A stretch of 64,000 nucleotides of DNA, from contig NZ_JAMQOP010000001.1 in assembly GCF_031624495.1 (NCBI RefSeq), forward strand, positions 620,001 to 684,000, read 5' to 3'. The translations under genes and the position numbers were made by a program. This DNA is from Halogeometricum sp. S1BR25-6 (GTDB lineage Archaea > Halobacteriota > Halobacteria > Halobacteriales > Haloferacaceae). Under the pieces are notes generated by a model. It had not been told where the DNA came from, searched no databases, and worked only from the letters and a program-made list of their open reading frames with translations. This document shows positions 1-64,000 of this stretch, one piece after another (position 1 is the stretch's first letter; every line of letters starts with the position of its first letter).

Positions 1-761
1 TCAGGACTCATGCTTCGATACAGCGCATCCACTTAAGACGGTTACGATGTCATTGGTGCGTTTCCGAGACGACGAGATACCGAGTCACCTCGCAGAACGC
101 TACGTGGACGGAACGAGCCCTCACTATCGGCATACTGGTTCGGAAGGAAGCGGATACGCATCGAAAACTCTCGTGCGGCGTTCTCTGCGACGACCGCCGT
201 CCTCGTATCCAACTTTGCTCACTCTCACCCGTTCACCGAACGATGTGTGGAGGAGTCGGGAAAGTACGACTCGCCGTGGACGCGGTATAAGTGGGTTATA
301 CGGTTAAGATACAAACCGATGCGGTTACGGGTCGTCTTTCAATCTGTATGCCACAGCGAACCCCCGTCGGCGAGCGGACCGGAGAGACCGAATTGAAAAT
401 TTACCCTCCCGCCGGGTCCGACCCGTCGTTCGTCACTAGTCGATTGGAGACGATCTGGAAGATGCTTTTCACCCACGGGGCTGAATATAGACATAGCCGT
501 GGACGAACGCGTTGAAACAGTCGGTTCGGAGGAAGACTACGTTGCCTTCCGGCCGACTAACCCGGTCCGCTCGACAGACGTGAGACGCGGGGCGTCGACC
601 AGGTGCCTCGTATTCGCGACCCGTGACCGGCCGGCGCCGGTAAGCCGCTTCACGGCCAGTGCTCCGACTTCGGTAGCAAGCACCGCGATACCGGGTCTCG
701 TCGGGCGCCTCGAAAACCTTCGCGTGACATTCGACGCGGTAAAATCGAGATTCCAGAGAAC
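1..761. other. Stretch with no supported gene
   Basis: Several open frames of 60-90 codons cross this stretch on both strands. None has a recognisable domain, a convincing start signal or the acidic composition of the neighbouring genes. The segment is somewhat less GC-rich than the core genome and may be decayed sequence left of the tRNA-Arg gene. I see no RNA gene or clear repeat in it. Confidence 0.5.
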
Positions 762-1427
762 ATGACCGACGTCAAAGCGGTCGTCCGAGCCGAGCATTCA
801 GACATCGTCCTCACACAGACCGTCGCACACGACAGAAGCTCGAAAGTGAAGTCGGTGTCCGAGGCGGGAACCGACCCGACGTCGGGGAAGTTCTTCTATC
901 AGATAGAGTCCTCCGACTTCTCCCGGTTCGAGGACGGGTTGCGGGACGATAGCACCGTTCGCGAGTACGAACGAGTCATCGAAACGAGAGGCGAGAAGGC
1001 TATCTACAGCTTCGAGTATACCGACGAAGCGAAGATTCTCTCGCCGGTAATCTCGGCCGCCAACGGTGTCGTCCTCGACATGGAGAACGACGGAAGCGCT
1101 TGGATACTCACGGTGTGGATTCCCGAGCGAACGGACTTAGTCCACCTCTGGGACTACGCGCAACAGAACGGCATCGACCTCGATCTCCTGCGCGTGAACG
1201 AGTACGATAGTTTAGGGAGTACGGACGCCGGATTGACCGACAGCCAACGAGACGCACTCCTCGTCGCACTCGAAACGGGGTACTTCGAGGAACCACGGGA
1301 CGCAACTCTCGGCGAGGTCGCCGCCGATCTGGATATTTCTCAACCCGCAGCCAGCGGTCTCCTTCGACGCGGAATCAGACGACTCATCGTGTCGTCTCTG
1401 ATGGACGACAGCGAAGCACCGGATTGA
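762..1427 (+). CDS. Bat-type helix-turn-helix transcriptional regulator
   Basis: This 221-residue cytoplasmic protein fits the haloarchaeal bacterio-opsin-activator-like (HTH_10) family. Residues 1-150 form a mixed alpha/beta sensor-like part with no known ligand. The C-terminus from about residue 155 holds the family HTH: LTDSQRDALLVALETGYF, then TLGEVAADLDISQPAASGLLRRG, then a recognition helix ending LIVSSL. The ATG start is followed at once by conserved-looking sequence. No GAF or PAS domain is present, so it is a short member. The target is unknown; a tRNA-Arg gene lies downstream on the other strand. The family call is secure, the role is not. Confidence 0.85.
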   Translation: MTDVKAVVRAEHSDIVLTQTVAHDRSSKVKSVSEAGTDPTSGKFFYQIESSDFSRFEDGLRDDSTVREYERVIETRGEKAIYSFEYTDEAKILSPVISAANGVVLDMENDGSAWILTVWIPERTDLVHLWDYAQQNGIDLDLLRVNEYDSLGSTDAGLTDSQRDALLVALETGYFEEPRDATLGEVAADLDISQPAASGLLRRGIRRLIVSSLMDDSEAPD

Positions 1428-1547
1428 TGGACTATCGGTCGATGGAAGCGGTGCACAACCCGGCGCAGGGTCCTCGCTTCGCTCGTCGTGTCGCGCTGAT
1501 AAAACGGGCGTACGGAGTGAGTGTGAGGCACGTCAGGTCGCGAACAG

Positions 1548-1593
1548 CGCGGGACCTTCGGTCCCGCGAGCAACCGGAAGCTTCGCTTCCGGT
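1548..1593. other. Two adjacent perfect hairpins
   Basis: Two 21-nt perfect inverted repeats lie side by side: 1548-1568 (CGCGGGACC-TTC-GGTCCCGCG) and 1573-1593 (ACCGGAAGC-TTC-GCTTCCGGT). The first closes on the very stable cUUCGg tetraloop. They sit in the gene-free stretch between the bat-type regulator and tRNA-Arg, next to a relic of the tRNA 3' end. They may be RNA structures or leftovers of an element end. Nothing else was seen between 1428 and 1725. Confidence 0.5.
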
Positions 1594-1604
1594 GATGAAA
1601 TGAG

Positions 1605-1625
1605 CGTCCTGACGGAGATTTGAAC
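1605..1625 (-). repeat. Relic copy of the tRNA-Arg 3' end (att-like)
   Basis: These 21 bases match positions 1726-1746 exactly, which are the 3' acceptor strand, discriminator and part of the T arm of the adjacent tRNA-Arg gene, in the same orientation and 121 bp away. A partial second copy of a tRNA 3' end beyond the gene is the usual scar of a tyrosine-recombinase integration. Only about 100 bp separates the copies, so any element is nearly gone. Confidence 0.65.
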
Positions 1626-1725
1626 CCACTCGCTCACTGCGTTCGCTCGCTGCTCGAATCTCCGCGGTGGAGTTTCGCGAGACGTAGGCTCCTCGCTGCG
1701 CTCGTCGCGTAACGCCTCGCAGAAA

Positions 1726-1798
1726 CGTCCTGACGGAGATTTGAACTCCGGTCCCTGGCTCCGCAAGCCAGGAGGATAGTCCACTACCCTATCAGGAC
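1726..1798 (-). tRNA. tRNA-Arg (GCG)
   Basis: On the minus strand this folds as a complete cloverleaf. The 7-bp acceptor stem pairs GTCCTGA with TCAGGAC, the T stem is CGGAG/CTCCG around TTCAAAT, and the anticodon stem CTGGC/GCCAG closes a TTGCGGA loop giving anticodon GCG (Arg, CGC codons). The discriminator is G. CCA is not encoded, as usual in haloarchaea. There is no intron. Confidence 0.95.
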
Positions 1799-1960
1799 TC
1801 ACTCGACTGTAACCGCCACCCCTTGAAATCGGTTCCGATACGGCGTCCGCGCGCGCCGTGCCACCCCGCCGCGCGGAACGGCGCCGGTCGTCTCTCCCGG
1901 AACGCGACCGCCCACCGAACGCGCGGTGGCTCTAACTCCGCTGAGCGCGTTGGACCGCCC

Positions 1961-2335
1961 ATGACCGACGACTCGACGGACGGCGCGGGCGAGGGGCCGA
2001 CGGTTCGGTCCGCGACGCTCTCGGCCCGCGAGGACTGCCCCGACGCGACGATAGAGACGCGCGACGGCACCGTCGTCTGCCGCGGACACGTCCGCGGGCG
2101 CGACGGCGCCGCCATAGTCGCCCTCGACGGCGCGACGTACGACGCGGGAACGAACGAACTCCGGGTGGTCGTCGTCACCGAAACGGACCCGGACGCGGGA
2201 CCGATGAGCATCCAAGCGCTCGTGAACCTCGGCTACGAAGTCGCCGTCGAACTCGACGGTGGCTTACCGGAGTCGGTGACGCTCGTCGAGGACGACGCCG
2301 ACGGGCGACGGGAGGCGCTCACCGCGTCGTTGTGA
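1961..2335 (+). CDS. Haloarchaeal hypothetical protein
   Basis: This 124-residue acidic protein is not recognised. After a disordered acidic N-terminus it shows alternating strand-like stretches (TVVCRGHVRGRDGAAIVALDG, ELRVVVVTET) and ends MSIQALVNLGYEVAVELDGG-LPESVTLVEDD, which suggests a small alpha/beta fold. The ATG at 1961 is chosen because the upstream reading frame is Arg/Pro-rich, unlike real halophile protein. It stands alone between tRNA-Arg and the RPA gene, on the strand of the latter. Confidence 0.65.
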   Translation: MTDDSTDGAGEGPTVRSATLSAREDCPDATIETRDGTVVCRGHVRGRDGAAIVALDGATYDAGTNELRVVVVTETDPDAGPMSIQALVNLGYEVAVELDGGLPESVTLVEDDADGRREALTASL

Positions 2336-2472
2336 GCGGGGGGAAGCGAACGTTTTTGTCGGGTGAGGAGGCCAGTCCCGCCGTGCCAGACCGAGACGCC
2401 GAAATCGGGGGACAGCGGCCGGGTACTCCCGACAAGACAACGCTTAAGCGCGGGCCTACCTTGAACCCGTGT

Positions 2473-2559
2473 ATGATTGTGGTCGCTCCGCTCCGAACCC
2501 CGGACAGTGCCGTCCGGACCGAAGTGCGTCGCCGATACCGCGACGGGGGTGCCGCGTAG
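2473..2559 (+). CDS. Possible leader peptide upstream of RPA
   Basis: A 28-codon frame starting ATG (MIVVAPLRTPDSAVRTEVRR...) ends in a TAG that directly abuts the ATG of the RPA gene. A hairpin, CCGGAC-AGTGCC-GTCCGG at 2500-2517, lies inside it. The Arg-rich composition argues against a stable protein, but the exact stop/start junction suggests translational coupling or a regulatory leader. It could equally be chance in GC-rich DNA. Confidence 0.3.
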   Translation: MIVVAPLRTPDSAVRTEVRRRYRDGGAA

Positions 2560-4050
2560 ATGGGTGCCATCGAGGAGGTGTACGACGACCTCGACACCGA
2601 CGTGCCGTTCGAGGAGTTCGAGGCCGCCGTGAACGACAAGGTCGAACAGATGGGCGGCCTCGCCGACGAGGAGACGGCGGCGATGCTCCTCGCCCACGAA
2701 CTCCGCGACGAGGAGGTCGAGGGCATCGCCGACATCGAACCCGGCATGGACGACGTGAAGTTCCTCGCGAAGGTGATGAGCGTCGGCGAACTCCGCACGT
2801 TCGAACGCGACGGCGAGGACGAGGACGGCCGCGTCGTCAACGTCGAAGTCGCCGACGAGACGGGTCGTATCCGCATCTCGATGTGGGACGCGATGGCCGA
2901 GGACGTCGTCGAGAAACTCGAAGTCGGACAGGTCCTCCGCATCGCCGGCCGGCCCAAGGACGGTTACAACGGCGTCGAGGTCAGCGTCGACAAGGTCGAA
3001 CCCGACTCGGAGGCCGAGATAGACGTACAGACGCAGGATAGCTACCGCGTCGAGGACCTCTCGCTCGGCCTGTCGGACGTGAACCTGAAAGGGCGCGTCC
3101 TCAGCACCGACAGGGTCCGCACGTTCGACCGCGACGACGGTTCCGAGGGTCGCGTCGCCAACCTGACGCTGGGCGACCCGACCGGTCGCATCCGCGTGAC
3201 GCTGTGGGACGAGAAGGCCGACCTCGCCGAGGAGTTCGACGCCGGCGTCACCGTCGAAGTCGTCGACGGCTACGTCCGCGAACGCGACGGCAGTCTCGAA
3301 CTGCACGTCGGCAACCGCGGAACCGTCGAAGAACTCGACGAGGACGTGGAGTACGTCCCCGAGACGACCGACATCGCGTCGCTCGAACTCGACCAGACGG
3401 TCGATATCGCCGGCGGCGTCATCGAGACTGACCCCAAGCGGACGTTCGACCGCGACGACGGGTCGGAGGGGCAGGTCCGAAACGTCCGCGTGAAGGACGG
3501 TACCGGCGACATCCGCGTCGCCATGTGGGGCGAGAAGGCCGACGCCGACATCGACCTCGCGGACTACGTCGTCTTCACCGACGTGGAGATACAGGACGGC
3601 TGGCAGGAGGACCTCGAAGCCTCCGCGGGGTGGCGCTCGACGGTCACGGTGATGGACGAGGCGCCCGAGGGCGCGGCCGGCACCGACGCTGGCACCGACG
3701 CGGGCGGCGAGAGCGGAGGCGGCGGGCGGCAGTCGCAGTCGCGCGGCCTCGACGCGTTCGAGGACGGAGCCTCGTCGGGTAACGACGGGACGGAGACAGC
3801 TACGAGCACGAACGCCGACGAGACAGAGACGGATGCGGGCGGCGCGGCCGACGACCCCGGCGACGGCACCGTCGAGGAGTTCACCGGCACCGTCGTGCAG
3901 TCGGGCAGTCCGGTCGTCTTGGACGACGGGACGGAGACGCGGAGCGTCGAGACGACCGAGAGCCTCCAACTGGGCGCCGAGGTGACCGTCCGCGGACCGG
4001 TTCGGGAGGGCCGCATCGACGCCACCGAAGTCAAATCGGTCACGCGCTGA
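2560..4050 (+). CDS. rpa: Replication protein A (single-stranded DNA-binding protein)
   Basis: The 496-residue protein has repeated OB folds of the archaeal RPA type. OB1 is at about residues 60-160 (VGELRTFERDGEDEDGRVVNV), OB2 at 165-260 (DRVRTFDRDDGSEGRVANLT) and OB3 at 275-370 (PKRTFDRDDGSEGQVRNVRV). A low-complexity Gly/Thr/Asp linker follows, then a shorter C-terminal OB-like segment (EEFTGTVVQSG ... VTVRGPVREGRIDATEV). It binds single-stranded DNA in replication and repair. There is no zinc finger and no associated RPA-associated-protein gene next door, as in the stand-alone RPA2 type of Haloferax; that subtype is inference. Confidence 0.93.
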   Translation: MGAIEEVYDDLDTDVPFEEFEAAVNDKVEQMGGLADEETAAMLLAHELRDEEVEGIADIEPGMDDVKFLAKVMSVGELRTFERDGEDEDGRVVNVEVADETGRIRISMWDAMAEDVVEKLEVGQVLRIAGRPKDGYNGVEVSVDKVEPDSEAEIDVQTQDSYRVEDLSLGLSDVNLKGRVLSTDRVRTFDRDDGSEGRVANLTLGDPTGRIRVTLWDEKADLAEEFDAGVTVEVVDGYVRERDGSLELHVGNRGTVEELDEDVEYVPETTDIASLELDQTVDIAGGVIETDPKRTFDRDDGSEGQVRNVRVKDGTGDIRVAMWGEKADADIDLADYVVFTDVEIQDGWQEDLEASAGWRSTVTVMDEAPEGAAGTDAGTDAGGESGGGGRQSQSRGLDAFEDGASSGNDGTETATSTNADETETDAGGAADDPGDGTVEEFTGTVVQSGSPVVLDDGTETRSVETTESLQLGAEVTVRGPVREGRIDATEVKSVTR

Positions 4051-4180
4051 CGGCGTTTCGCCGCTCCGCGAACCCGCTCGTTCGGCGCTCGACCTGTCGT
4101 GTTCCCGACCGTTCGACGTGCGTTTGGCGAGCGGACGCGCCGCCACGCCCGCGGAGAGACGCCGAGAGCCGTTACGGAAA

Positions 4181-4188
4181 GGATTATA
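4181..4188 (+). promoter_or_regulatory. TATA box of the histone gene
   Basis: GATTATAC lies about 26-33 bases before the histone ATG at 4214. That is the spacing for a haloarchaeal promoter giving a leaderless or nearly leaderless transcript. Confidence 0.5.
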
Positions 4189-4213
4189 CGCCGCACGCCC
4201 GGCATATGTGGGT

Positions 4214-4645
4214 ATGAGTGTCGAGTTACCGTTCGCGCCGGTCGACACGATCATCCGTCGCAACGCCGGTGACCTTCGGGTCAGCGCCGACGCGGCGGAG
4301 GAACTCGCCCGCCGCATCCAGCGGCGCGGCTCGGAACTCGCAATCGACGCGGCCGAACGCGCCCGCGAGGACGGCCGGAAGACCCTGATGGCGTCGGACT
4401 TCGGCGTCGAACAGGTCGTCCCGCGGAACGAACTCGAACTCCCCATCGCCCCCATCGACCGCATCGCACGCCTCGACGTCGACGACCGCTACCGCGTCTC
4501 GATGGACGCCCGCATCGCCCTCGCGGACATCCTCGAAGACTACGCCGACAACGTCGCCGGTGCCGCGGCGAAACTCGCTCGACACGCCGACCGCCGGACG
4601 ATACAGGCGGAGGACATCGAGACGTACTTCTCCCTCTTCGAGTAG
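4214..4645 (+). CDS. hstA: Archaeal doublet histone
   Basis: The 143 residues contain two histone folds in tandem. The first starts ELPFAPVDTIIRRNAGDLRVSADAAEEL and ends near DFGVEQV; the second starts ELPIAPIDRIARLDVDDRYRVSMDARIAL and ends IETYFSLFE. Haloarchaeal histones are such end-to-end fusions that fold like a dimer. The protein binds and compacts or regulates DNA. The start is set by the MSVELPFAPV sequence and a TATA box just upstream. Its TAG stop abuts the ATG of a deacetylase-family gene, so the two are probably one transcript. Confidence 0.95.
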   Translation: MSVELPFAPVDTIIRRNAGDLRVSADAAEELARRIQRRGSELAIDAAERAREDGRKTLMASDFGVEQVVPRNELELPIAPIDRIARLDVDDRYRVSMDARIALADILEDYADNVAGAAAKLARHADRRTIQAEDIETYFSLFE

Positions 4646-5662
4646 ATGCAGTTCGGCTACAGCGAGACCTGTCTCGCACACGACACCGGCAAGCGACACC
4701 CCGAGACGGCCGACCGTCTCCGGGCCATCCGCCGAGCGCTGGCGAAGCGACACGGCGCGGAGTACGTCGACCCGTCGCCCGCCACCGACGAGGACGTCGC
4801 GTCGGTCCACGACGACGACTACGTGGCCGAGATTCGGGAGTTCTGCGAGTCCGGCGGCGGCAACTGGGACCCCGACACCGTCGCCTCCGACGACACGTGG
4901 GACGCCGCCCTCGCCTCGGCCGGCCTCTCCCAGTGGGCCGCACGCACGGCCGTCGAGGGCGCCGACGCCCGGAACACGCCATTCGCGCTCGGCCGCCCGC
5001 CGGGGCACCACGCCGTCGAAGACGACGCCATGGGCTTCTGTTTCGTCAACAACGCCGCCGTCGCCGCGCAGACGGTCCTCGACGCCGACGCGTTGGACGT
5101 CGACCGGGTCGCCATCTTCGACTGGGACGTCCACCACGGCAACGGCACGCAGGATATCTTCTACGACCGCGGCGACGTCTTCTACGCCTCGGTCCACGAG
5201 GACGGTCTCTACCCCGGCACCGGCGAGGTAGACGAACGCGGCGCGGGCGACGGTGAGGGGGCGACGCTGAACGCCCCGCTGGCGGCCGGCGCGGGCGACG
5301 CCGACTACCAACTGCTCGTCGAGGACGTGCTCCGACCGGCGATAGCGCAGTTCGACCCCGACCTGTTCATCGTCAGCGCCGGGTTCGACGCGCACCGACA
5401 CGACCCCATCTCGCGGATGCGCGTCTCCACCGAGGGCTACGCGCGGATGACCGACGGCGTCCGGAGCATCGCGGACGACGTCGACGCCGGCCTCGCGTTC
5501 GTCCTCGAAGGCGGCTACGGCCTCGACACGCTCTCGGAGGGCGTCGCCATCGTCCACGAGACGTTCGACGGCCGCTCGCCGTTGGAACTGGAGGAAGAAC
5601 CCGACGAGGAGACGGTCTCGCTCGCCGAGGACCTGCGCGACGCGCACGGACTGGACGACTGA
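4646..5662 (+). CDS. Class II histone deacetylase family protein (AcuC/HdaI-like)
   Basis: The 338 residues carry all deacetylase landmarks: GRPPGHHA with the two active-site histidines, DWDVHHGNGTQDIFY with zinc ligands Asp and His, SAGFDAHRHDP with the third zinc ligand Asp, and LEGGYGLDTLSEG near the C-terminus. It should be a zinc hydrolase removing acetyl or related acyl groups from lysine side chains or polyamines. Length is normal for the family. The gene starts on the base after the histone stop codon. Coupling to the histone is suggestive, but the true substrate is unknown; Alba, other proteins or acetylpolyamines are possible. Confidence 0.92.
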   Translation: MQFGYSETCLAHDTGKRHPETADRLRAIRRALAKRHGAEYVDPSPATDEDVASVHDDDYVAEIREFCESGGGNWDPDTVASDDTWDAALASAGLSQWAARTAVEGADARNTPFALGRPPGHHAVEDDAMGFCFVNNAAVAAQTVLDADALDVDRVAIFDWDVHHGNGTQDIFYDRGDVFYASVHEDGLYPGTGEVDERGAGDGEGATLNAPLAAGAGDADYQLLVEDVLRPAIAQFDPDLFIVSAGFDAHRHDPISRMRVSTEGYARMTDGVRSIADDVDAGLAFVLEGGYGLDTLSEGVAIVHETFDGRSPLELEEEPDEETVSLAEDLRDAHGLDD

Positions 5663-5671
5663 CGTCTCACC

Positions 5672-7066
5672 CTACGGCCGCGGGTCGAAGTACCGCGCGA
5701 GTTCGACGCCGAACTCGTCGGCGAGTTCTCCGACCGCTTCGCCGGCCAGTATCTCGTATCCGTCCGTCAGCGACGACTCGACGTGCGAACCGAGACCCAC
5801 CTCGAACAGCGCGCTGCTCTCCAGCAGTTCGACGGCGTCGGTGAATTCGCGTTCGCGCTCGACGGCGTAGCGGTCGTCGTCGAGGAAGGGACCGTAGGTG
5901 TCGCTGTCGTCTGTGTCGCTGCCGTCGGTGTCATCGGCCGCGTAAGTCTCGTAGAACCCCTCGGCGTGCTCGCGGACGTGGACCGGCGGTCCACCGTGGC
6001 GCTCGACGTTCGGGAGCCGTCCGGTGACCAACTCGACGAACAGTACCGCCCTATCAGCCGCGAACGTCGCCGTTCGCATCGGCTCGAACCCGCGGCGTTC
6101 GAGTTCCGACGCGACGCCGGAAATCGACTTGTACAACTGCGGGTAGAGCTGGTCTTCGACGACGTCGGGGGCGTCGAAGACGACGGCCACTGGGTGGGTT
6201 CCGCGCCGGCGGACGTGTTCTCGGACTCCCTCGGGCGAGAGCGGGTCGGGGTCGCCGCCGAAGAACGTCTCGACGTTCGGGTCGGCGAGGAGTTCGCGCG
6301 CGTAGTGCTGTAGGCGAGCGACGTTCTCCGCCGAACAGACGGCGGCGACGTTTCTCGTCGGATCCGTCGGGTCGACGACGACGAGGGGGTCGTCGAAGGA
6401 CCGCGTCCCGTGGTCCTCGGGGTCGAACTCGACCGGCGGATGCCAGTCGACCGCAGCGCGGAGCAGCGGTTCGAATCCACCGTGTTCGAGCACGAGCAAC
6501 TCGGTGAGATAGCCGGAGAACCCTCGCGTTCGCAGGTTGCTGCCGTAGGCGCCGATGCCCTTCAGGAACCGCTTGAACACCCGGACCTCCGCGGCGAGTT
6601 CGTCGTCCAGCCGACTCTTCAGGTAGTCGTTGTGGTGCGGCGTCCGGTCGACGGCCGACCGAAGGGACGCGCCGTCCTCGACGTCGAAACAGGGGACGAG
6701 GTCCACGTCGAACCCCTCGAACTCGCCGGTCACGTAGGGGTGTTCGGCATACTCCTCTCGCCCATCGGGGAGGACGGCGTCGCCGACGGCGAGTCCGTAG
6801 CGTTCCAGCGATTCCCGGTCGGTCTCTGCGGGGAAGCGCACGAACAGGTCGATGTCTCGGTCGCCCGAGAGCCACGTCCCGCGCGCCGTCGACCCTACTT
6901 GCACGATGTCGGCCACGACGCCCAACTCGTCCAGCGCCGCCTCGACACGGACCGAGAGCGCGTCGACGGCCTCGGAGAGCTCCGACCGCTCGACCGCGTC
7001 CGGGTCGATTCGCTCGCGGACGCGGGCGACGACGCGCGATAGCTCCTCGGAGTCCGACTCGGGCAT
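5672..7066 (-). CDS. cca: CCA-adding enzyme (tRNA nucleotidyltransferase)
   Basis: The 464-residue class I archaeal CCA enzyme adds or repairs the 3' CCA of tRNA, which haloarchaeal tRNA genes do not encode. The nucleotidyltransferase signature is visible at about residues 60-80: VGSTARGTWLSGDRDIDLFVRF, with Gly-Ser and the Asp-x-Asp metal site. LVPCFDV follows, with the third carboxylate, then the central domain (HHNDYLKSRL, FKRFLKGIGAYGSNLRTRGFSGYL). A short acidic insertion near residue 395 (DDTDGSDTDDSDTYG) is a haloarchaeal trait. It stands alone, convergent with the deacetylase. Confidence 0.95.
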   Translation of the reverse strand: MPESDSEELSRVVARVRERIDPDAVERSELSEAVDALSVRVEAALDELGVVADIVQVGSTARGTWLSGDRDIDLFVRFPAETDRESLERYGLAVGDAVLPDGREEYAEHPYVTGEFEGFDVDLVPCFDVEDGASLRSAVDRTPHHNDYLKSRLDDELAAEVRVFKRFLKGIGAYGSNLRTRGFSGYLTELLVLEHGGFEPLLRAAVDWHPPVEFDPEDHGTRSFDDPLVVVDPTDPTRNVAAVCSAENVARLQHYARELLADPNVETFFGGDPDPLSPEGVREHVRRRGTHPVAVVFDAPDVVEDQLYPQLYKSISGVASELERRGFEPMRTATFAADRAVLFVELVTGRLPNVERHGGPPVHVREHAEGFYETYAADDTDGSDTDDSDTYGPFLDDDRYAVEREREFTDAVELLESSALFEVGLGSHVESSLTDGYEILAGEAVGELADEFGVELARYFDPRP

Positions 7067-7211
7067 GTCGCTCGCGGCTTGTCCGTCGGCGGGCGAAAGC
7101 GTGTCGGTGCGAACCGCCTCGGTCGCACGCTCACACCCCGCATCCGTCGGGTAAAAACGAAAGCCCTATCAAACTTCCTCGGTGTACAACTGAGTGCAGA
7201 CGCACGCCCGA

Positions 7212-7284
7212 GCCGTCGTAGCTCAGTTGGTAGAGCACCTCGCTGTTAACGAGGTGGTCCCAGGTTCGAGTCCTGGCGACGGCG
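7212..7284 (+). tRNA. tRNA-Asn (GTT)
   Basis: Complete 73-nt cloverleaf: acceptor GCCGTCG/CGACGGC with discriminator G, anticodon stem CCTCG/CGAGG closing a CTGTTAA loop with anticodon GTT (Asn), and T arm CCAGG TTCGAGT CCTGG. No intron and no encoded CCA. Confidence 0.96.
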
Positions 7285-7388
7285 TCGTTTCCTGTCGAAC
7301 TCGCCCCCGAAGCGGCCGCTCCGTCATGCGGTCGGCCGACGGCAACGGTAACGCTAAAGAGGCGCCCCCGGGAACGTGAGGACGAATC

Positions 7389-7463
7389 GGGCCCTTAGCT
7401 CAGTCTGGTTAGAGCGCTCGGCTCATAACCGAGTGGTCGATGGTTCGAATCCGTCAGGGCCCA
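7389..7463 (+). tRNA. tRNA with CAT anticodon (Met, or Ile2)
   Basis: Complete 75-nt cloverleaf: acceptor GGGCCCT/AGGGCCC with discriminator A, anticodon stem CTCGG/CCGAG closing a CTCATAA loop, and T arm GATGG TTCGAAT CCGTC with one T-G wobble. It lacks initiator features. The body resembles agmatidine-type tRNA-Ile2 as much as elongator tRNA-Met, so identity is open between these. Its 3' part is the integration site of the island that follows. Confidence 0.93.
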
Positions 7464-7465
7464 TA
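7422..7465 (+). repeat. attL, left end of the island
   Basis: This 44-base segment begins CTCATAACCGAGTGG in the anticodon loop and ends CAGGGCCCATA just beyond the tRNA. It is identical to 30289-30332 in the same orientation. The flanking bases differ (G before here, C before the other copy; G and C after), which fixes the core limits. Confidence 0.93.
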
Positions 7466-7593
7466 GAAACGACGGAGGTTCTTCGAGAGCCTCTATCGAT
7501 ACTTCTGTGGCCTCCGCTCGGAACTCGTGAGACCGTCCTCAACAGCGTTCGGTACGTTCCTCAGTGCTCGTCGTCACCGCATGGAGACCAAAA

Positions 7594-8424
7594 ATGTACG
7601 AGCTCAAACGAGACGACGTATTAGACGATTACAGGCGGTTTCTCAAAGTCGAGCGCGGCCTGAGTGAGAAGACGATCCACCAGCATGCGACGATGCTGCA
7701 GGTGTTTCTCGACCGCTACGAGCAGATCCGTCCGCCGCAGGAACTCGCCAAGGAATTCCAAGAGCACCTGATGGACGAGGACTATTCGAACAGCCACGTC
7801 AACAACACGATGAAGGCGATTGATTACTACTACGAGTTCCACGGCCAGGAGTTCGACTTCAACCGCCTCAACCGCCCCAAGAAGCTGCCCGAGACGCTCA
7901 GCGAGAATCAGGTGAAGCGCATCTTGTACGCGTGCGACACCTACCGCGACTACGCCATCCTGAAGACGCTCACCTCGAGCGGCGTGCGCGCGTCGGAGCT
8001 GTGCGATCTGGATGTCGTCGACGCGGACCTGGACAACCGGACGCTTCTCATCCGTCAGGGGAAGTTCGACAAGGACGGCTTTGCGAAGATATCCGATACC
8101 TGCGCCGAGGCGATCGGGCAGTACCTCGAACGACGGAACGACGACGCCGACCCGCTGTTCCTTTCTCGAACGGGTGACCGCCTGACTCGGAACGGATTAC
8201 TCCAACTCGTCAAGCGACGGGCGGAGTCGGCGGACATCGAGCAGAACGTGACGGTCCACATGTTCCGTCACTACTTCGCGACGAAGATGATCGAGAACGG
8301 TGCGGACATCTCGATCGTAAAGGAGCTGCTGCGCCACGACGACATCGCCTCGACGATGAAGTACCTGCACATCAGCGGGGAGGCGCTGAGTACGCAGTAC
8401 GACCGGTACGTCGATGACGTCTGA
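7594..8424 (+). CDS. Tyrosine recombinase/integrase of the island
   Basis: This 276-residue XerC/D-like integrase should catalyse site-specific recombination between the tRNA att sites. The N-terminal SAM-like core-binding domain spans about residues 8-85 (YRRFLKVERGLSEKTIHQH, DYSNSHVNNTMKAIDYYYEF). The catalytic domain has Arg in SSGVRASEL, HMFRH, LLRHDDIASTM and the nucleophile Tyr in MKYLH. A GTG 30 bases upstream is in frame, but the ATG at 7594 fits family starts better. Its place beside attL matches its predicted job. Confidence 0.93.
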   Translation: MYELKRDDVLDDYRRFLKVERGLSEKTIHQHATMLQVFLDRYEQIRPPQELAKEFQEHLMDEDYSNSHVNNTMKAIDYYYEFHGQEFDFNRLNRPKKLPETLSENQVKRILYACDTYRDYAILKTLTSSGVRASELCDLDVVDADLDNRTLLIRQGKFDKDGFAKISDTCAEAIGQYLERRNDDADPLFLSRTGDRLTRNGLLQLVKRRAESADIEQNVTVHMFRHYFATKMIENGADISIVKELLRHDDIASTMKYLHISGEALSTQYDRYVDDV

Positions 8425-8544
8425 ATCCGGTGGCGCGGTTCGACCCGGATTCTCTTCGGGTTGGCTTGTCCGGGGGTCGCGCAGCTGTGGAGCCGGTTGT
8501 CTGGGGAAGCGGTACTCGACAGTCGGAAGCAAGAGGTGGCGACC

Positions 8545-8658
8545 GTGAGTCGAAAGCCAACCGAGAGGGCCTGTCACTGTTCCAAGGATCTGGCCCTCGT
8601 CGGTCCACTGCTCCACTTGGGAGCGCGCCGACCACGCGAGGTGGTCCGGCGTGTCTAA
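8545..8658 (+). CDS. Possible very small protein
   Basis: A 37-codon frame (GTG start, MSRKPTERACHCSKDLALVG...) follows a GAGGTG ribosome-binding-like sequence and overlaps the next small frame by 8 bases. The basic composition is unusual for halophiles, so this may not be real. I report it because it completes a chain of overlapping small frames leading into the 8776 gene. Confidence 0.2.
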   Translation: MSRKPTERACHCSKDLALVGPLLHLGARRPREVVRRV

Positions 8659-8779
8659 CGACTCGGGTGAACGCATTGAGGGTTACGCCGCCGAGACGAC
8701 GGTCGAATCCTCGCCCGCCGAGGCTTTGGAACACCTCGGTCACCGGCAGGTTTGCTTCTGTCGGGGAGGTCGACCGTGA
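8651..8779 (+). CDS. Small Cys-containing protein, first in a two-gene unit
   Basis: A 42-residue protein (GTG start) has an acidic body, ERIEGYAAETTVESSPAEAL, and ends in a CFCRGG motif. Its stop overlaps the GTG start of the next gene (GTGA), which supports it as the upstream partner of an operon. Halophile-like acidic composition also supports it. Function is unknown; the paired cysteines could bind metal. Confidence 0.42.
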   Translation: MSNDSGERIEGYAAETTVESSPAEALEHLGHRQVCFCRGGRP

Positions 8780-10431
8780 GACTCGTCGAACCGAGTTGGC
8801 ACGAGGTATCCGCCAATTTCCTCTACGACGAGCACGGGCTCGCCCCGTTCTTCGCCGCCGACCGCAGGGTCAAGCAGGGTGGTGGCTCGCAGACCGCCGA
8901 GTTCCGCGACGACGGCGAGCGTTGGGTCGTGCGACTCTACTACCAGAACTCAGGGATTGTACATCCCGGTCCGAGAACGCCGACTGGAACTGAGTTCCGT
9001 CTTGACGAGATGCGTGAGTATCGGCTCGCGGTTTCTCGTCACGCCGAAGAGGATCCGACCGGTCAGCAGTCGTTCAACGCGCACCTCGCTCCGCGCTGGT
9101 CGGGCATGGAAGTCGAGAACGCGCGTGGTCAACACCGTACGCTCGACGTCCCGATTCAGGAGGGGATCAACGTCAAAGTCAGCGGGTCGAATATCGACAT
9201 CTTCCGCTATGAGGAGCTTCTGCGTCAGGCCGCTGAAGCAGTCGGTATCAACGGCCGGTACTTCGAGGAACCGCACGAGTACTCGAATGTTCAGGACGCC
9301 GAGCGGTACGTTCGAATCCACTGTGACGCGTCGGGACCGGTCCACGCACGCGACGGTCCGATAGCGAAGATGGGCCACCTGCTCGAACACGACCGCACGG
9401 GATACCGCAAGGTCGTCCAGAACGACGACGATTCGCACGGCCGAAATCTTCCCGGCTACTACCACACCGTCACGCTGGGTCCGCGACGAGTTCGAGAAGC
9501 ATTCCCCTCTCACCGATTCCCGGTCGAGGTGAAGCACTACTACGCTCGCGAGGCCCGGTCGAAGTCGAAGGACGACTCGCTTCGTCACCCGAAGGTCGGC
9601 GTCTCGTATCAGGTTAGCCGATGGGATGGGAAGATCGGTGTGACCGACGAGGACTTGGAGGAACTCCGACGTCAGTTGGACCGGACGCTTCACTCAGTGC
9701 TCATCGACGCGGGTCTCAATCCAACGCCGAGTAGCGACGGGGCTGATGCAACCTACGTACCTGACCCCTACTTCCCAGCAGATGTCGACGAGGACGCCGA
9801 GGAGCCACCGAGTCTCGATCTTAGTCACATCCGCCATGAGCAGGAGAGTATCGTCGTTCGGGCTCTCACGGACGGTCTCTCGCCCGTCGAGTGGGAGTCG
9901 CTGAAGACGCTGGTCTCTGATGGCGGAACGGTATCGCCGAAGGATATCGCGGCCCGTCACGGTCGCCACGAGGAGAGCGTCCGACGAGCACTCAGACGAA
10001 TGAGCGAGATGGTCGAACGCGAGTACGGGTCCGTCTCGCTGAAGAGTACCTACGTCGCGGAGTTGGTCTACGACGCGGTGCAGGAGGCGGAGGCGTCTCG
10101 TGAGTCGTTCAAGCGAGCGGCCGAGACCGCAGGGAAGGCGCTCGCGTCGGCGAAACGGGGACTCGATGAACGGACGAGCGCGCTTCTCGCATGGTGCGCT
10201 CGCTACGACGTCGAAGTCGACAGCCGCGGCGACGCGGTCCAACGAATCCGTCTCGGCGAACTAGATCGGGATTCCGACGCTGACCCAGCGATGCTCGTGA
10301 AGCGCGCGTACGAACTCTGGACCGACGCGAGGCAGGACGTCGCGGCGTTCCGTTCTGCCGTCGTCGAGTATCGGCGGCCTGAGGACCGCGGCGTGCGGAC
10401 GGTCGAGGCGTGGCGATTGCTGAGACGGTAG
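8776..10431 (+). CDS. Large haloarchaeal mobile-element protein with central winged helix
   Basis: The 551-residue protein is of a kind common in haloarchaeal plasmids and integrated elements; its function is unknown. Residues up to about 300 are alpha/beta with many conserved-looking Arg/His (VRIHCDASGPVHARDGPIAKM, HPKVGVSYQVSRWDG). At about 370-440 lies a MarR-like winged helix (LSPVEWESLKTLVSDGGTVSPKDIAARHGRHEESVRRALRRM). The C-terminus is helical. The GTG at 8776 is chosen over a TTG 24 bases upstream because GGAGGT sits 5 bases before it and because it overlaps the preceding stop. It is GC-rich, unlike most of the island. A DNA-binding role in the element is inference. Confidence 0.7.
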   Translation: MRLVEPSWHEVSANFLYDEHGLAPFFAADRRVKQGGGSQTAEFRDDGERWVVRLYYQNSGIVHPGPRTPTGTEFRLDEMREYRLAVSRHAEEDPTGQQSFNAHLAPRWSGMEVENARGQHRTLDVPIQEGINVKVSGSNIDIFRYEELLRQAAEAVGINGRYFEEPHEYSNVQDAERYVRIHCDASGPVHARDGPIAKMGHLLEHDRTGYRKVVQNDDDSHGRNLPGYYHTVTLGPRRVREAFPSHRFPVEVKHYYAREARSKSKDDSLRHPKVGVSYQVSRWDGKIGVTDEDLEELRRQLDRTLHSVLIDAGLNPTPSSDGADATYVPDPYFPADVDEDAEEPPSLDLSHIRHEQESIVVRALTDGLSPVEWESLKTLVSDGGTVSPKDIAARHGRHEESVRRALRRMSEMVEREYGSVSLKSTYVAELVYDAVQEAEASRESFKRAAETAGKALASAKRGLDERTSALLAWCARYDVEVDSRGDAVQRIRLGELDRDSDADPAMLVKRAYELWTDARQDVAAFRSAVVEYRRPEDRGVRTVEAWRLLRR

Positions 10432-10767
10432 TTTCCCCGGTCGGGTTGCGATAGGCGACCTGTCCGGGGTAGTGGTAACGCTGTCAGGTCTCCCTTTTCC
10501 CGGATAGATTCGCCTGCTGTACGGCCCTGCTATACCTCTCATTGCCGACGACGAGGTGTCGAGAGAAGATGTTCAGGCTCGGCAGCCGAAGGGGAGCCGA
10601 ACGAAATCGAACGGCAGGGGTTTCGTTCTCTGTTAGAGGTGTGGCTAAGGCCACTTGATCAAAATACTCCGCACCACCGCACCGCTCTGCAGTTAAAACA
10701 GTCGAACCAGATGTTTGAATCGCGCGAAAAATCACGGCTGAAGGAGGTCTACCTGCACTTTTGTTCG
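10432..10767. other. Gene-free stretch
   Basis: No supported gene. A short hairpin GTGGC-TAAG-GCCAC lies near 10637-10650. Base composition drops from GC-rich at the left to AT-rich at the right, so a mosaic joint of the island probably lies here. Confidence 0.4.
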
Positions 10768-11130
10768 TCAGCCGTATGCAAGTGCACCGAAACTCGCTGT
10801 AAGAACCATTCCAAGTAAAAATGAAATCATTTGAATTCCGCTGAATACCCGAATAGGAGTTCCATAGATAGTTGGAGTCCTATCCATCTCTGATTCGGGT
10901 GAATCTCGTCCCAGAGCTCCTGTTAAAGCCATCATCGTAAGGATTCCTCCAAGTAGCGATATAAGAAACGAAGCCCACGCTAACCATAGGACCGCTTGCG
11001 TAATCCCATCAGCAGTTGAGATCACATCTGTAAGAAATGTAACAGTCAACGCAACTAGACCAGTGGACAACGTAATCAGCTGTTTAGTTGTAGTAAGAGC
11101 GAAGTTGAACGATTGTTCTCTACTACCCAT
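10768..11130 (-). CDS. Small membrane protein
   Basis: From the ATG at 11130 this encodes 120 residues with three likely membrane segments: LITLSTGLVALTVTFL, AVLWLAWASFLISLLGGIL and MISFLLGMVLTASFGALAYG. The short soluble loop between the second and third carries SPESEMDRTPTIYG. A longer in-frame start at 11184 would overlap the upstream gene and is less likely. It follows the 98-residue gene by 10 bases, so the two form a unit. No family recognised. Confidence 0.6.
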   Translation of the reverse strand: MGSREQSFNFALTTTKQLITLSTGLVALTVTFLTDVISTADGITQAVLWLAWASFLISLLGGILTMMALTGALGRDSPESEMDRTPTIYGTPIRVFSGIQMISFLLGMVLTASFGALAYG

Positions 11131-11140
11131 AGTTATCGTC

Positions 11141-11437
11141 TCAACAAATTGGCCATAGAGGGCAGAGATCCCGTGCTGCGGCAAATGAGGAATTATCTAA
11201 TGGAGTTTGACCATGACCGTAGGCTTCCATATCCATTCGTTCAACAAACTTAGCGATGTTCTCTTCTGCTTCCTGAATTCGCAACTCATCATTTTCAACC
11301 CCCTCTGACTCCATACGTTCCGCACCTTGACTAATCAGAGACCGCAATCGGTTCTCAGCGACTGGGCCGATTGGCCTTCCTACCTGATTGGCTGCCCGTT
11401 GCGCCGCCTCCCAAAGACGATCTTCTAGGTCACTCAT
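11141..11437 (-). CDS. Hypothetical small acidic protein
   Basis: A 98-residue, mostly helical, acidic protein (SDLEDRLWEAAQRAANQVG, ELRIQEAEENIAKFVERMDME) with a Cys-containing tail. A TATA-like CTATAAG lies 10-16 bases upstream of the ATG on the minus strand. It is the first gene of a two-gene unit with the membrane protein downstream. No family recognised. Confidence 0.5.
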   Translation of the reverse strand: MSDLEDRLWEAAQRAANQVGRPIGPVAENRLRSLISQGAERMESEGVENDELRIQEAEENIAKFVERMDMEAYGHGQTPLDNSSFAAARDLCPLWPIC

Positions 11438-12184
11438 TTTAAATGCTTATAGTTGACCTTTCTAATCTTAGGTTCTGGTTGCGGGTGAATACACAGCGGG
11501 CATTTCCAAATATCATGACCCTTGAATTGTACCTCCACCAAGCTGATGGAGAAATATCATGTTTGTCTATTCTCAAAACTAGAATATAAATGTTCTAGCT
11601 GGAATGCGTTCTTAGTAAATATCTGCTGAAGAGTCTCCGCAGGGTAGATTCTCAAGAGCCAGCTCTGTATCTATTCAAACTACAGAATTATAAAAAACAT
11701 TTCTAATAGCAAACATGAATACCTGCCTACGTCGAGGCAGACACTTGAGAGTTAACATAAATTACAGATATCCATGTAATTCTTTAAACTGTAAAATTTC
11801 GATAGCAGGCTCCTCGTCGTCGACTGAGGCCGTTTGCTTGGATATTGACTTTTTGGGCAGTGTGGGTCGAAGAGAGACTGGTATCCTCTGGCGCGTGTTT
11901 TAGGAGATAGTGCTTGTACCACGATTTGCGGTCAGTAAACTCTTAGTCGTAACATTCGAGTCTTCAAGCAACGATAACGGATAGATGGGGAGCCAGACGC
12001 TGGTTGTTTTTTGGTTCAGGTATGAACATTTCCATCGGGAAATAAATGCTGTCGCTCTTCGATTTACTATCCATTCCTGGAAATGCCAACCAGAATGATT
12101 GAATCTCTCGGAGTTAAGACGCATTCTCTGTAGATGGTCAATCATAAGACTTGAGGAACATATCTACCGTATAATAACGTACAG
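11438..12184. other. AT-rich gene-free stretch
   Basis: About 750 bases of AT-rich DNA with only short weak frames: 62 codons on + near 11715 and 81 codons on - near 11900. Neither has recognisable features. The right end carries TATAATAAC near 12170, a plausible promoter for the gene at 12185. Confidence 0.4.
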
Positions 12185-13186
12185 ATGAAAAAACAATTGA
12201 GGCGATACTGGCACTATCCACGTAACCTCAAAGAGGTAGGTCAACAACTGAGACGTTCGAGACACTACATTTGGAGCCGTAAGGGTGTTTTGTTAGGATA
12301 TTCTGTACTTATTCTGTCTCTCTTACTCACTGTTGCTGAGATACAGGGTCGTATTAATCTTGTTCCTGCAGAACCGAACAGTGAACTTACGCAAGTTGCA
12401 CAGATTGTTGGTGCATTCGGATCTATAGCACTGTCTTTCAGTTTATTGGTTCTCTATGGAAGACAAACCCGAATTCTTGAGCAACAGTACCAGCCGTATC
12501 TTACAGCAGAGATTGACAGCAGAAGCCCAGTCACAGCTCAGTTTGTTGTTCGAAATTCAGGATCAGACTTTGCATATGATATAAGAGCGGACTGGAATAT
12601 TGCGGGCGATAAGAGAATATGGGAAGTACCGAGTCTTGGACCGGGAGATACAGCTGGATTCCCAATTGTTATTGACGATGATAATAGGTGGATATTGAAT
12701 ACTAGCCAGATAATTGATTATCTTGAAGAAAATGAGGATTCTTCCAGAGTTGAATACAATATTCGCTGTGAAGATCAATTCCGCATCCCACGATCATTCA
12801 CTGGAGAAGTAAACATAAATTCTCTGAAAAAGAGACAAGAATCTAATGAGATTTGGGACACTGATCCTTTGGACTCTTTAGCGAATAGTGCATCCAGCAT
12901 CGAAGCATCAATTGATTCGATTGCATCGGATATTGACGATCGACGGGATGAAGAAGAATGGATGGATAGATTATCAAAAGACAGGGCGATAGTAAGTCTA
13001 GTTCAAGAACTAGGAGAGGTTGATATGGACGTACTGACTCGTATACTCAAAACTCAGAAAGGGTCTCTTGAATACCGACTGTCAGAGTTGGAAGCAGCAG
13101 GATATCTCGAATATAACAAGGAACAGGGAACAGTCGTTAAAGCGACTGAATCTGGCGAAAATTACGAACTGACGGATTTCACATGA
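12185..13186 (+). CDS. Two-helix membrane protein with C-terminal winged helix
   Basis: The 333-residue protein has two N-terminal membrane helices (LLGYSVLILSLLLTVAEI, IVGAFGSIALSFSLLVLYG). An Ig/stand-like domain follows (QYQPYLTAEIDSRSP ... FVVRNSGSDFAYDIRADW), then a helical linker and a C-terminal winged helix (AIVSLVQELGEVDMDVLTRIL ... LSELEAAGYLEYNK). The layout suggests a membrane sensor tied to a DNA- or protein-binding module. Codon use is AT-rich. A protein at 33017-33988, outside the island, shares the N-terminal layout. Overlaps the next gene by ATGA. Function unknown. Confidence 0.65.
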   Translation: MKKQLRRYWHYPRNLKEVGQQLRRSRHYIWSRKGVLLGYSVLILSLLLTVAEIQGRINLVPAEPNSELTQVAQIVGAFGSIALSFSLLVLYGRQTRILEQQYQPYLTAEIDSRSPVTAQFVVRNSGSDFAYDIRADWNIAGDKRIWEVPSLGPGDTAGFPIVIDDDNRWILNTSQIIDYLEENEDSSRVEYNIRCEDQFRIPRSFTGEVNINSLKKRQESNEIWDTDPLDSLANSASSIEASIDSIASDIDDRRDEEEWMDRLSKDRAIVSLVQELGEVDMDVLTRILKTQKGSLEYRLSELEAAGYLEYNKEQGTVVKATESGENYELTDFT

Positions 13187-13569
13187 AGACTAATCCTCTG
13201 GCAGAAGTAAATCAGGATCAATTTTGCGCACATTGTGGGGCTGGAAGTATACAGAACCAAGTTTTTCGCTTCATTGGAAGAGAGAGTCGTAGTATAAATT
13301 TATGCAACACATGCGTTATCAATCTGCGACGGAGAGCTAGCGATCCAATTCTCTGTGCATTTTGTGGGGCACACGCAAAGTATGCGACTTGGAAGTTGGA
13401 AACTACTAGAGGGATGGGTGATATGACATTTTCTGCTGGAAATAACCTTCCTGAATTCTGGTTGCTTTGTGAGGTGCATTTTACGTACCTATATAGGGCA
13501 AGCCAGATGAGGAAAAAACAACTTCAACTCCATGAATTTAGTCAAGACGGTAACAGCGACATAGCTTAA
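13183..13569 (+). CDS. Zinc-finger protein
   Basis: The 128-residue protein has two treble-clef-like cysteine sets: CAHCGAG with CNTCV, and CAFCGAH with a later CEVH. This suggests two zinc sites, as in small HNH-like or adaptor proteins, though no HNH catalytic pair is clear. It overlaps the membrane/winged-helix gene by 4 bases and is presumably its functional partner. AT-rich codon use. No specific family recognised. Confidence 0.6.
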   Translation: MKTNPLAEVNQDQFCAHCGAGSIQNQVFRFIGRESRSINLCNTCVINLRRRASDPILCAFCGAHAKYATWKLETTRGMGDMTFSAGNNLPEFWLLCEVHFTYLYRASQMRKKQLQLHEFSQDGNSDIA

Positions 13570-13650
13570 TCTGTCGTCTCCACTCATACGGTCGAGGGTA
13601 TTCATTCTCAGTCTTTTAGACCCCTACCTACTATTCTCTCACACTACCCA

Positions 13651-13711
13651 CCGGTTTTACGCCGATCCACGAAACTGCACACGCCCAACGAGACGACGTA
13701 TGTAAAACCGG
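13651..13711. repeat. Inverted repeat, 10-bp arms
   Basis: CCGGTTTTAC at 13651-13660 is exactly inverted as GTAAAACCGG at 13702-13711, with 41 bases between. It lies in the gene-free gap after the zinc-finger gene. It could be an element end, a recombination site or a transcript end structure. Confidence 0.45.
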
Positions 13712-13852
13712 AGCAACAGGTCGGTCTCTCAAAGGATCTCTGGGATGTCGGCACAATCGAGCTGCCAGACTCGCCTTTCTTTAACTAGTCTCTCGAAATG
13801 AGTAACCGCCTATAGCTCGGTTTCGGGAAGATGTGTGCAAATACGACTCAGA

Positions 13853-14116
13853 ATGACTGACAAGTACGAACACTGCCTCGGCACTCTGACTGATGCGCTC
13901 GACGAGAACACCAAGTCGAAAGCTATCGACCGGGCGATAGTGTTTACACTACAGATACGGGAGGACTTGGTCGCTCATCCGACCGGGAAGTTCGACGAGC
14001 TGATAGAGACTGCCGAAGAGCGAAGAAGCCTCACCGGTGAGGGATTATCAAAACACTCGATATCCGAGATATTCCAGTTGAGTACGAGTCTCAGTGGTCC
14101 GTCGGGAACTCTCTGA
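13853..14116 (+). CDS. Small putative RHH/antitoxin-like protein
   Basis: From the ATG at 13853 this encodes 87 residues. The N-terminus (MTDKYEHCLGTLTDALDENTKSKAIDRAI) resembles ribbon-helix-helix-type small haloarchaeal proteins. The acidic C-terminal half has ELIETAEERRSLTGEG. The sequence lies just upstream of a VapBC pair on the same strand but has no obvious toxin partner of its own. Family uncertain. Confidence 0.5.
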   Translation: MTDKYEHCLGTLTDALDENTKSKAIDRAIVFTLQIREDLVAHPTGKFDELIETAEERRSLTGEGLSKHSISEIFQLSTSLSGPSGTL

Positions 14117-14192
14117 ATGAGACACTCTCCTCGAAACAGGACGACATCAACTTACCAACGGTATCTCGCCAGTGGCATCTTACCGACGGTAA

Positions 14193-14221
14193 GATTATAC
14201 GTGCTCTATACATACTGTATA
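14193..14221 (+). promoter_or_regulatory. vapB promoter and candidate autoregulatory operator
   Basis: ATTATAC near 14194-14200 is a good TATA box, predicting transcription start near the ATG at 14225. Between them TATACA-TAC-TGTATA (14207-14221) is a perfect inverted repeat covering the start site. That is where a VapB or VapBC complex would bind to repress its own operon. Confidence 0.6.
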
Positions 14222-14224
14222 CCG

Positions 14225-14449
14225 ATGAGTACCGACCGAAAATCTGTCCCGGTGTCGCTCCCGTCAGAGCTCGCTGCCGAGTTGGACCGACTTGTCGAAG
14301 AGGGTCACTTTGGGTCGCGCTCCGAAGCGCTCCGCTATGGAGCCCGACTCGTCGTTCGTGAGGAGCACCAGAAGCGACTCCACGAACTCACATCCGAACG
14401 TGCTGAAGAGGACATCAAAGAACGGTTGGACCGCAAGCGTGTACCTTGA
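14225..14449 (+). CDS. vapB: VapB-type ribbon-helix-helix antitoxin
   Basis: This 74-residue RHH protein has the CopG-like core SVPVSLPSELAAELDRLVEEGHFGSRSEALRYGARLVV, followed by a charged tail that would wrap the toxin. The start is fixed by the TATA box and operator just upstream. It overlaps the toxin gene by 11 bases, the usual antitoxin-toxin arrangement. It should neutralise VapC and repress the pair. Confidence 0.85.
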   Translation: MSTDRKSVPVSLPSELAAELDRLVEEGHFGSRSEALRYGARLVVREEHQKRLHELTSERAEEDIKERLDRKRVP

Positions 14450-14837
14450 CACCGACGTTGTTCTCGCCGTTCTGAAGGCCGATGACTGGCTAAGTTCCGT
14501 CGTCGACCTCGATGTAATCGACGATCCGAAGACGTCCGTCTCAACGTGCATCGAAGTACAGTACGCCATGCAGGACGAGTGGAGTCGCGAGCGCCTCACG
14601 ACGGTCCACGAAGCACTCCAAGAGGAGGGAATCGAACTCGTTCCGCTCGAAACCGAACACGTCGCTGCAGGCGGCGCGCTACAGCGGCGCTACGACCGAC
14701 TGAATCTCTTCGACGCTATTCACCTCGGAGCGGCGGACGTGCTCGGTGAGACACTCGTTTCAACGGACACGCTCTACCCGACTATCGAGGAGATCGATAC
14801 CGTGGACCCGCGAGATTTGCGGGACAGTGAGGAGTAG
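14439..14837 (+). CDS. vapC: VapC-type PIN-domain toxin ribonuclease
   Basis: Translation from the GTG at 14439 gives 132 residues beginning VYLDTDVVLAVLKADDWL. The acidic PIN residues are visible: Asp in LDTD, Glu in STCIEVQYAM, Asp in LFDAIHLGAAD, and Asp in LVSTDTLYP. It should be a metal-dependent RNase, with tRNA or rRNA as the usual target of the family. The longer upstream frame overlaps the antitoxin and is discarded. Confidence 0.88.
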   Translation: MYLDTDVVLAVLKADDWLSSVVDLDVIDDPKTSVSTCIEVQYAMQDEWSRERLTTVHEALQEEGIELVPLETEHVAAGGALQRRYDRLNLFDAIHLGAADVLGETLVSTDTLYPTIEEIDTVDPRDLRDSEE

Positions 14838-14876
14838 AGCACGACTGAGTATTTTGGTTCTACATCACCCGATTGG

Positions 14877-15827
14877 TTAGAATAGTTGTTCAAGTAATTT
14901 TAGCAACCTCTCCCGAATAGAGACAACTTCTGAATGAAGTATGTCGCCTGACTTATGATGGGCCATCCATCGGCGCTCTGTTCGATTCATTTCTTCGATT
15001 CTTGACAGAGTTTTTTGATCGACTGTAGCACTCTTCTTCAGCTGTGAAATAACGGAATCATCTCTCCCTGCAAAGTAGTACAAACGATTTCCTTCTGTTT
15101 CTTCTTCAATGACATCGATGTCCGCTTCTGATTGAAGATAGGCAATTGCAGCCCACTCGATAGCATGGATATACGAGCTGAGAGCAGGATATAGTAGCTC
15201 ACTGTCGAAGCACTGGTCACCATCCGACAAGTGAGTTAGAACTTCATTCCCATATTTGATCTCATTTAGCTTATTCACAGTCTCAGACTCAACTTCAGAT
15301 AGTTCAGATGAAGGGTCACTCTGTAAGCGTGATTTTACTTTCTCTGCATACGACTGGAGTTGTTTGAGATTTTCTCGATCGTCCGGAGAGTTATATTGAG
15401 TGACCTTGTAGTAAGGTATCACCGGATTTTCGCCGCTCATAGTCTCGACAATGATTCGGTTCCATTTAGCATAGAATTGGAGATGGTTGATCTCTTTTTT
15501 CGTCTTGTTTCGGCGGTCATGATAATGTCCCACTGAAAGAGAGATATCGAAACGGGCTGTTTCTTCGGATTGTGTTGGCTTGTCTCTAGTGATAAAATCT
15601 AACAGGTCTACTAATTCATCTGTGGAGTGAGGTGTTCCGTATACGTATACAGAGTAGCTGGTTCCCACGGTATCCTCCTTTCTAACTGTTGTTTTTATCT
15701 CAAATGAGGGCTTTTCAAAGTCAATCTCTATATCAACTGTATGAGATTTGTAAGGGCGTGACTCGAAGCGGTCATGGCCCGGTATGAATTCATCTGAGTC
15801 AAGGAACAGTTGTTGACTACCGCTCAT
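14877..15827 (-). CDS. Unknown protein with HEPN-like C-terminus
   Basis: The 316-residue protein is not assigned by family. The N-terminal 150 residues are strand-rich (SHTVDIEIDFEKPSFEIKTT, TSYSVYVYGTP). The C-terminal part is helical, with LLYPALSSYIHAIEWAAIAYL and RRWMAHHKSG. The last contains an R-x4-H pattern like that of HEPN ribonucleases, and the helix layout agrees. HEPN proteins are frequent RNases in defence islands, so a toxin-like role is possible. AT-rich codon use. It stands alone on this strand. Confidence 0.55.
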   Translation of the reverse strand: MSGSQQLFLDSDEFIPGHDRFESRPYKSHTVDIEIDFEKPSFEIKTTVRKEDTVGTSYSVYVYGTPHSTDELVDLLDFITRDKPTQSEETARFDISLSVGHYHDRRNKTKKEINHLQFYAKWNRIIVETMSGENPVIPYYKVTQYNSPDDRENLKQLQSYAEKVKSRLQSDPSSELSEVESETVNKLNEIKYGNEVLTHLSDGDQCFDSELLYPALSSYIHAIEWAAIAYLQSEADIDVIEEETEGNRLYYFAGRDDSVISQLKKSATVDQKTLSRIEEMNRTERRWMAHHKSGDILHSEVVSIRERLLKLLEQLF

Positions 15828-15935
15828 ATATCCTCACAGCCCAATTCGTTCATTTGAGAAGCATTTAGTTTTGTCATTAAGAATCCCCACTTCTGGTTTC
15901 CCGCGAACATCAGAGGTTTCCGACGACACCGGTCG

Positions 15936-16037
15936 TCAATGAAGCGAGTCTAAGTCGTCAGCACCCTGAATAACTGCCTGGTGGTAGGCCCGTTCACGGT
16001 CGATCTCGCTTAGGGTAAACCGATACATTAGCAGCAT
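15936..16037 (-). CDS. Small protein or gene remnant
   Basis: A 33-codon frame, MLLMYRFTLSEIDRERAYHQ followed by AVIQGADDLDSLH, has sensible acidic protein composition, unlike its surroundings. It reads like the C-terminus of a larger antitoxin-like protein. It may be a true mini-protein or the tail of a lost gene. Confidence 0.28.
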   Translation of the reverse strand: MLLMYRFTLSEIDRERAYHQAVIQGADDLDSLH

Positions 16038-16690
16038 ATCAAATAATCTGAATATGAACCTTCGCACTCACGAGTAACAGACTGTAACGTACGTTCTTGG
16101 CAGTAGAACGGTGGTTCAGGAGATCCCGAAACGTGGATACACAAATCGAGCCGTTACACCCTGTTACCTCCGCCTGACAGGCATGAATGTGATTTGGCCT
16201 ATCTCTACCACTACTGGCGGGGTGGTATGTCGAGGATGCGTTATCGATCCGGTCCTCTTGGATTTCTATATCACGAGCTAGTTGCTGTTCCTGATCTGGT
16301 GGAATCGTCATCGGATGAGCTATCGACTGTTCTGAGATCTAGCTAACGACGGTCCCAATCTACGGATACTGTTCTGCTGGTGTCTCTGCAGAATCCCGTT
16401 CATGCCATAGAGCATCTAATCGGGATTCCTGATCTGGTCCAATTGATTGGTCCTCTTTGAGTCCTCCTACCATTTCCCGAACCACTCCCGATCTAATTTC
16501 TGCTTACTATCCGTCTAAGCGACCATAGGACTCTGAATTATTGAATAGGACCCAGAATTGGGAGGTGAGTATTCGAATCGGCACTTGTGATTGGTGTCGG
16601 TAACGCCGAATTCACTCAGTGAGCTGAGAGAGTGTAGATACTGTTATCGTAATCACAGCCAGTACCGAAGCACTGTCTACTCGATGACTT
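16038..16690. other. Gene-poor stretch
   Basis: Only one weak frame is present: 90 codons on - at 16039-16311, starting MTIPPDQEQQLARDIEIQED. Its first third looks protein-like, but the rest does not, so it is probably a remnant. No RNA gene or repeat seen before the iterated motif at 16692. Confidence 0.35.
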
Positions 16691-16691
16691 A

Positions 16692-16725
16692 AATTGGGGA
16701 ACACCAATTCACCAATTACCAATTC
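16692..16725 (+). promoter_or_regulatory. Iterated CCAATT motifs upstream of an RHH-integrase pair
   Basis: AATTGGGG is followed by three copies of ACCAATT starting at about 16703, 16711 and 16718 (spacing 8 and 7). The first and second elements are inverted relative to each other. The array ends about 40 bases before the RHH gene. RHH repressors bind closely spaced repeats, so this is a good operator candidate for control of the second integrase. Confidence 0.5.
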
Positions 16726-16766
16726 TAATGGTCCGTATATGTACTCGACAACGTATCTTGGAGAGT

Positions 16767-16961
16767 ATGACGTCAAAAACGTCAGAGGCCTTCGCCGGTC
16801 GGCTCCCCGCCGACGAAGCGGCCCTCCTGAAAGCAGCAATCGAAGAATCGGCCGAAACAGAGTCTGAGATCGTACGGCGCGCCCTGCGCTTCTACATCCG
16901 GAAAAACCCGGATTACCTCAAGGCACTCCGGTCCCCAGACTTTCTAGAGGGATGGTTCTGA
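16767..16961 (+). CDS. RHH regulator paired with the second integrase
   Basis: A 64-residue ribbon-helix-helix protein: SEAFAGRLPADEAALLKAAIEESAETESEIVRRALRFYI, then a short tail. The ATG at 16767 is preferred over one 39 bases upstream because the extra residues are basic and not RHH-like. Its stop overlaps the integrase start (TGATG), so the two are co-translated. It probably represses the integrase through the repeats just upstream. Confidence 0.75.
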   Translation: MTSKTSEAFAGRLPADEAALLKAAIEESAETESEIVRRALRFYIRKNPDYLKALRSPDFLEGWF

Positions 16962-17854
16962 TGAGTACTACTGATGCATCCCCTCCGATAGAGGACTCGA
17001 ACCCGATCGACGAGTACGAACTCACGGAGCGGTTAGACGAGTTCGCCAGTTACCTCCGCGTCCGCCAGTCTCTCTCGAAGAAGACGGTCGACCAGCATCG
17101 GTGCATGGCACGAGCCTTCCTGAGAGAAATCCGGCTGCTTGACCCGGAGCCCTCCGACGCGTGGGCACACAAAGAGCAGATGATGGACGAGGGGTACTCG
17201 AACAGCCACATCAACAACACGATGAAAGCGGTCGAGTACTACTTCGACTACCTGGGCCGAGGCGACGAACTCGCCACGTCCGAACGTCGAAACCTTCCCC
17301 GCAAGCGCACGGAACCGAATCCGTTGACTGCGGACGAAGTGCGCGAAATCCTCGCTGCTGCGAGGACGTACCGAGACACAGCAATCTTCCGAGTGTTGGT
17401 CTCCTCCGGAATTCGGAAGTCGGAGCTCGCGAATCTCGACATCGACGACGTGGATCTCGAACGGCGACGACTGACGATACGGGAGGGTAAGGGGAACAAA
17501 GACCGAACCGCGATCATCTCCTCGGAGTGCGCCGATGCAATTAGCGCGTATCTCCTCCGTCGCGAAGATGCTGAGACCGGCGCTCTGTTCCTGTCACGCT
17601 ACGGAAACCGGTTGACGCCGAACGGCGTGTATCAACTGGTCAAACGGACGGTCGCCAGAACCGATATCGAGCGTAACGTGAAGGTGCACACTTTCCGCGC
17701 GACGTTTGCCCAGCGACTCAAGGAGAACGGAGCAGACATCTACCGGATCAAGGAACTCCTCGGTCACGATGATATCCGCTCGACGATGATCTACTTGCGG
17801 ATGGAGCCCGACGAGTTGGGGCGCGAGCACGACAAGTACTACATCGATTACTAA
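16961..17854 (+). CDS. Second tyrosine recombinase/integrase
   Basis: The 297-residue XerC/D-like recombinase is clearly homologous to the integrase at 7594 (shared YSNSHINNTMKAVEYYFDYL region). Catalytic residues are present: Arg in SSGIRKSEL, His and Arg in HTFRATF, His in LLGHDDIRSTM and Tyr in MIYLR. Two start codons lie 9 bases apart, and the second overlaps the RHH stop. It lies inside the island, not next to a tRNA, so it is likely the integrase of an older or nested element. Confidence 0.9.
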   Translation: MSTTDASPPIEDSNPIDEYELTERLDEFASYLRVRQSLSKKTVDQHRCMARAFLREIRLLDPEPSDAWAHKEQMMDEGYSNSHINNTMKAVEYYFDYLGRGDELATSERRNLPRKRTEPNPLTADEVREILAAARTYRDTAIFRVLVSSGIRKSELANLDIDDVDLERRRLTIREGKGNKDRTAIISSECADAISAYLLRREDAETGALFLSRYGNRLTPNGVYQLVKRTVARTDIERNVKVHTFRATFAQRLKENGADIYRIKELLGHDDIRSTMIYLRMEPDELGREHDKYYIDY

Positions 17855-17882
17855 CCCGGATCGTCGGTGGACCACTGATCCG

Positions 17883-18302
17883 CTATTCCCATTCGATGGC
17901 GGCCAGGACCGTCGACCCGACGTCGATCGGATGATGCGATTCTAGCGTGAGATCCTCGACCTCCTCGCCGGCCGGTGGTCGATGAAAGTGTACTCGTGCG
18001 TTGTGGGGATTCGGGTGGCGGTCCCATCGACACTCCCAGCGTTCGCCGTCGCTCACGGTTTCGACGTAGTGGAGAGAGAAATCGCCCGTCGTGAACCAGC
18101 GGAGGTCTAACCGCGCATTTTCAATCGCGGGTGGGTACCGATCGTGATCGAACCAAACTCGCAGCCGTCGCGGTTCGTAACTGTCTGGCTCGTACTCTGT
18201 TGTGGCTACGAGAGGATCGTCGGACAGGATCCGTTCGAGGAGTCGAAGCGTCTGTCGATCCGAGGGGCCGGTAAACGGCGAGTCGTCCGATGGTGGAGTC
18301 AT
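17883..18302 (-). CDS. TumE/DUF6516-like toxin candidate
   Basis: The 139 residues end in a segment reminiscent of the TumE family of small toxins: RLDLRWFTTGDFSLHYVETV, then WECRWDRHPNPHNARVHFHR and PPAGEEVEDLTLESHHP. The gene starts directly after the stop codon of a winged-helix partner (TAGATG), the antitoxin-first order expected for TumA-TumE. The similarity is judged by eye only. It could be another small partner of a winged-helix regulator. Confidence 0.55.
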   Translation of the reverse strand: MTPPSDDSPFTGPSDRQTLRLLERILSDDPLVATTEYEPDSYEPRRLRVWFDHDRYPPAIENARLDLRWFTTGDFSLHYVETVSDGERWECRWDRHPNPHNARVHFHRPPAGEEVEDLTLESHHPIDVGSTVLAAIEWE

Positions 18303-18839
18303 CTACGCGGGCAGAATGTGACCGTCGTTTTCGGCCATCCGGCGTGCGAGTTCGTAGAGACGGACGTCTCGGTCGATTGCCTGCCACTCGCTGACGGCGG
18401 CCATCCGCTCGTGAATTGCGTCGTGGTCCTCCTGCTCGAACACCGAGACAGACGACGGATCGCTCGTCTTGAAGCGTTCCTCGAACTCCTCGCGTCGCAC
18501 CTCGAGTCGCTGCACCCGGTCGATGATCTCTTCGACTGAGAGCTCGTCCGCGATGCGGCTCGCTTCCTGCCACTCGAGGTAACTGTCGTTCCGTTCGTAT
18601 CGCGCAGGTCGGCTCTCTCGGTCGGCGCGAGCGATCCCCATCTCCGCGAGCCGATCGAGGTGTTTCTTCGCCGCGTTCGGCGAGCAGTCGGCGACGTTCG
18701 CGATTTCGGTATACGATGTGAGTTCGGTGATGCCGAGCACGGTGTCGTAGACCCTGCCGAACGTGTCGGTCGTCTCCCGCCAGTGTCGCCGTCCCGGGTC
18801 GGTCTCCTCCGAATTGGATACCGGGTCGAACTCGGCCAT
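18303..18839 (-). CDS. Winged-helix regulator, putative antitoxin (TumA-like partner)
   Basis: The 178-residue protein has an N-terminal winged helix (SYTEIANVADCSPNAAKKHL-DRLAEMGIARADRESRPARY) and a C-terminal coiled-coil-like stretch (SVEEIIDRVQRLEVRREEFEERF). Such wHTH proteins paired with small toxin-like proteins are common near haloarchaeal integrases. An AT-rich TATA-like AAAATATATTG lies upstream on the minus strand. Its stop abuts the start of the 139-residue partner. Confidence 0.7.
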   Translation of the reverse strand: MAEFDPVSNSEETDPGRRHWRETTDTFGRVYDTVLGITELTSYTEIANVADCSPNAAKKHLDRLAEMGIARADRESRPARYERNDSYLEWQEASRIADELSVEEIIDRVQRLEVRREEFEERFKTSDPSSVSVFEQEDHDAIHERMAAVSEWQAIDRDVRLYELARRMAENDGHILPA

Positions 18840-19036
18840 ATCTGTCTCTACGCGGTTGTCTACAATATATTTTCTCTTATTTCAGATATTTGCGCCATTC
18901 GATCGATGGCGGTCCTTTCGTCGCCCTTGTGACCGTCGATATCGTCGGGTACTGGATGAGTCAAGATACTGTCGAGGGTTCCGAGAGTTCTCGGGTTGAG
19001 CATATCTAAGAGCCGCTCGTTCGTACACGAAATGAG

Positions 19037-19467
19037 ATGACGAGGAACGGCACTCAGAGGCTCGGCGATAGCATCCCGGAAGATCCGGAAAGTCTGCTCC
19101 CGGAGGAGAGCGTCCTCAGCCTTGAGGAGTACCTCGGGATGCACGCTGCCGTTGGACACTGTACGAGATACGAGATCCTGTATCGACTCGTCCATAGCGG
19201 AGACATGAGCCCCAAGGAACTGAAGAGACGATAGATATCGACGACATCATCCTGCATTACCACCTCAACAAGGTCATCGACGTCGGTCTCGTCGAGAAGC
19301 GTCAGCGGACCGAGCGAGGACAAGACGGACTGCACACGTACTACCGAGCGACGGGTTTCGGAGAGGTAGCGCTCACGGAGGGTGTGGACGAGTTGATCCG
19401 CCGGCGAAAGAGAGATCGAGAACAGGTACGACAGTTCCGACGAAGCGTAACCTCTGAGTATTACTAA
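19037..19467 (+). pseudogene. Frameshifted ArsR-like winged-helix regulator
   Basis: The first frame reads LEEYLGMHAAVGHCTRYEIL, then YRLVHSGDMSPKELKRR, and stops at 19234. The expected continuation, IDDIILHYHLNKVIDVGLVE and DGLHTYYRATGFGEVALTEG-VDELIRR, follows in another frame from 19231 to the stop at 19467. The joined protein is a typical haloarchaeal ArsR-like regulator of about 143 residues. One indel near 19225-19232 explains the break, unless programmed frameshifting is invoked. Confidence 0.75.
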
Positions 19468-19511
19468 GACGGCTTTGCTGAACCCGTTTGTTAACACTGT
19501 ACTGAATACAG

Positions 19512-19662
19512 GGGGAGGGCAAGGGGAACAAAGATCGGACGCGATTATTTCCCCGAAGTGTACCGACGATTAGCGCGTATCTTCTCCGTCGCAAAGACGT
19601 CGAAACCGACGTTCTATTCTTATCGCACTACGGCAACCGGTTGACGCCGAGCGCCGTATGTT
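19512..19662 (+). pseudogene. Integrase gene relic
   Basis: About 150 bases closely resemble the integrase at 16961 (its region 17481-17631). Both share GGGAGGG.AAGGGGAACAAAGA, TTAGCGCGTATCT.CTCCGTCGC and CGGCAACCGGTTGACGCCGA with small changes. Deletions and the stop TAG right after GCGCCGTATGT make it non-functional. It marks a past duplication or a second lost element inside the island. Confidence 0.8.
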
Positions 19663-19735
19663 AGTAACATTACCTCAGTCGACAAAGGTCAACAAACAGC
19701 TATGTGTGTTCGTGTAGTTAGAGTACTCAACTACG

Positions 19736-20113
19736 ATGGAAGATTCAGCAAATGACTCCTCCGAATCACTATCGTTGGTAGAAATTGATTCTCACCGCAA
19801 TTCGGAGGAACGAGCTCGTAATGGGAAATCCGGTGATATTACGTACCTCTTGAGGTATCACCGGAAAAACGACGTTAAAGCAATAAGAGGAAAAGCTGTT
19901 GAAATTGGGGAATTGACGAACTGTAACCACATCGATTTAGAACCCCTGTCTAACCAGGGATACAGTCATTATGGGATTTTTCGTGTTGAAGACAGATCTA
20001 CCACAACACTCGTTCAAGACACAGATAATTCCGTATTTAAGATATTTTCGTTCAGCCGAAACGATGTGAAAGTCTCTCATCCGGTTACTATCTCTATAGA
20101 GGCGAACGAGTAG
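19736..20113 (+). CDS. Hypothetical protein at the 3' edge of the defence operon
   Basis: The 125-residue AT-rich protein is not recognised. An acidic N-terminus is followed by a strand-rich body: SGDITYLLRYHRKNDVKAIR, HIDLEPLSNQGYSHYGIFRV and DNSVFKIFSFSRNDVKVSHP. It is convergent with the QueF-like gene across an 80-base gap. Gene context gives no clear role. Confidence 0.5.
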   Translation: MEDSANDSSESLSLVEIDSHRNSEERARNGKSGDITYLLRYHRKNDVKAIRGKAVEIGELTNCNHIDLEPLSNQGYSHYGIFRVEDRSTTTLVQDTDNSVFKIFSFSRNDVKVSHPVTISIEANE

Positions 20114-20192
20114 ATCACCGGTTGAAGAAAAGTTGTATTTATACTATTATTTTATTAAAAACTATATCGATGTCCTATCACCAGCGATCCAG

Positions 20193-20576
20193 TCATCCCC
20201 TGTATAGTGAACGCTCCCCGAATTCTACTGTTTCTTCCAAGCCTCCTCGTCGAGCTTGTTCGAGCCGAAGGTACATCTTGGCAGGTTCAGCAGTTTGCTG
20301 AAAAGCGGCGAACATTTCTGCCCCCAACTCTTCGGCCGTGATTTCCGTGTCACGGTACGATTCTAAAAATTGCTTCAGACTTCGGCTTTCCAGGCAGTGT
20401 TTGTCCGGAACATACCGGAGCTCAAACTGATAATAGTCCGGTCCCCCAAAATCAAACGGACATTGTGCCGTGAGTTCGGATGTTTCGAAGGTATACACCT
20501 GACTGGTATTTGAATCTGGAGCGTCAAATATTTCCAAGATCGTCTGTCGTTCCGTTGGTGAAGACTGAGTTGACAT
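20193..20576 (-). CDS. QueF/QueF-L-like 7-deazaguanine-modifying enzyme
   Basis: The 127-residue T-fold protein looks like QueF (preQ0 to preQ1 nitrile reductase) or archaeal QueF-L (amidinotransferase making archaeosine from preQ0 in tRNA). The thioimide-forming Cys is Cys39 in QCPFDFGGPDYY with the general-acid Asp at 47. The substrate Glu motif is YVPDKHCLESRSLKQFLESY. Length fits unimodular QueF. An ATG 39 codons into a longer frame is used because the upstream residues are not family-like. It is the last gene of the PglZ/DpdA-like operon, 38 bases after the GNAT gene. Substrate in DNA rather than tRNA is inference from context; a host archaeosine-synthesis copy cannot be excluded. Confidence 0.85.
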   Translation of the reverse strand: MSTQSSPTERQTILEIFDAPDSNTSQVYTFETSELTAQCPFDFGGPDYYQFELRYVPDKHCLESRSLKQFLESYRDTEITAEELGAEMFAAFQQTAEPAKMYLRLEQARRGGLEETVEFGERSLYRG

Positions 20577-20614
20577 GAATAAGTCCAGTAAGAAGGTGGA
20601 TATAAAGACTGCTA

Positions 20615-21154
20615 TTAGTTGATCCGACGCTGCATTTGATACATTTCTCGACCGCCTTTTGTTTGGTACTGATCGACTTGATGGAATCCGCACGCTTTCC
20701 AGAACCCGACTGCTGATGCGTCAGCAGCAACGTCCGCAATCATTGTTGATTTCTCCCACACCTTTGCAAATTTGATAGCACTCTTCACAAGGTATCGACC
20801 GATACCGTATTCGCGATATGCTGGATGAACTGCGACTAGTCGGATTTGTGCTTGGTGATCCTCCAGAACCCGTGATTCGCACCACACCATTAGCCCCCCG
20901 AGAATTTCATCGAACGGTCGATAATAGTACAACTTCCGATCGTTTCGTACTGCGGCTCTTTCCAGCGTATCACGGTGTGTGAACCAGTGTAGCTCTGATT
21001 TGATCTGCGGCGAATTGAAGAAATCGTTCAGTTGTCCCAGCCTATCTGATTCTTTGTCTACTGTCTTAACAAGAAAATCAGATAGTGTAGGATGTCGATC
21101 CTCCTCATTTGGGGATGATGACTTAGTAGGTGGCTGTTGATCTACCAGAGTCAT
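20615..21154 (-). CDS. GNAT-family N-acetyltransferase
   Basis: The 179-residue protein has the acetyl-CoA site IRLVAVHPAYREYGIGRYLV, including the R-x-x-G-x-G turn, and the C-terminal GNAT strand-helix ASAVGFWKACGFHQV. The N-terminal 60 residues are acidic and variable. It overlaps the HerA-like gene by ATGA and belongs to the operon. It might acylate a base (as in momylation-like chemistry), a protein of the system or a metabolite; the sequence does not say. Acetylation of an aminomethyl-deazaguanine (preQ1) is one testable idea. Confidence 0.8.
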   Translation of the reverse strand: MTLVDQQPPTKSSSPNEEDRHPTLSDFLVKTVDKESDRLGQLNDFFNSPQIKSELHWFTHRDTLERAAVRNDRKLYYYRPFDEILGGLMVWCESRVLEDHQAQIRLVAVHPAYREYGIGRYLVKSAIKFAKVWEKSTMIADVAADASAVGFWKACGFHQVDQYQTKGGREMYQMQRRIN

Positions 21155-22314
21155 GCTTCGCCACCTCCATGTTTGCTCTTCCGGGGTCGCATCTTTACCA
21201 TTTCAACCGTCTCCTCATCGTCATCCACATAAACAGCTTCACCAACGTTGTCGATCTGTCTGACGTAGGTTTTCAGGTTGTTCCCCATGTAGTCTTGGCT
21301 GAGTTTGTCAAGTGATTGAATATCTTCTTTAGTAGTGATCTTATGACAGAGGATAATGTCACACTGGGACAACACGTTGCTATCTATCGCTGACGGTTGC
21401 TGTGTTGCAACTACGATGGACAAACCGGGCTGCCGCCCCTCTTTCACCCACCGGATAATGGTGTCTTTGGCAAGTGATGATGACCCACTCGGAACAAAGT
21501 TGTGAGCTTCATCGATAAATAACCAAACTTTCGGGATCTCTACCGATAGGCCCATCTCTTCACGGCGACGGGCTTCCTGACGTTGCCGGAATAATTCTTT
21601 TCCGAGCACTTCAACGACGAGGTTCCGGAGCCCGTACCGGCCTGGATCGATGACGCTCATATCCAGTACGTTGATCCTGTCCTCATCGAAGGTGCGCCAC
21701 AGATCCTGGTAGTGGTCAGCAAAGATTCCCCAATCATTGGCCATTTCCAGCCGATTCAAAAGAGCTTCCTTAGTTCGGTCTGATGAGCCTCCGTCGCGTT
21801 CGATTTTCTGGATAATATCTTCCAGATAAAACTCTGCATCTTCTTCGCTCAACTCTCGAACAGAGCGATAGAGAGCAATTCCCATTGGCTTGTTGATGTT
21901 TAGGTCGAAGAGGTCACACCATCCATCTGGTGTCATATCCGACGGATTGAGGAGTAGCGGGTTCACGTCGATGCCACGACTCTCAAGCTCCTGCAGGACT
22001 TCGTCACCGAATCTTTCTTCGGGAGTACCTGGAACAAGTAGGTTTACCGGGAATCCTTGTTCGGACATTCCCCAATCCCATATGAGATCACGTTGCCGGT
22101 CGTTTTCCTCGGTCATCGTCCAATAGATTCCCATGGGATCGATAACGAGCGGAACTATATCGTCGGTCTCTGTGTGGATTTCCTCGATAATGTTCCCCAT
22201 TGTGTAACTCTTCCCAGTACCTCGTTTACCGCATGCAAGGATGGAACGAGCCGACGATGCGTCGATATACATTTCGTTACCGTCGTCGAGACTTTCACCA
22301 ATGAACAAATTCAC
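21151..22314 (-). CDS. HerA/VirD4-like DNA-pumping ATPase
   Basis: The 387 residues hold Walker A CGKRGTGKSYTMGNI (Lys35), Walker B VWLFIDEAHNF (Asp268-Glu269) and the sensor-like VVATQQPSAIDSNVLSQCDI typical of HerA/FtsK helicases. The terminal part has ITTKEDIQSLDKLSQDYMG. It lacks the N-terminal HAS barrel of full-length HerA. Hexameric DNA translocases of this group serve end resection and several defence systems. It overlaps both neighbours by 4 bases. No NurA nuclease gene is adjacent, so it may translocate or discriminate DNA rather than resect. Confidence 0.88.
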   Translation of the reverse strand: MNLFIGESLDDGNEMYIDASSARSILACGKRGTGKSYTMGNIIEEIHTETDDIVPLVIDPMGIYWTMTEENDRQRDLIWDWGMSEQGFPVNLLVPGTPEERFGDEVLQELESRGIDVNPLLLNPSDMTPDGWCDLFDLNINKPMGIALYRSVRELSEEDAEFYLEDIIQKIERDGGSSDRTKEALLNRLEMANDWGIFADHYQDLWRTFDEDRINVLDMSVIDPGRYGLRNLVVEVLGKELFRQRQEARRREEMGLSVEIPKVWLFIDEAHNFVPSGSSSLAKDTIIRWVKEGRQPGLSIVVATQQPSAIDSNVLSQCDIILCHKITTKEDIQSLDKLSQDYMGNNLKTYVRQIDNVGEAVYVDDDEETVEMVKMRPRKSKHGGGEA

Positions 22315-23432
22315 TTTGAATCACCATCTTTGTGTTTGCTAGCAAGTTCGATGAGTGGTACGACGGACTCATAGTACGAAAATCCGCCGTGAACGCCCCA
22401 CTCGGTATGTTTGAAATCGCGGGCGAGATAGGGGTATGCAAGCCCAGACACGATTTCTCCCTCTGAATCCGTGAGCGTCATACTGTGTGGAACTTTTTCA
22501 CGACCAGTCACATATCTGGGCTGATGCTTATAGTCATCTATGACTACGTTTGGTCTGTCCGGTAGTTGTGTCCGCCAAAGGATACCATGATCTGATGTTG
22601 CGAATATCTTGTAGCTTCTCTCTTGCTTAGACAGCTCCGATTCAAGCTTCCGAATGTCTTCAACGATATTCTCTATGACGGCTTCCTGATTGGGTGCCTC
22701 TTTTTTGTTGTGAGATTCTTGGTCGAGACCCATCCGCGTGATTTGGATGTACGTGCGGTTGGTGAGTGGGGAATTGTTTGAGAGATATTCAATAGCCTCA
22801 GAGAAATCTCGGATACGGCGGATGTCGTTGCCCATCGAGGCATGGAGATCTGTTGAGAGCTCTTCTTGTCCTCGAGCCCAGTATGTGAATCCGAGTTTAT
22901 TAGCGAAATTTTTCTTGTGAAGAAGTTCGCTGTATAACGAGACATTGTCATTTCCATAGATGATACGCTTGAAACCTGGCTCCGTCGTTGTGATCCCGTC
23001 TACAATTACCGGTTGTACAGGGAGATTCGTCGTGCGAATTGATTCGTAGGAGAGCCCATCAACGATAAGAAGCACGACGACGGTTTCGCCGATCACGTTG
23101 CGGAGAATGTAGTCTTTAAGACCAGACTGGGGCAGTAGTTCTCGTCGAAGCCGGTCATGATGTTCTCGGTCACTCCAATCAACGACCTCATTCAGTTGTG
23201 GTGAAACAGGCTCTTCATCACAACTCAGACGCACATAGTCTGGATGATGTTCGTCTGTATCGATCACTACGTCCTCTTCAAAGCGGTAATCAGGGTCGTA
23301 TAGATCGTGATGAAAGTTATCAAGTGAAGTATAGACGGCAAGGTCGTCAAGGTAAAAACTCGCAAGCTTCGGTAACGAACAGACCACTGGACTGACTTTT
23401 GCGTGCTCAGCGATTTCAGTGAATGTAGGCAT
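22311..23432 (-). CDS. pglZ: PglZ-domain protein (alkaline phosphatase superfamily)
   Basis: The 373-residue protein has the PglZ metal-site layout: VVVLLIVDGLSYESI (Asp125), GLDQESHNKKE (Asp237, His241), FATSDHGILW (Asp281, His282) and WGVHGGFSYYESVVPLIEL (His348). PglZ is the signature protein of BREX and Pgl phage-exclusion systems. This one is short and lacks the long N-terminal region of BREX type 1 PglZ. It follows the giant ATPase by two bases and overlaps the HerA-like gene. Its biochemical role is not settled even in characterised systems; a phosphatase or nuclease-like metal enzyme is likely. Confidence 0.88.
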   Translation of the reverse strand: MPTFTEIAEHAKVSPVVCSLPKLASFYLDDLAVYTSLDNFHHDLYDPDYRFEEDVVIDTDEHHPDYVRLSCDEEPVSPQLNEVVDWSDREHHDRLRRELLPQSGLKDYILRNVIGETVVVLLIVDGLSYESIRTTNLPVQPVIVDGITTTEPGFKRIIYGNDNVSLYSELLHKKNFANKLGFTYWARGQEELSTDLHASMGNDIRRIRDFSEAIEYLSNNSPLTNRTYIQITRMGLDQESHNKKEAPNQEAVIENIVEDIRKLESELSKQERSYKIFATSDHGILWRTQLPDRPNVVIDDYKHQPRYVTGREKVPHSMTLTDSEGEIVSGLAYPYLARDFKHTEWGVHGGFSYYESVVPLIELASKHKDGDSK

Positions 23433-23434
23433 GG

Positions 23435-26400
23435 TTACCTCCCGCGTCTGCGGGCGATCTGGATATCTATTTGGTTATGCTTGAACAGCTGATCCATCCG
23501 GCTGAGCAGTTCGTCTGGTGAGAGATCTTCTCCATCTTCGTGGTACTCCATGAGAAGTTCCTTGAAATCCACCTGTCGGTGGTCATTGATTCGTTCTAGC
23601 AACTCCTGGACTGCTTTATTATCAGGTTCGGACTCACGACGGAATTCACCTGAAGCCTCTCGAAGCTCTTGGGCGCTTTCCAGCACCGTCTGTCCTTCAT
23701 TGCCTAACTCGGAACAGAGCTCGCTATCATTTTGAATGTCTGTGAATGTAAACCGAGACAGTTTTGATTCTAAACTAGAGACCTTTGCTTCGGTGTGCTC
23801 GATTCGTTCACCAACTTCATTCGGGTCTGCATCCGCCCCGGAATCAACACCAACAATACGGGCGTACTCGATCTCTTGGAATGCCTTCGTCAGCATTTCG
23901 CTGGCCTTCTCGATGACCTGTGAGCGGTACTCCTCCTCAAAGTCTTCTACAAGACCGCGACGCGCTTCATCAGGGTTCTCGATGAATGGATATTGAGCCC
24001 GTCTGAGACCGCGAGAGGAACCACCGGTCGCTTCATCGAGAATACTTTTCAGGATCTCTAGTTTCTTCTGGAAGACCTCCCGCCGATTCGCACGTCGGGC
24101 TTCGTACGATTCTTCGATTCGGTCGAGTTGTTCTTCGAACCCCTCTCGGTTCTGAAGGGCTGCCTCCCAGTCATTTGTGAAGTGCTCAGAGACTTGTCCG
24201 ATGAAGTTCTCGATCTGTTCTGCTTCATCTACATCTTCCTCGAACGTTCGAGCGTAGTCCATGATCTTCCGTCGAACGTTCGCCACTTGGTCAGCGAAGA
24301 TTCCCCATCGTTCAACGGCATCTGCGAGGTCTTCGAGGCTTTTTCCATCATCGCTTTCGGAAACTTCTTTTCGAATCTCATCCAGTTCAGCGCGGGCATC
24401 CGTCGATTTTTGGTAAAGTTGCTTCGTGTTCCCTATTGTCGGCTCATCGTACTGAGCAACCGCTGTTTCTAGGTCGTCACTTATCTCTCCAATTCGCTGC
24501 TTGATATCTTGATATTCTGCACGGAGTTCTCGTCGAGCGTCATCTAGTACGCCAACGAACTCTACACTCCCTTCAATCGGATCGTCAAGATGGTCTGGAT
24601 TGATCCGACGGCGTTCCCGGTTAGCTTCTTTCTCGACGTCCTGACATTCAGAGAGATACCGCTGGTGAAGCGATTCGACTTGCTGAGCGAGTCGTTCCCG
24701 TACGTGACGAGCACTGACTTGCAACGACTCCAGCTTTTCTCCATCGTCAGGATGTGCCTCCTCTAAGTCTCCCTCGACAGCGTCTAACTCCTCTGTTACC
24801 CCTTCCGGCATGAAGTCCGCGTCAAGTGAGATAACCGCATCATGGAGTTTCTTACACTCTCTGAATGTAGTCTGCACATCACCAATACTGACATCCGTTT
24901 CAAGAAGTGTGAGTGCCGCATCTGAATCAGCTTTTTCGACGAGTCCTCGCTGCTGGAGGAACTGCAGGATAACGTCAACTTCCTCCTCACGGTATCCGTA
25001 TTTGGTTGCGAACTTATCGATTTCCTGTATCGAGATTTGTTCGCCGTTACTTTTCTCTAGCCTATTCAGAATTTCTTCTTCAAGTGGGTGAAGGTCAGCA
25101 CGAACGATGAAATTATCCGAATCACTGTCCTCAACGGTGAGGATGTCACTGTAGTGTTGACTAATCCGACCGTCGAAAGGTGAGGTGTTTTTCAGGCCAA
25201 ACAGTGCTGCAATGTCCTTTTTCGTACCCTCAACTGTATTCGATCCCCGGCGTTTGGAGGTAGTTTCGAGCGCACTGAGGAAGTCTAAGTAGTCGTCCAT
25301 CATCGTCTCGTACTGCGTGCTGGTGATGATGGTGTGGTACTCGGGATAGATCTCTTGCATCGCTTCTGTGAACACCCCCTCGACTGCTCGTTTCCCTGCT
25401 CGTTGTAATTCGAATGGAGCGTTGTCGATGAGCTCTTCATCGAACAGAGACTTCAGCGCTACGCTGAGGAGTTTGTCACTAAAGTGTTCGACAAGGTTCT
25501 CCTCTTGCGCGTCCATTTCCGTATCGTCCTGCTCTAGATACGCTACGAGCGCAAGCATCAAGAACGGAGTGACCGCATTCGGATCCATCGCATCCCGCAG
25601 GAAATCGAGGGTCTCGGGCAGAGAGTCGAATGTCTTCCGACCGTTAACTATGAACGTGTATTCTCTCTCAGATTCCCGTTCAATACGCGGTGTGACTGGA
25701 TTTTCCTCACTCTCCCACCCCATAACGAAGTTAAACGCGATATCGGGGGTTCCGTATCCTTTGCCTAGGTCGTCGTGGTTTCCGATCTCCTCTTCGTGGG
25801 CTGGATCGGTGGCGGTAAGGCTGGCGATCCGCTTGGGATAGCGCGTATTGAAAGTTCCCCGTAAGTCACTACGCTTGTACAGTGTCGGCTCGTAGTTGTT
25901 GAGTCCGTCTCCGACTCCCCATCCTCGGAGCTTCCCACGAATGGGTTCAAAGATTTCGCCGCAGACGAGATCATTAGCGAACGCCTCCATCGCATAGGTG
26001 GCGTTGACGTGCTCGGTGTCGTACTGCCGCCAGAAGTCACGGATAAGTTGCTGAACGATGTCATCCGGGCCCTCTCTGGCAGTAACGTCAATCAGCGTGT
26101 ATCCTTCTGCAACGACTTTGATGACCTCACCATGCAGGGCTTTGGAGAGATCTTCTCTTGCCTCTCTGAGGCCCCAGGATTCGACGACTGAGTCCGGAAT
26201 CCCTTCCTCAGGGAATACTGCACAGATGCGAATAAATTGCGATTTCTTTTCTGAGTCAACGATAGAATGATCGAGAGCATCCTGAATGGCTGACTGGATC
26301 TTTGTCGACGACCCTTGGTAGCGGACTTCGCCTTCATAGAAGGCATCGGCGAGGTCGAGAACCGTGAAACATTCTCCCGCAGTCTGGTACTGCTTGATTG

Positions 26401-27439
26401 CGATACGGAAAATATCGATAACAGTTCGCGGACCGTTGCTGAGATCTTCACGGGAACAGATTTCACCAATAGCCTTCAGTGCAGGCTGACTGATGACATC
26501 ATGTTGCCGGTCTGCGAATCGGTATTCTTGCGCATATCTATCCCAGAGTTCAGACGGGAAGTCCTTCCCATAAACATTCTTGAGATTAAGCGTCAGATTA
26601 TCGCGTTCCAGACGATTTAGCACGTCACCGGCATGAGCGTCGAGAGTACTCTTCGTTTGTTCGGGCATCGAGATGAACAGTCCGAACTCATCCTGCACCT
26701 TCGCACCCGCTTGCAGCCCGAACACGAGATTTCGGAATCGTGATTCGGCGTCTTGCCGGTTATCTGCGCTTTTGAAGTATTGCTGGAATTCGTCACCGAG
26801 GACAAGAAGCCCGTCAAAATCAGCCCTCAGGGCGAGGTCAGTACACTCACTGAAGAAGTCGATGAGGGTGTCCGCTTGGATACTGAGGTCTAGGTCGTTG
26901 TTACGCTCCATCTCGTGGAACATCTCCACGAGTTGGTCCTTGTCTTGGAATTGGTACTCATCTTTCTTCTTCTCAGCGTACGCTTCCAACTCTTGATTGA
27001 TGTATCGGTCCTTTATCTCCTCTAATTCATCGACGTACCCCGGGGCCTTGTTGCTTAGTTCGTATCGCATCCACCCATGGGTTGCACGCATGATCGCTGT
27101 GAACGAAGTGAGGGTGAACGGAGGAACAGCAATAACATCGTTATCAGTTATTTCCTTCCAGATACTGACTGATGTACTAGTTTTGCCGTAGCCAAATGGG
27201 CCGTACAGGTAGCCTTTCGTCGGTTTTTCGTTATTGACGAGTGACTCATAAACTCGATCCTCAAACCCATCTGTATCTCCGAGAGAGATATGAGTATCTG
27301 CGAATCGCTCGTATTCGGCTTCAACTGTTTGTGGTTCCTCTGCGACTTCGTTTGCGCTGAACGTTGAGATAATGCCCTCGCTCTTTCTAACGAGGTCAAA
27401 CACTTCGCCAACGCTGTCAGTGAGTTGTTTTCCGCTCAT
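23435..27439 (-). CDS. Giant BrxC/PglY-like P-loop ATPase
   Basis: The 1334-residue protein has an N-terminal AAA-like ATPase: Walker A YLYGPFGYGKTSTS (Lys86) and Walker B LLVLGDEFQQYF (Asp216-Glu217). A middle region carries winged-helix-like segments (about 790-850: EEEILNRLEKSNGEQISIQE). Residues about 870-1250 form long coiled coils (REVFQKKLEILKSILDEATG). This layout and size match the BrxC/PglY/DUF499-type ATPases that sit before PglZ in BREX, Pgl and related systems. It overlaps the small P-loop gene upstream (ATGA). It should be the core motor or platform of the system. Confidence 0.85.
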   Translation of the reverse strand: MSGKQLTDSVGEVFDLVRKSEGIISTFSANEVAEEPQTVEAEYERFADTHISLGDTDGFEDRVYESLVNNEKPTKGYLYGPFGYGKTSTSVSIWKEITDNDVIAVPPFTLTSFTAIMRATHGWMRYELSNKAPGYVDELEEIKDRYINQELEAYAEKKKDEYQFQDKDQLVEMFHEMERNNDLDLSIQADTLIDFFSECTDLALRADFDGLLVLGDEFQQYFKSADNRQDAESRFRNLVFGLQAGAKVQDEFGLFISMPEQTKSTLDAHAGDVLNRLERDNLTLNLKNVYGKDFPSELWDRYAQEYRFADRQHDVISQPALKAIGEICSREDLSNGPRTVIDIFRIAIKQYQTAGECFTVLDLADAFYEGEVRYQGSSTKIQSAIQDALDHSIVDSEKKSQFIRICAVFPEEGIPDSVVESWGLREAREDLSKALHGEVIKVVAEGYTLIDVTAREGPDDIVQQLIRDFWRQYDTEHVNATYAMEAFANDLVCGEIFEPIRGKLRGWGVGDGLNNYEPTLYKRSDLRGTFNTRYPKRIASLTATDPAHEEEIGNHDDLGKGYGTPDIAFNFVMGWESEENPVTPRIERESEREYTFIVNGRKTFDSLPETLDFLRDAMDPNAVTPFLMLALVAYLEQDDTEMDAQEENLVEHFSDKLLSVALKSLFDEELIDNAPFELQRAGKRAVEGVFTEAMQEIYPEYHTIITSTQYETMMDDYLDFLSALETTSKRRGSNTVEGTKKDIAALFGLKNTSPFDGRISQHYSDILTVEDSDSDNFIVRADLHPLEEEILNRLEKSNGEQISIQEIDKFATKYGYREEEVDVILQFLQQRGLVEKADSDAALTLLETDVSIGDVQTTFRECKKLHDAVISLDADFMPEGVTEELDAVEGDLEEAHPDDGEKLESLQVSARHVRERLAQQVESLHQRYLSECQDVEKEANRERRRINPDHLDDPIEGSVEFVGVLDDARRELRAEYQDIKQRIGEISDDLETAVAQYDEPTIGNTKQLYQKSTDARAELDEIRKEVSESDDGKSLEDLADAVERWGIFADQVANVRRKIMDYARTFEEDVDEAEQIENFIGQVSEHFTNDWEAALQNREGFEEQLDRIEESYEARRANRREVFQKKLEILKSILDEATGGSSRGLRRAQYPFIENPDEARRGLVEDFEEEYRSQVIEKASEMLTKAFQEIEYARIVGVDSGADADPNEVGERIEHTEAKVSSLESKLSRFTFTDIQNDSELCSELGNEGQTVLESAQELREASGEFRRESEPDNKAVQELLERINDHRQVDFKELLMEYHEDGEDLSPDELLSRMDQLFKHNQIDIQIARRRGR

Positions 27440-27912
27440 TGGTGTACCTGATTTGGTGCATGTTCGACTGGTAGTCCCAGCGACTCCCAGTTCGATTGTA
27501 CAGTTTCGTAGTGATTCTCTTCGGGGGCCAATTCGACTCTTGGGAAGACCTCTTCTGCCGGCTTCTGGGTCACGTAGACGGCTGTCGCAAGCCCGTTGAT
27601 GCTGGCATGCGTCCGTAACTTTCGTGTTGCCATACGGTCAGCATCTCCATGGTCATAGATGACTACTGGTTCGTCAGCTGTATCCGGCATTTGCGGATGA
27701 TACTCCCATCCTTCCGATCTCTGAAGTGTCCAACAGAGGAACGTTTTCCCGGCTTTCTTCGGGCCGTACAGGTTGATGAACCGAGCATCGTCTTCTCTGT
27801 ATTCTCGGATTTGGTCTACTGCTTCCCTCTGAATAGTCGAGAGTTTCTCAACTGATACAGCGTCTTTGAGGGCGTTCATTCGCTGGAGGAGTGGTGCATT
27901 AGGCGAGGTCAT
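27436..27912 (-). CDS. Small P-loop NTPase of the defence operon
   Basis: The 158-residue protein has Walker A LYGPKKAGKTFLCW near residue 50 and a possible Walker B EPVVIYDHGDAD near residue 85. Two helices precede the P-loop (LSTIQREAVDQIREYREDD). It is too short for a full AAA domain and may dock on the neighbouring giant ATPase. It overlaps genes on both sides by 4 and 14 bases, indicating tight translational coupling. No named family is recognised with confidence. Confidence 0.75.
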   Translation of the reverse strand: MTSPNAPLLQRMNALKDAVSVEKLSTIQREAVDQIREYREDDARFINLYGPKKAGKTFLCWTLQRSEGWEYHPQMPDTADEPVVIYDHGDADRMATRKLRTHASINGLATAVYVTQKPAEEVFPRVELAPEENHYETVQSNWESLGLPVEHAPNQVHQ

Positions 27913-28744
27913 TGAGATTCACTGGCTCTGATAGCCGGACGTGCATGGTGTAATCGGCCTTGAGACTCAGTCGACTATCCATTTTCACTGCCTGTTCGAC
28001 CACATCGGAGAGAGAGTCTTCCTGCACCAGACAGAGGGTCTGTAGTGCCTCGGCAGGAGCTCCACTCAAGCTCATCAATCCCCCGTAGTCCTGTGATCCA
28101 GCGAAGTCTGTTCGGTAGAGGAGATCAATCGAAGCCACTACCAACTCCGACGGGACAAATTCCCGCAACACAAATTGTCCCTCCTGGAGTACTGGTGGTT
28201 CTAACTCGTCGATAAACCTCCGATAATTGTTAATACTCTTCTTACTCAGCGTGCCGTAATTATCGAACCCAGTAGTAGCCTCGTTCTCGGCAGTTTGTAA
28301 CACAGCCTCTACGATTTCCTGCTTGGCGTCGTTGAAGTCGACAGGCGCCCTCTCACAGTATTCACGAGTGATTTGGTAGTAAGACCATGAGATTAACCGC
28401 TTAGGATCTGGATTCCGATAATACGCGGATGCGTACACAAAGTGTAGCAAGTCATAGAAACGCTGTTCGTTGTGGATGAGGACTTCCACAAGCTCCTGAC
28501 CGAATTCTGTAAGTGCCAGCCGGTTATCCTCCTGCACGAGTCCGAGTCGTGCTAATGTATTCGTCATATCTTTTGTGTTGATATGTTGACCTGCCTGGGT
28601 GGGGTGACTAAGCCCGAATTCGTGGTAGGCATCACTCATCACACTTTCAACAGTGTCGTAATCACGCCGATCAAGGAGGTCGAGGTAGCGCTTGATTGCC
28701 TCGGGTCGTCCTGCACTCCCGACAATGTGGAGTTTGTTGCTCAT
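27899..28744 (-). CDS. Winged-helix protein, DUF4007-like
   Basis: The 281-residue protein has an N-terminal winged helix (INTKDMTNTLARLGLVQEDN, LALTEFGQELVEVL), then a helical middle (YDLLHFVYASAYYRN, ISWSYYQITREYCERAP) and a second half starting GTLSKKSINNYRRFIDELEP. Order and spacing recall DUF4007 proteins, which accompany phosphorothioate Dnd systems and bridge marking and restriction modules. That resemblance is by eye. It overlaps the transglycosylase gene by ATGA and the small P-loop gene by 14 bases. It may read the modification state of DNA. Confidence 0.7.
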   Translation of the reverse strand: MSNKLHIVGSAGRPEAIKRYLDLLDRRDYDTVESVMSDAYHEFGLSHPTQAGQHINTKDMTNTLARLGLVQEDNRLALTEFGQELVEVLIHNEQRFYDLLHFVYASAYYRNPDPKRLISWSYYQITREYCERAPVDFNDAKQEIVEAVLQTAENEATTGFDNYGTLSKKSINNYRRFIDELEPPVLQEGQFVLREFVPSELVVASIDLLYRTDFAGSQDYGGLMSLSGAPAEALQTLCLVQEDSLSDVVEQAVKMDSRLSLKADYTMHVRLSEPVNLNDLA

Positions 28745-29859
28745 GTTAAGATTGACCTCCTAACTGGCTTGATCTCCTGAACGGATTCGAGTAGTTTCCG
28801 GTACTGTGAGTTGGAGTCCATTGCCTCGATTGTCTCTTCGGTGGTCATCCTCTCCATTTGATGCGTCATTTCGTAGATGACGAGCAGATTATGGATAATG
28901 CGGTCCCACCGATTGTTTCGGAGATCATTGATATCCTCACAGAATGGACACTGGTGATCGGTCTCTGCTCGAAGGTGGGGGAGTTCACTTCCGGTGAGGA
29001 CGTTCCCTCCGCGGTTCTTCCGGTGAGAGGCGTTGAACCGACTCTTGAAAGGAAAGAATACATTTCCGTATCCGCTTGATCGCATCCAACTCGTTGTGTC
29101 GAATGAGTCGACGCCCGCTTCATACAGGAGCGGGAGACTGGTTGGCCCACCAACGCCGAATGCGTGAACCGATAGTCCTTCTTCGTGCGCGCGGTCAACG
29201 ACCGTCGAGAGGTTTTGGAAGGTTTCTGTGGTGAGCATATTTACGCCGTTGCTCACTCCACTCGTTCCGAAGCTTCCGAAGCCAATGTGTTGGAGGCCAT
29301 CTAGCTGGCTGTACTTGTTGAGACATCGGTACAGCTGGTCTGTGGTGTGGCCCTGAACGACGGCGACAGCCTTAGATTGCCGATCTTCGGAGAGCCGGCG
29401 GAAGCACATCTCAGTCGCGCTCAGGGTTTCGTCAACCTTGCGGTTCACAACTTCGGGAGGGTCATCGGAGAGCGGCACATTATCAGGGAGAACGTATCGG
29501 TGTCCCCAACTGTTCTCTCCGTAGAAGTTAATTAAATATGAGTATAGGTCGTCGAATTCCTTGTTTCCGACCTGGACTTCGTACCCTCCAGAATCGAACA
29601 TCACGTTGAGATCGAACCTCTCAGTAAGTGCCTGGATCGATCGGTGTGCTCCCGGTCCATTTGAGATCGGGGTAAACATGATGTTTCGGAGCGGTTCTAA
29701 GGACCCATATCCATCCTGAAGCCGAGCGAACGTATTCCGCATCGAACTGGGGGAGACACTCATCGCAGCATAGAATGAGAGAGTCATTGCTCTGAATGGG
29801 TTTGAGTAAGCCCTGCGATTCTGGTGGGCTGGTTTTTGGAGATCTCCGATTCGTCCCAA
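28741..29859 (-). CDS. tRNA-guanine-transglycosylase-like protein (DpdA-like DNA deazaguanine transferase)
   Basis: The 372-residue TIM-barrel protein has TGT hallmarks: FDSGGYEVQ (Asp89, the general acid/base seen as DSGGFQ in TGT), AVVQGHTTDQLYR (substrate pocket), AFGVGGPTSL and GVDSFDTTSW (Asp254, nucleophile position). The zinc site appears altered: HQCPFC with His302, Cys304 and Cys307, then His323, instead of C-x-C-x2-C-x(n)-H. It lacks the PUA-type RNA-binding domains of archaeal TGT. Members with this divergence and a defence setting (DpdA) exchange guanine in DNA for preQ0. First gene of the operon. The TTG start is uncertain; an ATG at 29787 is the main alternative and suits the TATA box better. 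Confidence 0.85.
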   Translation of the reverse strand: MGRIGDLQKPAHQNRRAYSNPFRAMTLSFYAAMSVSPSSMRNTFARLQDGYGSLEPLRNIMFTPISNGPGAHRSIQALTERFDLNVMFDSGGYEVQVGNKEFDDLYSYLINFYGENSWGHRYVLPDNVPLSDDPPEVVNRKVDETLSATEMCFRRLSEDRQSKAVAVVQGHTTDQLYRCLNKYSQLDGLQHIGFGSFGTSGVSNGVNMLTTETFQNLSTVVDRAHEEGLSVHAFGVGGPTSLPLLYEAGVDSFDTTSWMRSSGYGNVFFPFKSRFNASHRKNRGGNVLTGSELPHLRAETDHQCPFCEDINDLRNNRWDRIIHNLLVIYEMTHQMERMTTEETIEAMDSNSQYRKLLESVQEIKPVRRSILT

Positions 29860-29866
29860 TAACCGT

Positions 29867-29875
29867 ATTTAATCA
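29867..29875 (-). promoter_or_regulatory. Candidate promoter of the defence operon
   Basis: On the minus strand GATTAAATAC is a good haloarchaeal TATA box. Transcription would start about 25 bases on, near 29845, downstream of the TTG at 29859. That favours translation of the first gene from the ATG at 29787. Confidence 0.4.
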
Positions 29876-30288
29876 TAGCGTCAGTATCAAATCCCCCACA
29901 CGCATCAGATTCAGAATATAATTGGTATGGATACATATCTTGTCTGTAGTTTCCCCTGGACCTTCATTTCGTCCGCTACTAATAAATGCTACCCTCGTTA
30001 TCGCTGTACCCTCCTTCGGTCTACAAGTGAAGCGTAGGGCGGCCTCGTAATTCAAACATACTGGTCTTTATCTCTAGATTTAATGTTGGTATAAGAACAA
30101 TATTCTCATCGCGACACTAGTCTCTGAAACTATCGACACCCGCCGAGTAGTCGTGAAATTCCCTCTTCGGCACCACAAGGCATCATACTTTGTTCAGCAA
30201 CTCATATAACTGAGGTCCTCGAAATCATCGGTATCGGTGGCTGTGAGCACCGGAAGGATGTCGCCGAACGTCTGTGTCGGGGACTGGC
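29876..30288. other. Gene-free right margin of the island
   Basis: AT-rich DNA between the operon promoter and attR. A 60-codon minus frame near 29873-30055 has no supporting features. No excisionase-like gene or small RNA is evident. Confidence 0.4.
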
Positions 30289-30332
30289 CTCATAACCGAG
30301 TGGTCGATGGTTCGAATCCGTCAGGGCCCATA
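30289..30332 (+). repeat. attR, right end of the island
   Basis: Perfect 44-base copy of the tRNA 3' part (see attL). It keeps the anticodon-loop half, T arm, acceptor 3' strand and two trailing bases, but no 5' half, so it is not a tRNA gene. Core-genome composition resumes about 200 bases to its right. Confidence 0.93.
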
Positions 30333-30558
30333 CCTGTTCCTCGCTCGTAGAATCGACAGATTGCTCTGCTGTTTTAAATAGTGACTTTTGGCTTCGTAAA
30401 CCGAATCCAACCATTGAGTGAATGCGCATCATTGCTGTCTGTCGATTGAGTTGGGCTCTTTATTCCGTTCGAACTTAGCTGTATCTGACAAACAGAAGCG
30501 GAAGCGTCCGTACGCGAACGTTCGTTTCCGCTGATTGGGCGATCCGAGTCGGCGAGCA

Positions 30559-30819
30559 CTACTCGTCGGTCACTTCGTACTCGACGCCCGCCTCGCTCAC
30601 CCGCACGAGTCCGCCCTCGTACTCGAATCCGAGCGAGATGCTGACCTCCGGGTTCGAGAGGACGGTCTCGACGGCCTCGGTGTTCATCACCTCGGCGATG
30701 GGGCGCAGGGACGTCGGGTCACAGCCCTTCGCTTCGGCGACCGTCGCGACGATTTCGTACATGATGTTCTCGCTGGAGGTTCGCGGACTGGGCGTGGCCG
30801 TCGAGTGATTGTCGGACAT
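30559..30819 (-). CDS. HalOD1 output-domain protein
   Basis: The 86-residue protein has the haloarchaeal HalOD1 domain: IMYEIVATVAEAKGCDPTSL, RPIAEVMNTEAVETVLS, then SISLGFEYEGGLVRVSEAGV. These small domains occur alone or fused to signalling domains and are thought to be output modules. The ATG at 30819 is chosen because the extra residues upstream are Pro-rich and unlike the family. First gene right of the island. Confidence 0.82.
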   Translation of the reverse strand: MSDNHSTATPSPRTSSENIMYEIVATVAEAKGCDPTSLRPIAEVMNTEAVETVLSNPEVSISLGFEYEGGLVRVSEAGVEYEVTDE

Positions 30820-30880
30820 CGGAGGGGGTTCAGGAACGGGGTACGTCTCCCGACGCACCTCGGAGGGTAGTCTGTGCAGG

Positions 30881-30966
30881 CTATAGTAGCGTCTGCAACT
30901 GTCTACTCAGCCGACCGCGCGCTGTCGTGCGGTCGAGTGAGTGATGACGTGCAGACGCTACTATAG
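30881..30966. repeat. Long inverted repeat between divergent genes
   Basis: CTATAGTAGCGTCTGCA (30881-30897) is exactly inverted at 30950-30966. The 52 bases between also pair imperfectly (CGACCGC with GCGGTCG), so the whole 86 bases can form one long hairpin. It lies between the divergent HalOD1 and ABC-exporter genes. No target-site duplication is visible. It may be a MITE-like remnant, an RNA structure or a two-sided operator. Confidence 0.7.
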
Positions 30967-31078
30967 AGTAGTAGGTCCGCGAAAGCGCTTTGGGCCGCCC
31001 GGACGCACCCCGACCGATACGCTCGCCCGCCTCGCCGGAGCCACCGGATACTTGGGCGAGCGCCCGATACGAACGGCA

Positions 31079-33013
31079 ATGCCACCGGACCACGGCGGAT
31101 TCGAGCGCGTTCGCGACAACGTCGACGGCCACCCGATGGTGAGCCTCCTCGCGTACGCGCGAACGTACTGGGTCCGGCTGACGTTCGGCGTCCTCGCCGC
31201 GTTCCTGACGCGGTTCGCGCGACTCGTTCCGCCCATCGTCGTCGCGGCGGCCATCGACCGCGCCATCCGCCAGTCGGGAGAGACCGGGATGCTGACCGAC
31301 CTGGGCGTCCTCCCGGCGGCGCAGATAACCACGCAGGCGGCGCGGCTCGCCCTCCTCGAACGACTCGTCGCCGTCGCCGTCCTCGCGTACCTCGTCCGGT
31401 CGGTGAGCCGGTTCGTCTCGCGGTACCTCCTGCAGGCGACGGCGCAGAAGGTCCAACGGGACCTCAGAAACGACACCTACGACCACATCCAACATCTCTC
31501 GATGTCCTTCTTCGTCGACCACCAGACCGGCGGGCTGATGTCCATTCTCAACAGCGACATCAACCGGCTGGAGCAGTTTCTCAACACGGAGTTCCGCCAG
31601 CTCATCCGCGTCATCGCCACGGTCGGCGGCATCGCGTTCGTGCTCTGGACGTACTCGCCGAAACTCGCCCTGGTCGCGCTGGCGCCCGTCCCGATAATCG
31701 GCGTGGCGAGCGGCCGCTTTCTCACGTGGATCGAACCGCGGTACAAGTCCATCCGCGAGACGGTCGCGCGGCTGAACACCCGACTGGAGAACAACCTCGG
31801 CGGCGCGGCGGTCATCAAGGCGTTCGACCGTTACGACTTCGAGCGCGACCGGGTCGCCCAACAGAGCGAGGCCTACCACGACGAGAAGGTGTCCGCGCTG
31901 CGAATCCGCCGGGGCTTTTTCGCGGCGCTCCGACTGCTTACGGGCGTCGTCTTCGTCATCGTGCTGTTCGTCGGCGGCACCGACATCATCACCGGCGTGC
32001 CCGGCGAGAACGGCGCGCTGACGCTCGGAGGGTTCACGCTCTTTTTCCTCCTGCTCCGTCGGCTGTACTCCCCGATGCGTCGGGTCGGCAAATCCGCGAA
32101 CAAGTACCAACTCGCCCTGTCCAGCGCCGAGCGGGTGTTCGGCCTCCTCGGGCGCGACCCCGAGGTGACGAGTCCCGAGTCGCCGCACCGCCCCGAGACG
32201 GTCGAGGGCGACGTCGAGTTCGACTCGGTCACGTTCTCATACGGCGACCGCGACCCCGTCCTCCGGGACGTCTCCCTCGACGTGCCCGCCGGCGACACCG
32301 TCGGCCTCGCGGGGCCGACGGGCGCGGGGAAGTCGACGCTGCTGAAGCTCATCGCCCGCTTCCACGACGTCGACGGCGACGGCCCCGCCGACGGCGCCGT
32401 CCGCGTCGACGGCGTCGACGTCCGCGACTACGACCTCCAGGCGCTCCGCGACGAAATCGGCATCGTCGAGCAGGACCCGTACCTGTTCTCGGGGACGGTG
32501 GCCGAGAACATCGCGTACGGCGACGTCGACGCTCTGGAGGCCGAGTGGTACGAGAGGGGCGACGACGAGGCGACCCGCGAACGGGTCATCGCGGCGGCGG
32601 AGGCGGCGGAGGCCGACGCCTTCGTCCGCGACCTCCCCGAGGGCTACGACACCCGCGTCGGCGAGCGGGGGGTGAAGCTCTCGGGCGGCCAGCGACAACG
32701 CATCGCCATCGCCCGCGCCCTGCTGAACGACCCCGCCATCATCGTCTTCGACGAGGCCACCTCGGACGTCGACACCGAGACGGAGGAACTCATTCAAGAG
32801 AGCCTCGACCGACTGGTCGAAGAGCGGACCGCGTTCGTCATCGCCCACCGCCTCTCGACCATCCGCGACGCCGACCAGATCATCGTGCTGGAGGAGGGCG
32901 AAATCACCGAGCGGGGCACCCACGACGACCTCGTCGCCGCCGACGGCGCGTACGCCGACCTCTGGGGCCGGCAGGCCGACGCGGCGGCGCCGGAGGCGAC
33001 GGCGGACGACTGA
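31079..33013 (+). CDS. ABC exporter (fused membrane and ATPase half-transporter)
   Basis: The 644-residue protein has an N-terminal six-helix membrane domain (residues about 20-330; LTFGVLAAFLTRFARLVPPI). The ATPase follows: Walker A GLAGPTGAGKSTLLKLI, Q-loop IVEQDPYLFSG, signature LSGGQRQRIAIARALL, Walker B IIVFDEATSDVD and H-loop VIAHRLSTI. It should act as a homodimer exporting lipid, drug or peptide; substrate unknown. The ATG at 31079 is used because upstream residues are basic and non-membrane. It stands alone and convergent with the AT-rich gene that follows. Confidence 0.93.
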   Translation: MPPDHGGFERVRDNVDGHPMVSLLAYARTYWVRLTFGVLAAFLTRFARLVPPIVVAAAIDRAIRQSGETGMLTDLGVLPAAQITTQAARLALLERLVAVAVLAYLVRSVSRFVSRYLLQATAQKVQRDLRNDTYDHIQHLSMSFFVDHQTGGLMSILNSDINRLEQFLNTEFRQLIRVIATVGGIAFVLWTYSPKLALVALAPVPIIGVASGRFLTWIEPRYKSIRETVARLNTRLENNLGGAAVIKAFDRYDFERDRVAQQSEAYHDEKVSALRIRRGFFAALRLLTGVVFVIVLFVGGTDIITGVPGENGALTLGGFTLFFLLLRRLYSPMRRVGKSANKYQLALSSAERVFGLLGRDPEVTSPESPHRPETVEGDVEFDSVTFSYGDRDPVLRDVSLDVPAGDTVGLAGPTGAGKSTLLKLIARFHDVDGDGPADGAVRVDGVDVRDYDLQALRDEIGIVEQDPYLFSGTVAENIAYGDVDALEAEWYERGDDEATRERVIAAAEAAEADAFVRDLPEGYDTRVGERGVKLSGGQRQRIAIARALLNDPAIIVFDEATSDVDTETEELIQESLDRLVEERTAFVIAHRLSTIRDADQIIVLEEGEITERGTHDDLVAADGAYADLWGRQADAAAPEATADD

Positions 33014-33016
33014 CTC

Positions 33017-33988
33017 CTATATGTCTTTTAAACTCGCATCATAGTCTTCTTCATAGGGATATGTAATATTGATCTCTGGCATTCTCTCTCTGAGGAAATC
33101 CATAACAGAATTCCAGATTCTAATCTTCACTCCTGAAACCGGCGGTGCACTCCTGAAGGCGTTAATTCTCTTCCCAGACCTATTCATCTCTGTCAAAACC
33201 CCATGCCCATCAACCAACTTTTCAGAATATGTCGTTGTCCCGACGATATCTCTGTAATTAGCAGTCACATCAACAATTAGAGGAGGCTGACCCGGGAGTT
33301 TCTTTCTATCAACAATCTCTGTCAGACCAAATATGGTACCGGTTTCTACCGGGAGAGATTCAGAGCCACCCTTTCCTTCTTTCTCGTAGTAATCCATCAG
33401 ATATTCATATGTATCTTCATTTATTATTCCACTATCTACCAATGCTTCTTGGCTATGGTCTCCGCTTCGCCGGATGTATTCTTGGATTGTCGTGTCACTG
33501 AGTTCGGTAAAGAAACGGGGTTCAACAACGATTGAATCTCCTGAATCAGTAGTAAACTTCTGATTTGGGGGAAGTGACTGTTGAAAATGGAGTATATATT
33601 GATACCGTTCGCCTATAGAGTCAAACCCACCGACATCCGGATAGACATCTACCTTTATACTAATATCCCGTGCAACTCCAAGACCTCTATTCGCAATAAT
33701 CAACTCCATAGAATCTTCAGCCCATATCTGCTTTATATCCAACTTTGGAGCATAGGCGGCTTGAGTTGCCTCTGTTTGTTTCTCCGTCTTGCTGAGCAGT
33801 TTGTGCGTTGATTGAGCATACCATATCGTGATAACAACTAGCGTAGCACTGGATAGTACACTGGCAAATTGGAGTGTAAGCCCTTTCTCTATATACGTCT
33901 GGTATAAGACGTATGATAGGAATGTGATCAGGATAATTGAAGCCGCTAACACCACGTAATAAGATAGTCCCCGGTGTCCATCGTTCAT
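33017..33988 (-). CDS. AT-rich membrane protein of unknown function
   Basis: The 323-residue protein has two N-terminal membrane helices (YYVVLAASIILITFLSYVLY, FASVLSSATLVVITIWYA). An Ig/stand-like soluble domain follows (YAPKLDIKQIWAEDSMELII, ANRGLGVARDISIKVDVYP) and then a long variable C-terminus. The N-terminal layout parallels the island protein at 12185. Codons are AT-rich while both neighbours are strongly GC-rich, so it is a recent single-gene acquisition outside the main island. No flanking repeats were seen. Function unknown. Confidence 0.65.
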   Translation of the reverse strand: MNDGHRGLSYYVVLAASIILITFLSYVLYQTYIEKGLTLQFASVLSSATLVVITIWYAQSTHKLLSKTEKQTEATQAAYAPKLDIKQIWAEDSMELIIANRGLGVARDISIKVDVYPDVGGFDSIGERYQYILHFQQSLPPNQKFTTDSGDSIVVEPRFFTELSDTTIQEYIRRSGDHSQEALVDSGIINEDTYEYLMDYYEKEGKGGSESLPVETGTIFGLTEIVDRKKLPGQPPLIVDVTANYRDIVGTTTYSEKLVDGHGVLTEMNRSGKRINAFRSAPPVSGVKIRIWNSVMDFLRERMPEINITYPYEEDYDASLKDI

Positions 33989-34048
33989 CTCAAATTCTAA
34001 TTCACTGACGGATCTGTTAGCAGTTGCTGTATCTTACTATAACGTAAG

Positions 34049-35275
34049 TCACTCCACGGCTTCGTACGGGACCACGGCGACGCCTTCGCCGGCCGAGAGC
34101 GCTTCCCGGGTCAGGACGACGCCGTCGGCTAAGGCGACGCGCGTGCTCGACGCGACGCGCCCCGGCGCGAACCGCTCCTCGTACAGCGAGAGCGACGAGG
34201 CGGCGTGTCCGAGGGGGGTCGCCGTCGGCGGGTCCGTCGACCCCGCCTCGTCGTCCAACGTCACCGGAACCGCGTACTCCATCTCCGTGCCCTCGTCCCG
34301 TTCGGGGAGCGTCACCCGCGCGGCGGACGTCGCCTCGACGGTCGACAGTCGCTCGCGCCCCGCGAAGTACGGTCGGAGCACCAGCGTCGCCGCCGCGTGG
34401 GCGGCCATCGGTTTCCCCGGCAGGGCGAACACGGGCGTCCCCGCCACCGTCGCCGCGGCGACCGGTCGGCCAGGTCTGAGCGCGACGCCGCGAAACAGCA
34501 TCTCGTGCTCGGCGAGCACCCCGACGACGTGGTCCGCGTGTCCGACGCTCGTGCCGCCGGTCGTCAGGACCGCATCGTGCCCTGCGGCGGCCTCCCCGAT
34601 TGCTCTCCGAACGGCCGCTTTCTCGTCGGGGACGGCGTCGAGAATCTCCGCGCGGTGCCCCCACCGGCCGACGAGACCGACGAGCATCTCCGAGTCGCGG
34701 TCCGGTTGCCGCCCCTCGCGAATCTCCGTCCCGGTGGCGAGGACGCCCACGTTCAGGGGCCGGTACGCCGTCACCCTGTCGACGCCCACGTCCCGGAGGA
34801 GCGCCGCGTGTCGCGGTTCGACGGTCTCGCCCGCCGAGAGCAGGCGCTCGCCGGCGGCGGCCGTTGCGCCCGCGGGGTAGACGTGGGTTCCGGGCGACAG
34901 CGAGGGGCCGGATAGCCGTCCGTCCTCGACGGTCGCCTCCTCGCGCATCAGCACCGCGTCCGCCTCCGGGGGGAGCGGGGCGCCCGTGGCGATTTCGACG
35001 GCCTCGCCTGCCCGTATCGACGGCGGGTCGTCCTCGGGGAACACCCTGCCGACGACGGTCAGGGGGTAGTCGTCGTCGGCCGCGAGGGCGAACCCGTCCA
35101 TCGTCGCCCGGTCGTACGCGGGCACGTCGTATCCGGCGGCGACCGGTTCGGCCAGCGTCCGACCGGCGGCCGCGACCAGTTCGACCCGCTCGGTCGGCGC
35201 GTCGGGCCGCGCGGCGCGCAGTTCGAGCAGTCGGTCCGCGGCGACCGACCGCCGGAGCGGTCCGGGGGCGTTCAT
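34049..35275 (-). CDS. moeA: Molybdopterin molybdenumtransferase
   Basis: The 408-residue enzyme inserts Mo into adenylylated molybdopterin. Visible: the N-terminal MoeA region (AAAGRTLAEPVAAGYDVPAY, DRATMDGFAL), the domain with GEAVEIATGAPLPPEADAVL, and the MoaB-like domain (VGVLATGTEI, LTTGGTSVGHADHV, FALPGKPMAA). A TATA-bearing AT-rich gap separates it from the divergent molybdenum-hydroxylase operon, so cofactor maturation and enzyme genes are adjacent. The ATG at 35275 drops a basic N-terminal extension. Length is normal. Confidence 0.95.
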   Translation of the reverse strand: MNAPGPLRRSVAADRLLELRAARPDAPTERVELVAAAGRTLAEPVAAGYDVPAYDRATMDGFALAADDDYPLTVVGRVFPEDDPPSIRAGEAVEIATGAPLPPEADAVLMREEATVEDGRLSGPSLSPGTHVYPAGATAAAGERLLSAGETVEPRHAALLRDVGVDRVTAYRPLNVGVLATGTEIREGRQPDRDSEMLVGLVGRWGHRAEILDAVPDEKAAVRRAIGEAAAGHDAVLTTGGTSVGHADHVVGVLAEHEMLFRGVALRPGRPVAAATVAGTPVFALPGKPMAAHAAATLVLRPYFAGRERLSTVEATSAARVTLPERDEGTEMEYAVPVTLDDEAGSTDPPTATPLGHAASSLSLYEERFAPGRVASSTRVALADGVVLTREALSAGEGVAVVPYEAVE

Positions 35276-35360
35276 CGTCCCCTCCGCGTCCGGCCGGGCG
35301 CGCTTCGTCCGGGTCGTCGCTCGCTCGCGTCGCCGCCGCGTCGCCGGATTTTGGATTCCA

Positions 35361-35402
35361 TATGACCTTATATAATCATAAGTGCAAACCATTATTAATA
35401 CA
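35361..35402. promoter_or_regulatory. Divergent promoter region, moeA and coxG
   Basis: An AT-rich block in GC-rich DNA contains CTTATATAATCATAAG (35364-35379, nearly palindromic) and CCATTATTAATACAC (35388-35402). It provides TATA boxes for both the minus-strand moeA and the plus-strand hydroxylase operon. The near-palindrome could also bind a shared regulator. Confidence 0.5.
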
Positions 35403-35453
35403 CGGTCGAACCGTTTCTGTGGACTATGATGACACGTGCCAAGAGGTGGCGAT

Positions 35454-36101
35454 ATGGAGTTTAGCGGGACGTTCGAACTCGACGGCTCGTCCGTCGAGGA
35501 GGTGTGGCTCGCCCTCTCGGACCCCGTCCTGGTCGAGGAGTCGCTCCCCGGCTGTCAGTTCTTGGTCGAAGTCGACGACGCGGACCCCGATTTCGGCGCC
35601 CTCCGCGAGGAGACGGCCGACCGGGACGTCGAACTGACCGGCGACCCAGAGGTCATCGCCGAGCGAGCGTTCGAGGAGGGGAACCACTACGCCGCCCTGA
35701 TGCAGATAAGCGTCGGCCCCGTGAACCCGACGTTCGAGACGGTCGTCACCATCGACGACCGCGACTACCCGGAGATGTCCGCCGTCGGCGAGGGCTCCTC
35801 CAGCAACAGTTCCTTCGAGATGTCCTCCGGGATGACGCTCTCGGAAACCGAGGACGGCACCGCAGTCGACTGGGAGACGGAGGCGGACGTGTTCGGCAAG
35901 GTGGCGCAGATGGGCCAACGGGTCGTCAACCCCGTGGCCAACCGCGTCGTCAAGCGCTTCTTCTCGTCGGTGGAGGACAAACTCGACGAACAGCGACTCT
36001 CGGACGCCGATGTCGAGGGCGACGGGGCGGAGTCGGACGGAACGGACGGCGACCGCGGACTCGTCGACCGGGTGCTCGGTCGGTCGAGCGACTCAGACTA
36101 A
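35454..36101 (+). CDS. coxG: CoxG-like SRPBCC protein
   Basis: The 215-residue protein has the CoxG/SRPBCC fold: MEFSGTFELDGSSVEEVWLA, LSDPVLVEESLPGCQFLVEV, then VVNPVANRVVKRFFSSVEDKL. In CO dehydrogenase systems CoxG anchors the mature enzyme to the membrane. The C-terminal 40 residues are acidic and replace the usual hydrophobic anchor, so this one may be soluble. The ATG at 35454 fits the family start. First gene of the hydroxylase operon, 2 bases before the small subunit. Confidence 0.85.
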   Translation: MEFSGTFELDGSSVEEVWLALSDPVLVEESLPGCQFLVEVDDADPDFGALREETADRDVELTGDPEVIAERAFEEGNHYAALMQISVGPVNPTFETVVTIDDRDYPEMSAVGEGSSSNSSFEMSSGMTLSETEDGTAVDWETEADVFGKVAQMGQRVVNPVANRVVKRFFSSVEDKLDEQRLSDADVEGDGAESDGTDGDRGLVDRVLGRSSDSD

Positions 36102-36103
36102 TC

Positions 36104-36705
36104 ATGGCAGAACACGACATCACGCTGACGGTCAACGGAACGGAACACGAACTCGAGGTCGAATCGCGGACGCTGCTCGTCCACGCCCTGCGGGACGAAC
36201 TCGGCTACACCGGCGCGAACGTCGGCTGTGAGACCAGCACGTGCGGCGCGTGCACGGTCCACCTCGACGGCGACGCGGTCAAGTCCTGCACGCTCCTCGC
36301 GGTACAGGCCGACGGTGCGTCGGTCGACACGGTGGAAGGACTCGCCGAGGGCGGCGATTTCCACCCCATCCAGACGGGCTTCCAACAGGAGCACGGCCTC
36401 CAGTGCGGCTACTGCACGCCGGGGATGATGATGACGGCGACGGACCTCCTCGAAGAGAACCCCGACCCCTCCCGCGAGGAGATTCGGGAGGGCCTCGAAG
36501 GCAACCTCTGTCGCTGCACGGGCTATCAGAACATCGTCAACGCCGTCGAGAACGCGGCCGAGACGATGGGGTCGGGCGCCGTCGCCGACGGCGGTTCCGT
36601 CGAAGAACACGCGGACGGCGACGCCGGGTGCGCGTCCGGGTCGAGTCCGGGCGCGGAGACGGCCGACTCCTGCGACGTGCGCTGGCCGGACGAGGGTGAG
36701 CGCAG

Positions 36706-36709
<4 letters not shown>
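36104..36709 (+). CDS. coxS: Mo-hydroxylase iron-sulfur (small) subunit
   Basis: The 201-residue subunit carries both [2Fe-2S] sites of the xanthine-oxidase family: the plant-ferredoxin site [15 protein letters not shown]...SC and the helical site [10 protein letters not shown] ... [10 protein letters not shown]. It passes electrons from the Mo centre to FAD. A C-terminal extension of about 45 residues ([20 protein letters not shown]) is acidic and has two extra Cys. It overlaps the large-subunit gene by ATGA. Confidence 0.94.
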
Positions 36710-39173
<2,464 letters not shown>

Positions 39174-39174
<1 letters not shown>

Positions 39175-40064
39175 TGTTCCCCGACGAATTCGACTACTAC
39201 GAGGCCGAGTCGGTCTCGGAGGCGGTCGACCTGCTCGAGGAGCACGCGATGGCGGAGACCGAACTGCTGGCGGGCGGGCACAGCCTGCTCCCGGCGATGA
39301 AGACGGGGCTGTCCAGCCCTGACGTCCTGATAGACATCAGCGGTATCGAGGAGTTGCGCGGCGTCTCCGCCGAGGGCGACACGCTCACCGTCGGCGCGAT
39401 GACGCGCTACAGCGAGGTGCTCGACGCGGACGACGCCCGCGAGCACGCGCCGGCGCTGACGGCGGCCATCGAGCAGTTGGGCGACCGGCAGGTCCGAAAT
39501 AGAGGAACGGTCGGCGGCAACCTCTCGCACGCCGACCCGGCGTCGGATCTGCCGGGGCCGGCGCTCGTCTCGGACGCGACGCTCGTCGTCCACGGCCCGG
39601 ACGGCGAGCGCTCCGTGCCCGCCGAGGAGTTCTTCTTCGGCATGTACGCGACGGATCTCGGCCCCAGCGAACTGCTGGTGCGCGTGGAACTGCCGTCGGC
39701 AGACGGCGCCGTCGGGACGTACGCCAAGAAGCCGAGTCCGTCGTCGGGCTACCCGATGGTGGGCGTCTCGGCGCTCGTCGCGACGGACGGCGACGCCGTC
39801 TCCTCGGTCAAGGTGGCCGCCAACGGCGTGATGGACCACGGCGTCCGACTCGAACCGGTCGAGGACGCCCTGACGGGTGAGACGCTCGACGACGACGCCA
39901 TCGAGGCGGCCGCGAGTCGCGCCGCGGACGACTTGGACGAGGCGATGATGATGGACGACCTGCAGGCGTCGGCGGCGTTCCGCGCGCAACTGCTGGAGGT
40001 GTACACGAAGCGGGCGCTACAGGACGCGAGCGAACGCGTTTCGGCTCCCGCCGCGGCCGACTGA
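39174..40064 (+). CDS. coxM: Mo-hydroxylase FAD-binding (medium) subunit
   Basis: The 296-residue protein is a vanillyl-alcohol-oxidase-type FAD subunit. FAD motifs: LLAGGHSLLPAMKTGLSSPD and RNRGTVGGNLSHADPASDLP. The C-terminal CODH-type domain contains SGYPMVGVSALVATDGD. It takes electrons from the Fe-S subunit and hands them to an acceptor. It follows the large subunit with a 1-base overlap, completing the heterotrimer in S-L-M order. Confidence 0.93.
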
Positions 40065-40266
40065 ACGAACATCCGGACCCGGTCCCAGACTCGGACCGTC
40101 GCGGGCGAAAACGGGGACGCCCCCCCGAATCGCTCGCGGCCGCCGCGACGACTCACCTCTCGCGGGGAGCGCCGCCGCGGCCCGGACCCGACGCGAAGTA
40201 CGCAAGAATCGGCGACCCGACGAACGACTACGACGCCACGACCATGACCACCCACCCACCGACGAG

Positions 40267-41310
40267 ATGACCGACCGACCGACGACGGCGTTCGCCGACG
40301 TGACCGAGGCGGAGATACGCGCGGCGTTCGAGGCGGAGGACTACGTCGCCGAGGACGACATCGTCACGACGGTGCTGTTGGCGCTCCGCCTCGGCAAGCC
40401 CCTCCTCGTCGAGGGCGAACCCGGCGCGGGGAAGACGGAACTCGCCAAGGTGCTGGCCGCGCGCTTCGGCTCCGAACTGGTCAGACTCCAGTGCTACGAG
40501 GGGTTGACGGCCGAACACGCCCTCTACGAGTGGAACTACGCGAAGCAGTTACTCGCGGTCCAGTCCGGGGGCGCCGGACCGGGCGGGGGAGGGAACGCCG
40601 CCACCGACGCCGACCTCGGACCCGGACCCGACGCCGACCCGCGAGACCCGTCCGTCTTCACCGAGGAGTACCTGCTCGAACGCCCCCTGCTGCGGGCGCT
40701 TCGTTCCGACGCCGACCGACCGCCGGTGCTCCTCGTCGACGAGATAGACCGCGCGGACGACGAGTTCGAGGCGCTGCTCCTCGAAGTCCTCTCGGACTTT
40801 CAGGTGTCGGTGCCGGAACTCGGCACCGTCCGGGCGGCGCGCCCGCCCGTCGTCGTCGTCACCTCGAACCGCACCCGAGCGCTGAGCGACGCGCTCAAGC
40901 GGCGCTGTCTGTACCTGCACGTCGCGCCGCCGTCGTTCGAGAAGGAGACGACCATCCTCGAACGGAAGGTGCCCGAACTGGACGGACTGGTGGCGAGCGA
41001 ACTCGCGGCGATGGCCGCGCGACTCCGCGAGGAACCGCTCCGGAAACCGCCGGGGGCGGCCGAGACCATCGACTGGGCGCGGGCCGTCGCCGCCCTCCGA
41101 GACGGTGGCGGCGGGGGAGACGCCGGCGGGGTCGGTGCCGATATCGCCGACAGCGCCGCCGAGGACGGCGCCGACGAGGAACTGTCGCCCGAGACGGTTC
41201 GCAACACGCTCGGCTGTCTGCTGAAGGAGGTCGAGGACGTCGAACGGGTGGACGACCGCCTGCTGGAGGAACTGCTGGCGGCGGCCGAACGAGCGAGGTC
41301 GGAGGCGTGA
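40267..41310 (+). CDS. MoxR-family AAA ATPase (CoxD-like)
   Basis: The 347-residue protein has Walker A LVEGEPGAGKTELAKVLA, Walker B VLLVDEIDRADDEFE and sensor VVVVTSNRTRALSDALKRRC. In Mo-hydroxylase operons this ATPase (CoxD) works with a VWA protein (CoxE) to assemble the active site, for example sulfuration. Low-complexity insertions (AGPGGGGNAATDADLGPGPD) are halophile additions. It overlaps the VWA gene by GTGA and follows the FAD subunit by 200 bases of GC-rich gap. Confidence 0.92.
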   Translation: MTDRPTTAFADVTEAEIRAAFEAEDYVAEDDIVTTVLLALRLGKPLLVEGEPGAGKTELAKVLAARFGSELVRLQCYEGLTAEHALYEWNYAKQLLAVQSGGAGPGGGGNAATDADLGPGPDADPRDPSVFTEEYLLERPLLRALRSDADRPPVLLVDEIDRADDEFEALLLEVLSDFQVSVPELGTVRAARPPVVVVTSNRTRALSDALKRRCLYLHVAPPSFEKETTILERKVPELDGLVASELAAMAARLREEPLRKPPGAAETIDWARAVAALRDGGGGGDAGGVGADIADSAAEDGADEELSPETVRNTLGCLLKEVEDVERVDDRLLEELLAAAERARSEA

Positions 41311-42710
41311 CCCGACCCGACGGCGGCCCCCGCGCCGACGCGAACGGACGACTCGAAGACGCGGTGGCCGACCACCTCCGAGTCGAACTCGTCCGGTTCG
41401 TCAGGGCGCTCCGCCGGGCGGGCGCGTCCGTCCCGGCGAACGCGGCGACGACGGCCGGCCGCTCGCTGGCCGTCGTCGGCCTCGGGGACCGAGACCGGGT
41501 CCGCTCGGCGCTCCGGGCGGGCCTCCTCGCCGACCGCGCGGACTTCGAGACGTTCGACCGACTGTTCGCGGAGTTCTGGCGGCGACTCGCGGCCGGCCCG
41601 GGCGACGGCGACTCCCCGCTCGACGACGTGGACGGGGCGCTCGCGCCGTTCGCCGACCCGGCCGACGAGGCGGAGGAGTCCGACGACGCTACGGACGGCG
41701 ACGACGGCGGCGAGACGGACGGCGACTCCGCCCGTTCGCTGGCCGAGTCGTTCGCTGCGGCCGTGACCGACGAGAGCCCCGACGGCGGCGACGAAGACGA
41801 GGAGGCGGCGGCGCGGTACAGCCCCACCGGCGCGGCCGAGGCCGTCGACGGTGGCTTCCCCCTCGACTCTGCCGACCTCGACGATACCTTCGCCGCGTTG
41901 ACGCGTGCGCTGGCCGACGTGCGGGGGCGACGGTTCGGACCCGGCGACGACGACCCTGACGTCCGCCGCGCGCTCAGAACCAGCGCCGCCACCGGCGGCG
42001 CCGTCCTCTCGATACCCCAGCGGGAGCGGCGGCGAACGGCCGTCAGGGCGCTGTTCGTCGTCGACGTGAGCCGGTCGGTGCTGGACGCCGTCGACCGGGG
42101 GTTCCTCGTCGACTTCCTCCGGCGCGCCCGCGCGGCGTGGGATGACAGCCGGGTGTTCTTCTTCGACGAGGACGTTCGGGAGGTGACCGACGCGGTGGAC
42201 GCCCACACCGCCGCGGCGGCGCTGGACGCCCTCGACGCGGCGGAAGCGAGGTGGGGCGGCGGCACGCGCATCGGCGACTCGCTCGCGCGCCTGCGCGAGA
42301 CCGCTCCCGAGGCCGTCGACCGCCACACCGTCGTCTTCGTCGTCAGCGACGGGTTGGAGATGGGCGACGTGGCGGGCCTCGAACGCGAACTGTCGTGGCT
42401 GCGCCGGCGCGCCGACCGGGTGCTGTGGCTGAATCCGCTGGCGACGGCGGCGGAGTACGAACCGACCGCGCGGGGGATGGCCGCCGCCCTCCCTTTCGTC
42501 GACGGCCTGTTCGCGTTCGCCGGCGAACGCGACGTGCGCGAGATGGCCCGACAATTGTGTCGGCAGGGCGCGGGCGGCCGCGTCGGCTACGAGTTCGACC
42601 CAAGGCGGACGGCGGCGGCGACGGAGGGGACGGCGGCGACGGACGCGAACGGACGACCGACCGCGCGGTCGACGCGCGAGACACGCGGAACGAGGACGAA
42701 CGACCCATGA
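41307..42710 (+). CDS. VWA-domain protein (CoxE-like)
   Basis: The 467-residue protein starts at a GTG overlapping the MoxR stop. The N-terminal half is helical with an acidic disordered segment (about residues 125-170). The C-terminal von Willebrand A domain has the MIDAS motif VVDVSRSVLDAV, then GGGTRIGDSLARL and VVFVVSDGLEMGD. CoxE-type proteins partner MoxR ATPases in Mo-enzyme maturation. It overlaps the XdhC gene by ATGA. Confidence 0.9.
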   Translation: MTRPDGGPRADANGRLEDAVADHLRVELVRFVRALRRAGASVPANAATTAGRSLAVVGLGDRDRVRSALRAGLLADRADFETFDRLFAEFWRRLAAGPGDGDSPLDDVDGALAPFADPADEAEESDDATDGDDGGETDGDSARSLAESFAAAVTDESPDGGDEDEEAAARYSPTGAAEAVDGGFPLDSADLDDTFAALTRALADVRGRRFGPGDDDPDVRRALRTSAATGGAVLSIPQRERRRTAVRALFVVDVSRSVLDAVDRGFLVDFLRRARAAWDDSRVFFFDEDVREVTDAVDAHTAAAALDALDAAEARWGGGTRIGDSLARLRETAPEAVDRHTVVFVVSDGLEMGDVAGLERELSWLRRRADRVLWLNPLATAAEYEPTARGMAAALPFVDGLFAFAGERDVREMARQLCRQGAGGRVGYEFDPRRTAAATEGTAATDANGRPTARSTRETRGTRTNDP

Positions 42711-43885
42711 GCACGACCGACTGGAGCCTCCCGGAGACCGACGTTTTCGACCAGATACGCGCAGCGCTCGACGACGACGCGGACGCCGTCCTGGCGACCG
42801 TCATCGACGTCGAGGGGAGCGCCTACCGCAGGCCGGGCGCGAAGATGATACTCAGACCCGACGGCAGCGGCGCGGGCAGCATCACCGCCGGCTGTCTGGA
42901 GGACGAGGTGCGCGCCCTCGCGGCCGACGTGCTGGCCGACGGCGACCCGCGCGTGGAGACGTGGGACCTCACCGGCGAGGACGACGTGTGGGGTCTCGGC
43001 GTCGGCTGCAACGGCGTGATAACCGTCCTGCTGGAACCGCTCGGCGACTCCTACCGACCGGTCGTCGAGGCCCGACTCGGCGGTGACCCCATCGGCGTCG
43101 CCACCGCCGTCGGCGGCGAGGGCGGAACGAGCGCGGGGTCTCCCGCGTTCGGCGCCCGCGCGTACTACGACGGGGAGGGCTTCTCGGGCATCGCCGCCGG
43201 CGTCTTCTCGGACCCGGACGTCCTCGCCGAACTCGAACCCGCGATGGCGACGCTGTACGAGGGCGGAAAGGCCGAGACGGTCACCGTCGAGATGAACGGC
43301 GGGACCGTCGAGGTGTTTCTCGAGGGCGTCCGCCCGCCGCCGGAACTCGTCGTCTTCGGCTCCGGACCGGACGTCGCGCCCGTCGTGGAGTTGGCGAAAC
43401 TCGTCGACTTCCGCGTCACCGTCGTCTCCTTCCGCGGCGGGAAAGCGGGCGAGGAACGGTTCCCCCGCGCCGACGAGGTGGTCTCCTCGGCGCCCGCCGA
43501 CGTAGACACGGCGTGCGAGTGGGACGAGGACACCTACGCCGTCGTGATGACGCACAACTTCCTCGACGACCGTATCGCGCTCGAAGAACTGCTCGAAACG
43601 CCCGTGCCGTATATCGGGCTGATGGGCCCACACGACCGCTTCGAGGAGATGTGCGAGGAGTTAGCCGAGGACGGACGAACGCTCACCGAGGCCGAACGCG
43701 AGCGGATTCACACGCCCATCGGACTCAGCCTCGGCGGCGACTCGCCGTACCAAATCGGCTACAGCATCGTCGCCGAACTGCTGGCCGTCGCCAACGACCG
43801 GACGCCTCAGCACCTCAGTCGGCGCGCCGGCCCCATCCACGACCGGGTGGAGGTGGGGGCAGATCCGAGCGAATCACCGGAGTGA
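42707..43885 (+). CDS. XdhC/CoxI-family maturation protein
   Basis: The 392-residue protein has the XdhC N-terminal domain (LATVIDVEGSAYRRPGAKMI, GSGAGSITAGCLEDEV, with the conserved Cys) and a C-terminal Rossmann domain (ELVVFGSGPDVAPVVELAKL, then VVMTHNFLDDRIALEELLET, PYIGLMGPHDRFEEM and HTPIGLSLGGDSPYQIGYSI). XdhC loads sulfurated Mo cofactor into xanthine-dehydrogenase-type enzymes. It closes the operon and overlaps the VWA gene by 4 bases. Length is usual. Confidence 0.93.
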   Translation: MSTTDWSLPETDVFDQIRAALDDDADAVLATVIDVEGSAYRRPGAKMILRPDGSGAGSITAGCLEDEVRALAADVLADGDPRVETWDLTGEDDVWGLGVGCNGVITVLLEPLGDSYRPVVEARLGGDPIGVATAVGGEGGTSAGSPAFGARAYYDGEGFSGIAAGVFSDPDVLAELEPAMATLYEGGKAETVTVEMNGGTVEVFLEGVRPPPELVVFGSGPDVAPVVELAKLVDFRVTVVSFRGGKAGEERFPRADEVVSSAPADVDTACEWDEDTYAVVMTHNFLDDRIALEELLETPVPYIGLMGPHDRFEEMCEELAEDGRTLTEAERERIHTPIGLSLGGDSPYQIGYSIVAELLAVANDRTPQHLSRRAGPIHDRVEVGADPSESPE

Positions 43886-43899
43886 GTCGAACCCGACCG

Positions 43900-44325
43900 T
43901 CAGGGTTCGCCGGTGAACACCTTCGCCTCGCCGCTCTCCGTGAGGCCTATCTCGACGGACGTGTCGAGGTGGTTCCGACTGGAGTGGCCTTCGAGCATCC
44001 CGTACAGGTGTGCGTACAGTTCCGGGCGGCAGTAGGCCACCTTCACGCCGGCGTCGTCGCCGCGGGCGTACACCTCGTCGACGAGGGCGTCGAACGACGT
44101 GCCCGACGGGACGGTAAAGCGCACGGGCGCGCGGAGCGTTCGCACGAGTTCGAGCGTCCGGCGCGCCTTCTCGACGTTCGTCTCCGCGGCGCGTTCGACG
44201 GCGCTCACGTTCGCGTCCGTGGTCCCCAACCGCTCGGCCACCTCCTTCTGCGTGTGCCCCTTCTCGCGGAGTTCGAGCACCTCTCGCTGCCGGTCGGTCA
44301 GTATCGTCGCCTCGGTCGCCACCAT
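43900..44325 (-). CDS. Tfx-family DNA-binding regulator
   Basis: The 141-residue protein has the Tfx layout: N-terminal HTH ILTDRQREVLELREKGHTQK-EVAERLGTTDANVSAVERAA and a C-terminal domain ending EIGLTESGEAKVFTGEP. Tfx was described as a regulator of the molybdenum formylmethanofuran dehydrogenase operon in a methanogen. Here it sits divergent to a tungstate/molybdate transporter, and a perfect palindrome lies between them. Metal-dependent control of uptake is a sound inference. Confidence 0.88.
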   Translation of the reverse strand: MVATEATILTDRQREVLELREKGHTQKEVAERLGTTDANVSAVERAAETNVEKARRTLELVRTLRAPVRFTVPSGTSFDALVDEVYARGDDAGVKVAYCRPELYAHLYGMLEGHSSRNHLDTSVEIGLTESGEAKVFTGEP

Positions 44326-44330
44326 GGGGA

Positions 44331-44350
44331 CTCAAACAGAACCGTTTGAG
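44331..44350. promoter_or_regulatory. Palindromic operator candidate between Tfx and the Mo/W transporter
   Basis: CTCAAAC-AGAACC-GTTTGAG has perfect 7-bp arms and a 6-base spacer, ending 35 bases before the transporter ATG and starting 5 bases before the Tfx ATG. A TATA-like GTCTTATTG follows at 44354-44362. The site would cover the Tfx promoter/start and flank the transporter promoter, as expected for a divergent autoregulator. Confidence 0.6.
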
Positions 44351-44385
44351 ATAGTCTTATTGGTCGAACGACTCTCTTTGACCGC

Positions 44386-45354
44386 ATGCCTGACGCTGAC
44401 TCGTCGGTCCGCCGTCGGTCCGTTCTCGCGGGCGCGGCGACGGCGATGGCCGGCCTCGCCGGCTGTACTCGCGTTCTCGGCCACGCCGGTGACGGCGCGA
44501 GCGATGTCGGCAGGAACGCGACGGCCGGCGGCGGAGACGACGGGTCGGCGACGGTGTCGATGCTCGCGGCCGGGAGTCTGAACAACGCTATCGAGAACGG
44601 ACTCGGACCCGCCGTCGACGCGACGATTCAGGTGGAGGCGCACGGCTCCGCCCGCGTCGCCCGCCTCGTCGCCGAGGGACAGAAGGACCCCGACGTCGTC
44701 TCCGTCTCCGACGTGGCGCTGTTCGACTCGCCGCTTCATCCGGACTGGTACGTCGAGTTCGCCACGAACTCCGTCGTCGTCGCCTACAACGCCGACACCG
44801 AGGGAGGCCGACGCGTCGCGGACGCCGGCGCTGACGGTTGGTATCGGCCACTGCTCTCCGGGGAGGTGTCGCTCGGCCGGACGGACCCGGACCTCGACCC
44901 CCTCGGCTACCGGACGCTGTTCGCCCTCGAACTCGCCACCGACCACTACGGCACCGACGCGAACCTCCGGGAGGCGATACCCGCGAAACGGCAGATATAC
45001 CCGGAGACGCAGCTCGTCAGCCAGTTCGAGACGGGGGCGATAGACGCCGCGTTCACCTACCGCAACATGGCCGCCGAGCGCGGGTACGACTACGTCGAAC
45101 TGCCGCCGGAGATAGACCTGAGCGACCCCGACCGCACGGAGGCGTACGCGACGGCCGACTACGAACTGCCGAGCGGCAAGGTGGTTGAAGGCGGCCTCAT
45201 CAGCTACGGGTCGACGCTCCGACACCACTCGCCCGCGGCCCGCGCGGTGTTCGACGCGCACGTCGCCGGCGACTATCTGTCCGATTTCGGGTTCGTTATC
45301 CCCGACGAGTACCCGCGGTACACCGGAGATGTTCCCGACGCCGTCGCGGACTGA
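44386..45354 (+). CDS. Tungstate/molybdate ABC transporter substrate-binding lipoprotein (WtpA-like)
   Basis: The 322-residue protein has a Tat signal with lipobox: VRRRSVLAGAATAMAGLAGC, twin Arg and lipidated Cys28. The mature domain has the ModA/WtpA type II binding fold: VSMLAAGSLNNAIENGLGPA, GSARVARLVAEGQKDPDVVS, LGRTDPDLDPLGYRTLFALE and GAIDAAFTYRNMA. The gene is divergent from Tfx and first in a three-gene importer operon; its end overlaps the permease start by 26 bases. Oxyanion type (W or Mo) cannot be decided from sequence. Confidence 0.92.
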   Translation: MPDADSSVRRRSVLAGAATAMAGLAGCTRVLGHAGDGASDVGRNATAGGGDDGSATVSMLAAGSLNNAIENGLGPAVDATIQVEAHGSARVARLVAEGQKDPDVVSVSDVALFDSPLHPDWYVEFATNSVVVAYNADTEGGRRVADAGADGWYRPLLSGEVSLGRTDPDLDPLGYRTLFALELATDHYGTDANLREAIPAKRQIYPETQLVSQFETGAIDAAFTYRNMAAERGYDYVELPPEIDLSDPDRTEAYATADYELPSGKVVEGGLISYGSTLRHHSPAARAVFDAHVAGDYLSDFGFVIPDEYPRYTGDVPDAVAD

Positions 45355-46135
45355 CGCCGCCGGCCGGTTCGACCGGCTGTCAGTCGCCCTGCTGCTCGGC
45401 GCGGTGCTTTTGTGCTACTATCTCGTCCCCCTGCTGTCGCTCCTGGTCGCCCAGTCGCCCGCGGCCGTCCTCCGCCGCCTGTCCGACCCCGCCGTCGTCT
45501 CCGCCGCGAGCACGTCGCTCGCCGCCTCGACGGTCAGCGCGGCCGTCGCCACGGTGTTCGGCCTGCCCCTCGCCTACTGGCTGGCGCGCGCGGACGGACG
45601 CGCCGCGACGCTCGTCACCGCCGTCGTCGTCCTTCCCCTCGTCCTCCCGCCCATCGTCAGCGGCATGGTGCTTCTCACCGTCGTCGGCCCCGGCACGTTT
45701 CTCGGAGACCTCGGGGCGTCGGCCGGCGTTCCCCTCACCCGCTCGCTCGCCGGCGTCGTGTTGGCCCAGACGTTCGTCGCCTCGCCGTTCGTCGTCGTCA
45801 CGGCGAAGTCGGCCTTCGAGGGCGTTGACCGGAGCCTCGAACACGCCTCGCGGTCGCTCGGGAAGAGCCGTCTGTCGACTGTTCGGCGCGTGACGCTCCC
45901 GCTAGCGTGGCCGGGCGTCGTCGCCGGCATCACGCTCGCGTTCGCCCGCTCGATGGGCGAGTTCGGGGCGACCATCATGCTCGCGTACTACCCGCGGACG
46001 ATGCCGGTCCAGATATGGGTCTCCTTCTCGACGCTCGGTCTGGAGAACGCCTTCCCCGTCGCCGTCGTCCTCCTCGGCGTCGCCGTCGCCACGCTCGTCG
46101 CGCTGAACGCCCTCGGCACCAATCCCTTGGAGTGA
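45329..46135 (+). CDS. Tungstate/molybdate ABC transporter permease
   Basis: The 268-residue protein has about six membrane helices. The ATPase-docking EAA loop is at SLEHASRSLGKSRLSTVRRV-TLPLAWPGVVAGI, followed by GEFGATIMLAYYPRTMPVQI, characteristic of ModB/WtpB. The ATG at 45329 is chosen because it precedes the first helix (LSVALLLGAVLLCYYLV). It lies one base before the ATPase gene. Confidence 0.92.
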   Translation: MFPTPSRTDAAGRFDRLSVALLLGAVLLCYYLVPLLSLLVAQSPAAVLRRLSDPAVVSAASTSLAASTVSAAVATVFGLPLAYWLARADGRAATLVTAVVVLPLVLPPIVSGMVLLTVVGPGTFLGDLGASAGVPLTRSLAGVVLAQTFVASPFVVVTAKSAFEGVDRSLEHASRSLGKSRLSTVRRVTLPLAWPGVVAGITLAFARSMGEFGATIMLAYYPRTMPVQIWVSFSTLGLENAFPVAVVLLGVAVATLVALNALGTNPLE

Positions 46136-46136
46136 G

Positions 46137-47234
46137 ATGCTGGAACTGACCGGACTGCGGAAGTCCTACGCCGGGTTCGAGTTCGGGCCGGCGGACCTCG
46201 CCGTCGACTCGGAGGTGCTCTGCGTGCTCGGCCCCTCCGGGAGCGGGAAGACGACGCTGCTCTCCGTAGTCGCGGGCATCCTCTCGCCCGACGCCGGCCG
46301 CGTCTCGCTCGACGGGAGACGACTCGACGGGCTGCCGCCGGAGCGGCGCCGCACGGGAATCGTGTTTCAGGACGGCGCGCTGTTCCCCCACATGACCGCC
46401 CGCGAGAACGTCGCCTACGCGGCGGACGGCGACGATTCCGTCGAGGAACTCGCGGACCTCTTGGAGATACGCGACGCGCTGGACCGCAAGCCGGCGGCGC
46501 TCTCCGGCGGGGAGCGACAGCGCGTCGCCCTCGCCCGCACCCTCGCCGCCGACCCGGACGCTCTCCTCCTCGACGAACCGCTGTCGAGCCTCGACGCGCC
46601 CATCCGCAACCGCCTCCGCGACGAACTCCACGACCTGTTCGACTCGCTCGACGTTCCCGTCGTCTACGTCACGCACGACCAGCGCACGGCGACGGCGCTC
46701 GGCGACCGCATCGCCGTCCTCCGCGACGGGACCGTCGAACAGGTGGGGACGCCCGCGGACGTGCTCGACCGGCCGCGGAGCGAGTTCGTCGCCCGGTTCA
46801 CCGGTACCGACAACCTGTTCGACGCGACGGTGACGGGCCGGGCGGACGGCGGGGACGGGAGCGACGCCGGCGACGAGGTCCGTCTCCGCGTCGGTGACCT
46901 CCGACTCCGGGCGGCGGCCCCGCCCGGCGCGCCGGCCGAGGGGGACGTCGTCGCCTGCGTTCGCCCCTCGCGCGTTCGACTCCGGCCGACGGCCTCGGTC
47001 GGCGGGGAACCCGACGACGGAAACGACCCCGACGAGGAGGGGAACGTGCTTCGGGGGACCGTCCGTCGATGGCTGAACGAGGGCGACGGCTACCGGGTCG
47101 TCCTCGACGTCCGCGACGCCCCCGTCTCGCTGACGGCGCGTGCGACGCCGCACCGCTTCGAGCGAGCGGGGATACGAGACGGCGCCGCCGTGGCGGCCGT
47201 CGTCCCGGCGGCGGCGATTCACCTGATCCGGTGA
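46137..47234 (+). CDS. Tungstate/molybdate ABC transporter ATPase
   Basis: The 365-residue ATPase has Walker A VLGPSGSGKTTLLSVVAG, Q-loop VFQDGALFPHM, signature LSGGERQRVALARTLA, Walker B LLLDEPLSSLD and H-loop YVTHDQRTA. A C-terminal TOBE-like domain (residues about 225-365) is interrupted by an acidic, disordered halophile insertion. It completes the importer with the WtpA-like protein and permease. Confidence 0.93.
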   Translation: MLELTGLRKSYAGFEFGPADLAVDSEVLCVLGPSGSGKTTLLSVVAGILSPDAGRVSLDGRRLDGLPPERRRTGIVFQDGALFPHMTARENVAYAADGDDSVEELADLLEIRDALDRKPAALSGGERQRVALARTLAADPDALLLDEPLSSLDAPIRNRLRDELHDLFDSLDVPVVYVTHDQRTATALGDRIAVLRDGTVEQVGTPADVLDRPRSEFVARFTGTDNLFDATVTGRADGGDGSDAGDEVRLRVGDLRLRAAAPPGAPAEGDVVACVRPSRVRLRPTASVGGEPDDGNDPDEEGNVLRGTVRRWLNEGDGYRVVLDVRDAPVSLTARATPHRFERAGIRDGAAVAAVVPAAAIHLIR

Positions 47235-47293
47235 GACGGCCTCGTCTCCGTCCGCTCCGACCGGCTTCGGATGAACAATCCCCCTCCAGCGGC

Positions 47294-47326
47294 AATATTC
47301 TCTCCAATATTTCTAACATCTTTTTT
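47294..47326 (+). terminator. Probable terminator after the importer operon
   Basis: AATATT-CTCTCC-AATATT is followed by a run of six T at 47321-47326, 60-90 bases after the ATPase stop. Archaeal termination is driven mainly by T runs, so this fits. The hairpin itself is weak. Confidence 0.35.
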
Positions 47327-47371
47327 AGACTGCCAGCAGGCTTTTGAATTAACAAATTATTATTATGGAGC

Positions 47372-48652
47372 ATGTCTCGAACGACGGCGGACAAAAACCG
47401 ATGGCTCATCGCCCTCTCGGCGGTGGCGATTCACCTGTCCATCGGGAGCATCTACGCGTACAGTATCTATCAGATACCGTTGAACGAGTCGCAGGGGTGG
47501 GGAACGTCGAGCGTCACGCTCGCGTTCTCCATCGCCATCTTCGTGCTCGGCATTACGGCCGCCTTCCTCGGCAAGTACGTCGAGGAGTACGGACCGCGGC
47601 TGGCCGGGTTATCCGCGGCCGTCCTGTACGGTCTCGGGATGGTCGGGTCGGGCGTCAGCGTCCTCATCGGGAGCCTCCCGCTGTTTCTCGCCACGTTCGG
47701 CGTCGTCGGCGGGATGGGACTCGGACTCGGCTACATCTCCCCCATCGGAACGCTCGTCGAGTGGTTCCCCGACCGACGCGGGATGGCGACGGGCCTCGCG
47801 GTCATGGGCTTCGGCGCCGGCGCCCTCCTGACGGGGCCGCTCGGTAACTTCCTCATTCAGAGCACCGACGTCGCGACGACGTTCTTCGTCCTCGGCGTGC
47901 TGTACTTCGTCCTGATGTCGCTCGGCGCGAGTTACCTCGCGAAGCCGCCGGAGGGGTGGCTCCCCGAGGGGATGGAGGACGAGGAGAACGCCCACGAGAA
48001 GGCCAAGAGCGCGCTCTCGGGGCTCGACAACCTCACCGCCGTGGAGGCGCGGACGACGCCGCGCTTCTGGATGGTGTGGCTCATCGTCTTCATCAACGTC
48101 TCCGCGGGCATCATGCTGCTCGCGTTCGCCTCGCCCATGCTCCAGCAGGTCGGCGGCGCGACGGCGACGACGGCGGCGTTCATCACCGGCTACATCGGCA
48201 TCTTCAACGGCGGCGGTCGCATCTTCTGGTCGACGCTCTCGGATTACATCGGCCGGACGACCACGTACGGGGCGTTCATGGTCATCCAGATAGTCGCCTT
48301 CTTCGTGATGCCGGCGATAACGGCCGTCTGGACGCTCGCGGCGGTCATGTTCCTCGTCATCACCTGCTACGGCGGCGGGTTCGCCTGCCTCCCGGCGTAC
48401 CTCAGCGACCTCTTCGGCACCGAGGAGGTCAGCGCCATCCACGGCTACGCCCTCACGGCGTGGGGCGTCGCCGGCGTCGCCGGCCCGCAACTCGCCTCGT
48501 TCGTCCTCGAAGCGACGGGCAACTACACCAGCGCACTGTACGTCATGAACGGCGCCCTCGTCGTCGGGTTAGTCACGGTCCTCGTTCTCCGCTGGCGCAT
48601 CGGACGCGTCCAGTCGTCGAATCGGACGAGCGAGACGGCCGCGAGCGACTGA
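47372..48652 (+). CDS. OFA-family MFS transporter (oxalate/formate antiporter-like)
   Basis: The 426-residue protein has about 12 membrane helices. OFA marks: IYAYSIYQIPLNESQGWGTS near the start, GMGLGLGYISPIGTLVEWFP-DRRGMATGL in the middle, and FACLPAYLSDLFGTEEVSAI-HGYALTAWGVAG late. It exchanges small carboxylates or related anions; substrate unknown. An AT-rich promoter (TTGAATTAACAAATTATTAT) precedes the ATG. A short T-rich tail follows the gene. It stands alone downstream of the Mo/W importer. Confidence 0.92.
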   Translation: MSRTTADKNRWLIALSAVAIHLSIGSIYAYSIYQIPLNESQGWGTSSVTLAFSIAIFVLGITAAFLGKYVEEYGPRLAGLSAAVLYGLGMVGSGVSVLIGSLPLFLATFGVVGGMGLGLGYISPIGTLVEWFPDRRGMATGLAVMGFGAGALLTGPLGNFLIQSTDVATTFFVLGVLYFVLMSLGASYLAKPPEGWLPEGMEDEENAHEKAKSALSGLDNLTAVEARTTPRFWMVWLIVFINVSAGIMLLAFASPMLQQVGGATATTAAFITGYIGIFNGGGRIFWSTLSDYIGRTTTYGAFMVIQIVAFFVMPAITAVWTLAAVMFLVITCYGGGFACLPAYLSDLFGTEEVSAIHGYALTAWGVAGVAGPQLASFVLEATGNYTSALYVMNGALVVGLVTVLVLRWRIGRVQSSNRTSETAASD

Positions 48653-48735
48653 CTCGCCGCCTCCTCGGACCCGTCTTTCTCTTCGCTTTTCTCTCCGACC
48701 CCAGTCGCGGACTCTCGGCGAAAACGTTTTGTCGA

Positions 48736-48751
48736 TTTAGGTGGGCCTAAA
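48736..48751. promoter_or_regulatory. DtxR-like operator box 1
   Basis: TTTAGGTGGGCCTAAA is an inverted repeat (TTTAGG-n4-CCTAAA) between a TATA-like ACGTTTTGTC and the first ATG at 48755. The same 16-mer occurs in opposite orientation at 50024. The half-site matches the TTAGG/CCTAA of DtxR/IdeR/SirR iron or manganese repressors. Confidence 0.65.
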
Positions 48752-48754
48752 CAG

Positions 48755-48817
48755 TATGCTCGGCGAAGCGACGAACGAGACGGGACCGGCGCGGCCTCCC
48801 GCGGCGGGGCGGAGGTA
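48755..48817 (+). CDS. Possible 20-residue leader peptide
   Basis: A 20-codon frame (MLGEATNETGPARPPAAGRR) begins 3 bases after the DtxR-like box, where a leaderless transcript would start, and stops 7 bases before the next ATG. It may be a translated leader that couples to the downstream gene, or chance. Confidence 0.28.
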
Positions 48818-48824
48818 GGTCCCG

Positions 48825-49496
48825 ATGGTGGGAACGACGCTGGTCGAGATACGCGAACACCTCGAAGCGCTGGCGGACGACGAGGGGGAGTTCGCCCTCG
48901 TCTGCGGGCGCACCGGCGAGCGGCCTGCTCCGGTCGCAGGCGAGCGGTTCGAGACGCGCGCCGTCGCGCGGAACGCCGCGCGGGCGGCCGAGCAGTACCG
49001 CACGGCGCTCCGCCGCTACGACCCGCACCTGCCGTTCTACGACCTCGTGGTGTGCCAGGGCGTCGGCGCGCGCGGCCGCGGCCGGACCGACGCCGTGACC
49101 GGCGAGCGAGCGCATCCTGATTCCACAGACTCCGCGAGAGCGGCCGATGCGGCCGCGTCAGACGCCGTTCGGTCGCGGCGCGTCGAGTTCTGTCACGGCG
49201 TCGCCGCGGCGGTGTTCGAGACGCTCTCCGAGGCCGGTTACGGCGCCGTCGAGACGGCCGTGATGGACGCCTATCTGGAACTCGCGGAGCGCGTCCCCGA
49301 CCCCGACGACCTCTGTCTGTGCCTCCTGGAGAGCATGGCGACGGAACTCGACGGGCGACTCTCGGCCGCCGAGCAGGCGGACGTGCTCGCGCGCGCCGCC
49401 GACCGACTCGCCTCGGCGGCGGTCGGACCGAAGCGGGTGAAGCGCCCCCTCCGACGGAGTGGAACGAGGCATGCGACGGAACCGGCGCGTCGGTGA
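48825..49496 (+). CDS. Hypothetical haloarchaeal protein, metal-box operon
   Basis: The 223-residue protein is helical. The first part, LVEIREHLEALADDEGEFAL-VCGRTGERPAPV, suggests a small alpha/beta unit, and the second part has VEFCHGVAAAVFETLSEAGY-GAVETAVMDAYLELAERV. Several Cys and His (CQGVGARG, FCHG, LCLCLLE) could bind metal. First full gene after a DtxR-like box, overlapping the next gene by GTGA. Not recognised further. Confidence 0.6.
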   Translation: MVGTTLVEIREHLEALADDEGEFALVCGRTGERPAPVAGERFETRAVARNAARAAEQYRTALRRYDPHLPFYDLVVCQGVGARGRGRTDAVTGERAHPDSTDSARAADAAASDAVRSRRVEFCHGVAAAVFETLSEAGYGAVETAVMDAYLELAERVPDPDDLCLCLLESMATELDGRLSAAEQADVLARAADRLASAAVGPKRVKRPLRRSGTRHATEPARR

Positions 49497-49807
49497 CGGC
49501 GACGCTCGCCCGCCTCCGCGCGTTGGGTCTCGTCGGCGACTACAGCCGTCTGTCGGCACCCGCGACGGACGAGGCGCAGACCGTGGTGGCGGACGTCTCC
49601 GGCTACGCGCTCTCGCCGCAGAGCGGCCGACTCCCCGTGCTCCCGGTCGTCCTCGAACTCTCGCGCCGCCGACCCGACCGCCCGCCCTCGGCACTCCGGG
49701 TGACCGAGGCGGACGGGGGGTGGCGAGTCGCGTTCGCGTTCTCCGCGACGGACGAACCGGCGGGGCTGACGTGCGCCCCGATTCGACCGGCGGGCGAGAC
49801 CCGATGA
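49493..49807 (+). CDS. Hypothetical protein, second in the metal-box operon
   Basis: Translation from the GTG at 49493 gives 104 residues: TATLARLRALGLVGDYSRLS, ADVSGYALSPQSGRLPVLPV, then LELSRRRPDRPPSALRVTEA. It is strand-rich, with no recognised domain. Overlaps on both sides (GTGA, ATGA) fix start and stop and argue for co-translation with its neighbours. Confidence 0.55.
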   Translation: MTATLARLRALGLVGDYSRLSAPATDEAQTVVADVSGYALSPQSGRLPVLPVVLELSRRRPDRPPSALRVTEADGGWRVAFAFSATDEPAGLTCAPIRPAGETR

Positions 49808-49944
49808 CGAACGACGCGCGACGGACCCGCGGCGACGCGTGGGCGTGGGCGCTGCTCTCGCTGTTCGGACCCCCCTCCGCGGACGATGGGACGGACGGAG
49901 AGAACGGCGACGGAGCGAGCGGGCGAGAAAGAAGCCGACGCTGA
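49804..49944 (+). CDS. Small protein, third in the metal-box operon
   Basis: A 46-residue protein with one short hydrophobic stretch, AWAWALLSLFGPP, between charged, disordered ends. Its ATGA overlap with the preceding gene supports it. It could be a membrane-associated mini-protein. Function unknown. Confidence 0.42.
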   Translation: MTNDARRTRGDAWAWALLSLFGPPSADDGTDGENGDGASGRERSRR

Positions 49945-50023
49945 CGCCGGTACCCGTACACCCGGTGACCGTACTCTCGGACCTCTTCTCGTTCCCGCCG
50001 ACTCGAACCGCGTTCTTTTTCAC

Positions 50024-50039
50024 TTTAGGCCCACCTAAA
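50024..50039. promoter_or_regulatory. DtxR-like operator box 2
   Basis: TTTAGGCCCACCTAAA is the exact reverse complement of box 1 at 48736. It lies between the T-rich TATA-like CGTTCTTTTTCAC and the ATG at 50048, so the two operons share promoter design. A metal-responsive repressor bound here would block transcription start. Confidence 0.65.
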
Positions 50040-50047
50040 CACTCGTG

Positions 50048-50221
50048 ATGAGCGTCGAACGACGACCGTCCGAGGAGGGTTCGGCGGAGTCCGAATCGGC
50101 CGCCGCACCCCAGTTGTCCGTCTGCGAGAGCCGCCCCGGTCGGTCGGTGTTCCTCGAATCGGGGAACGCCGACGGCTGGATAGCCAGCGACCTCACGCTC
50201 GACGTGGGTGAAAAGCGATGA
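50048..50221 (+). CDS. Small haloarchaeal protein (DUF7331-like)
   Basis: The 57-residue protein has the pattern CESRPGRSVFLESGNADGWI-ASDLTLDV near its end, which I associate with small haloarchaeal proteins annotated DUF7331; that name is from memory. It starts 8 bases after the DtxR-like box and overlaps the amphi-Trp gene by ATGA. Confidence 0.6.
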   Translation: MSVERRPSEEGSAESESAAAPQLSVCESRPGRSVFLESGNADGWIASDLTLDVGEKR

Positions 50222-50511
50222 GCGACGACCCCGAGTCAGACTCCGAACGGACCGTCATCCGTTCGGGACGCGACTTCGAACAGGAGTTCCGCCTCGACGC
50301 GCAGGAGGCGGGCGAGTTCCTCGTCGCCCTCGGCGAGCAACTCCGCGACGGCGACGAACTCACTCTCTCGACCGACGAGTGGGAGCTTCCCTTCGCGTTC
50401 GGCGAACCCGTCGAACTGGAGATAGACTTCGAGGGCGTCGGCGAACCGGAGCTCGAAATCGAACTCGAACTTCCGGGCCGGACCGACGAGACGGCCCCGA
50501 ACGTCGACTGA
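50218..50511 (+). CDS. Amphi-Trp domain-containing protein
   Basis: The 97-residue protein matches the amphi-Trp domain: FEQEFRLDAQEAGEFLVALG-EQLRDGDELTLSTDEWELPF, then strand-rich acidic sequence. Such small proteins are common in haloarchaea and bacteria but uncharacterised. It is second in the operon under DtxR-like box 2 and converges with the halocyanin gene. Confidence 0.78.
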   Translation: MSDDPESDSERTVIRSGRDFEQEFRLDAQEAGEFLVALGEQLRDGDELTLSTDEWELPFAFGEPVELEIDFEGVGEPELEIELELPGRTDETAPNVD

Positions 50512-50517
50512 ACTCCC

Positions 50518-51534
50518 TCAGCGGTCGGCGTTCGGGTCGTACTGCGACGACGTCCGGAGGTGGAGTCTGAGCCCGGCGGCCCCGACGGCCGCGAGCAGTC
50601 CGGTCGTCCCGGCGACGGCGGCGACGCCCGTCGGCGTGAGCGTGTCCACCGGCCCCTCGCCGACGAAGACGACGCCGCGCATCCCGCGGTCGCCGTACGT
50701 CGTGCACTCGTACTTCGAGAGGCCGTCGCCGTCGAACGCGAGGGCGAACTCGTGGTCCGTCCCGCGGACCCGTTCGCTCGCGTAGCCGAGTTCGTCGTCC
50801 ACCACGTCGTAGGCGCCGGCTGTCCCGACCCACTCCCAGACGACTGTCGTGCCGGGGTCGACGCGTATCGCGGCCGGTTCGAAGGCGAACTCGCCGCCGT
50901 TGCCCATCGCCCCCACTTCGACCGTCACCTCCGACTCGCCGCGGCGGTCCGCGACGCCGTCGTAGTTATCTGTCCTGTCCAACCAGCCGTCGAACGACGG
51001 TTTCTCCGCGTCGCCGTCGTCGCTCGCGCCGTCGGCGGGTCCGTTCTCCCCTCCGGACCCGCCGGGCAGCGCTACCGCGGCGTCGCCGACGACGAGTGCG
51101 CCCCGCATCCCCATCGCCGAGTGGGGCGCGCAGGCGTAGGGGACGACGCCCGCGACGGGCGCCTCGGTCGAGAACGTCGCACCCGCTTCCGAGTAGTACT
51201 CGGACTCGAACGACCCGTCCTCGGCGACGACGTTGTGGCTGCCGCCCGCCCCCGTCCACTCCCACGTCACGGTCACGCCGGGGTCGACGCGGACCGCGAC
51301 CGGCGAGAACCCGAAGTCGCCGCCGTTGCCGGGCGAGCCCACTTTCACCACCACTTCGTCCTCCCCGGTGGCGTCGACGACGGCGTCGGCGCCGTCGGTC
51401 TTGGCGAACCACTCGGTCAGGTCCGTCTCCTCCGCCGCGCGAACCGGGCGCGCGAGGAGCGGTCCGCCGACGAGTCCGGCCCCGACCAGCGCGCCGGTGC
51501 CGGCGAGCACGTCGCGTCGCGTGCAATCGGTCAT
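50518..51534 (-). CDS. Two-domain halocyanin-like protein with a degenerate second domain
   Basis: The 338-residue protein has a Tat signal (CTRRDVLAGTGALVGAGLVG) and a C-terminal hydrophobic anchor (TGVAAVAGTTGLLAAVGAAG). It has two cupredoxin domains. Domain 1 keeps the blue-copper ligands: GSHNVVAEDG and YACAPHSAMGM (His, Cys, His, Met). Domain 2 reads GAYDVVDDE and YECTTYGDRGM, so both His ligands are lost while Cys and Met remain. It should be a membrane-held electron carrier with one copper. Its start lies 2 bases after the stop of the multicopper oxidase gene upstream. Confidence 0.85.
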   Translation of the reverse strand: MTDCTRRDVLAGTGALVGAGLVGGPLLARPVRAAEETDLTEWFAKTDGADAVVDATGEDEVVVKVGSPGNGGDFGFSPVAVRVDPGVTVTWEWTGAGGSHNVVAEDGSFESEYYSEAGATFSTEAPVAGVVPYACAPHSAMGMRGALVVGDAAVALPGGSGGENGPADGASDDGDAEKPSFDGWLDRTDNYDGVADRRGESEVTVEVGAMGNGGEFAFEPAAIRVDPGTTVVWEWVGTAGAYDVVDDELGYASERVRGTDHEFALAFDGDGLSKYECTTYGDRGMRGVVFVGEGPVDTLTPTGVAAVAGTTGLLAAVGAAGLRLHLRTSSQYDPNADR

Positions 51535-51536
51535 GG

Positions 51537-52685
51537 TTACGCCTCGTACCCCGCGTACGCCATCACCTGCTTGAACAGGTCGGTGTCCATGACGGGCGTG
51601 TAGACGATGGCCGTGAGCATCCCGCCCGGATACGACGACCCGTTGCGGACGTGGTCCACCTTGTGGCAGTGGACGAGGTAGATGCCGGGGTCGGCGTCCG
51701 CCTCGAACTCGACGGTGTAGCGCTCCGCGGGCGCGACGTTCACCACGTCCTGTTCTATCTGCATCGCCTCGGGGATGGGTGACCCGTCCTTCTCGACGAC
51801 GCGGAAGCGGTGGTTGTGCAGGTGCATCGGGTGCGCCTGGAAGCCGCCGTTCACCCAGTGGATGCGGACCGTGTCGCCGGGGTCGACGATGAGGGGCGAC
51901 CCCGTCTCCGGGTGGAACGTCGCCGGCGCCGACTTCCCGTTGACGGTGAACGTGTCCATCTGCCGGGCGGTGATGTCGTAGACGGCGTCCTCGCCGCCGT
52001 ACTGCCGCGAGAGGCGGGTATCCCACTCCTTGACGGTCATGTAGTACTCTTTGTCAGCGCGCTCGTACCCCTCGGGTTCGACCCGCAGGACGCCGTACAT
52101 CCCCATGTCCATGTGCCGCGGCGTCTGGTAGTGGCAGTGGTACAGGTGCGTGCCGGCCACGTTGGCCGTAAAGTCGTAGGTGTGCTTCTGGCCGGGTTCG
52201 ACGGTGACGCCCGTCGTCGTCGGCACGCCGTCGTTCTCCCACGTCTTCCGCAGGCCGTGGACGTGGAACGTGTGCGGCATGTCCATCCCCGTGTTGTCGA
52301 GTGTGACGCTGAACTCCTGCCCCTCCGTGATGCGGAGGATGGGCCCCGGCACCGACGGCGTGCCGTCGTCGGCCTGCCACGCCCACACGACGGGGAGCGT
52401 GATGGGACCGTTCATCGTCTCGCCCGGGTGCACGTGGTGCACCGCGTTCACCGCCTTCAGCGTCACGTGGTTGTTTCGCTCTTCGAGGCCGACCACTTCC
52501 GGCCGGCCGGTCGTCGGCAGGTCGCCTGCGACCTGCGCCGCCGCGCCCGCCGGGTTCACTTTCGTGACCGTCGGCGTCGAACTGGTCAGACACCCGGCCG
52601 CGGCGGCCACGCCTGTCGACCCCGTCGCCGCGAGGAACTGTCGTCGCGAGATTCCGTCCCCGGGAGCACCGATTTCACCCTTCAT
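51537..52685 (-). CDS. Two-domain multicopper oxidase (laccase/NirK-like)
   Basis: The 382-residue protein has a Tat lipoprotein-like signal (ISRRQFLAATGSTGVAAAAGC). Copper motifs: HTFHVHG and HLYHCHYQTPRHMDMGM in domain 1, HPMHLHNHRF and YLVHCHKVDHV in domain 2. Paired H-x-H and H-C-H motifs point to a trinuclear cluster at subunit interfaces, so laccase-like two-domain oxidase rather than classic nitrite reductase. The ATG at 52685 gives the right signal. Likely oxidises Cu(I), Mn or phenolics, or reduces nitrite. The halocyanin downstream would be a fitting electron partner. Confidence 0.85.
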   Translation of the reverse strand: MKGEIGAPGDGISRRQFLAATGSTGVAAAAGCLTSSTPTVTKVNPAGAAAQVAGDLPTTGRPEVVGLEERNNHVTLKAVNAVHHVHPGETMNGPITLPVVWAWQADDGTPSVPGPILRITEGQEFSVTLDNTGMDMPHTFHVHGLRKTWENDGVPTTTGVTVEPGQKHTYDFTANVAGTHLYHCHYQTPRHMDMGMYGVLRVEPEGYERADKEYYMTVKEWDTRLSRQYGGEDAVYDITARQMDTFTVNGKSAPATFHPETGSPLIVDPGDTVRIHWVNGGFQAHPMHLHNHRFRVVEKDGSPIPEAMQIEQDVVNVAPAERYTVEFEADADPGIYLVHCHKVDHVRNGSSYPGGMLTAIVYTPVMDTDLFKQVMAYAGYEA

Positions 52686-52850
52686 CAGTTTCTCTTTATC
52701 GGGGACGGTACATATCGGATACCGGTAACTCCCGAATCGCGAGAATAATGTGTGTGATTCGCACGCATTCACCGGGTAGAGACGCCGGTCGTCGGCGCCT
52801 TGAGTTCGCGAAAAGGAGATTCGGTCGTCGGTCGGAAGCCGTCTCCGTTC

Positions 52851-54632
52851 TCAGGCGCTCGCGCTCGCGTTCGCCGGTGCCTCGGTCTCGGCCGGGGTCG
52901 ACTCAGCGGCGGTCGCGGTCGCCGTCTCGTCGCTCTCGGTCTCAACCGCCGTCTCAGTCGCGGTCTCGGTCATAGTTTCGGTTTCGGTGGCCGATTCGAC
53001 TTCGGTTTCCGTCTCGGTCGCGGTCACTGATTCGGTCTGCGTCTCGCTCTCTGTCTCCGTCACCATCTCCGCGCTCGTCTCTTCGTCCGAGTCGGGGAGG
53101 TCGGCGAGCGGGTCGGGTTCGTAGAAGCGCCAGAGGCCGTTGTGGCCCTGGTAGGCGTTCTCCTCTTCCTGCTCGAATTCCGTCTTCTTCGAGAACTGAT
53201 ACTCCGCGACCTCCGCGTAACCGCGCTCTATCAGGTCGGCGTTGAGGGTGGCGGTGTCGCCGTCGTCGACGTACACCTGAAGCGTGCCGGAGTCGTCGCG
53301 GCGGTCCGCGACGGAGTCCACGTAGATTCGCACCTCTCGGCCTTCAACCTCGCTAGCGACGAAACTGGTCGCCCTGCCGCCCCAGTCGTTGAGCCAGGCT
53401 TCGCCGCCCTCTTCGGTCGCCATGCCGAGGTAGTCGTCCTCGGTGTAGTCACCGTCGGGGGCGTCGACGCCAACGAGGTCAACTTTCTCCAAGCGACCGT
53501 CGGGGAACTCCACGAGCAGACTGTCGCCGTCGGCGGCCATCGTGACCGTCACGGTCCATTCGGTCTTCGGTTCGGGTTCGGTTTCAGTCTCCGTCTCGGT
53601 CTCAGTCGCCGTTTCCTCCTCGTCCGAGTCGGGGAGGTCGGCGAGCGGGTCGGGTTCGTTGAAGCGCCAGAGGCCGTTGTGGCCCTGGTAGGCGTTCTCC
53701 TCTTCCTGCTCGAACGCCTCTTTCTTCGAGAACGAGTAGTCGGCGACTTCGGCGTAACCGCGCTCTATCAGGTCGGCGTTGAGGGTGGCGGTGTCGCCGT
53801 CGTCAACGTACACTTGGAGGGTGCCGGAGTCGTCGCGGCGGTCGGCGACCGAGTCGACGTAGATCCGCACGTCTCGCCCGCCGATTTCGTCGCTTACGAA
53901 GCCGGTCGCCTTGCCGCCCCAGTCGTCGAGCCAAGCCTCGCCGCCGTCTTCCGTCGCCATCCCCTCGAAGTCGTCCTCCGAGTAGTCACCGTCGGGGGCG
54001 TCGACGCCGACGAGGTCTACTTTCTCCAAGCGACCGTCGGGGAACTCCACGAGCAGACTGTCGCCGTCGGCGACCGTCGTGACCGTCACGTTCCACTCGG
54101 TCTGCGGTTCGGGTTCAGTCTGCGCTTCGAGAGCGCTTGCGGACGACGTCGTCGCCGCTCCGTCGTCGTCGGCCGTCTCACCGTCGGACGCGCTGCCGTC
54201 CGTATCGGCGTCCGAGGAGGCGGCGGCTGACGGGTTATCGTCCGCGCTTGACGCGTCGTCGGAGGTGTCGGAGTCCGACGTGGAGGAGTCGGAGGCGGAA
54301 GCGTCGGACTCGGGCGCGTCGTCGTCAGCCGACGCGGATTCGTCGTCCGAGTCGTCGCTCGACTGCGCCTCTGTAGTCGTCTCCGTGTCGTCGGCGTTCG
54401 CCGACTCCTCGCCCGCGTCCGTCGCGGGGACGGTCGCGGACTCGGCGTCCGTCGCTGTCGCGGAGAGGGTCGAGGCGGCGGCCTCCCCGCGCGTCGAGTC
54501 GGCCGCCGTACTGTCTACCGATTCGTTGCTCCTCACGATATCGCCGTCGGAGGATGCCGATTGCGTACCCGCAGCGGTGCAGCCCGCCGTGACGAGGAGG
54601 AGGGCGACCACGAGTGTTGCCAGCCGGGACAT
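52851..54632 (-). CDS. Lipoprotein with two tandem SNase-like domains
   Basis: The 593-residue exported protein has a lipoprotein signal (RLATLVVALLLVTAGC), an acidic Ser/Thr/Asp stalk of about 150 residues and two thermonuclease-like domains (about 190-345 and 370-525). It ends in a Thr/Glu-rich tail. In SNase the catalytic set is Arg35, Asp40-x-x-Glu43 and Arg87. Here LEKVDLVGVDAPDGD has DAPD for DTPE and no Arg at position 35, and ADRRDDSGTLQVYV lacks the GR pair. So both domains look catalytically altered. Nuclease function should not be assumed. A pair of domains is rare in this family. Confidence 0.82.
   Translation of the reverse strand: MSRLATLVVALLLVTAGCTAAGTQSASSDGDIVRSNESVDSTAADSTRGEAAASTLSATATDAESATVPATDAGEESANADDTETTTEAQSSDDSDDESASADDDAPESDASASDSSTSDSDTSDDASSADDNPSAAASSDADTDGSASDGETADDDGAATTSSASALEAQTEPEPQTEWNVTVTTVADGDSLLVEFPDGRLEKVDLVGVDAPDGDYSEDDFEGMATEDGGEAWLDDWGGKATGFVSDEIGGRDVRIYVDSVADRRDDSGTLQVYVDDGDTATLNADLIERGYAEVADYSFSKKEAFEQEEENAYQGHNGLWRFNEPDPLADLPDSDEEETATETETETETEPEPKTEWTVTVTMAADGDSLLVEFPDGRLEKVDLVGVDAPDGDYTEDDYLGMATEEGGEAWLNDWGGRATSFVASEVEGREVRIYVDSVADRRDDSGTLQVYVDDGDTATLNADLIERGYAEVAEYQFSKKTEFEQEEENAYQGHNGLWRFYEPDPLADLPDSDEETSAEMVTETESETQTESVTATETETEVESATETETMTETATETAVETESDETATATAAESTPAETEAPANASASA
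53084..54097 (-). repeat. Tandem duplication inside the nuclease-like gene
   Basis: Two units about 470 bases long, offset by 537 bases (179 codons), are nearly identical at the DNA level. For example GTCGGGGAGGTCGGCGAGCG occurs at 53091 and 53628. The high nucleotide identity means a recent in-frame duplication or continuing gene conversion. The stalk between the units is TETE-rich. Confidence 0.85.
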
Positions 54633-55589
54633 TCTGTTTGAAATCACTCCATGATAGGACATATAATTCAGCATAATTCTCCGTGATATAATATCGTGTT
54701 AGAATGAGTTTCTCTATTTACTACTATTTTAACCGCGGTTGTACGCGGCTAACTCGCCGGAACACGGGCGTTAGGGCGAAACTTCCGCTCGAACGGTCGA
54801 ACGGCGGACCGCCCGTCATTCGCCCCCGTCGAGGGTCCTCTCGGGTCAGTGAGGTTTCAGATATCTCTCCGCGAAGTCCGAATCGACGGTTCGCACGACG
54901 CCCGTGTTCGGGAGGTCCTTCCGCTTCGCACCCGCCAACCGACCCGTCGAAACCTTCGGTTACGAACTTCATTCCGGGCTCGTTACACGAAATATGTCCG
55001 TGCAGTAAGGTCACAATTAGAGGCAAAAAAGGTCGTGTCCGGCCGTCGCGCGCGAAATCGATGCGCGGCACGGAAACGGACGGTAGGAGGCTTCAGCGTG
55101 CGGTTTTTACGTTTCGGCGCCGCCGCGCCGCGACGGACGGAAGCGCGCGTGCGCGGAGACCGGCAGGTCGGCGCGGACGACGCGCTCACGAGTGCTGAGA
55201 TGGTCTTTCGAGCGCGTTCGTCCGTCGGATTTCCCTCGGCAACCCCCGGAGTCGGTGCGCCAGCGTGGTCGACGGTGCGTCGAGGCGCATCGTTTCTCGC
55301 GCGTCGTGTCGAACTGTACCCCTCGAAGATAGGCTCTTGTCCGTCGCTCGCGGACTCCCCGCATGGACGAGCAGAGTGGGTCGAACCTGGACTGGAGGGC
55401 TGCGGCGGGACTCTCACACTGCCCGTCGGCGTCGGCGCGGTGACCGAGAGTCCGCTGTTGGGGGTCGCCGCGGCGTGCTGTCTGCTTTTCGCCGTCGGTG
55501 TCATCTACCCGTTCGCCGCGTTCACGGCCGAATCGGGGTGAACGAGCGGTGAAGCGCCCGCCGGTCGGTCCATCGCTCCGACGCTCCGG
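54633..55589. other. Gene-poor stretch
   Basis: Nearly 1 kb without a well supported gene. Long frames here are Arg-rich and non-halophilic in composition, so I do not accept them. Two tiny overlapping frames near the right end, 55363-55443 (MDEQSGSNLDWRAAAGLSHC) and 55440-55541 (TESPLLGVAAACCLLFAVGV, one membrane helix), are possible mini-genes. AT-rich promoter-like DNA lies at 54640-54730, upstream of the lipoprotein gene. Confidence 0.4.
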
Positions 55590-56480
55590 CTATCCGAGCA
55601 CCACGTCCAGCGTCAGCATGATGATGGCGCCGGCCATCATTCCGAGCGTCGCGAGTCGCTCGTGGCCGTGCATGTGCGTCTCGGGGATTATCTCGTCGCC
55701 GATGACGTACAGCATCCCGCCGGCGGCGAACCCCATCGCATACGGGAGGACGGGGGCGGCGACGACGACGGCCCACGCGCCGAGGAGCGCCAGCGGAATC
55801 TCAACGGCGCCCGCGCGGATGCCGGCGACGGCGGCGTAGTAGCGCCGACCCATCCCGGCGTTGACGGCGGCCACGGAGACGGCCAACCCCTCGGGGATGT
55901 TCTGGATGCCGATAGCGAGCATGAGAGCGATAGCGTTGCTCACGTCGCCCGACCCGAATCCGACGCCGACGGCCAGTCCCTCGGGCATGTTGTGGAGCGT
56001 GATGGCGACGGTGAACAGGAGGACGCCGAGGACGCGCGAGTCGGCGTCCCGCGCCATCTCCTCGGCCCGCTTTATCCCGCCGTCCGTCTCCGCCCGTTCT
56101 GACAACCGTCCGCTGACGAGGGGGCTGACGTACCGAACCCAGTGTTCGGCCTGGTCGAGGAGGGCGACGCCGAGGACGAACCCGACGAGCACCGGAACGA
56201 TGCCGGCGAACTCGAACCCTCCGACGGCGAAGGGCCGATAGGAGGAGTCGGAGGCGAACTCGATGCCGGGCAAGAGCAGACTCGTGAAACTCGCCGACAG
56301 CATCACGCCCGCGGCGACGCCCAACGACCCGTCCAGCGCGCGTTCGGTCGGATTCCGCCACACCAGCACCAACACCGCCCCGAGCAGGTTCATCCCGGCG
56401 ATGACGACGCCGCCCGCGAGACCCTGCATCACGGGATTCGTTCCGACGATATCGACGAACGTCTGTTCTACGGACGCCAC
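55590..56480 (-). CDS. ZIP-family metal transporter
   Basis: The 296-residue protein has about eight membrane helices and the ZIP metal path: ITLHNMPEGLAVGVGFGSGD in one helix and GIQNIPEGLAVSVAAVNAG in the next. These are the paired H-N-x-P-E-G and Q-N-x-P-E-G metal-site motifs. A His-bearing loop (ETHMHGHERL) is near the C-terminus. It moves Zn2+, Fe2+ or Mn2+ inward. The GTG at 56480 (MASVEQTFVDIV) is preferred; an upstream ATG would add basic residues. No DtxR-like box precedes it. Confidence 0.88.
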   Translation of the reverse strand: MASVEQTFVDIVGTNPVMQGLAGGVVIAGMNLLGAVLVLVWRNPTERALDGSLGVAAGVMLSASFTSLLLPGIEFASDSSYRPFAVGGFEFAGIVPVLVGFVLGVALLDQAEHWVRYVSPLVSGRLSERAETDGGIKRAEEMARDADSRVLGVLLFTVAITLHNMPEGLAVGVGFGSGDVSNAIALMLAIGIQNIPEGLAVSVAAVNAGMGRRYYAAVAGIRAGAVEIPLALLGAWAVVVAAPVLPYAMGFAAGGMLYVIGDEIIPETHMHGHERLATLGMMAGAIIMLTLDVVLG

Positions 56481-56657
56481 GCTCGGTATCCTCCGAAACC
56501 GGTGAGATTCGACATGCTCTATCTGTGACGGAGAGCAACGTAAAGCTGTAGCCGGACGTACCGACGCGTGGCCGGTCACCGTTTCCGCGGATTCGCGCCG
56601 CTCGGCCGGCCGAACGACCCCACAAGAGTTATCCAGACTGAACGTTCACTTTTCGCC

Positions 56658-57101
56658 ATGGAGCGGAACTCGCAGAAGCGACCGTGGCTCGCCGCCCTCT
56701 TCGGGTTGGTCACGGGTGCCGGTCATCTCTATCTCCGACGGTGGAAACGGGCGGTGGGGTGGATCGGTCTCTCGTTCGCCACGTCGCTGTTGGTCGTCGA
56801 CCCCGCCGCGCTACAGGCGTTCTACGAGGGGACGGGACCCATCGAACCCGTCCTGCCGGTGCTCGTCGTCGGTTTCGCCAGCCTATTCGACGCCTACTTC
56901 CTCGCGCGGGCGCAGAACGAGGCGGCGCGCCGCACCGTCGACGCGGACGGGACCATCACGCACTGTCCCCACTGCGGCAAGGAACTCGACGGCGACGTCG
57001 ACTTCTGCCCGTGGTGTACGACGGAACTCGACGAGTTCCGAGTCGCCTCGCCCGCCGACTCCGCCTTCGACTCGGATTCGGACGCCGACGCGCGCGAGTA
57101 A
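56658..57101 (+). CDS. Membrane protein with zinc ribbon
   Basis: The 147-residue protein begins with two or three membrane segments (PWLAALFGLVTGAGHLYLRR, WKRAVGWIGLSFATSLLVVD, PVLPVLVVGFASLFDAYFLA) of a kind seen in TM2-like small proteins. It ends with a zinc ribbon: HCPHCGKELDGDVDFCPWC, four Cys. The ATG at 56658 is right before the first helix. Function unknown; the layout is common in haloarchaea. Confidence 0.75.
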   Translation: MERNSQKRPWLAALFGLVTGAGHLYLRRWKRAVGWIGLSFATSLLVVDPAALQAFYEGTGPIEPVLPVLVVGFASLFDAYFLARAQNEAARRTVDADGTITHCPHCGKELDGDVDFCPWCTTELDEFRVASPADSAFDSDSDADARE

Positions 57102-57146
57102 CTCCTTTCTCCTCGCCGACCCGTCCGACCGCCGCCCGTTCCCGCG

Positions 57147-57977
57147 TCACTCCTCGGCGCCGAGTCCGGCCGCGGCGGCGATGCCCTCGGGGTCCTGGAG
57201 TTCCTCGGCCAACTCGTCGCGCCGCCGCGTGAGTTTTCGATAGGCGTCGACGTTCGTATCGCCGTTGAACGCCGCGGTCTTCGCCAGCGTCGAGAGGTAT
57301 CGTCGGACCGTCTCCTCGCGCGGCGTCAGCAGGTCCTCGACCGTCTCCGTCAGCCCCGTCGCCGTCACCGGCTTCCGGAGGTAGCGGTCGAACGGGACGG
57401 TCAGCGCCGCCTCGTCCAGTCGGTCCGAGGCGAGGAGCACCACGCGGACCGACGGATACTCTTCGGCGATACGGCGGGCGACGCGTTCGCCGGCGACTTC
57501 CGGCATCTTCCGGTCGAGCAGGACCACGTCCACGGTTTCGTCGACCATCGACAGTCCCTCCCGCCCGTCGTTGGCGGCGCGGACCTCGTACCCCTCCAGC
57601 ATCGACGCGTACAGTTCGGTCAGGCGCGCGTCGTCGTCGACGACCAACACGACGGGCGCGCCCTCCGCGCGATAGCGTTCGGACCACCGACCGAGGTCGA
57701 ACAGCACGTCGGCGAGGGAGTTTCCGGCCTCCGTCGGGGCGTACTCGACGCGGAGCGGTCGCTCCTGCAGTTCGCGTCGTTCGACGACGCCGGACTCCGT
57801 GAGGTCCGCGAGCGTCTCGTTGAGCACCTTCGAGGAGACGTCCAATCGCCGTTCGAGTTCGGAGAACCCCGCCGGCCCCTCGGCCACCAGCGAGTAGACG
57901 ACGGCCGGGTGCCACTTCTTCCCGACGACGGTCGCCCCGTCGAGCACGGCGCGAAGCGGCGGTTCTCGGTCGCTCAT
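57147..57977 (-). CDS. HxlR winged helix fused to receiver and HalX domains
   Basis: The 276-residue regulator has an N-terminal HxlR-type winged helix (VGKKWHPAVVYSLVAEGPAG, FSELERRLDVSSKVLNETL) and a receiver domain at about 105-220 (VVLVVDDDARLTELYASMLE, phospho-Asp in VVLLDRKMPE, Lys in YLRKPV). A C-terminal HalX domain follows (ETVRRYLSTLAKTAAFNGDT, then RKLTRRRDELAEEL). A DNA-binding HxlR domain placed before a receiver makes a direct phospho-controlled transcription factor, an unusual join. The histidine kinase gene lies upstream on the same strand and may be its partner. Confidence 0.85.
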   Translation of the reverse strand: MSDREPPLRAVLDGATVVGKKWHPAVVYSLVAEGPAGFSELERRLDVSSKVLNETLADLTESGVVERRELQERPLRVEYAPTEAGNSLADVLFDLGRWSERYRAEGAPVVLVVDDDARLTELYASMLEGYEVRAANDGREGLSMVDETVDVVLLDRKMPEVAGERVARRIAEEYPSVRVVLLASDRLDEAALTVPFDRYLRKPVTATGLTETVEDLLTPREETVRRYLSTLAKTAAFNGDTNVDAYRKLTRRRDELAEELQDPEGIAAAAGLGAEE

Positions 57978-58331
57978 CGTCGGCACATCTACCAGCCCGA
58001 CTGATAACGATTTCTCTCGTCGGTCGTGGTGTCGGGAAAAGCGCCGCGCGGCGGGACGTGGCGGAGGGGGGATGGATGGGGGTGCGCCGGTGAAGGCGCG
58101 TCGCCGTCGCAACCACCGAAAGGGGGGGAAACACCGCGCGAACGCGCGGTATTGGATGACCGGTGGATGCGAGCCCCGCCGTGTCGAACGCTTTCGTGCC
58201 GGACGACACAGTGACGCTTCGCAGTGGGGGTCCGTGTCGGCAGGACCCGGTCGCCCTGGCAACTATTGCTACTCTCGGCTGATAAAAGACTCTTAGCTAA
58301 CCTACCGGTCTGCCCCTCACTTACTTCGAGG
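57978..58331. other. Gene-free gap between regulator and kinase
   Basis: No supported gene. Near the right end CTAACCT (58297-58303) is inverted as AGGTTAG (58329-58335), overlapping the kinase stop codon; it may be a transcript-end structure. The left part must hold the promoter of the HxlR-receiver gene. Confidence 0.4.
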
Positions 58332-59438
58332 TTAGTCTCTCGCGCGAAGTTCGACGACGAACGCGCCGTCGTCGACTCTCACTTCGCCGCCGTAGACGCC
58401 GACGAGTCGCTCGACGAGGTATCGGTCGATGTCGGCGTCGGAGCGTTCGAGGTCCGTCCCCGTGCCGAGCGGCGGTTCCGCGCTAACGCCCGCGCCGTCC
58501 GAGTCGGCGTCCGCTACGCGGACGCGAACCGTCTCGCCGTCGCGTTCGGCGGAGACGTGGAGCGTCGGGGTGTCGCCGCGGTAGTTCGACACCGCCTCGT
58601 TCAATAGACTTCGGAACACCGAGCCGAGGAGGTGGTTGGCGGCGACGCGGCACGCCGGCACCGCCCCGAGTTCGATGCTCGCCCGGGGGAACGCCTCGCG
58701 CCGCGACTGCACCGCTTCTCGAAGTGCCTCGCCGAGGTCGGTCGGTTCGACGGCGGTCGCCGCTTCGTCGGTGATGGTCGCCGCCGCGTCGCCCGCTACG
58801 TCGGTCAGTTCCAACGTGTGCCGGCCGTTGTCGAGGATTCGGTCGAGGATTTCCTCGCCCTCCTCCGTGACGTGGTCGCGGAGGACGTCCGCCCATCCGA
58901 CGATGACGGCCATGTCGTTGCGGATGTCGTGTCGGAAGAGACGGTCGAGCGACTCCAACTCCGCCACCCGCTCGGTCGGAGTGAGGCCTCCGACGGTGCG
59001 GTCGCCGCCGGAGACGGCCGCGCGGATGCGGCGTTCGAGCGTCGCCGCCTCTCGGTCCGCGATTTCCTCCGCGTCCGCTCCACCCGCCGACTCGCCGGTC
59101 CCGCCGTCGGACCGGTCGTCGCTCCCGCAGGCGACGACGTAATCCGCCGCGCCGGCGCGAAGCGCCTCCCGCGCCGTTCGCTCGTCGCCGACGGCCGTGT
59201 ACAGCACCACCGGTACCCGCGGGGCCGCGGCGCCGACCGCTCGTACCACCTCGACGGCGTCGCCGTCGCTCAACGCGTGGTTCGTCACGACGCAGTCGTA
59301 CAGTTCGACGTCCCCGGCGGCCGCCCATCCGGCGACCCCCTCCACCTCGATTCCGTCCCGGTCCCCGAGTCGCTCCGCCGACACCGCCGTCGGGTCGTCG
59401 TCGCCCTCGACGAACAGCACCCGCACCCGTCTCTCCAT
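58332..59438 (-). CDS. Receiver-histidine kinase hybrid, degenerate ATPase
   Basis: The 368-residue protein starts with a receiver-like domain (VRVLFVEGDDDPTAVSAERL, VVTNHALSDGD, VPVVLYTAVGDERTAREALR) in which the usual phospho-Asp region reads TNHAL, so it may not be phosphorylated. The kinase part has the H-box LFRHDIRNDMAVIVGWADVL and N-box SLLNEAVSNYRG. The G-box is weak (DADSDGAG). Signalling by ATP-dependent autophosphorylation is likely but not certain. Partner is probably the HxlR-receiver protein. Confidence 0.78.
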   Translation of the reverse strand: MERRVRVLFVEGDDDPTAVSAERLGDRDGIEVEGVAGWAAAGDVELYDCVVTNHALSDGDAVEVVRAVGAAAPRVPVVLYTAVGDERTAREALRAGAADYVVACGSDDRSDGGTGESAGGADAEEIADREAATLERRIRAAVSGGDRTVGGLTPTERVAELESLDRLFRHDIRNDMAVIVGWADVLRDHVTEEGEEILDRILDNGRHTLELTDVAGDAAATITDEAATAVEPTDLGEALREAVQSRREAFPRASIELGAVPACRVAANHLLGSVFRSLLNEAVSNYRGDTPTLHVSAERDGETVRVRVADADSDGAGVSAEPPLGTGTDLERSDADIDRYLVERLVGVYGGEVRVDDGAFVVELRARD

Positions 59439-59732
59439 ATGTCACAGTTGGTGAACGAGTACAAAAGTCCTCGCGCCGTTCGTCCGCGGCCGACGGTCCG
59501 CGATTCCGCTCTTCGACGCTCGTCGTCTCGGAGTCGAAGACGACGGTGGCGACGGTCACCGGGCCGCGGCGCCCCCGGGCGCGCGACGTTCGTACCACGT
59601 GGGACATCTCCTGCTCGTTTTTGTGCGCTTCTCGTTATTATCCGTCGCACTCTCGAACGGATGGGTTCGTTTCCGCTCGCCCCTCCGGAATCCAACGCAG
59701 AACTAAATCCCGCGGGGGCGAACCGTCGGGCG

Positions 59733-60710
59733 ATGACCTACCAAGTCGTCGCCAGCGACTACCACACGGTTCGCCCGGACGTCCTGCGCGAGACGCTCGA
59801 CGGCGTTGCCGACGTGACGCTCGTCGAACTCGGGTCGACGGAGCGTCTCGTCGACGCCTGTCGGGAGGCCGACGCGGACGCCCTCATCACCGACATCGCC
59901 ACGCCCGTCACCAGCGAGGCACTCGACGAACTCGACCTGTCGGTCGTCGCCCGCGCCGCCGTCGGCTTCGACAACGTCGACGTGGTCGCCGCCGAGGAAC
60001 GCGGCGTCGTCGTCACGAACGTCCCCGGCTACTGCACCGACGAGGTGGCGACGCACACCGTCGCGCTCCTGTTGTCGGCGGTCCGCGCCGTTCCCGAGGT
60101 GAACGACCGAATCGTCGCGGGCGAGTGGCCGACCGCCGACTCGGTCGCCCACGAGGTCCACCGCCTCTCCGGGCGGACGGTCGGCTTCGTCTCCTTCGGC
60201 GCTATCGCCCGCCGGACCGCCGAGATGGTCTCCGGGTTCGGCCTCGACGCGGTAGCCTACGACCCCTACCTCGACCCCGAGGACCTCGACGACGACTCCG
60301 ACGTGGACCTCGTCGACTTCGAGACGCTCTTGGAGCGCTCTCACTACGTCGTCGTCAACGCCCCCGCGACCGACGAGACGCGTGGGATGTTCGACGCCGA
60401 GACGTTCGAGCGGATGCGCGAGGACGCCGTCCTCGTGAACACCGGCCGCGGGGCCGTCGTCGACGAGGATGCTCTGCTCGATGCGCTCGACGCCGACGAG
60501 ATAGACTGCGCCGCCCTCGACATGTTCGAGTCGGAACCCCTTCCTCCCGAATCGCCGCTCCGCGACCGCGCGGACCTCGTCGTCACCTCGCACACGGCGT
60601 GGTACTCCGAGGAGGCCAGCGCCGAGGTGAACGAGACGGCCGCCGCGGACGTGCGCCGCGTGCTGACGGGGGAGACGCCGGCGCACGCCGTCGACCCCGA
60701 CTGGAAGTGA
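59733..60710 (+). CDS. D-isomer-specific 2-hydroxyacid dehydrogenase
   Basis: The 325-residue NAD-dependent enzyme has the family set: AVGFDNVDVVAAEERGVVVT, NVPGYCTDEVATHTVALLL, the Rossmann loop GRTVGFVSFGAIARRTAEM, catalytic Arg in VLVNTGRGAVVDEDALLDAL, Glu in DMFESEPLPPESPL and His in VVTSHTAWYSEEAS. The nucleotide loop is G-x-x-S-F-G-A-I rather than G-x-G-x-x-G. It resembles phosphoglycerate dehydrogenase/CtBP-type members. Physiological substrate unknown. TTATTATCC near 59635 is a plausible TATA element. Confidence 0.9.
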   Translation: MTYQVVASDYHTVRPDVLRETLDGVADVTLVELGSTERLVDACREADADALITDIATPVTSEALDELDLSVVARAAVGFDNVDVVAAEERGVVVTNVPGYCTDEVATHTVALLLSAVRAVPEVNDRIVAGEWPTADSVAHEVHRLSGRTVGFVSFGAIARRTAEMVSGFGLDAVAYDPYLDPEDLDDDSDVDLVDFETLLERSHYVVVNAPATDETRGMFDAETFERMREDAVLVNTGRGAVVDEDALLDALDADEIDCAALDMFESEPLPPESPLRDRADLVVTSHTAWYSEEASAEVNETAAADVRRVLTGETPAHAVDPDWK

Positions 60711-60711
60711 C

Positions 60712-61383
60712 TCAATCGCGGACGTACGTGTCCCGCACCGTCGTCGCCAGCATCCCGTCGCGGTCGAAGACGATGTAGACGGCGAGGAACGGTTCGTCCA
60801 CCGGTCGCAGCACGAACACCTCGCGGGCCTGCTCGGACTCCGGCGGCACCTCCACCTCTCCCTCGCCGACGTCGACGCGGCGAACCAGCGGTTCCAGCGG
60901 CGTGACGCCGTCGCGGAACTCCTCGAAGAGGTCGCGCGCGCCGGACTGCTTGGCGAAGACGTACAGCGCGCCGTTCGGGTCGCCGTCGGTGTTGCGGGTG
61001 ACGCGGCCGTTCATCCCCTCGTTCTCCGCCTCCGCGACCATCCACGCCTGCTTGGCCGCCTCGAACATCCCGGTGACGCCGTCGGCGAAGGTGAACGTCG
61101 TCTCGGCGACGACGGAGACGTCCGCGAACCGCGGGTCGCCGTCGCGCCACGTCAGATCGGCGTCGACGACGTTGCCCGCGGCGAGCGAGTCGACCGCCGC
61201 GGCGAGTTCGCCCTCGTAACCCGTCGCGTCGACGTATGTCGGGTCGTAGGACTCCTCGGGCGGCGCGGCGTCCGAGTCCGCCTTCGAGTCCGAGGCGTCC
61301 TCGGACAGTTCCACGAGGAGGAGTTCGTCGGGGTCGCGGGGGCGTCCGAGGACACGGTAGCGACCCTCGGTTGTCAGATCCAT
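60712..61383 (-). CDS. Hypothetical haloarchaeal protein (DUF6663-like)
   Basis: The 223-residue cytoplasmic protein starts MDLTTEGRYRVLGRPRDPDE-LLLVEL and contains FTFADGVTGMFEAAKQAWMV, NGRVTRNTDGDPNGALYVFA and VYIVFDRDGMLATTVRDTYV. I associate this pattern with the haloarchaea-specific DUF6663 group. No enzymatic motif is visible. It converges with the dehydrogenase, the stop codons being one base apart. Confidence 0.72.
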   Translation of the reverse strand: MDLTTEGRYRVLGRPRDPDELLLVELSEDASDSKADSDAAPPEESYDPTYVDATGYEGELAAAVDSLAAGNVVDADLTWRDGDPRFADVSVVAETTFTFADGVTGMFEAAKQAWMVAEAENEGMNGRVTRNTDGDPNGALYVFAKQSGARDLFEEFRDGVTPLEPLVRRVDVGEGEVEVPPESEQAREVFVLRPVDEPFLAVYIVFDRDGMLATTVRDTYVRD

Positions 61384-61446
61384 GCCACCGCTTCCGGCCC
61401 AATCGAGAAAAGGCGGGCGGTTTCGGCGCCGACCGGCGCTCAGTCC

Positions 61447-62925
61447 TCAGTCGTCGCCCAGCGACTCGACGGCGCCCTTGAGGCCCGCCGTCGTCTCCTC
61501 GGACTGCTTCGTGATGCGCCATCCGGTCACGCCCATGACGATGAGGATGGCCGGCGAGAGGAAGCCGAGGAAGTAGTACGGCGCGTACTGGAGCGTCGGC
61601 ACGCCGAGCACCGTCGCCATGTAGACACCGCCGGCGTTCCACGGAACGAGCGCGCTTGTCGTCGTCCCCGCCGCCTCGACCGCTCTGGAGAGGTTTCTGC
61701 TCTCTAAGTCGAACTCGTCGTAGAGGCCCCGGAGGCTCATGCCGGGGACGACGATGCTCATGTACTGCTCGGCGGCGAGGACGTTCATCCCGAACGCCGA
61801 GAGCGCCGTGCCGGCGGTCAGACCGCCGACGCTGCGGATGGACTGCCCGAGGCGGTGGGCGACGACGGCGAGGACGCCCGTCCGTTCGAGGATGCCGCCC
61901 AAGGAGAGGGCGGCGACGACGACGGTGATGGTCCACGCGGACCCGACCAGTCCGCCGGACGAGAGCAGGCCGTTCACGAGTTCGACCCCCGTGTCGGCCG
62001 TCGTGCCCGACTGCGCGACTTCCATCGCGGCGACGACGCCCTCGACGGATCGCGGTCCCTGCACGAGAATCTGCGTCGCCACGCCCGCGAACACGCCCGA
62101 GGTGATGGCGGGCAGGGCGGGATAGCCGCGGATGGCCAGCGCGAACGTCAGCGCGAGGGGGGCGAACGTCAGCGGCGAGACGACGTACGCCCCCGAGATG
62201 GCGGACTGAATCTCGGCGATGCGGCCCGGCGGGATGGTTCCGGTCGCCGCGAAGCCGAGGTAGGTGTACAGAGCGAGCGAAATCAGCATCGCGATACCCG
62301 TGCCGACGCGCATCGTCCGCACGTGCGTCATCAGGTCGGTGTTCGTCACGGCTGCCGCGAGGTTCGTCGTGTCCGACAACGGCGACACCTTGTCGCCGGT
62401 GTACGCGCCGGTCAGAACGGCGCCGGCGGTCATCGGTTCGGGGACGCCGAGGCCCGCGCCGATGCCGATGAACGCGACGCCGAGGGTGCCGGCCGTCGTC
62501 CACGACGACCCGATGGCGAACGCGACGACGGCGGCGAGCAGCGTCGCCACCGGCAGGAACACCCGCGGGGTCAGGAGTTCGAGTCCGTAGTAGATGAGCG
62601 AGGGAATCGTCCCCGCGCCCGTCCACGTCGAGATGAGCATGTAGATGACGAAGATGATGAGTATCGCCTGCATGCCCATCCGAAGGCCGTCGACGATGCC
62701 CTCGTACATCGACTCCCAGGAGACGCCGTACCAGTACCGACCCACGAGGCCGGTGAAGGCGATACCGAACAGGAGCGGTATCTGGGGGTCGAGGTCCAAG
62801 GCGATGGCGCCGACGCTGAGGAAGACGAGCATCCCGACAATCGGGACGAGCGCCTGCCCGACGGAGGGGCGCACCTCCGCCGGGATGTCCTCGTACGTCA
62901 GCGGTTCGAACGATAGTGTCGCCAT
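61447..62925 (-). CDS. nhaC: Na+/H+ antiporter, NhaC family
   Basis: The 492-residue membrane protein has about 12 helices and NhaC family sequence: GSSWTTAGTLGVAFIGIGAG, then GAYTGDKVSPLSDTTNLAAA (ion-site region) and EAAGTTTSALVPWNAGGVYM. It exchanges Na+ for H+, or malate/lactate in some members. The ATG at 62925 begins the family N-terminus (MATLSFEPLTYEDIPAEVRP). A perfect short palindrome lies 19-35 bases upstream. Confidence 0.92.
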   Translation of the reverse strand: MATLSFEPLTYEDIPAEVRPSVGQALVPIVGMLVFLSVGAIALDLDPQIPLLFGIAFTGLVGRYWYGVSWESMYEGIVDGLRMGMQAILIIFVIYMLISTWTGAGTIPSLIYYGLELLTPRVFLPVATLLAAVVAFAIGSSWTTAGTLGVAFIGIGAGLGVPEPMTAGAVLTGAYTGDKVSPLSDTTNLAAAVTNTDLMTHVRTMRVGTGIAMLISLALYTYLGFAATGTIPPGRIAEIQSAISGAYVVSPLTFAPLALTFALAIRGYPALPAITSGVFAGVATQILVQGPRSVEGVVAAMEVAQSGTTADTGVELVNGLLSSGGLVGSAWTITVVVAALSLGGILERTGVLAVVAHRLGQSIRSVGGLTAGTALSAFGMNVLAAEQYMSIVVPGMSLRGLYDEFDLESRNLSRAVEAAGTTTSALVPWNAGGVYMATVLGVPTLQYAPYYFLGFLSPAILIVMGVTGWRITKQSEETTAGLKGAVESLGDD

Positions 62926-62943
62926 TACGACGCCGGATATGCC

Positions 62944-62960
62944 GCTACAGCATTTGTAGC
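62944..62960. promoter_or_regulatory. Short palindrome upstream of nhaC
   Basis: GCTACA-GCATT-TGTAGC lies 19-35 bases before the nhaC ATG, within promoter range, and could be an operator. It could also be a chance match. Confidence 0.35.
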
Positions 62961-63058
62961 CGTCGTCTCTATGCGCTATAGATATTCCTTCCCGCGGTGC
63001 TCGGTCACACGGAAGCGAGCCACCCACGGCGCGGACTACCGCGGTGCCCGTCGCCCCC

Positions 63059-64000
63059 TTACTCCACTCGCTCCGCGGCGAGTCGGAGTAGCCCGTCGAG
63101 TATCTCCGGCGTCGTCGGGTGGTACGCCCGGTCGGGCACCTCGCGCACGTCCATCCCGCGTTCGACGACCACCTGCATCGTCTTCGCCATCACGTCGGCG
63201 TGGAGATGGAGGCCCTGGTAGCCGAGGACGGTGCCGTCCGTCCCGACGACGAGCGTCGCCCGCCCCCGAGGGGCCAGCTTCGTCTTGAACACGCCGTCGC
63301 GGGCCGCTTCGCGGCGGACGGCGACGTGGTCGAGGCCCGCCTCCTCGGCCGACGCCTCGGAGTGGCCGACCCGCGCGTACGGGTAGACGGCCGCCCCCGA
63401 GAAGACGACGTGGTGGTGGACGTTCTCGTAGGACTCGGGCGACTCGCCCCGTTCGGCGGCGAGGATATTGTCGGCCGCCACCTGCCCCTGCTCTTTCGCC
63501 ACGTGCAGTATCGGCTCCTTTCCGTTCGCGTCGCCGACGACGGACACCCGGTCGTTCCCCCGCGCCCGCATCGTGTCCGCGACCCACCCCTCCTCGCCGG
63601 GGTCGATGCCCGCCATCTCCAGTCCGAGGCCGTCCAGCGCGGGGCGGCGGCCGGTGAAGAGGAACAGCGACTCGGCGTCGAGTGCGTCCGGTCCGTCCGG
63701 CCCGTCGACGTGCACGCGGACCCCGTCGTGGGTCTTCTCGACCCGCTCTTCGGTCGTCTCCGTGCGAATCTCGACGCCGAACTCCTCGCGGTACAGCGAG
63801 AGTACGTCGTCGCCGAAGGCGGGGTCGGCCTCGTCCAACGGTCGCTCGTCGTGTTCGACGACGGTGAGGTCCACGCCCGCCTCCGCGAGGTAGGGGACGA
63901 GTTCGAGACCGACGTAGCCGAACCCCATCACGACGCCGGAGTCCGGCAGGTCGGTCGCGTCCAACACGTCGGCGCTGGTGAGATAGTCGACCGAGTCGAG
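63059..64000 (-). CDS. FAD-dependent pyridine nucleotide-disulfide oxidoreductase (partial)
   Basis: The C-terminal 313 codons of a dihydrolipoamide-dehydrogenase or mercuric-reductase-like enzyme; the N-terminus with the FAD P-loop and redox disulfide lies beyond the window edge. Visible: the NAD(P) Rossmann motif GVVMGFGYVGLELVPYLAEAG, the FAD motif RVSVVGDANGKEPILHVAKE, and the dimerisation domain (VVFSGAAVYPYARVGHSEAS, GLHLHADVMAKTMQVVVERG, VREVPDRAYHPTTPEILDGL). The terminal HPTxxE motif is intact. The exact substrate cannot be told without the N-terminus. Confidence 0.9.
   Translation of the reverse strand, partial: LDSVDYLTSADVLDATDLPDSGVVMGFGYVGLELVPYLAEAGVDLTVVEHDERPLDEADPAFGDDVLSLYREEFGVEIRTETTEERVEKTHDGVRVHVDGPDGPDALDAESLFLFTGRRPALDGLGLEMAGIDPGEEGWVADTMRARGNDRVSVVGDANGKEPILHVAKEQGQVAADNILAAERGESPESYENVHHHVVFSGAAVYPYARVGHSEASAEEAGLDHVAVRREAARDGVFKTKLAPRGRATLVVGTDGTVLGYQGLHLHADVMAKTMQVVVERGMDVREVPDRAYHPTTPEILDGLLRLAAERVE

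What the first reader, a model, noticed from the sequence alone, without database searches (positions are those of the whole stretch)
20193..29859. BREX/Pbe-like operon whose marking module appears to be 7-deazaguanine chemistry instead of methylation
Seen: eight genes on one strand, nearly all overlapping by 4-14 bases, in the order TGT-like, winged helix, small P-loop, 1334-residue ATPase, PglZ, HerA-like ATPase, GNAT, QueF-like. Known: PglZ with a giant ATPase defines BREX and Pgl, normally marking self DNA by methylation; Dpd systems use a TGT paralogue (DpdA) to put preQ0 into DNA; the archaeal Dnd-PbeABCD system joins phosphorothioation to a BREX-like module (details from memory). Inference: here the four genes after the TGT are a Pbe/BREX-like exclusion module, and the mark is a deazaguanine inserted by the TGT and matured by the QueF-like enzyme. 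Haloarchaea already make preQ0 for tRNA archaeosine, so no synthesis genes are needed. I know of no described system with this exact composition.
Basis: partly seen in the sequence, partly recalled or inferred. Interest (0 to 1): 0.95.

Follow-up and report, generated by a model that had tools for sequence, protein, structure and literature searches.

The report
BREX-related operon with a preQ1 mark
A salt-loving archaeon carries, on a mobile island in a tRNA gene, a recently proposed kind of anti-virus operon whose partner genes strongly suggest that it marks the cell's own DNA with a queuosine-type base (preQ1, perhaps acetylated) instead of a methyl group, a mark not yet shown chemically for such a system.

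Summary
The operon is real: TGT-like, SspB/DUF4007-like winged helix, small P-loop, BrxC-like ATPase, PglZ, HerA, GNAT, QueF, all on the minus strand, with two start codons corrected. It is cargo of a 22.9-kb integrative island in tRNA-Met. [quoted passage not shown] That paper's main text does not mention QueF and suggests dPreQ0 at most. Here QueF accompanies all 10 haloarchaeal copies examined. In 391 Halobacteria genomes, QueF occurs in all 9 with the operon and only 3 of 382 without it. In the window the usual QueF upstream of TGT has decayed to a remnant and a second QueF type sits at the other end. Two relatives carry queC-queE-queD beside the operon, a bacterial relative ends in a queuosine-precursor transporter, and an archaeon without QueF carries a double-cubane-type reductase pair in that place. 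GNAT is fused to TGT in a cyanobacterium. Best reading: QueF makes preQ1, TGT puts it in DNA, GNAT possibly acylates it, and PglZ/HerA/BrxC exclude unmarked DNA. New variant of a known kind; the chemistry is untested.

The parts
7422..7463 (+). attL: 3' half of tRNA-Met (7389-7463), the 42-bp direct repeat at the island's left end
   Evidence: identical copy at 30289-30330
7564..8424 (+). tyrosine-recombinase-like integrase beside attL (annotated by eye from its sequence)
   Evidence: translation; not run through Pfam
16952..17854 (+). second tyrosine integrase within the island
   Evidence: PF00589, 136 bits
19736..20113 (+). small accessory gene (125 aa, unknown), convergent with QueF-a; homologues beside 5 other haloarchaeal copies
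   Evidence: tblastn 42% id, E 2e-28
20193..20576 (-). QueF-a, preQ1 synthase-like, 127 aa (corrected start)
   Evidence: PF14489 over cut-off; TIGR03139 74.6 bits, just under cut-off 86.9
20615..21154 (-). GNAT acyltransferase
   Evidence: PF13673/PF00583 over cut-off
21151..22314 (-). HerA-like DNA translocase ATPase
   Evidence: DUF87 over cut-off; PADLOC HerA 1e-24, mad8 5e-24, DndH 1e-8
22311..23432 (-). short PglZ; metal-site residues D125, D281, H282, H348 present
   Evidence: PADLOC PglZ 4e-8; alignment; fold search finds NPP/alkaline-phosphatase family and BREX PglZ 9zn5 (low-confidence model)
23435..27439 (-). 1334-aa BrxC-like AAA+ ATPase (Walker A G85-K86-T87, Walker B D216-E217 invariant)
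   Evidence: 6 of 12 family members match PF10923 BrxC_BrxD, best 2e-6
27436..27912 (-). small P-loop protein, in the place of the BRC STAND NTPase
   Evidence: GPKKAGKT Walker A; weak AAA matches only
27899..28744 (-). winged-helix protein with SspB/DUF4007-like fold
   Evidence: AF2 pLDDT 87; best PDB match SspB 6juf, probability 1.00, E 2.8e-3
28741..29787 (-). DpdA/TGT-like transglycosylase, 348 aa (corrected start); catalytic Asp65 and Asp230, H-x-C-x2-C...H site conserved
   Evidence: PF01702 over cut-off
29787..29897 (-). remnant of QueF-b, the TGT-coupled QueF of relatives
   Evidence: tblastn 49% id over the last 37 residues, E 1.7e-7
30289..30330 (+). attR: right-hand copy of the tRNA-Met direct repeat

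Best explanation
This is a BREX-related capture (BRC) system, mobile on a tRNA-Met island, whose self-mark is a preQ1-type 7-deazaguanine in DNA. Proposed order: the host's archaeosine pathway supplies preQ0; QueF reduces it to preQ1; the DpdA/TGT-like enzyme exchanges guanine for preQ1 in DNA; GNAT may acylate the preQ1 amine. The SspB/DUF4007-like protein, P-loop protein, BrxC-like ATPase, HerA translocase and PglZ (likely the nuclease) act against DNA without the mark. Shown: gene content, conservation, catalytic residues, and statistical and physical linkage to preQ1/preQ0 genes. Inferred: DNA as the substrate, preQ1 as the base, GNAT's role, and defence itself.
For: The whole gene set is conserved in order in 8 other Halobacteria genomes and a Haloplanus plasmid. 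QueF is present in all 10 haloarchaeal copies; over the class sample QueF is in 9/9 operon genomes versus 3/382 others (Fisher p 4e-16), and two of those 3 lie beside replication genes of apparent mobile elements. QueF-b overlaps TGT by 4 bp in most copies and passes the preQ1-synthase cut-off in the member scanned (148 vs 86.9 bits). QueF-b decayed in the window but QueF-a is present. queC-queE-queD lie beside two copies. A bacterial GNAT-TGT-WH-ATPase operon ends in a queuosine-precursor transporter (TIGR00697 over cut-off). A QueF-like gene follows the ATPase in another bacterium, and QueF sits between HerA and GNAT in another archaeal lineage. An archaeon without QueF has a reductase pair in that place that tracks the queuosine pathway. 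GNAT is fused to TGT in Oscillatoria and precedes it in a viral-labelled contig. Own genome keeps canonical TgtA and a second TGT-family gene that reads as ArcS. dPreQ1 in DNA exists in halovirus HVTV-1, about 30% of G (PMC6884629).
Against: No experiment shows a modified base or defence for any BRC system. No DpdB or DpdC homologue is in the operon. The TGT is far from characterised DpdA (24 bits against NF041059) and its tree position among long branches is unsure. QueF-a of the window scores just under the preQ1-synthase cut-off and lacks the usual active-site His. GNAT substrate is unknown. PglZ in L019 has lost two metal ligands, so PglZ may not be the nuclease in every copy.
Confidence: 0.6

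Rival explanations
1. The mark is dPreQ0 only, as the BRC authors suggest; QueF is a side function (for example preQ0 removal or archaeosine-like amidination).
For: Published proposal (PMC12839542). Canonical Dpd TGTs use preQ0 (same paper). QueF-like proteins in Crenarchaeota make archaeosine instead (PMC5485725).
Against: QueF is obligatory in haloarchaeal copies and coupled to TGT. QueF-b keeps Cys, Asp and the E-L-K-S-L-K cofactor motif and passes the preQ1-synthase cut-off. Halovirus and phage QueFs once called QueF-L gave dPreQ1.
Confidence: 0.13
2. The TGT acts on RNA (host or viral tRNA), and the modification serves immunity to, or triggering of, an RNA-level defence.
For: TGT superfamily members mostly act on tRNA; GNATs that act on tRNA are known (general knowledge).
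Against: The TGT lies outside the tRNA TGT pair in the tree, with viral and phage relatives mostly on its side of the split (support 90/87, long branches). No PUA domain was found in its 348 residues. The companions are DNA-type proteins (HerA, BrxC-like, SspB-like, PglZ).
Confidence: 0.1
3. The system does not mark self: TGT/QueF/GNAT act on invading DNA, or counter haloviruses that carry dPreQ1, for instance by base exchange.
For: Haloviruses with dPreQ1 exist and HVTV-1 encodes QueF but no DpdA.
Against: QueF and queCDE would make more of the same base rather than remove it. BREX and Dpd logic favours self-marking.
Confidence: 0.1
4. GNAT (and TGT) form a separate toxin-antitoxin-like or regulatory unit carried along with the exclusion genes.
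For: GNAT toxins are common (general knowledge); position of GNAT varies between copies.
Against: GNAT is fused or directly adjacent to TGT or QueF in unrelated lineages and present in every complete archaeal copy examined.
Confidence: 0.07

Closest known systems
BREX-Related Capture (BRC) systems, Rakesh & Krishnan, NAR 2026 (PMC12839542)
   Same: PglZ, BrxC-like ATPase, P-loop/STAND NTPase, DUF4007-like protein, HerA/FtsK, GNAT, TGT; proposed deazaguanine marking in a subset
   Different: The paper's main text does not mention QueF, preQ1 or queuosine and limits the base to dPreQ0; here QueF is constant in haloarchaea. Its supplementary lists could not be read.
Dpd systems (DpdA-K)
   Same: TGT paralogue inserting a 7-deazaguanine, paired with restriction-type genes
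   Different: No DpdB or DpdC in the operon; exclusion genes are BREX-like; QueF (amine) instead of DpdC (amide)
Type-4 BREX and SSP/Dnd-Pbe phosphorothioate systems
   Same: SspB/DUF4007-like protein and BrxC-like ATPase joined to a non-methyl modification
   Different: No PAPS reductase or cysteine desulfurase in the operon; proposed mark is a base, not a backbone sulfur
BREX types 1-3
   Same: PglZ and BrxC-like core
   Different: No PglX methyltransferase in the operon; PglZ is short
Halovirus HVTV-1 DNA modification (Hutinet 2019, PMC6884629)
   Same: dPreQ1 in haloarchaeal virus DNA, with a viral QueF
   Different: Viral self-protection, no DpdA of its own and no exclusion module

Membership tests
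BRC system | PglZ | tested here: met
   PADLOC PglZ 4e-8, metal-site residues present; fold search supports
BRC system | BrxC-like DUF6079 ATPase | tested here: met
   BrxC_BrxD PF10923 in 6 of 12 family members; no DUF6079 match as such
BRC system | active STAND NTPase (BrxB-like) | tested here: inconclusive
   small protein with intact Walker A in the expected place; STAND assignment not shown
BRC system | DUF4007-like DNA-binding protein | tested here: met
   no Pfam DUF4007 match but predicted fold matches SspB best; that SspB is DUF4007 is from PMC12839542
BRC system | HerA/FtsK translocase | tested here: met
BRC system | GNAT and TGT (in a subset) | tested here: met
Dpd system | DpdA-type TGT | tested here: inconclusive
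   superfamily met, DpdA equivalog cut-off not reached (24 vs 200 bits)
Dpd system | DpdB and DpdC | tested here: not met
   no match among the operon's genes
BREX types 1-3 | PglX/BrxX methyltransferase | tested here: not met
   no methyltransferase among the operon's genes
Dnd-Pbe / type-4 BREX | phosphorothioation enzymes (PAPS reductase, cysteine desulfurase) | tested here: not met
   none among the operon's genes
preQ1 synthase (QueF) for the operon's reductase | TIGR03139 over curated cut-off | tested here: inconclusive
   window QueF-a 74.6 vs 86.9; L015 QueF-a 89.9, L013 QueF-b 148, L068 143.9 over it
anti-phage defence | protects against viruses | not testable with these tools
   needs plating experiments

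The most novel reading that the evidence does not exclude
The self-mark is a hypermodified base, N-acyl-preQ1 in DNA, made by a QueF-TGT-GNAT line, and the line can take its preQ1 from any source: own QueF in haloarchaea, host QueF or a transporter in bacteria, and an unrecognised, probably oxygen-sensitive preQ0 reductase (2-hydroxyacyl-CoA-dehydratase-like protein plus activase) in an archaeon that lacks QueF.
Probability: 0.3. Interest if true: 0.92.

Novelty: new variant of a known kind. Interest (0 to 1): 0.75.

Why it matters
If true, exclusion systems of the BREX type can use a modified guanine as the self-signal, a third kind of mark beside methyl and phosphorothioate. It gives the newly named BRC class a precise chemical prediction that one mass-spectrometry run on cultured haloarchaea can test, explains why QueF, otherwise nearly absent from haloarchaea, travels with this operon, and suggests a reason why some haloviruses carry dPreQ1 (mimicry of a self-mark; speculation). 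As a by-product it points to a candidate for a missing preQ1 synthase of anaerobes.

Tried and rejected
Membership in BREX or Dnd-Pbe: no methyltransferase or sulfur genes in the operon. QueF as chance cargo: made very unlikely by the 9/9 versus 3/382 distribution. QueF-like archaeosine synthase (QueF-L): QueF-b has the reductase cofactor motif and equivalog score; not excluded for QueF-a. First genome-contig scan with the ATPase alone found nothing; repeated with the TGT alignment. TGT against phage records: no match, so a phage origin of this TGT is not shown. PDB search with the ATPase profile gave only coiled-coil noise. The PglZ model was poor (pLDDT 68). Rakesh & Krishnan supplementary data and Cui 2023 (other phage deazaguanines) could not be read. 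G408 copy (L069) is a fragment in an incomplete genome and was not used. TGT for the G656 copy was not found (contig starts inside the ATPase gene).
Full report
Observation. Eight co-directional genes fill 20193-29859 (minus strand) as described. Pfam, PADLOC and NCBIfam support TGT, HerA, GNAT and QueF directly and PglZ weakly; the winged helix and the giant ATPase of the window match no family well on their own. Relatives show that TGT starts at 29787 and QueF at 20576. Upstream of TGT, in another frame and ending on its start codon, is the tail of a second QueF (29787-29897).

Setting. The genes lie in a low-G+C stretch bounded by an exact 42-bp repeat of the 3' half of tRNA-Met (7422-7463 and 30289-30330), with a recombinase-like gene beside the left repeat (by eye) and a Pfam-confirmed tyrosine integrase at 16952-17854. 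The operon is therefore most likely cargo of an integrative island of about 22.9 kb.

Relatives. The giant ATPase occurs in 9 of 391 Halobacteria genomes, and each has TGT, winged helix, P-loop, ATPase, PglZ, HerA and GNAT in this order. A Haloplanus plasmid has the same, a genome of another family in the phylum has GNAT first, then TGT through HerA (L067), and another lineage has ATPase-PglZ-HerA-QueF-GNAT at a contig edge (L068). Bacterial relatives keep TGT, winged helix, ATPase and GNAT without PglZ or HerA nearby: Chloroflexota loci L023, L120, L121 and an Oscillatoria plasmid where GNAT and TGT are one protein.

QueF. QueF-b sits directly upstream of TGT in seven copies, by 4-bp overlap in five; QueF-a is in the window, L015, L019 and Haloplanus. 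All 10 haloarchaeal copies thus have an intact QueF. Over 391 genomes QueF passes its cut-off in 12, comprising all 9 operon genomes and 3 others (Fisher p 4e-16; the test ignores shared ancestry). Two of those 3 lie beside replication-type genes (by eye). Haloarchaea use preQ0 for archaeosine (established knowledge); this genome keeps TgtA. So a QueF has to be brought in if preQ1 is wanted.

Other deazaguanine links. queC-queE-queD lie beside the operon in Haloplanus and in L016. In L121 the ATPase gene is followed after 11 bp by a queuosine-precursor transporter, over its curated cut-off. L120 has a weak QueF after the ATPase. Two of three bacterial genomes with TGT-winged-helix loci have QueF elsewhere.

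The archaeon without QueF. G728 (L067) has no QueF, but HerA is followed, overlapping, by a 2-hydroxyglutaryl-CoA-dehydratase D-like protein and a BcrAD-type activase. The best plasmid relative of the first protein lies in Ilyobacter in the order dehydratase-like, activase, queD, queE, folE, queC. In 120 genomes of G728's order, 47 of 49 with QueA have close homologues, against 4 of 71 without QueA (p 5e-26, again not corrected for ancestry), only one of the 49 has QueF over the cut-off, and in several the gene neighbours queA. I infer that the pair may be an alternative preQ1 synthase; it would then fill the QueF place in the G728 operon. This is untested, and my literature searches found no mention, which is not proof of novelty.

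Exclusion module. The winged helix is predicted with confidence and matches SspB best, tying it to DUF4007. The ATPase family matches BrxC/BrxD in half its members. PglZ keeps the metal-site residues in the window; its model is poor but resembles NPP and BREX PglZ structures.

Known or new. The seven components equal the BRC systems of Rakesh & Krishnan, January 2026, who already suggest deazaguanine marking, restricted to dPreQ0. Their main text has no QueF, preQ1 or queuosine term. So the system is known; the QueF/preQ1 variant and its evidence appear new, with the caveat that their supplement was not readable here.

Mechanism and confidence. Shown by sequence: genes, order, conservation, catalytic residues, linkage to preQ1/preQ0 genes. 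Inferred: preQ1 made as free base, inserted in DNA by TGT, perhaps acylated by GNAT; unmarked DNA engaged by SspB-like/BrxC-like/HerA and cut by PglZ. I give 0.6 to a preQ1-type DNA self-mark with BRC exclusion and 0.3 to the acylated form.

Noticed in passing
L067:16031-17727 (G728); L082:7974-12128; L106:5549-9808: 2-hydroxyacyl-CoA-dehydratase-like protein plus activase sits in a BRC operon, in a queDE-folE-queC operon (Ilyobacter), and beside queA-tgt in archaea that lack QueF: candidate alternative, probably oxygen-sensitive preQ1 synthase.
   Followed up: partly
window 7389-30330: 22.9-kb integrative island in tRNA-Met with exact 42-bp flanking repeats and two integrase-like genes.
   Followed up: yes
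window 19736-20113: 125-aa protein of unknown family recurring beside six haloarchaeal copies of the operon in varying orientation; possible accessory.
   Followed up: partly
L027:3195-5130: Viral-labelled contig with overlapping SAVED-domain gene, GNAT and TGT, without exclusion genes in the stretch read.
   Followed up: no
L019:10914-12023: PglZ copy that has lost two metal ligands (D281 to G, H348 to S) although the rest of the operon is intact.
   Followed up: no
L122:643-2782 (G1051): QueF near QueC on a contig with phage-like genes: possible viral preQ1 modification.
   Followed up: no
L120:3450-14651 (G947): Two convergent winged-helix/BrxC-like ATPase pairs in one bacterial locus, only one with GNAT-TGT.
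   Followed up: no
L023:3606-9947: Chloroflexota TGT operon preceded by a sigma-70-like factor and an SNF2 helicase with a NOV_C domain.
   Followed up: no
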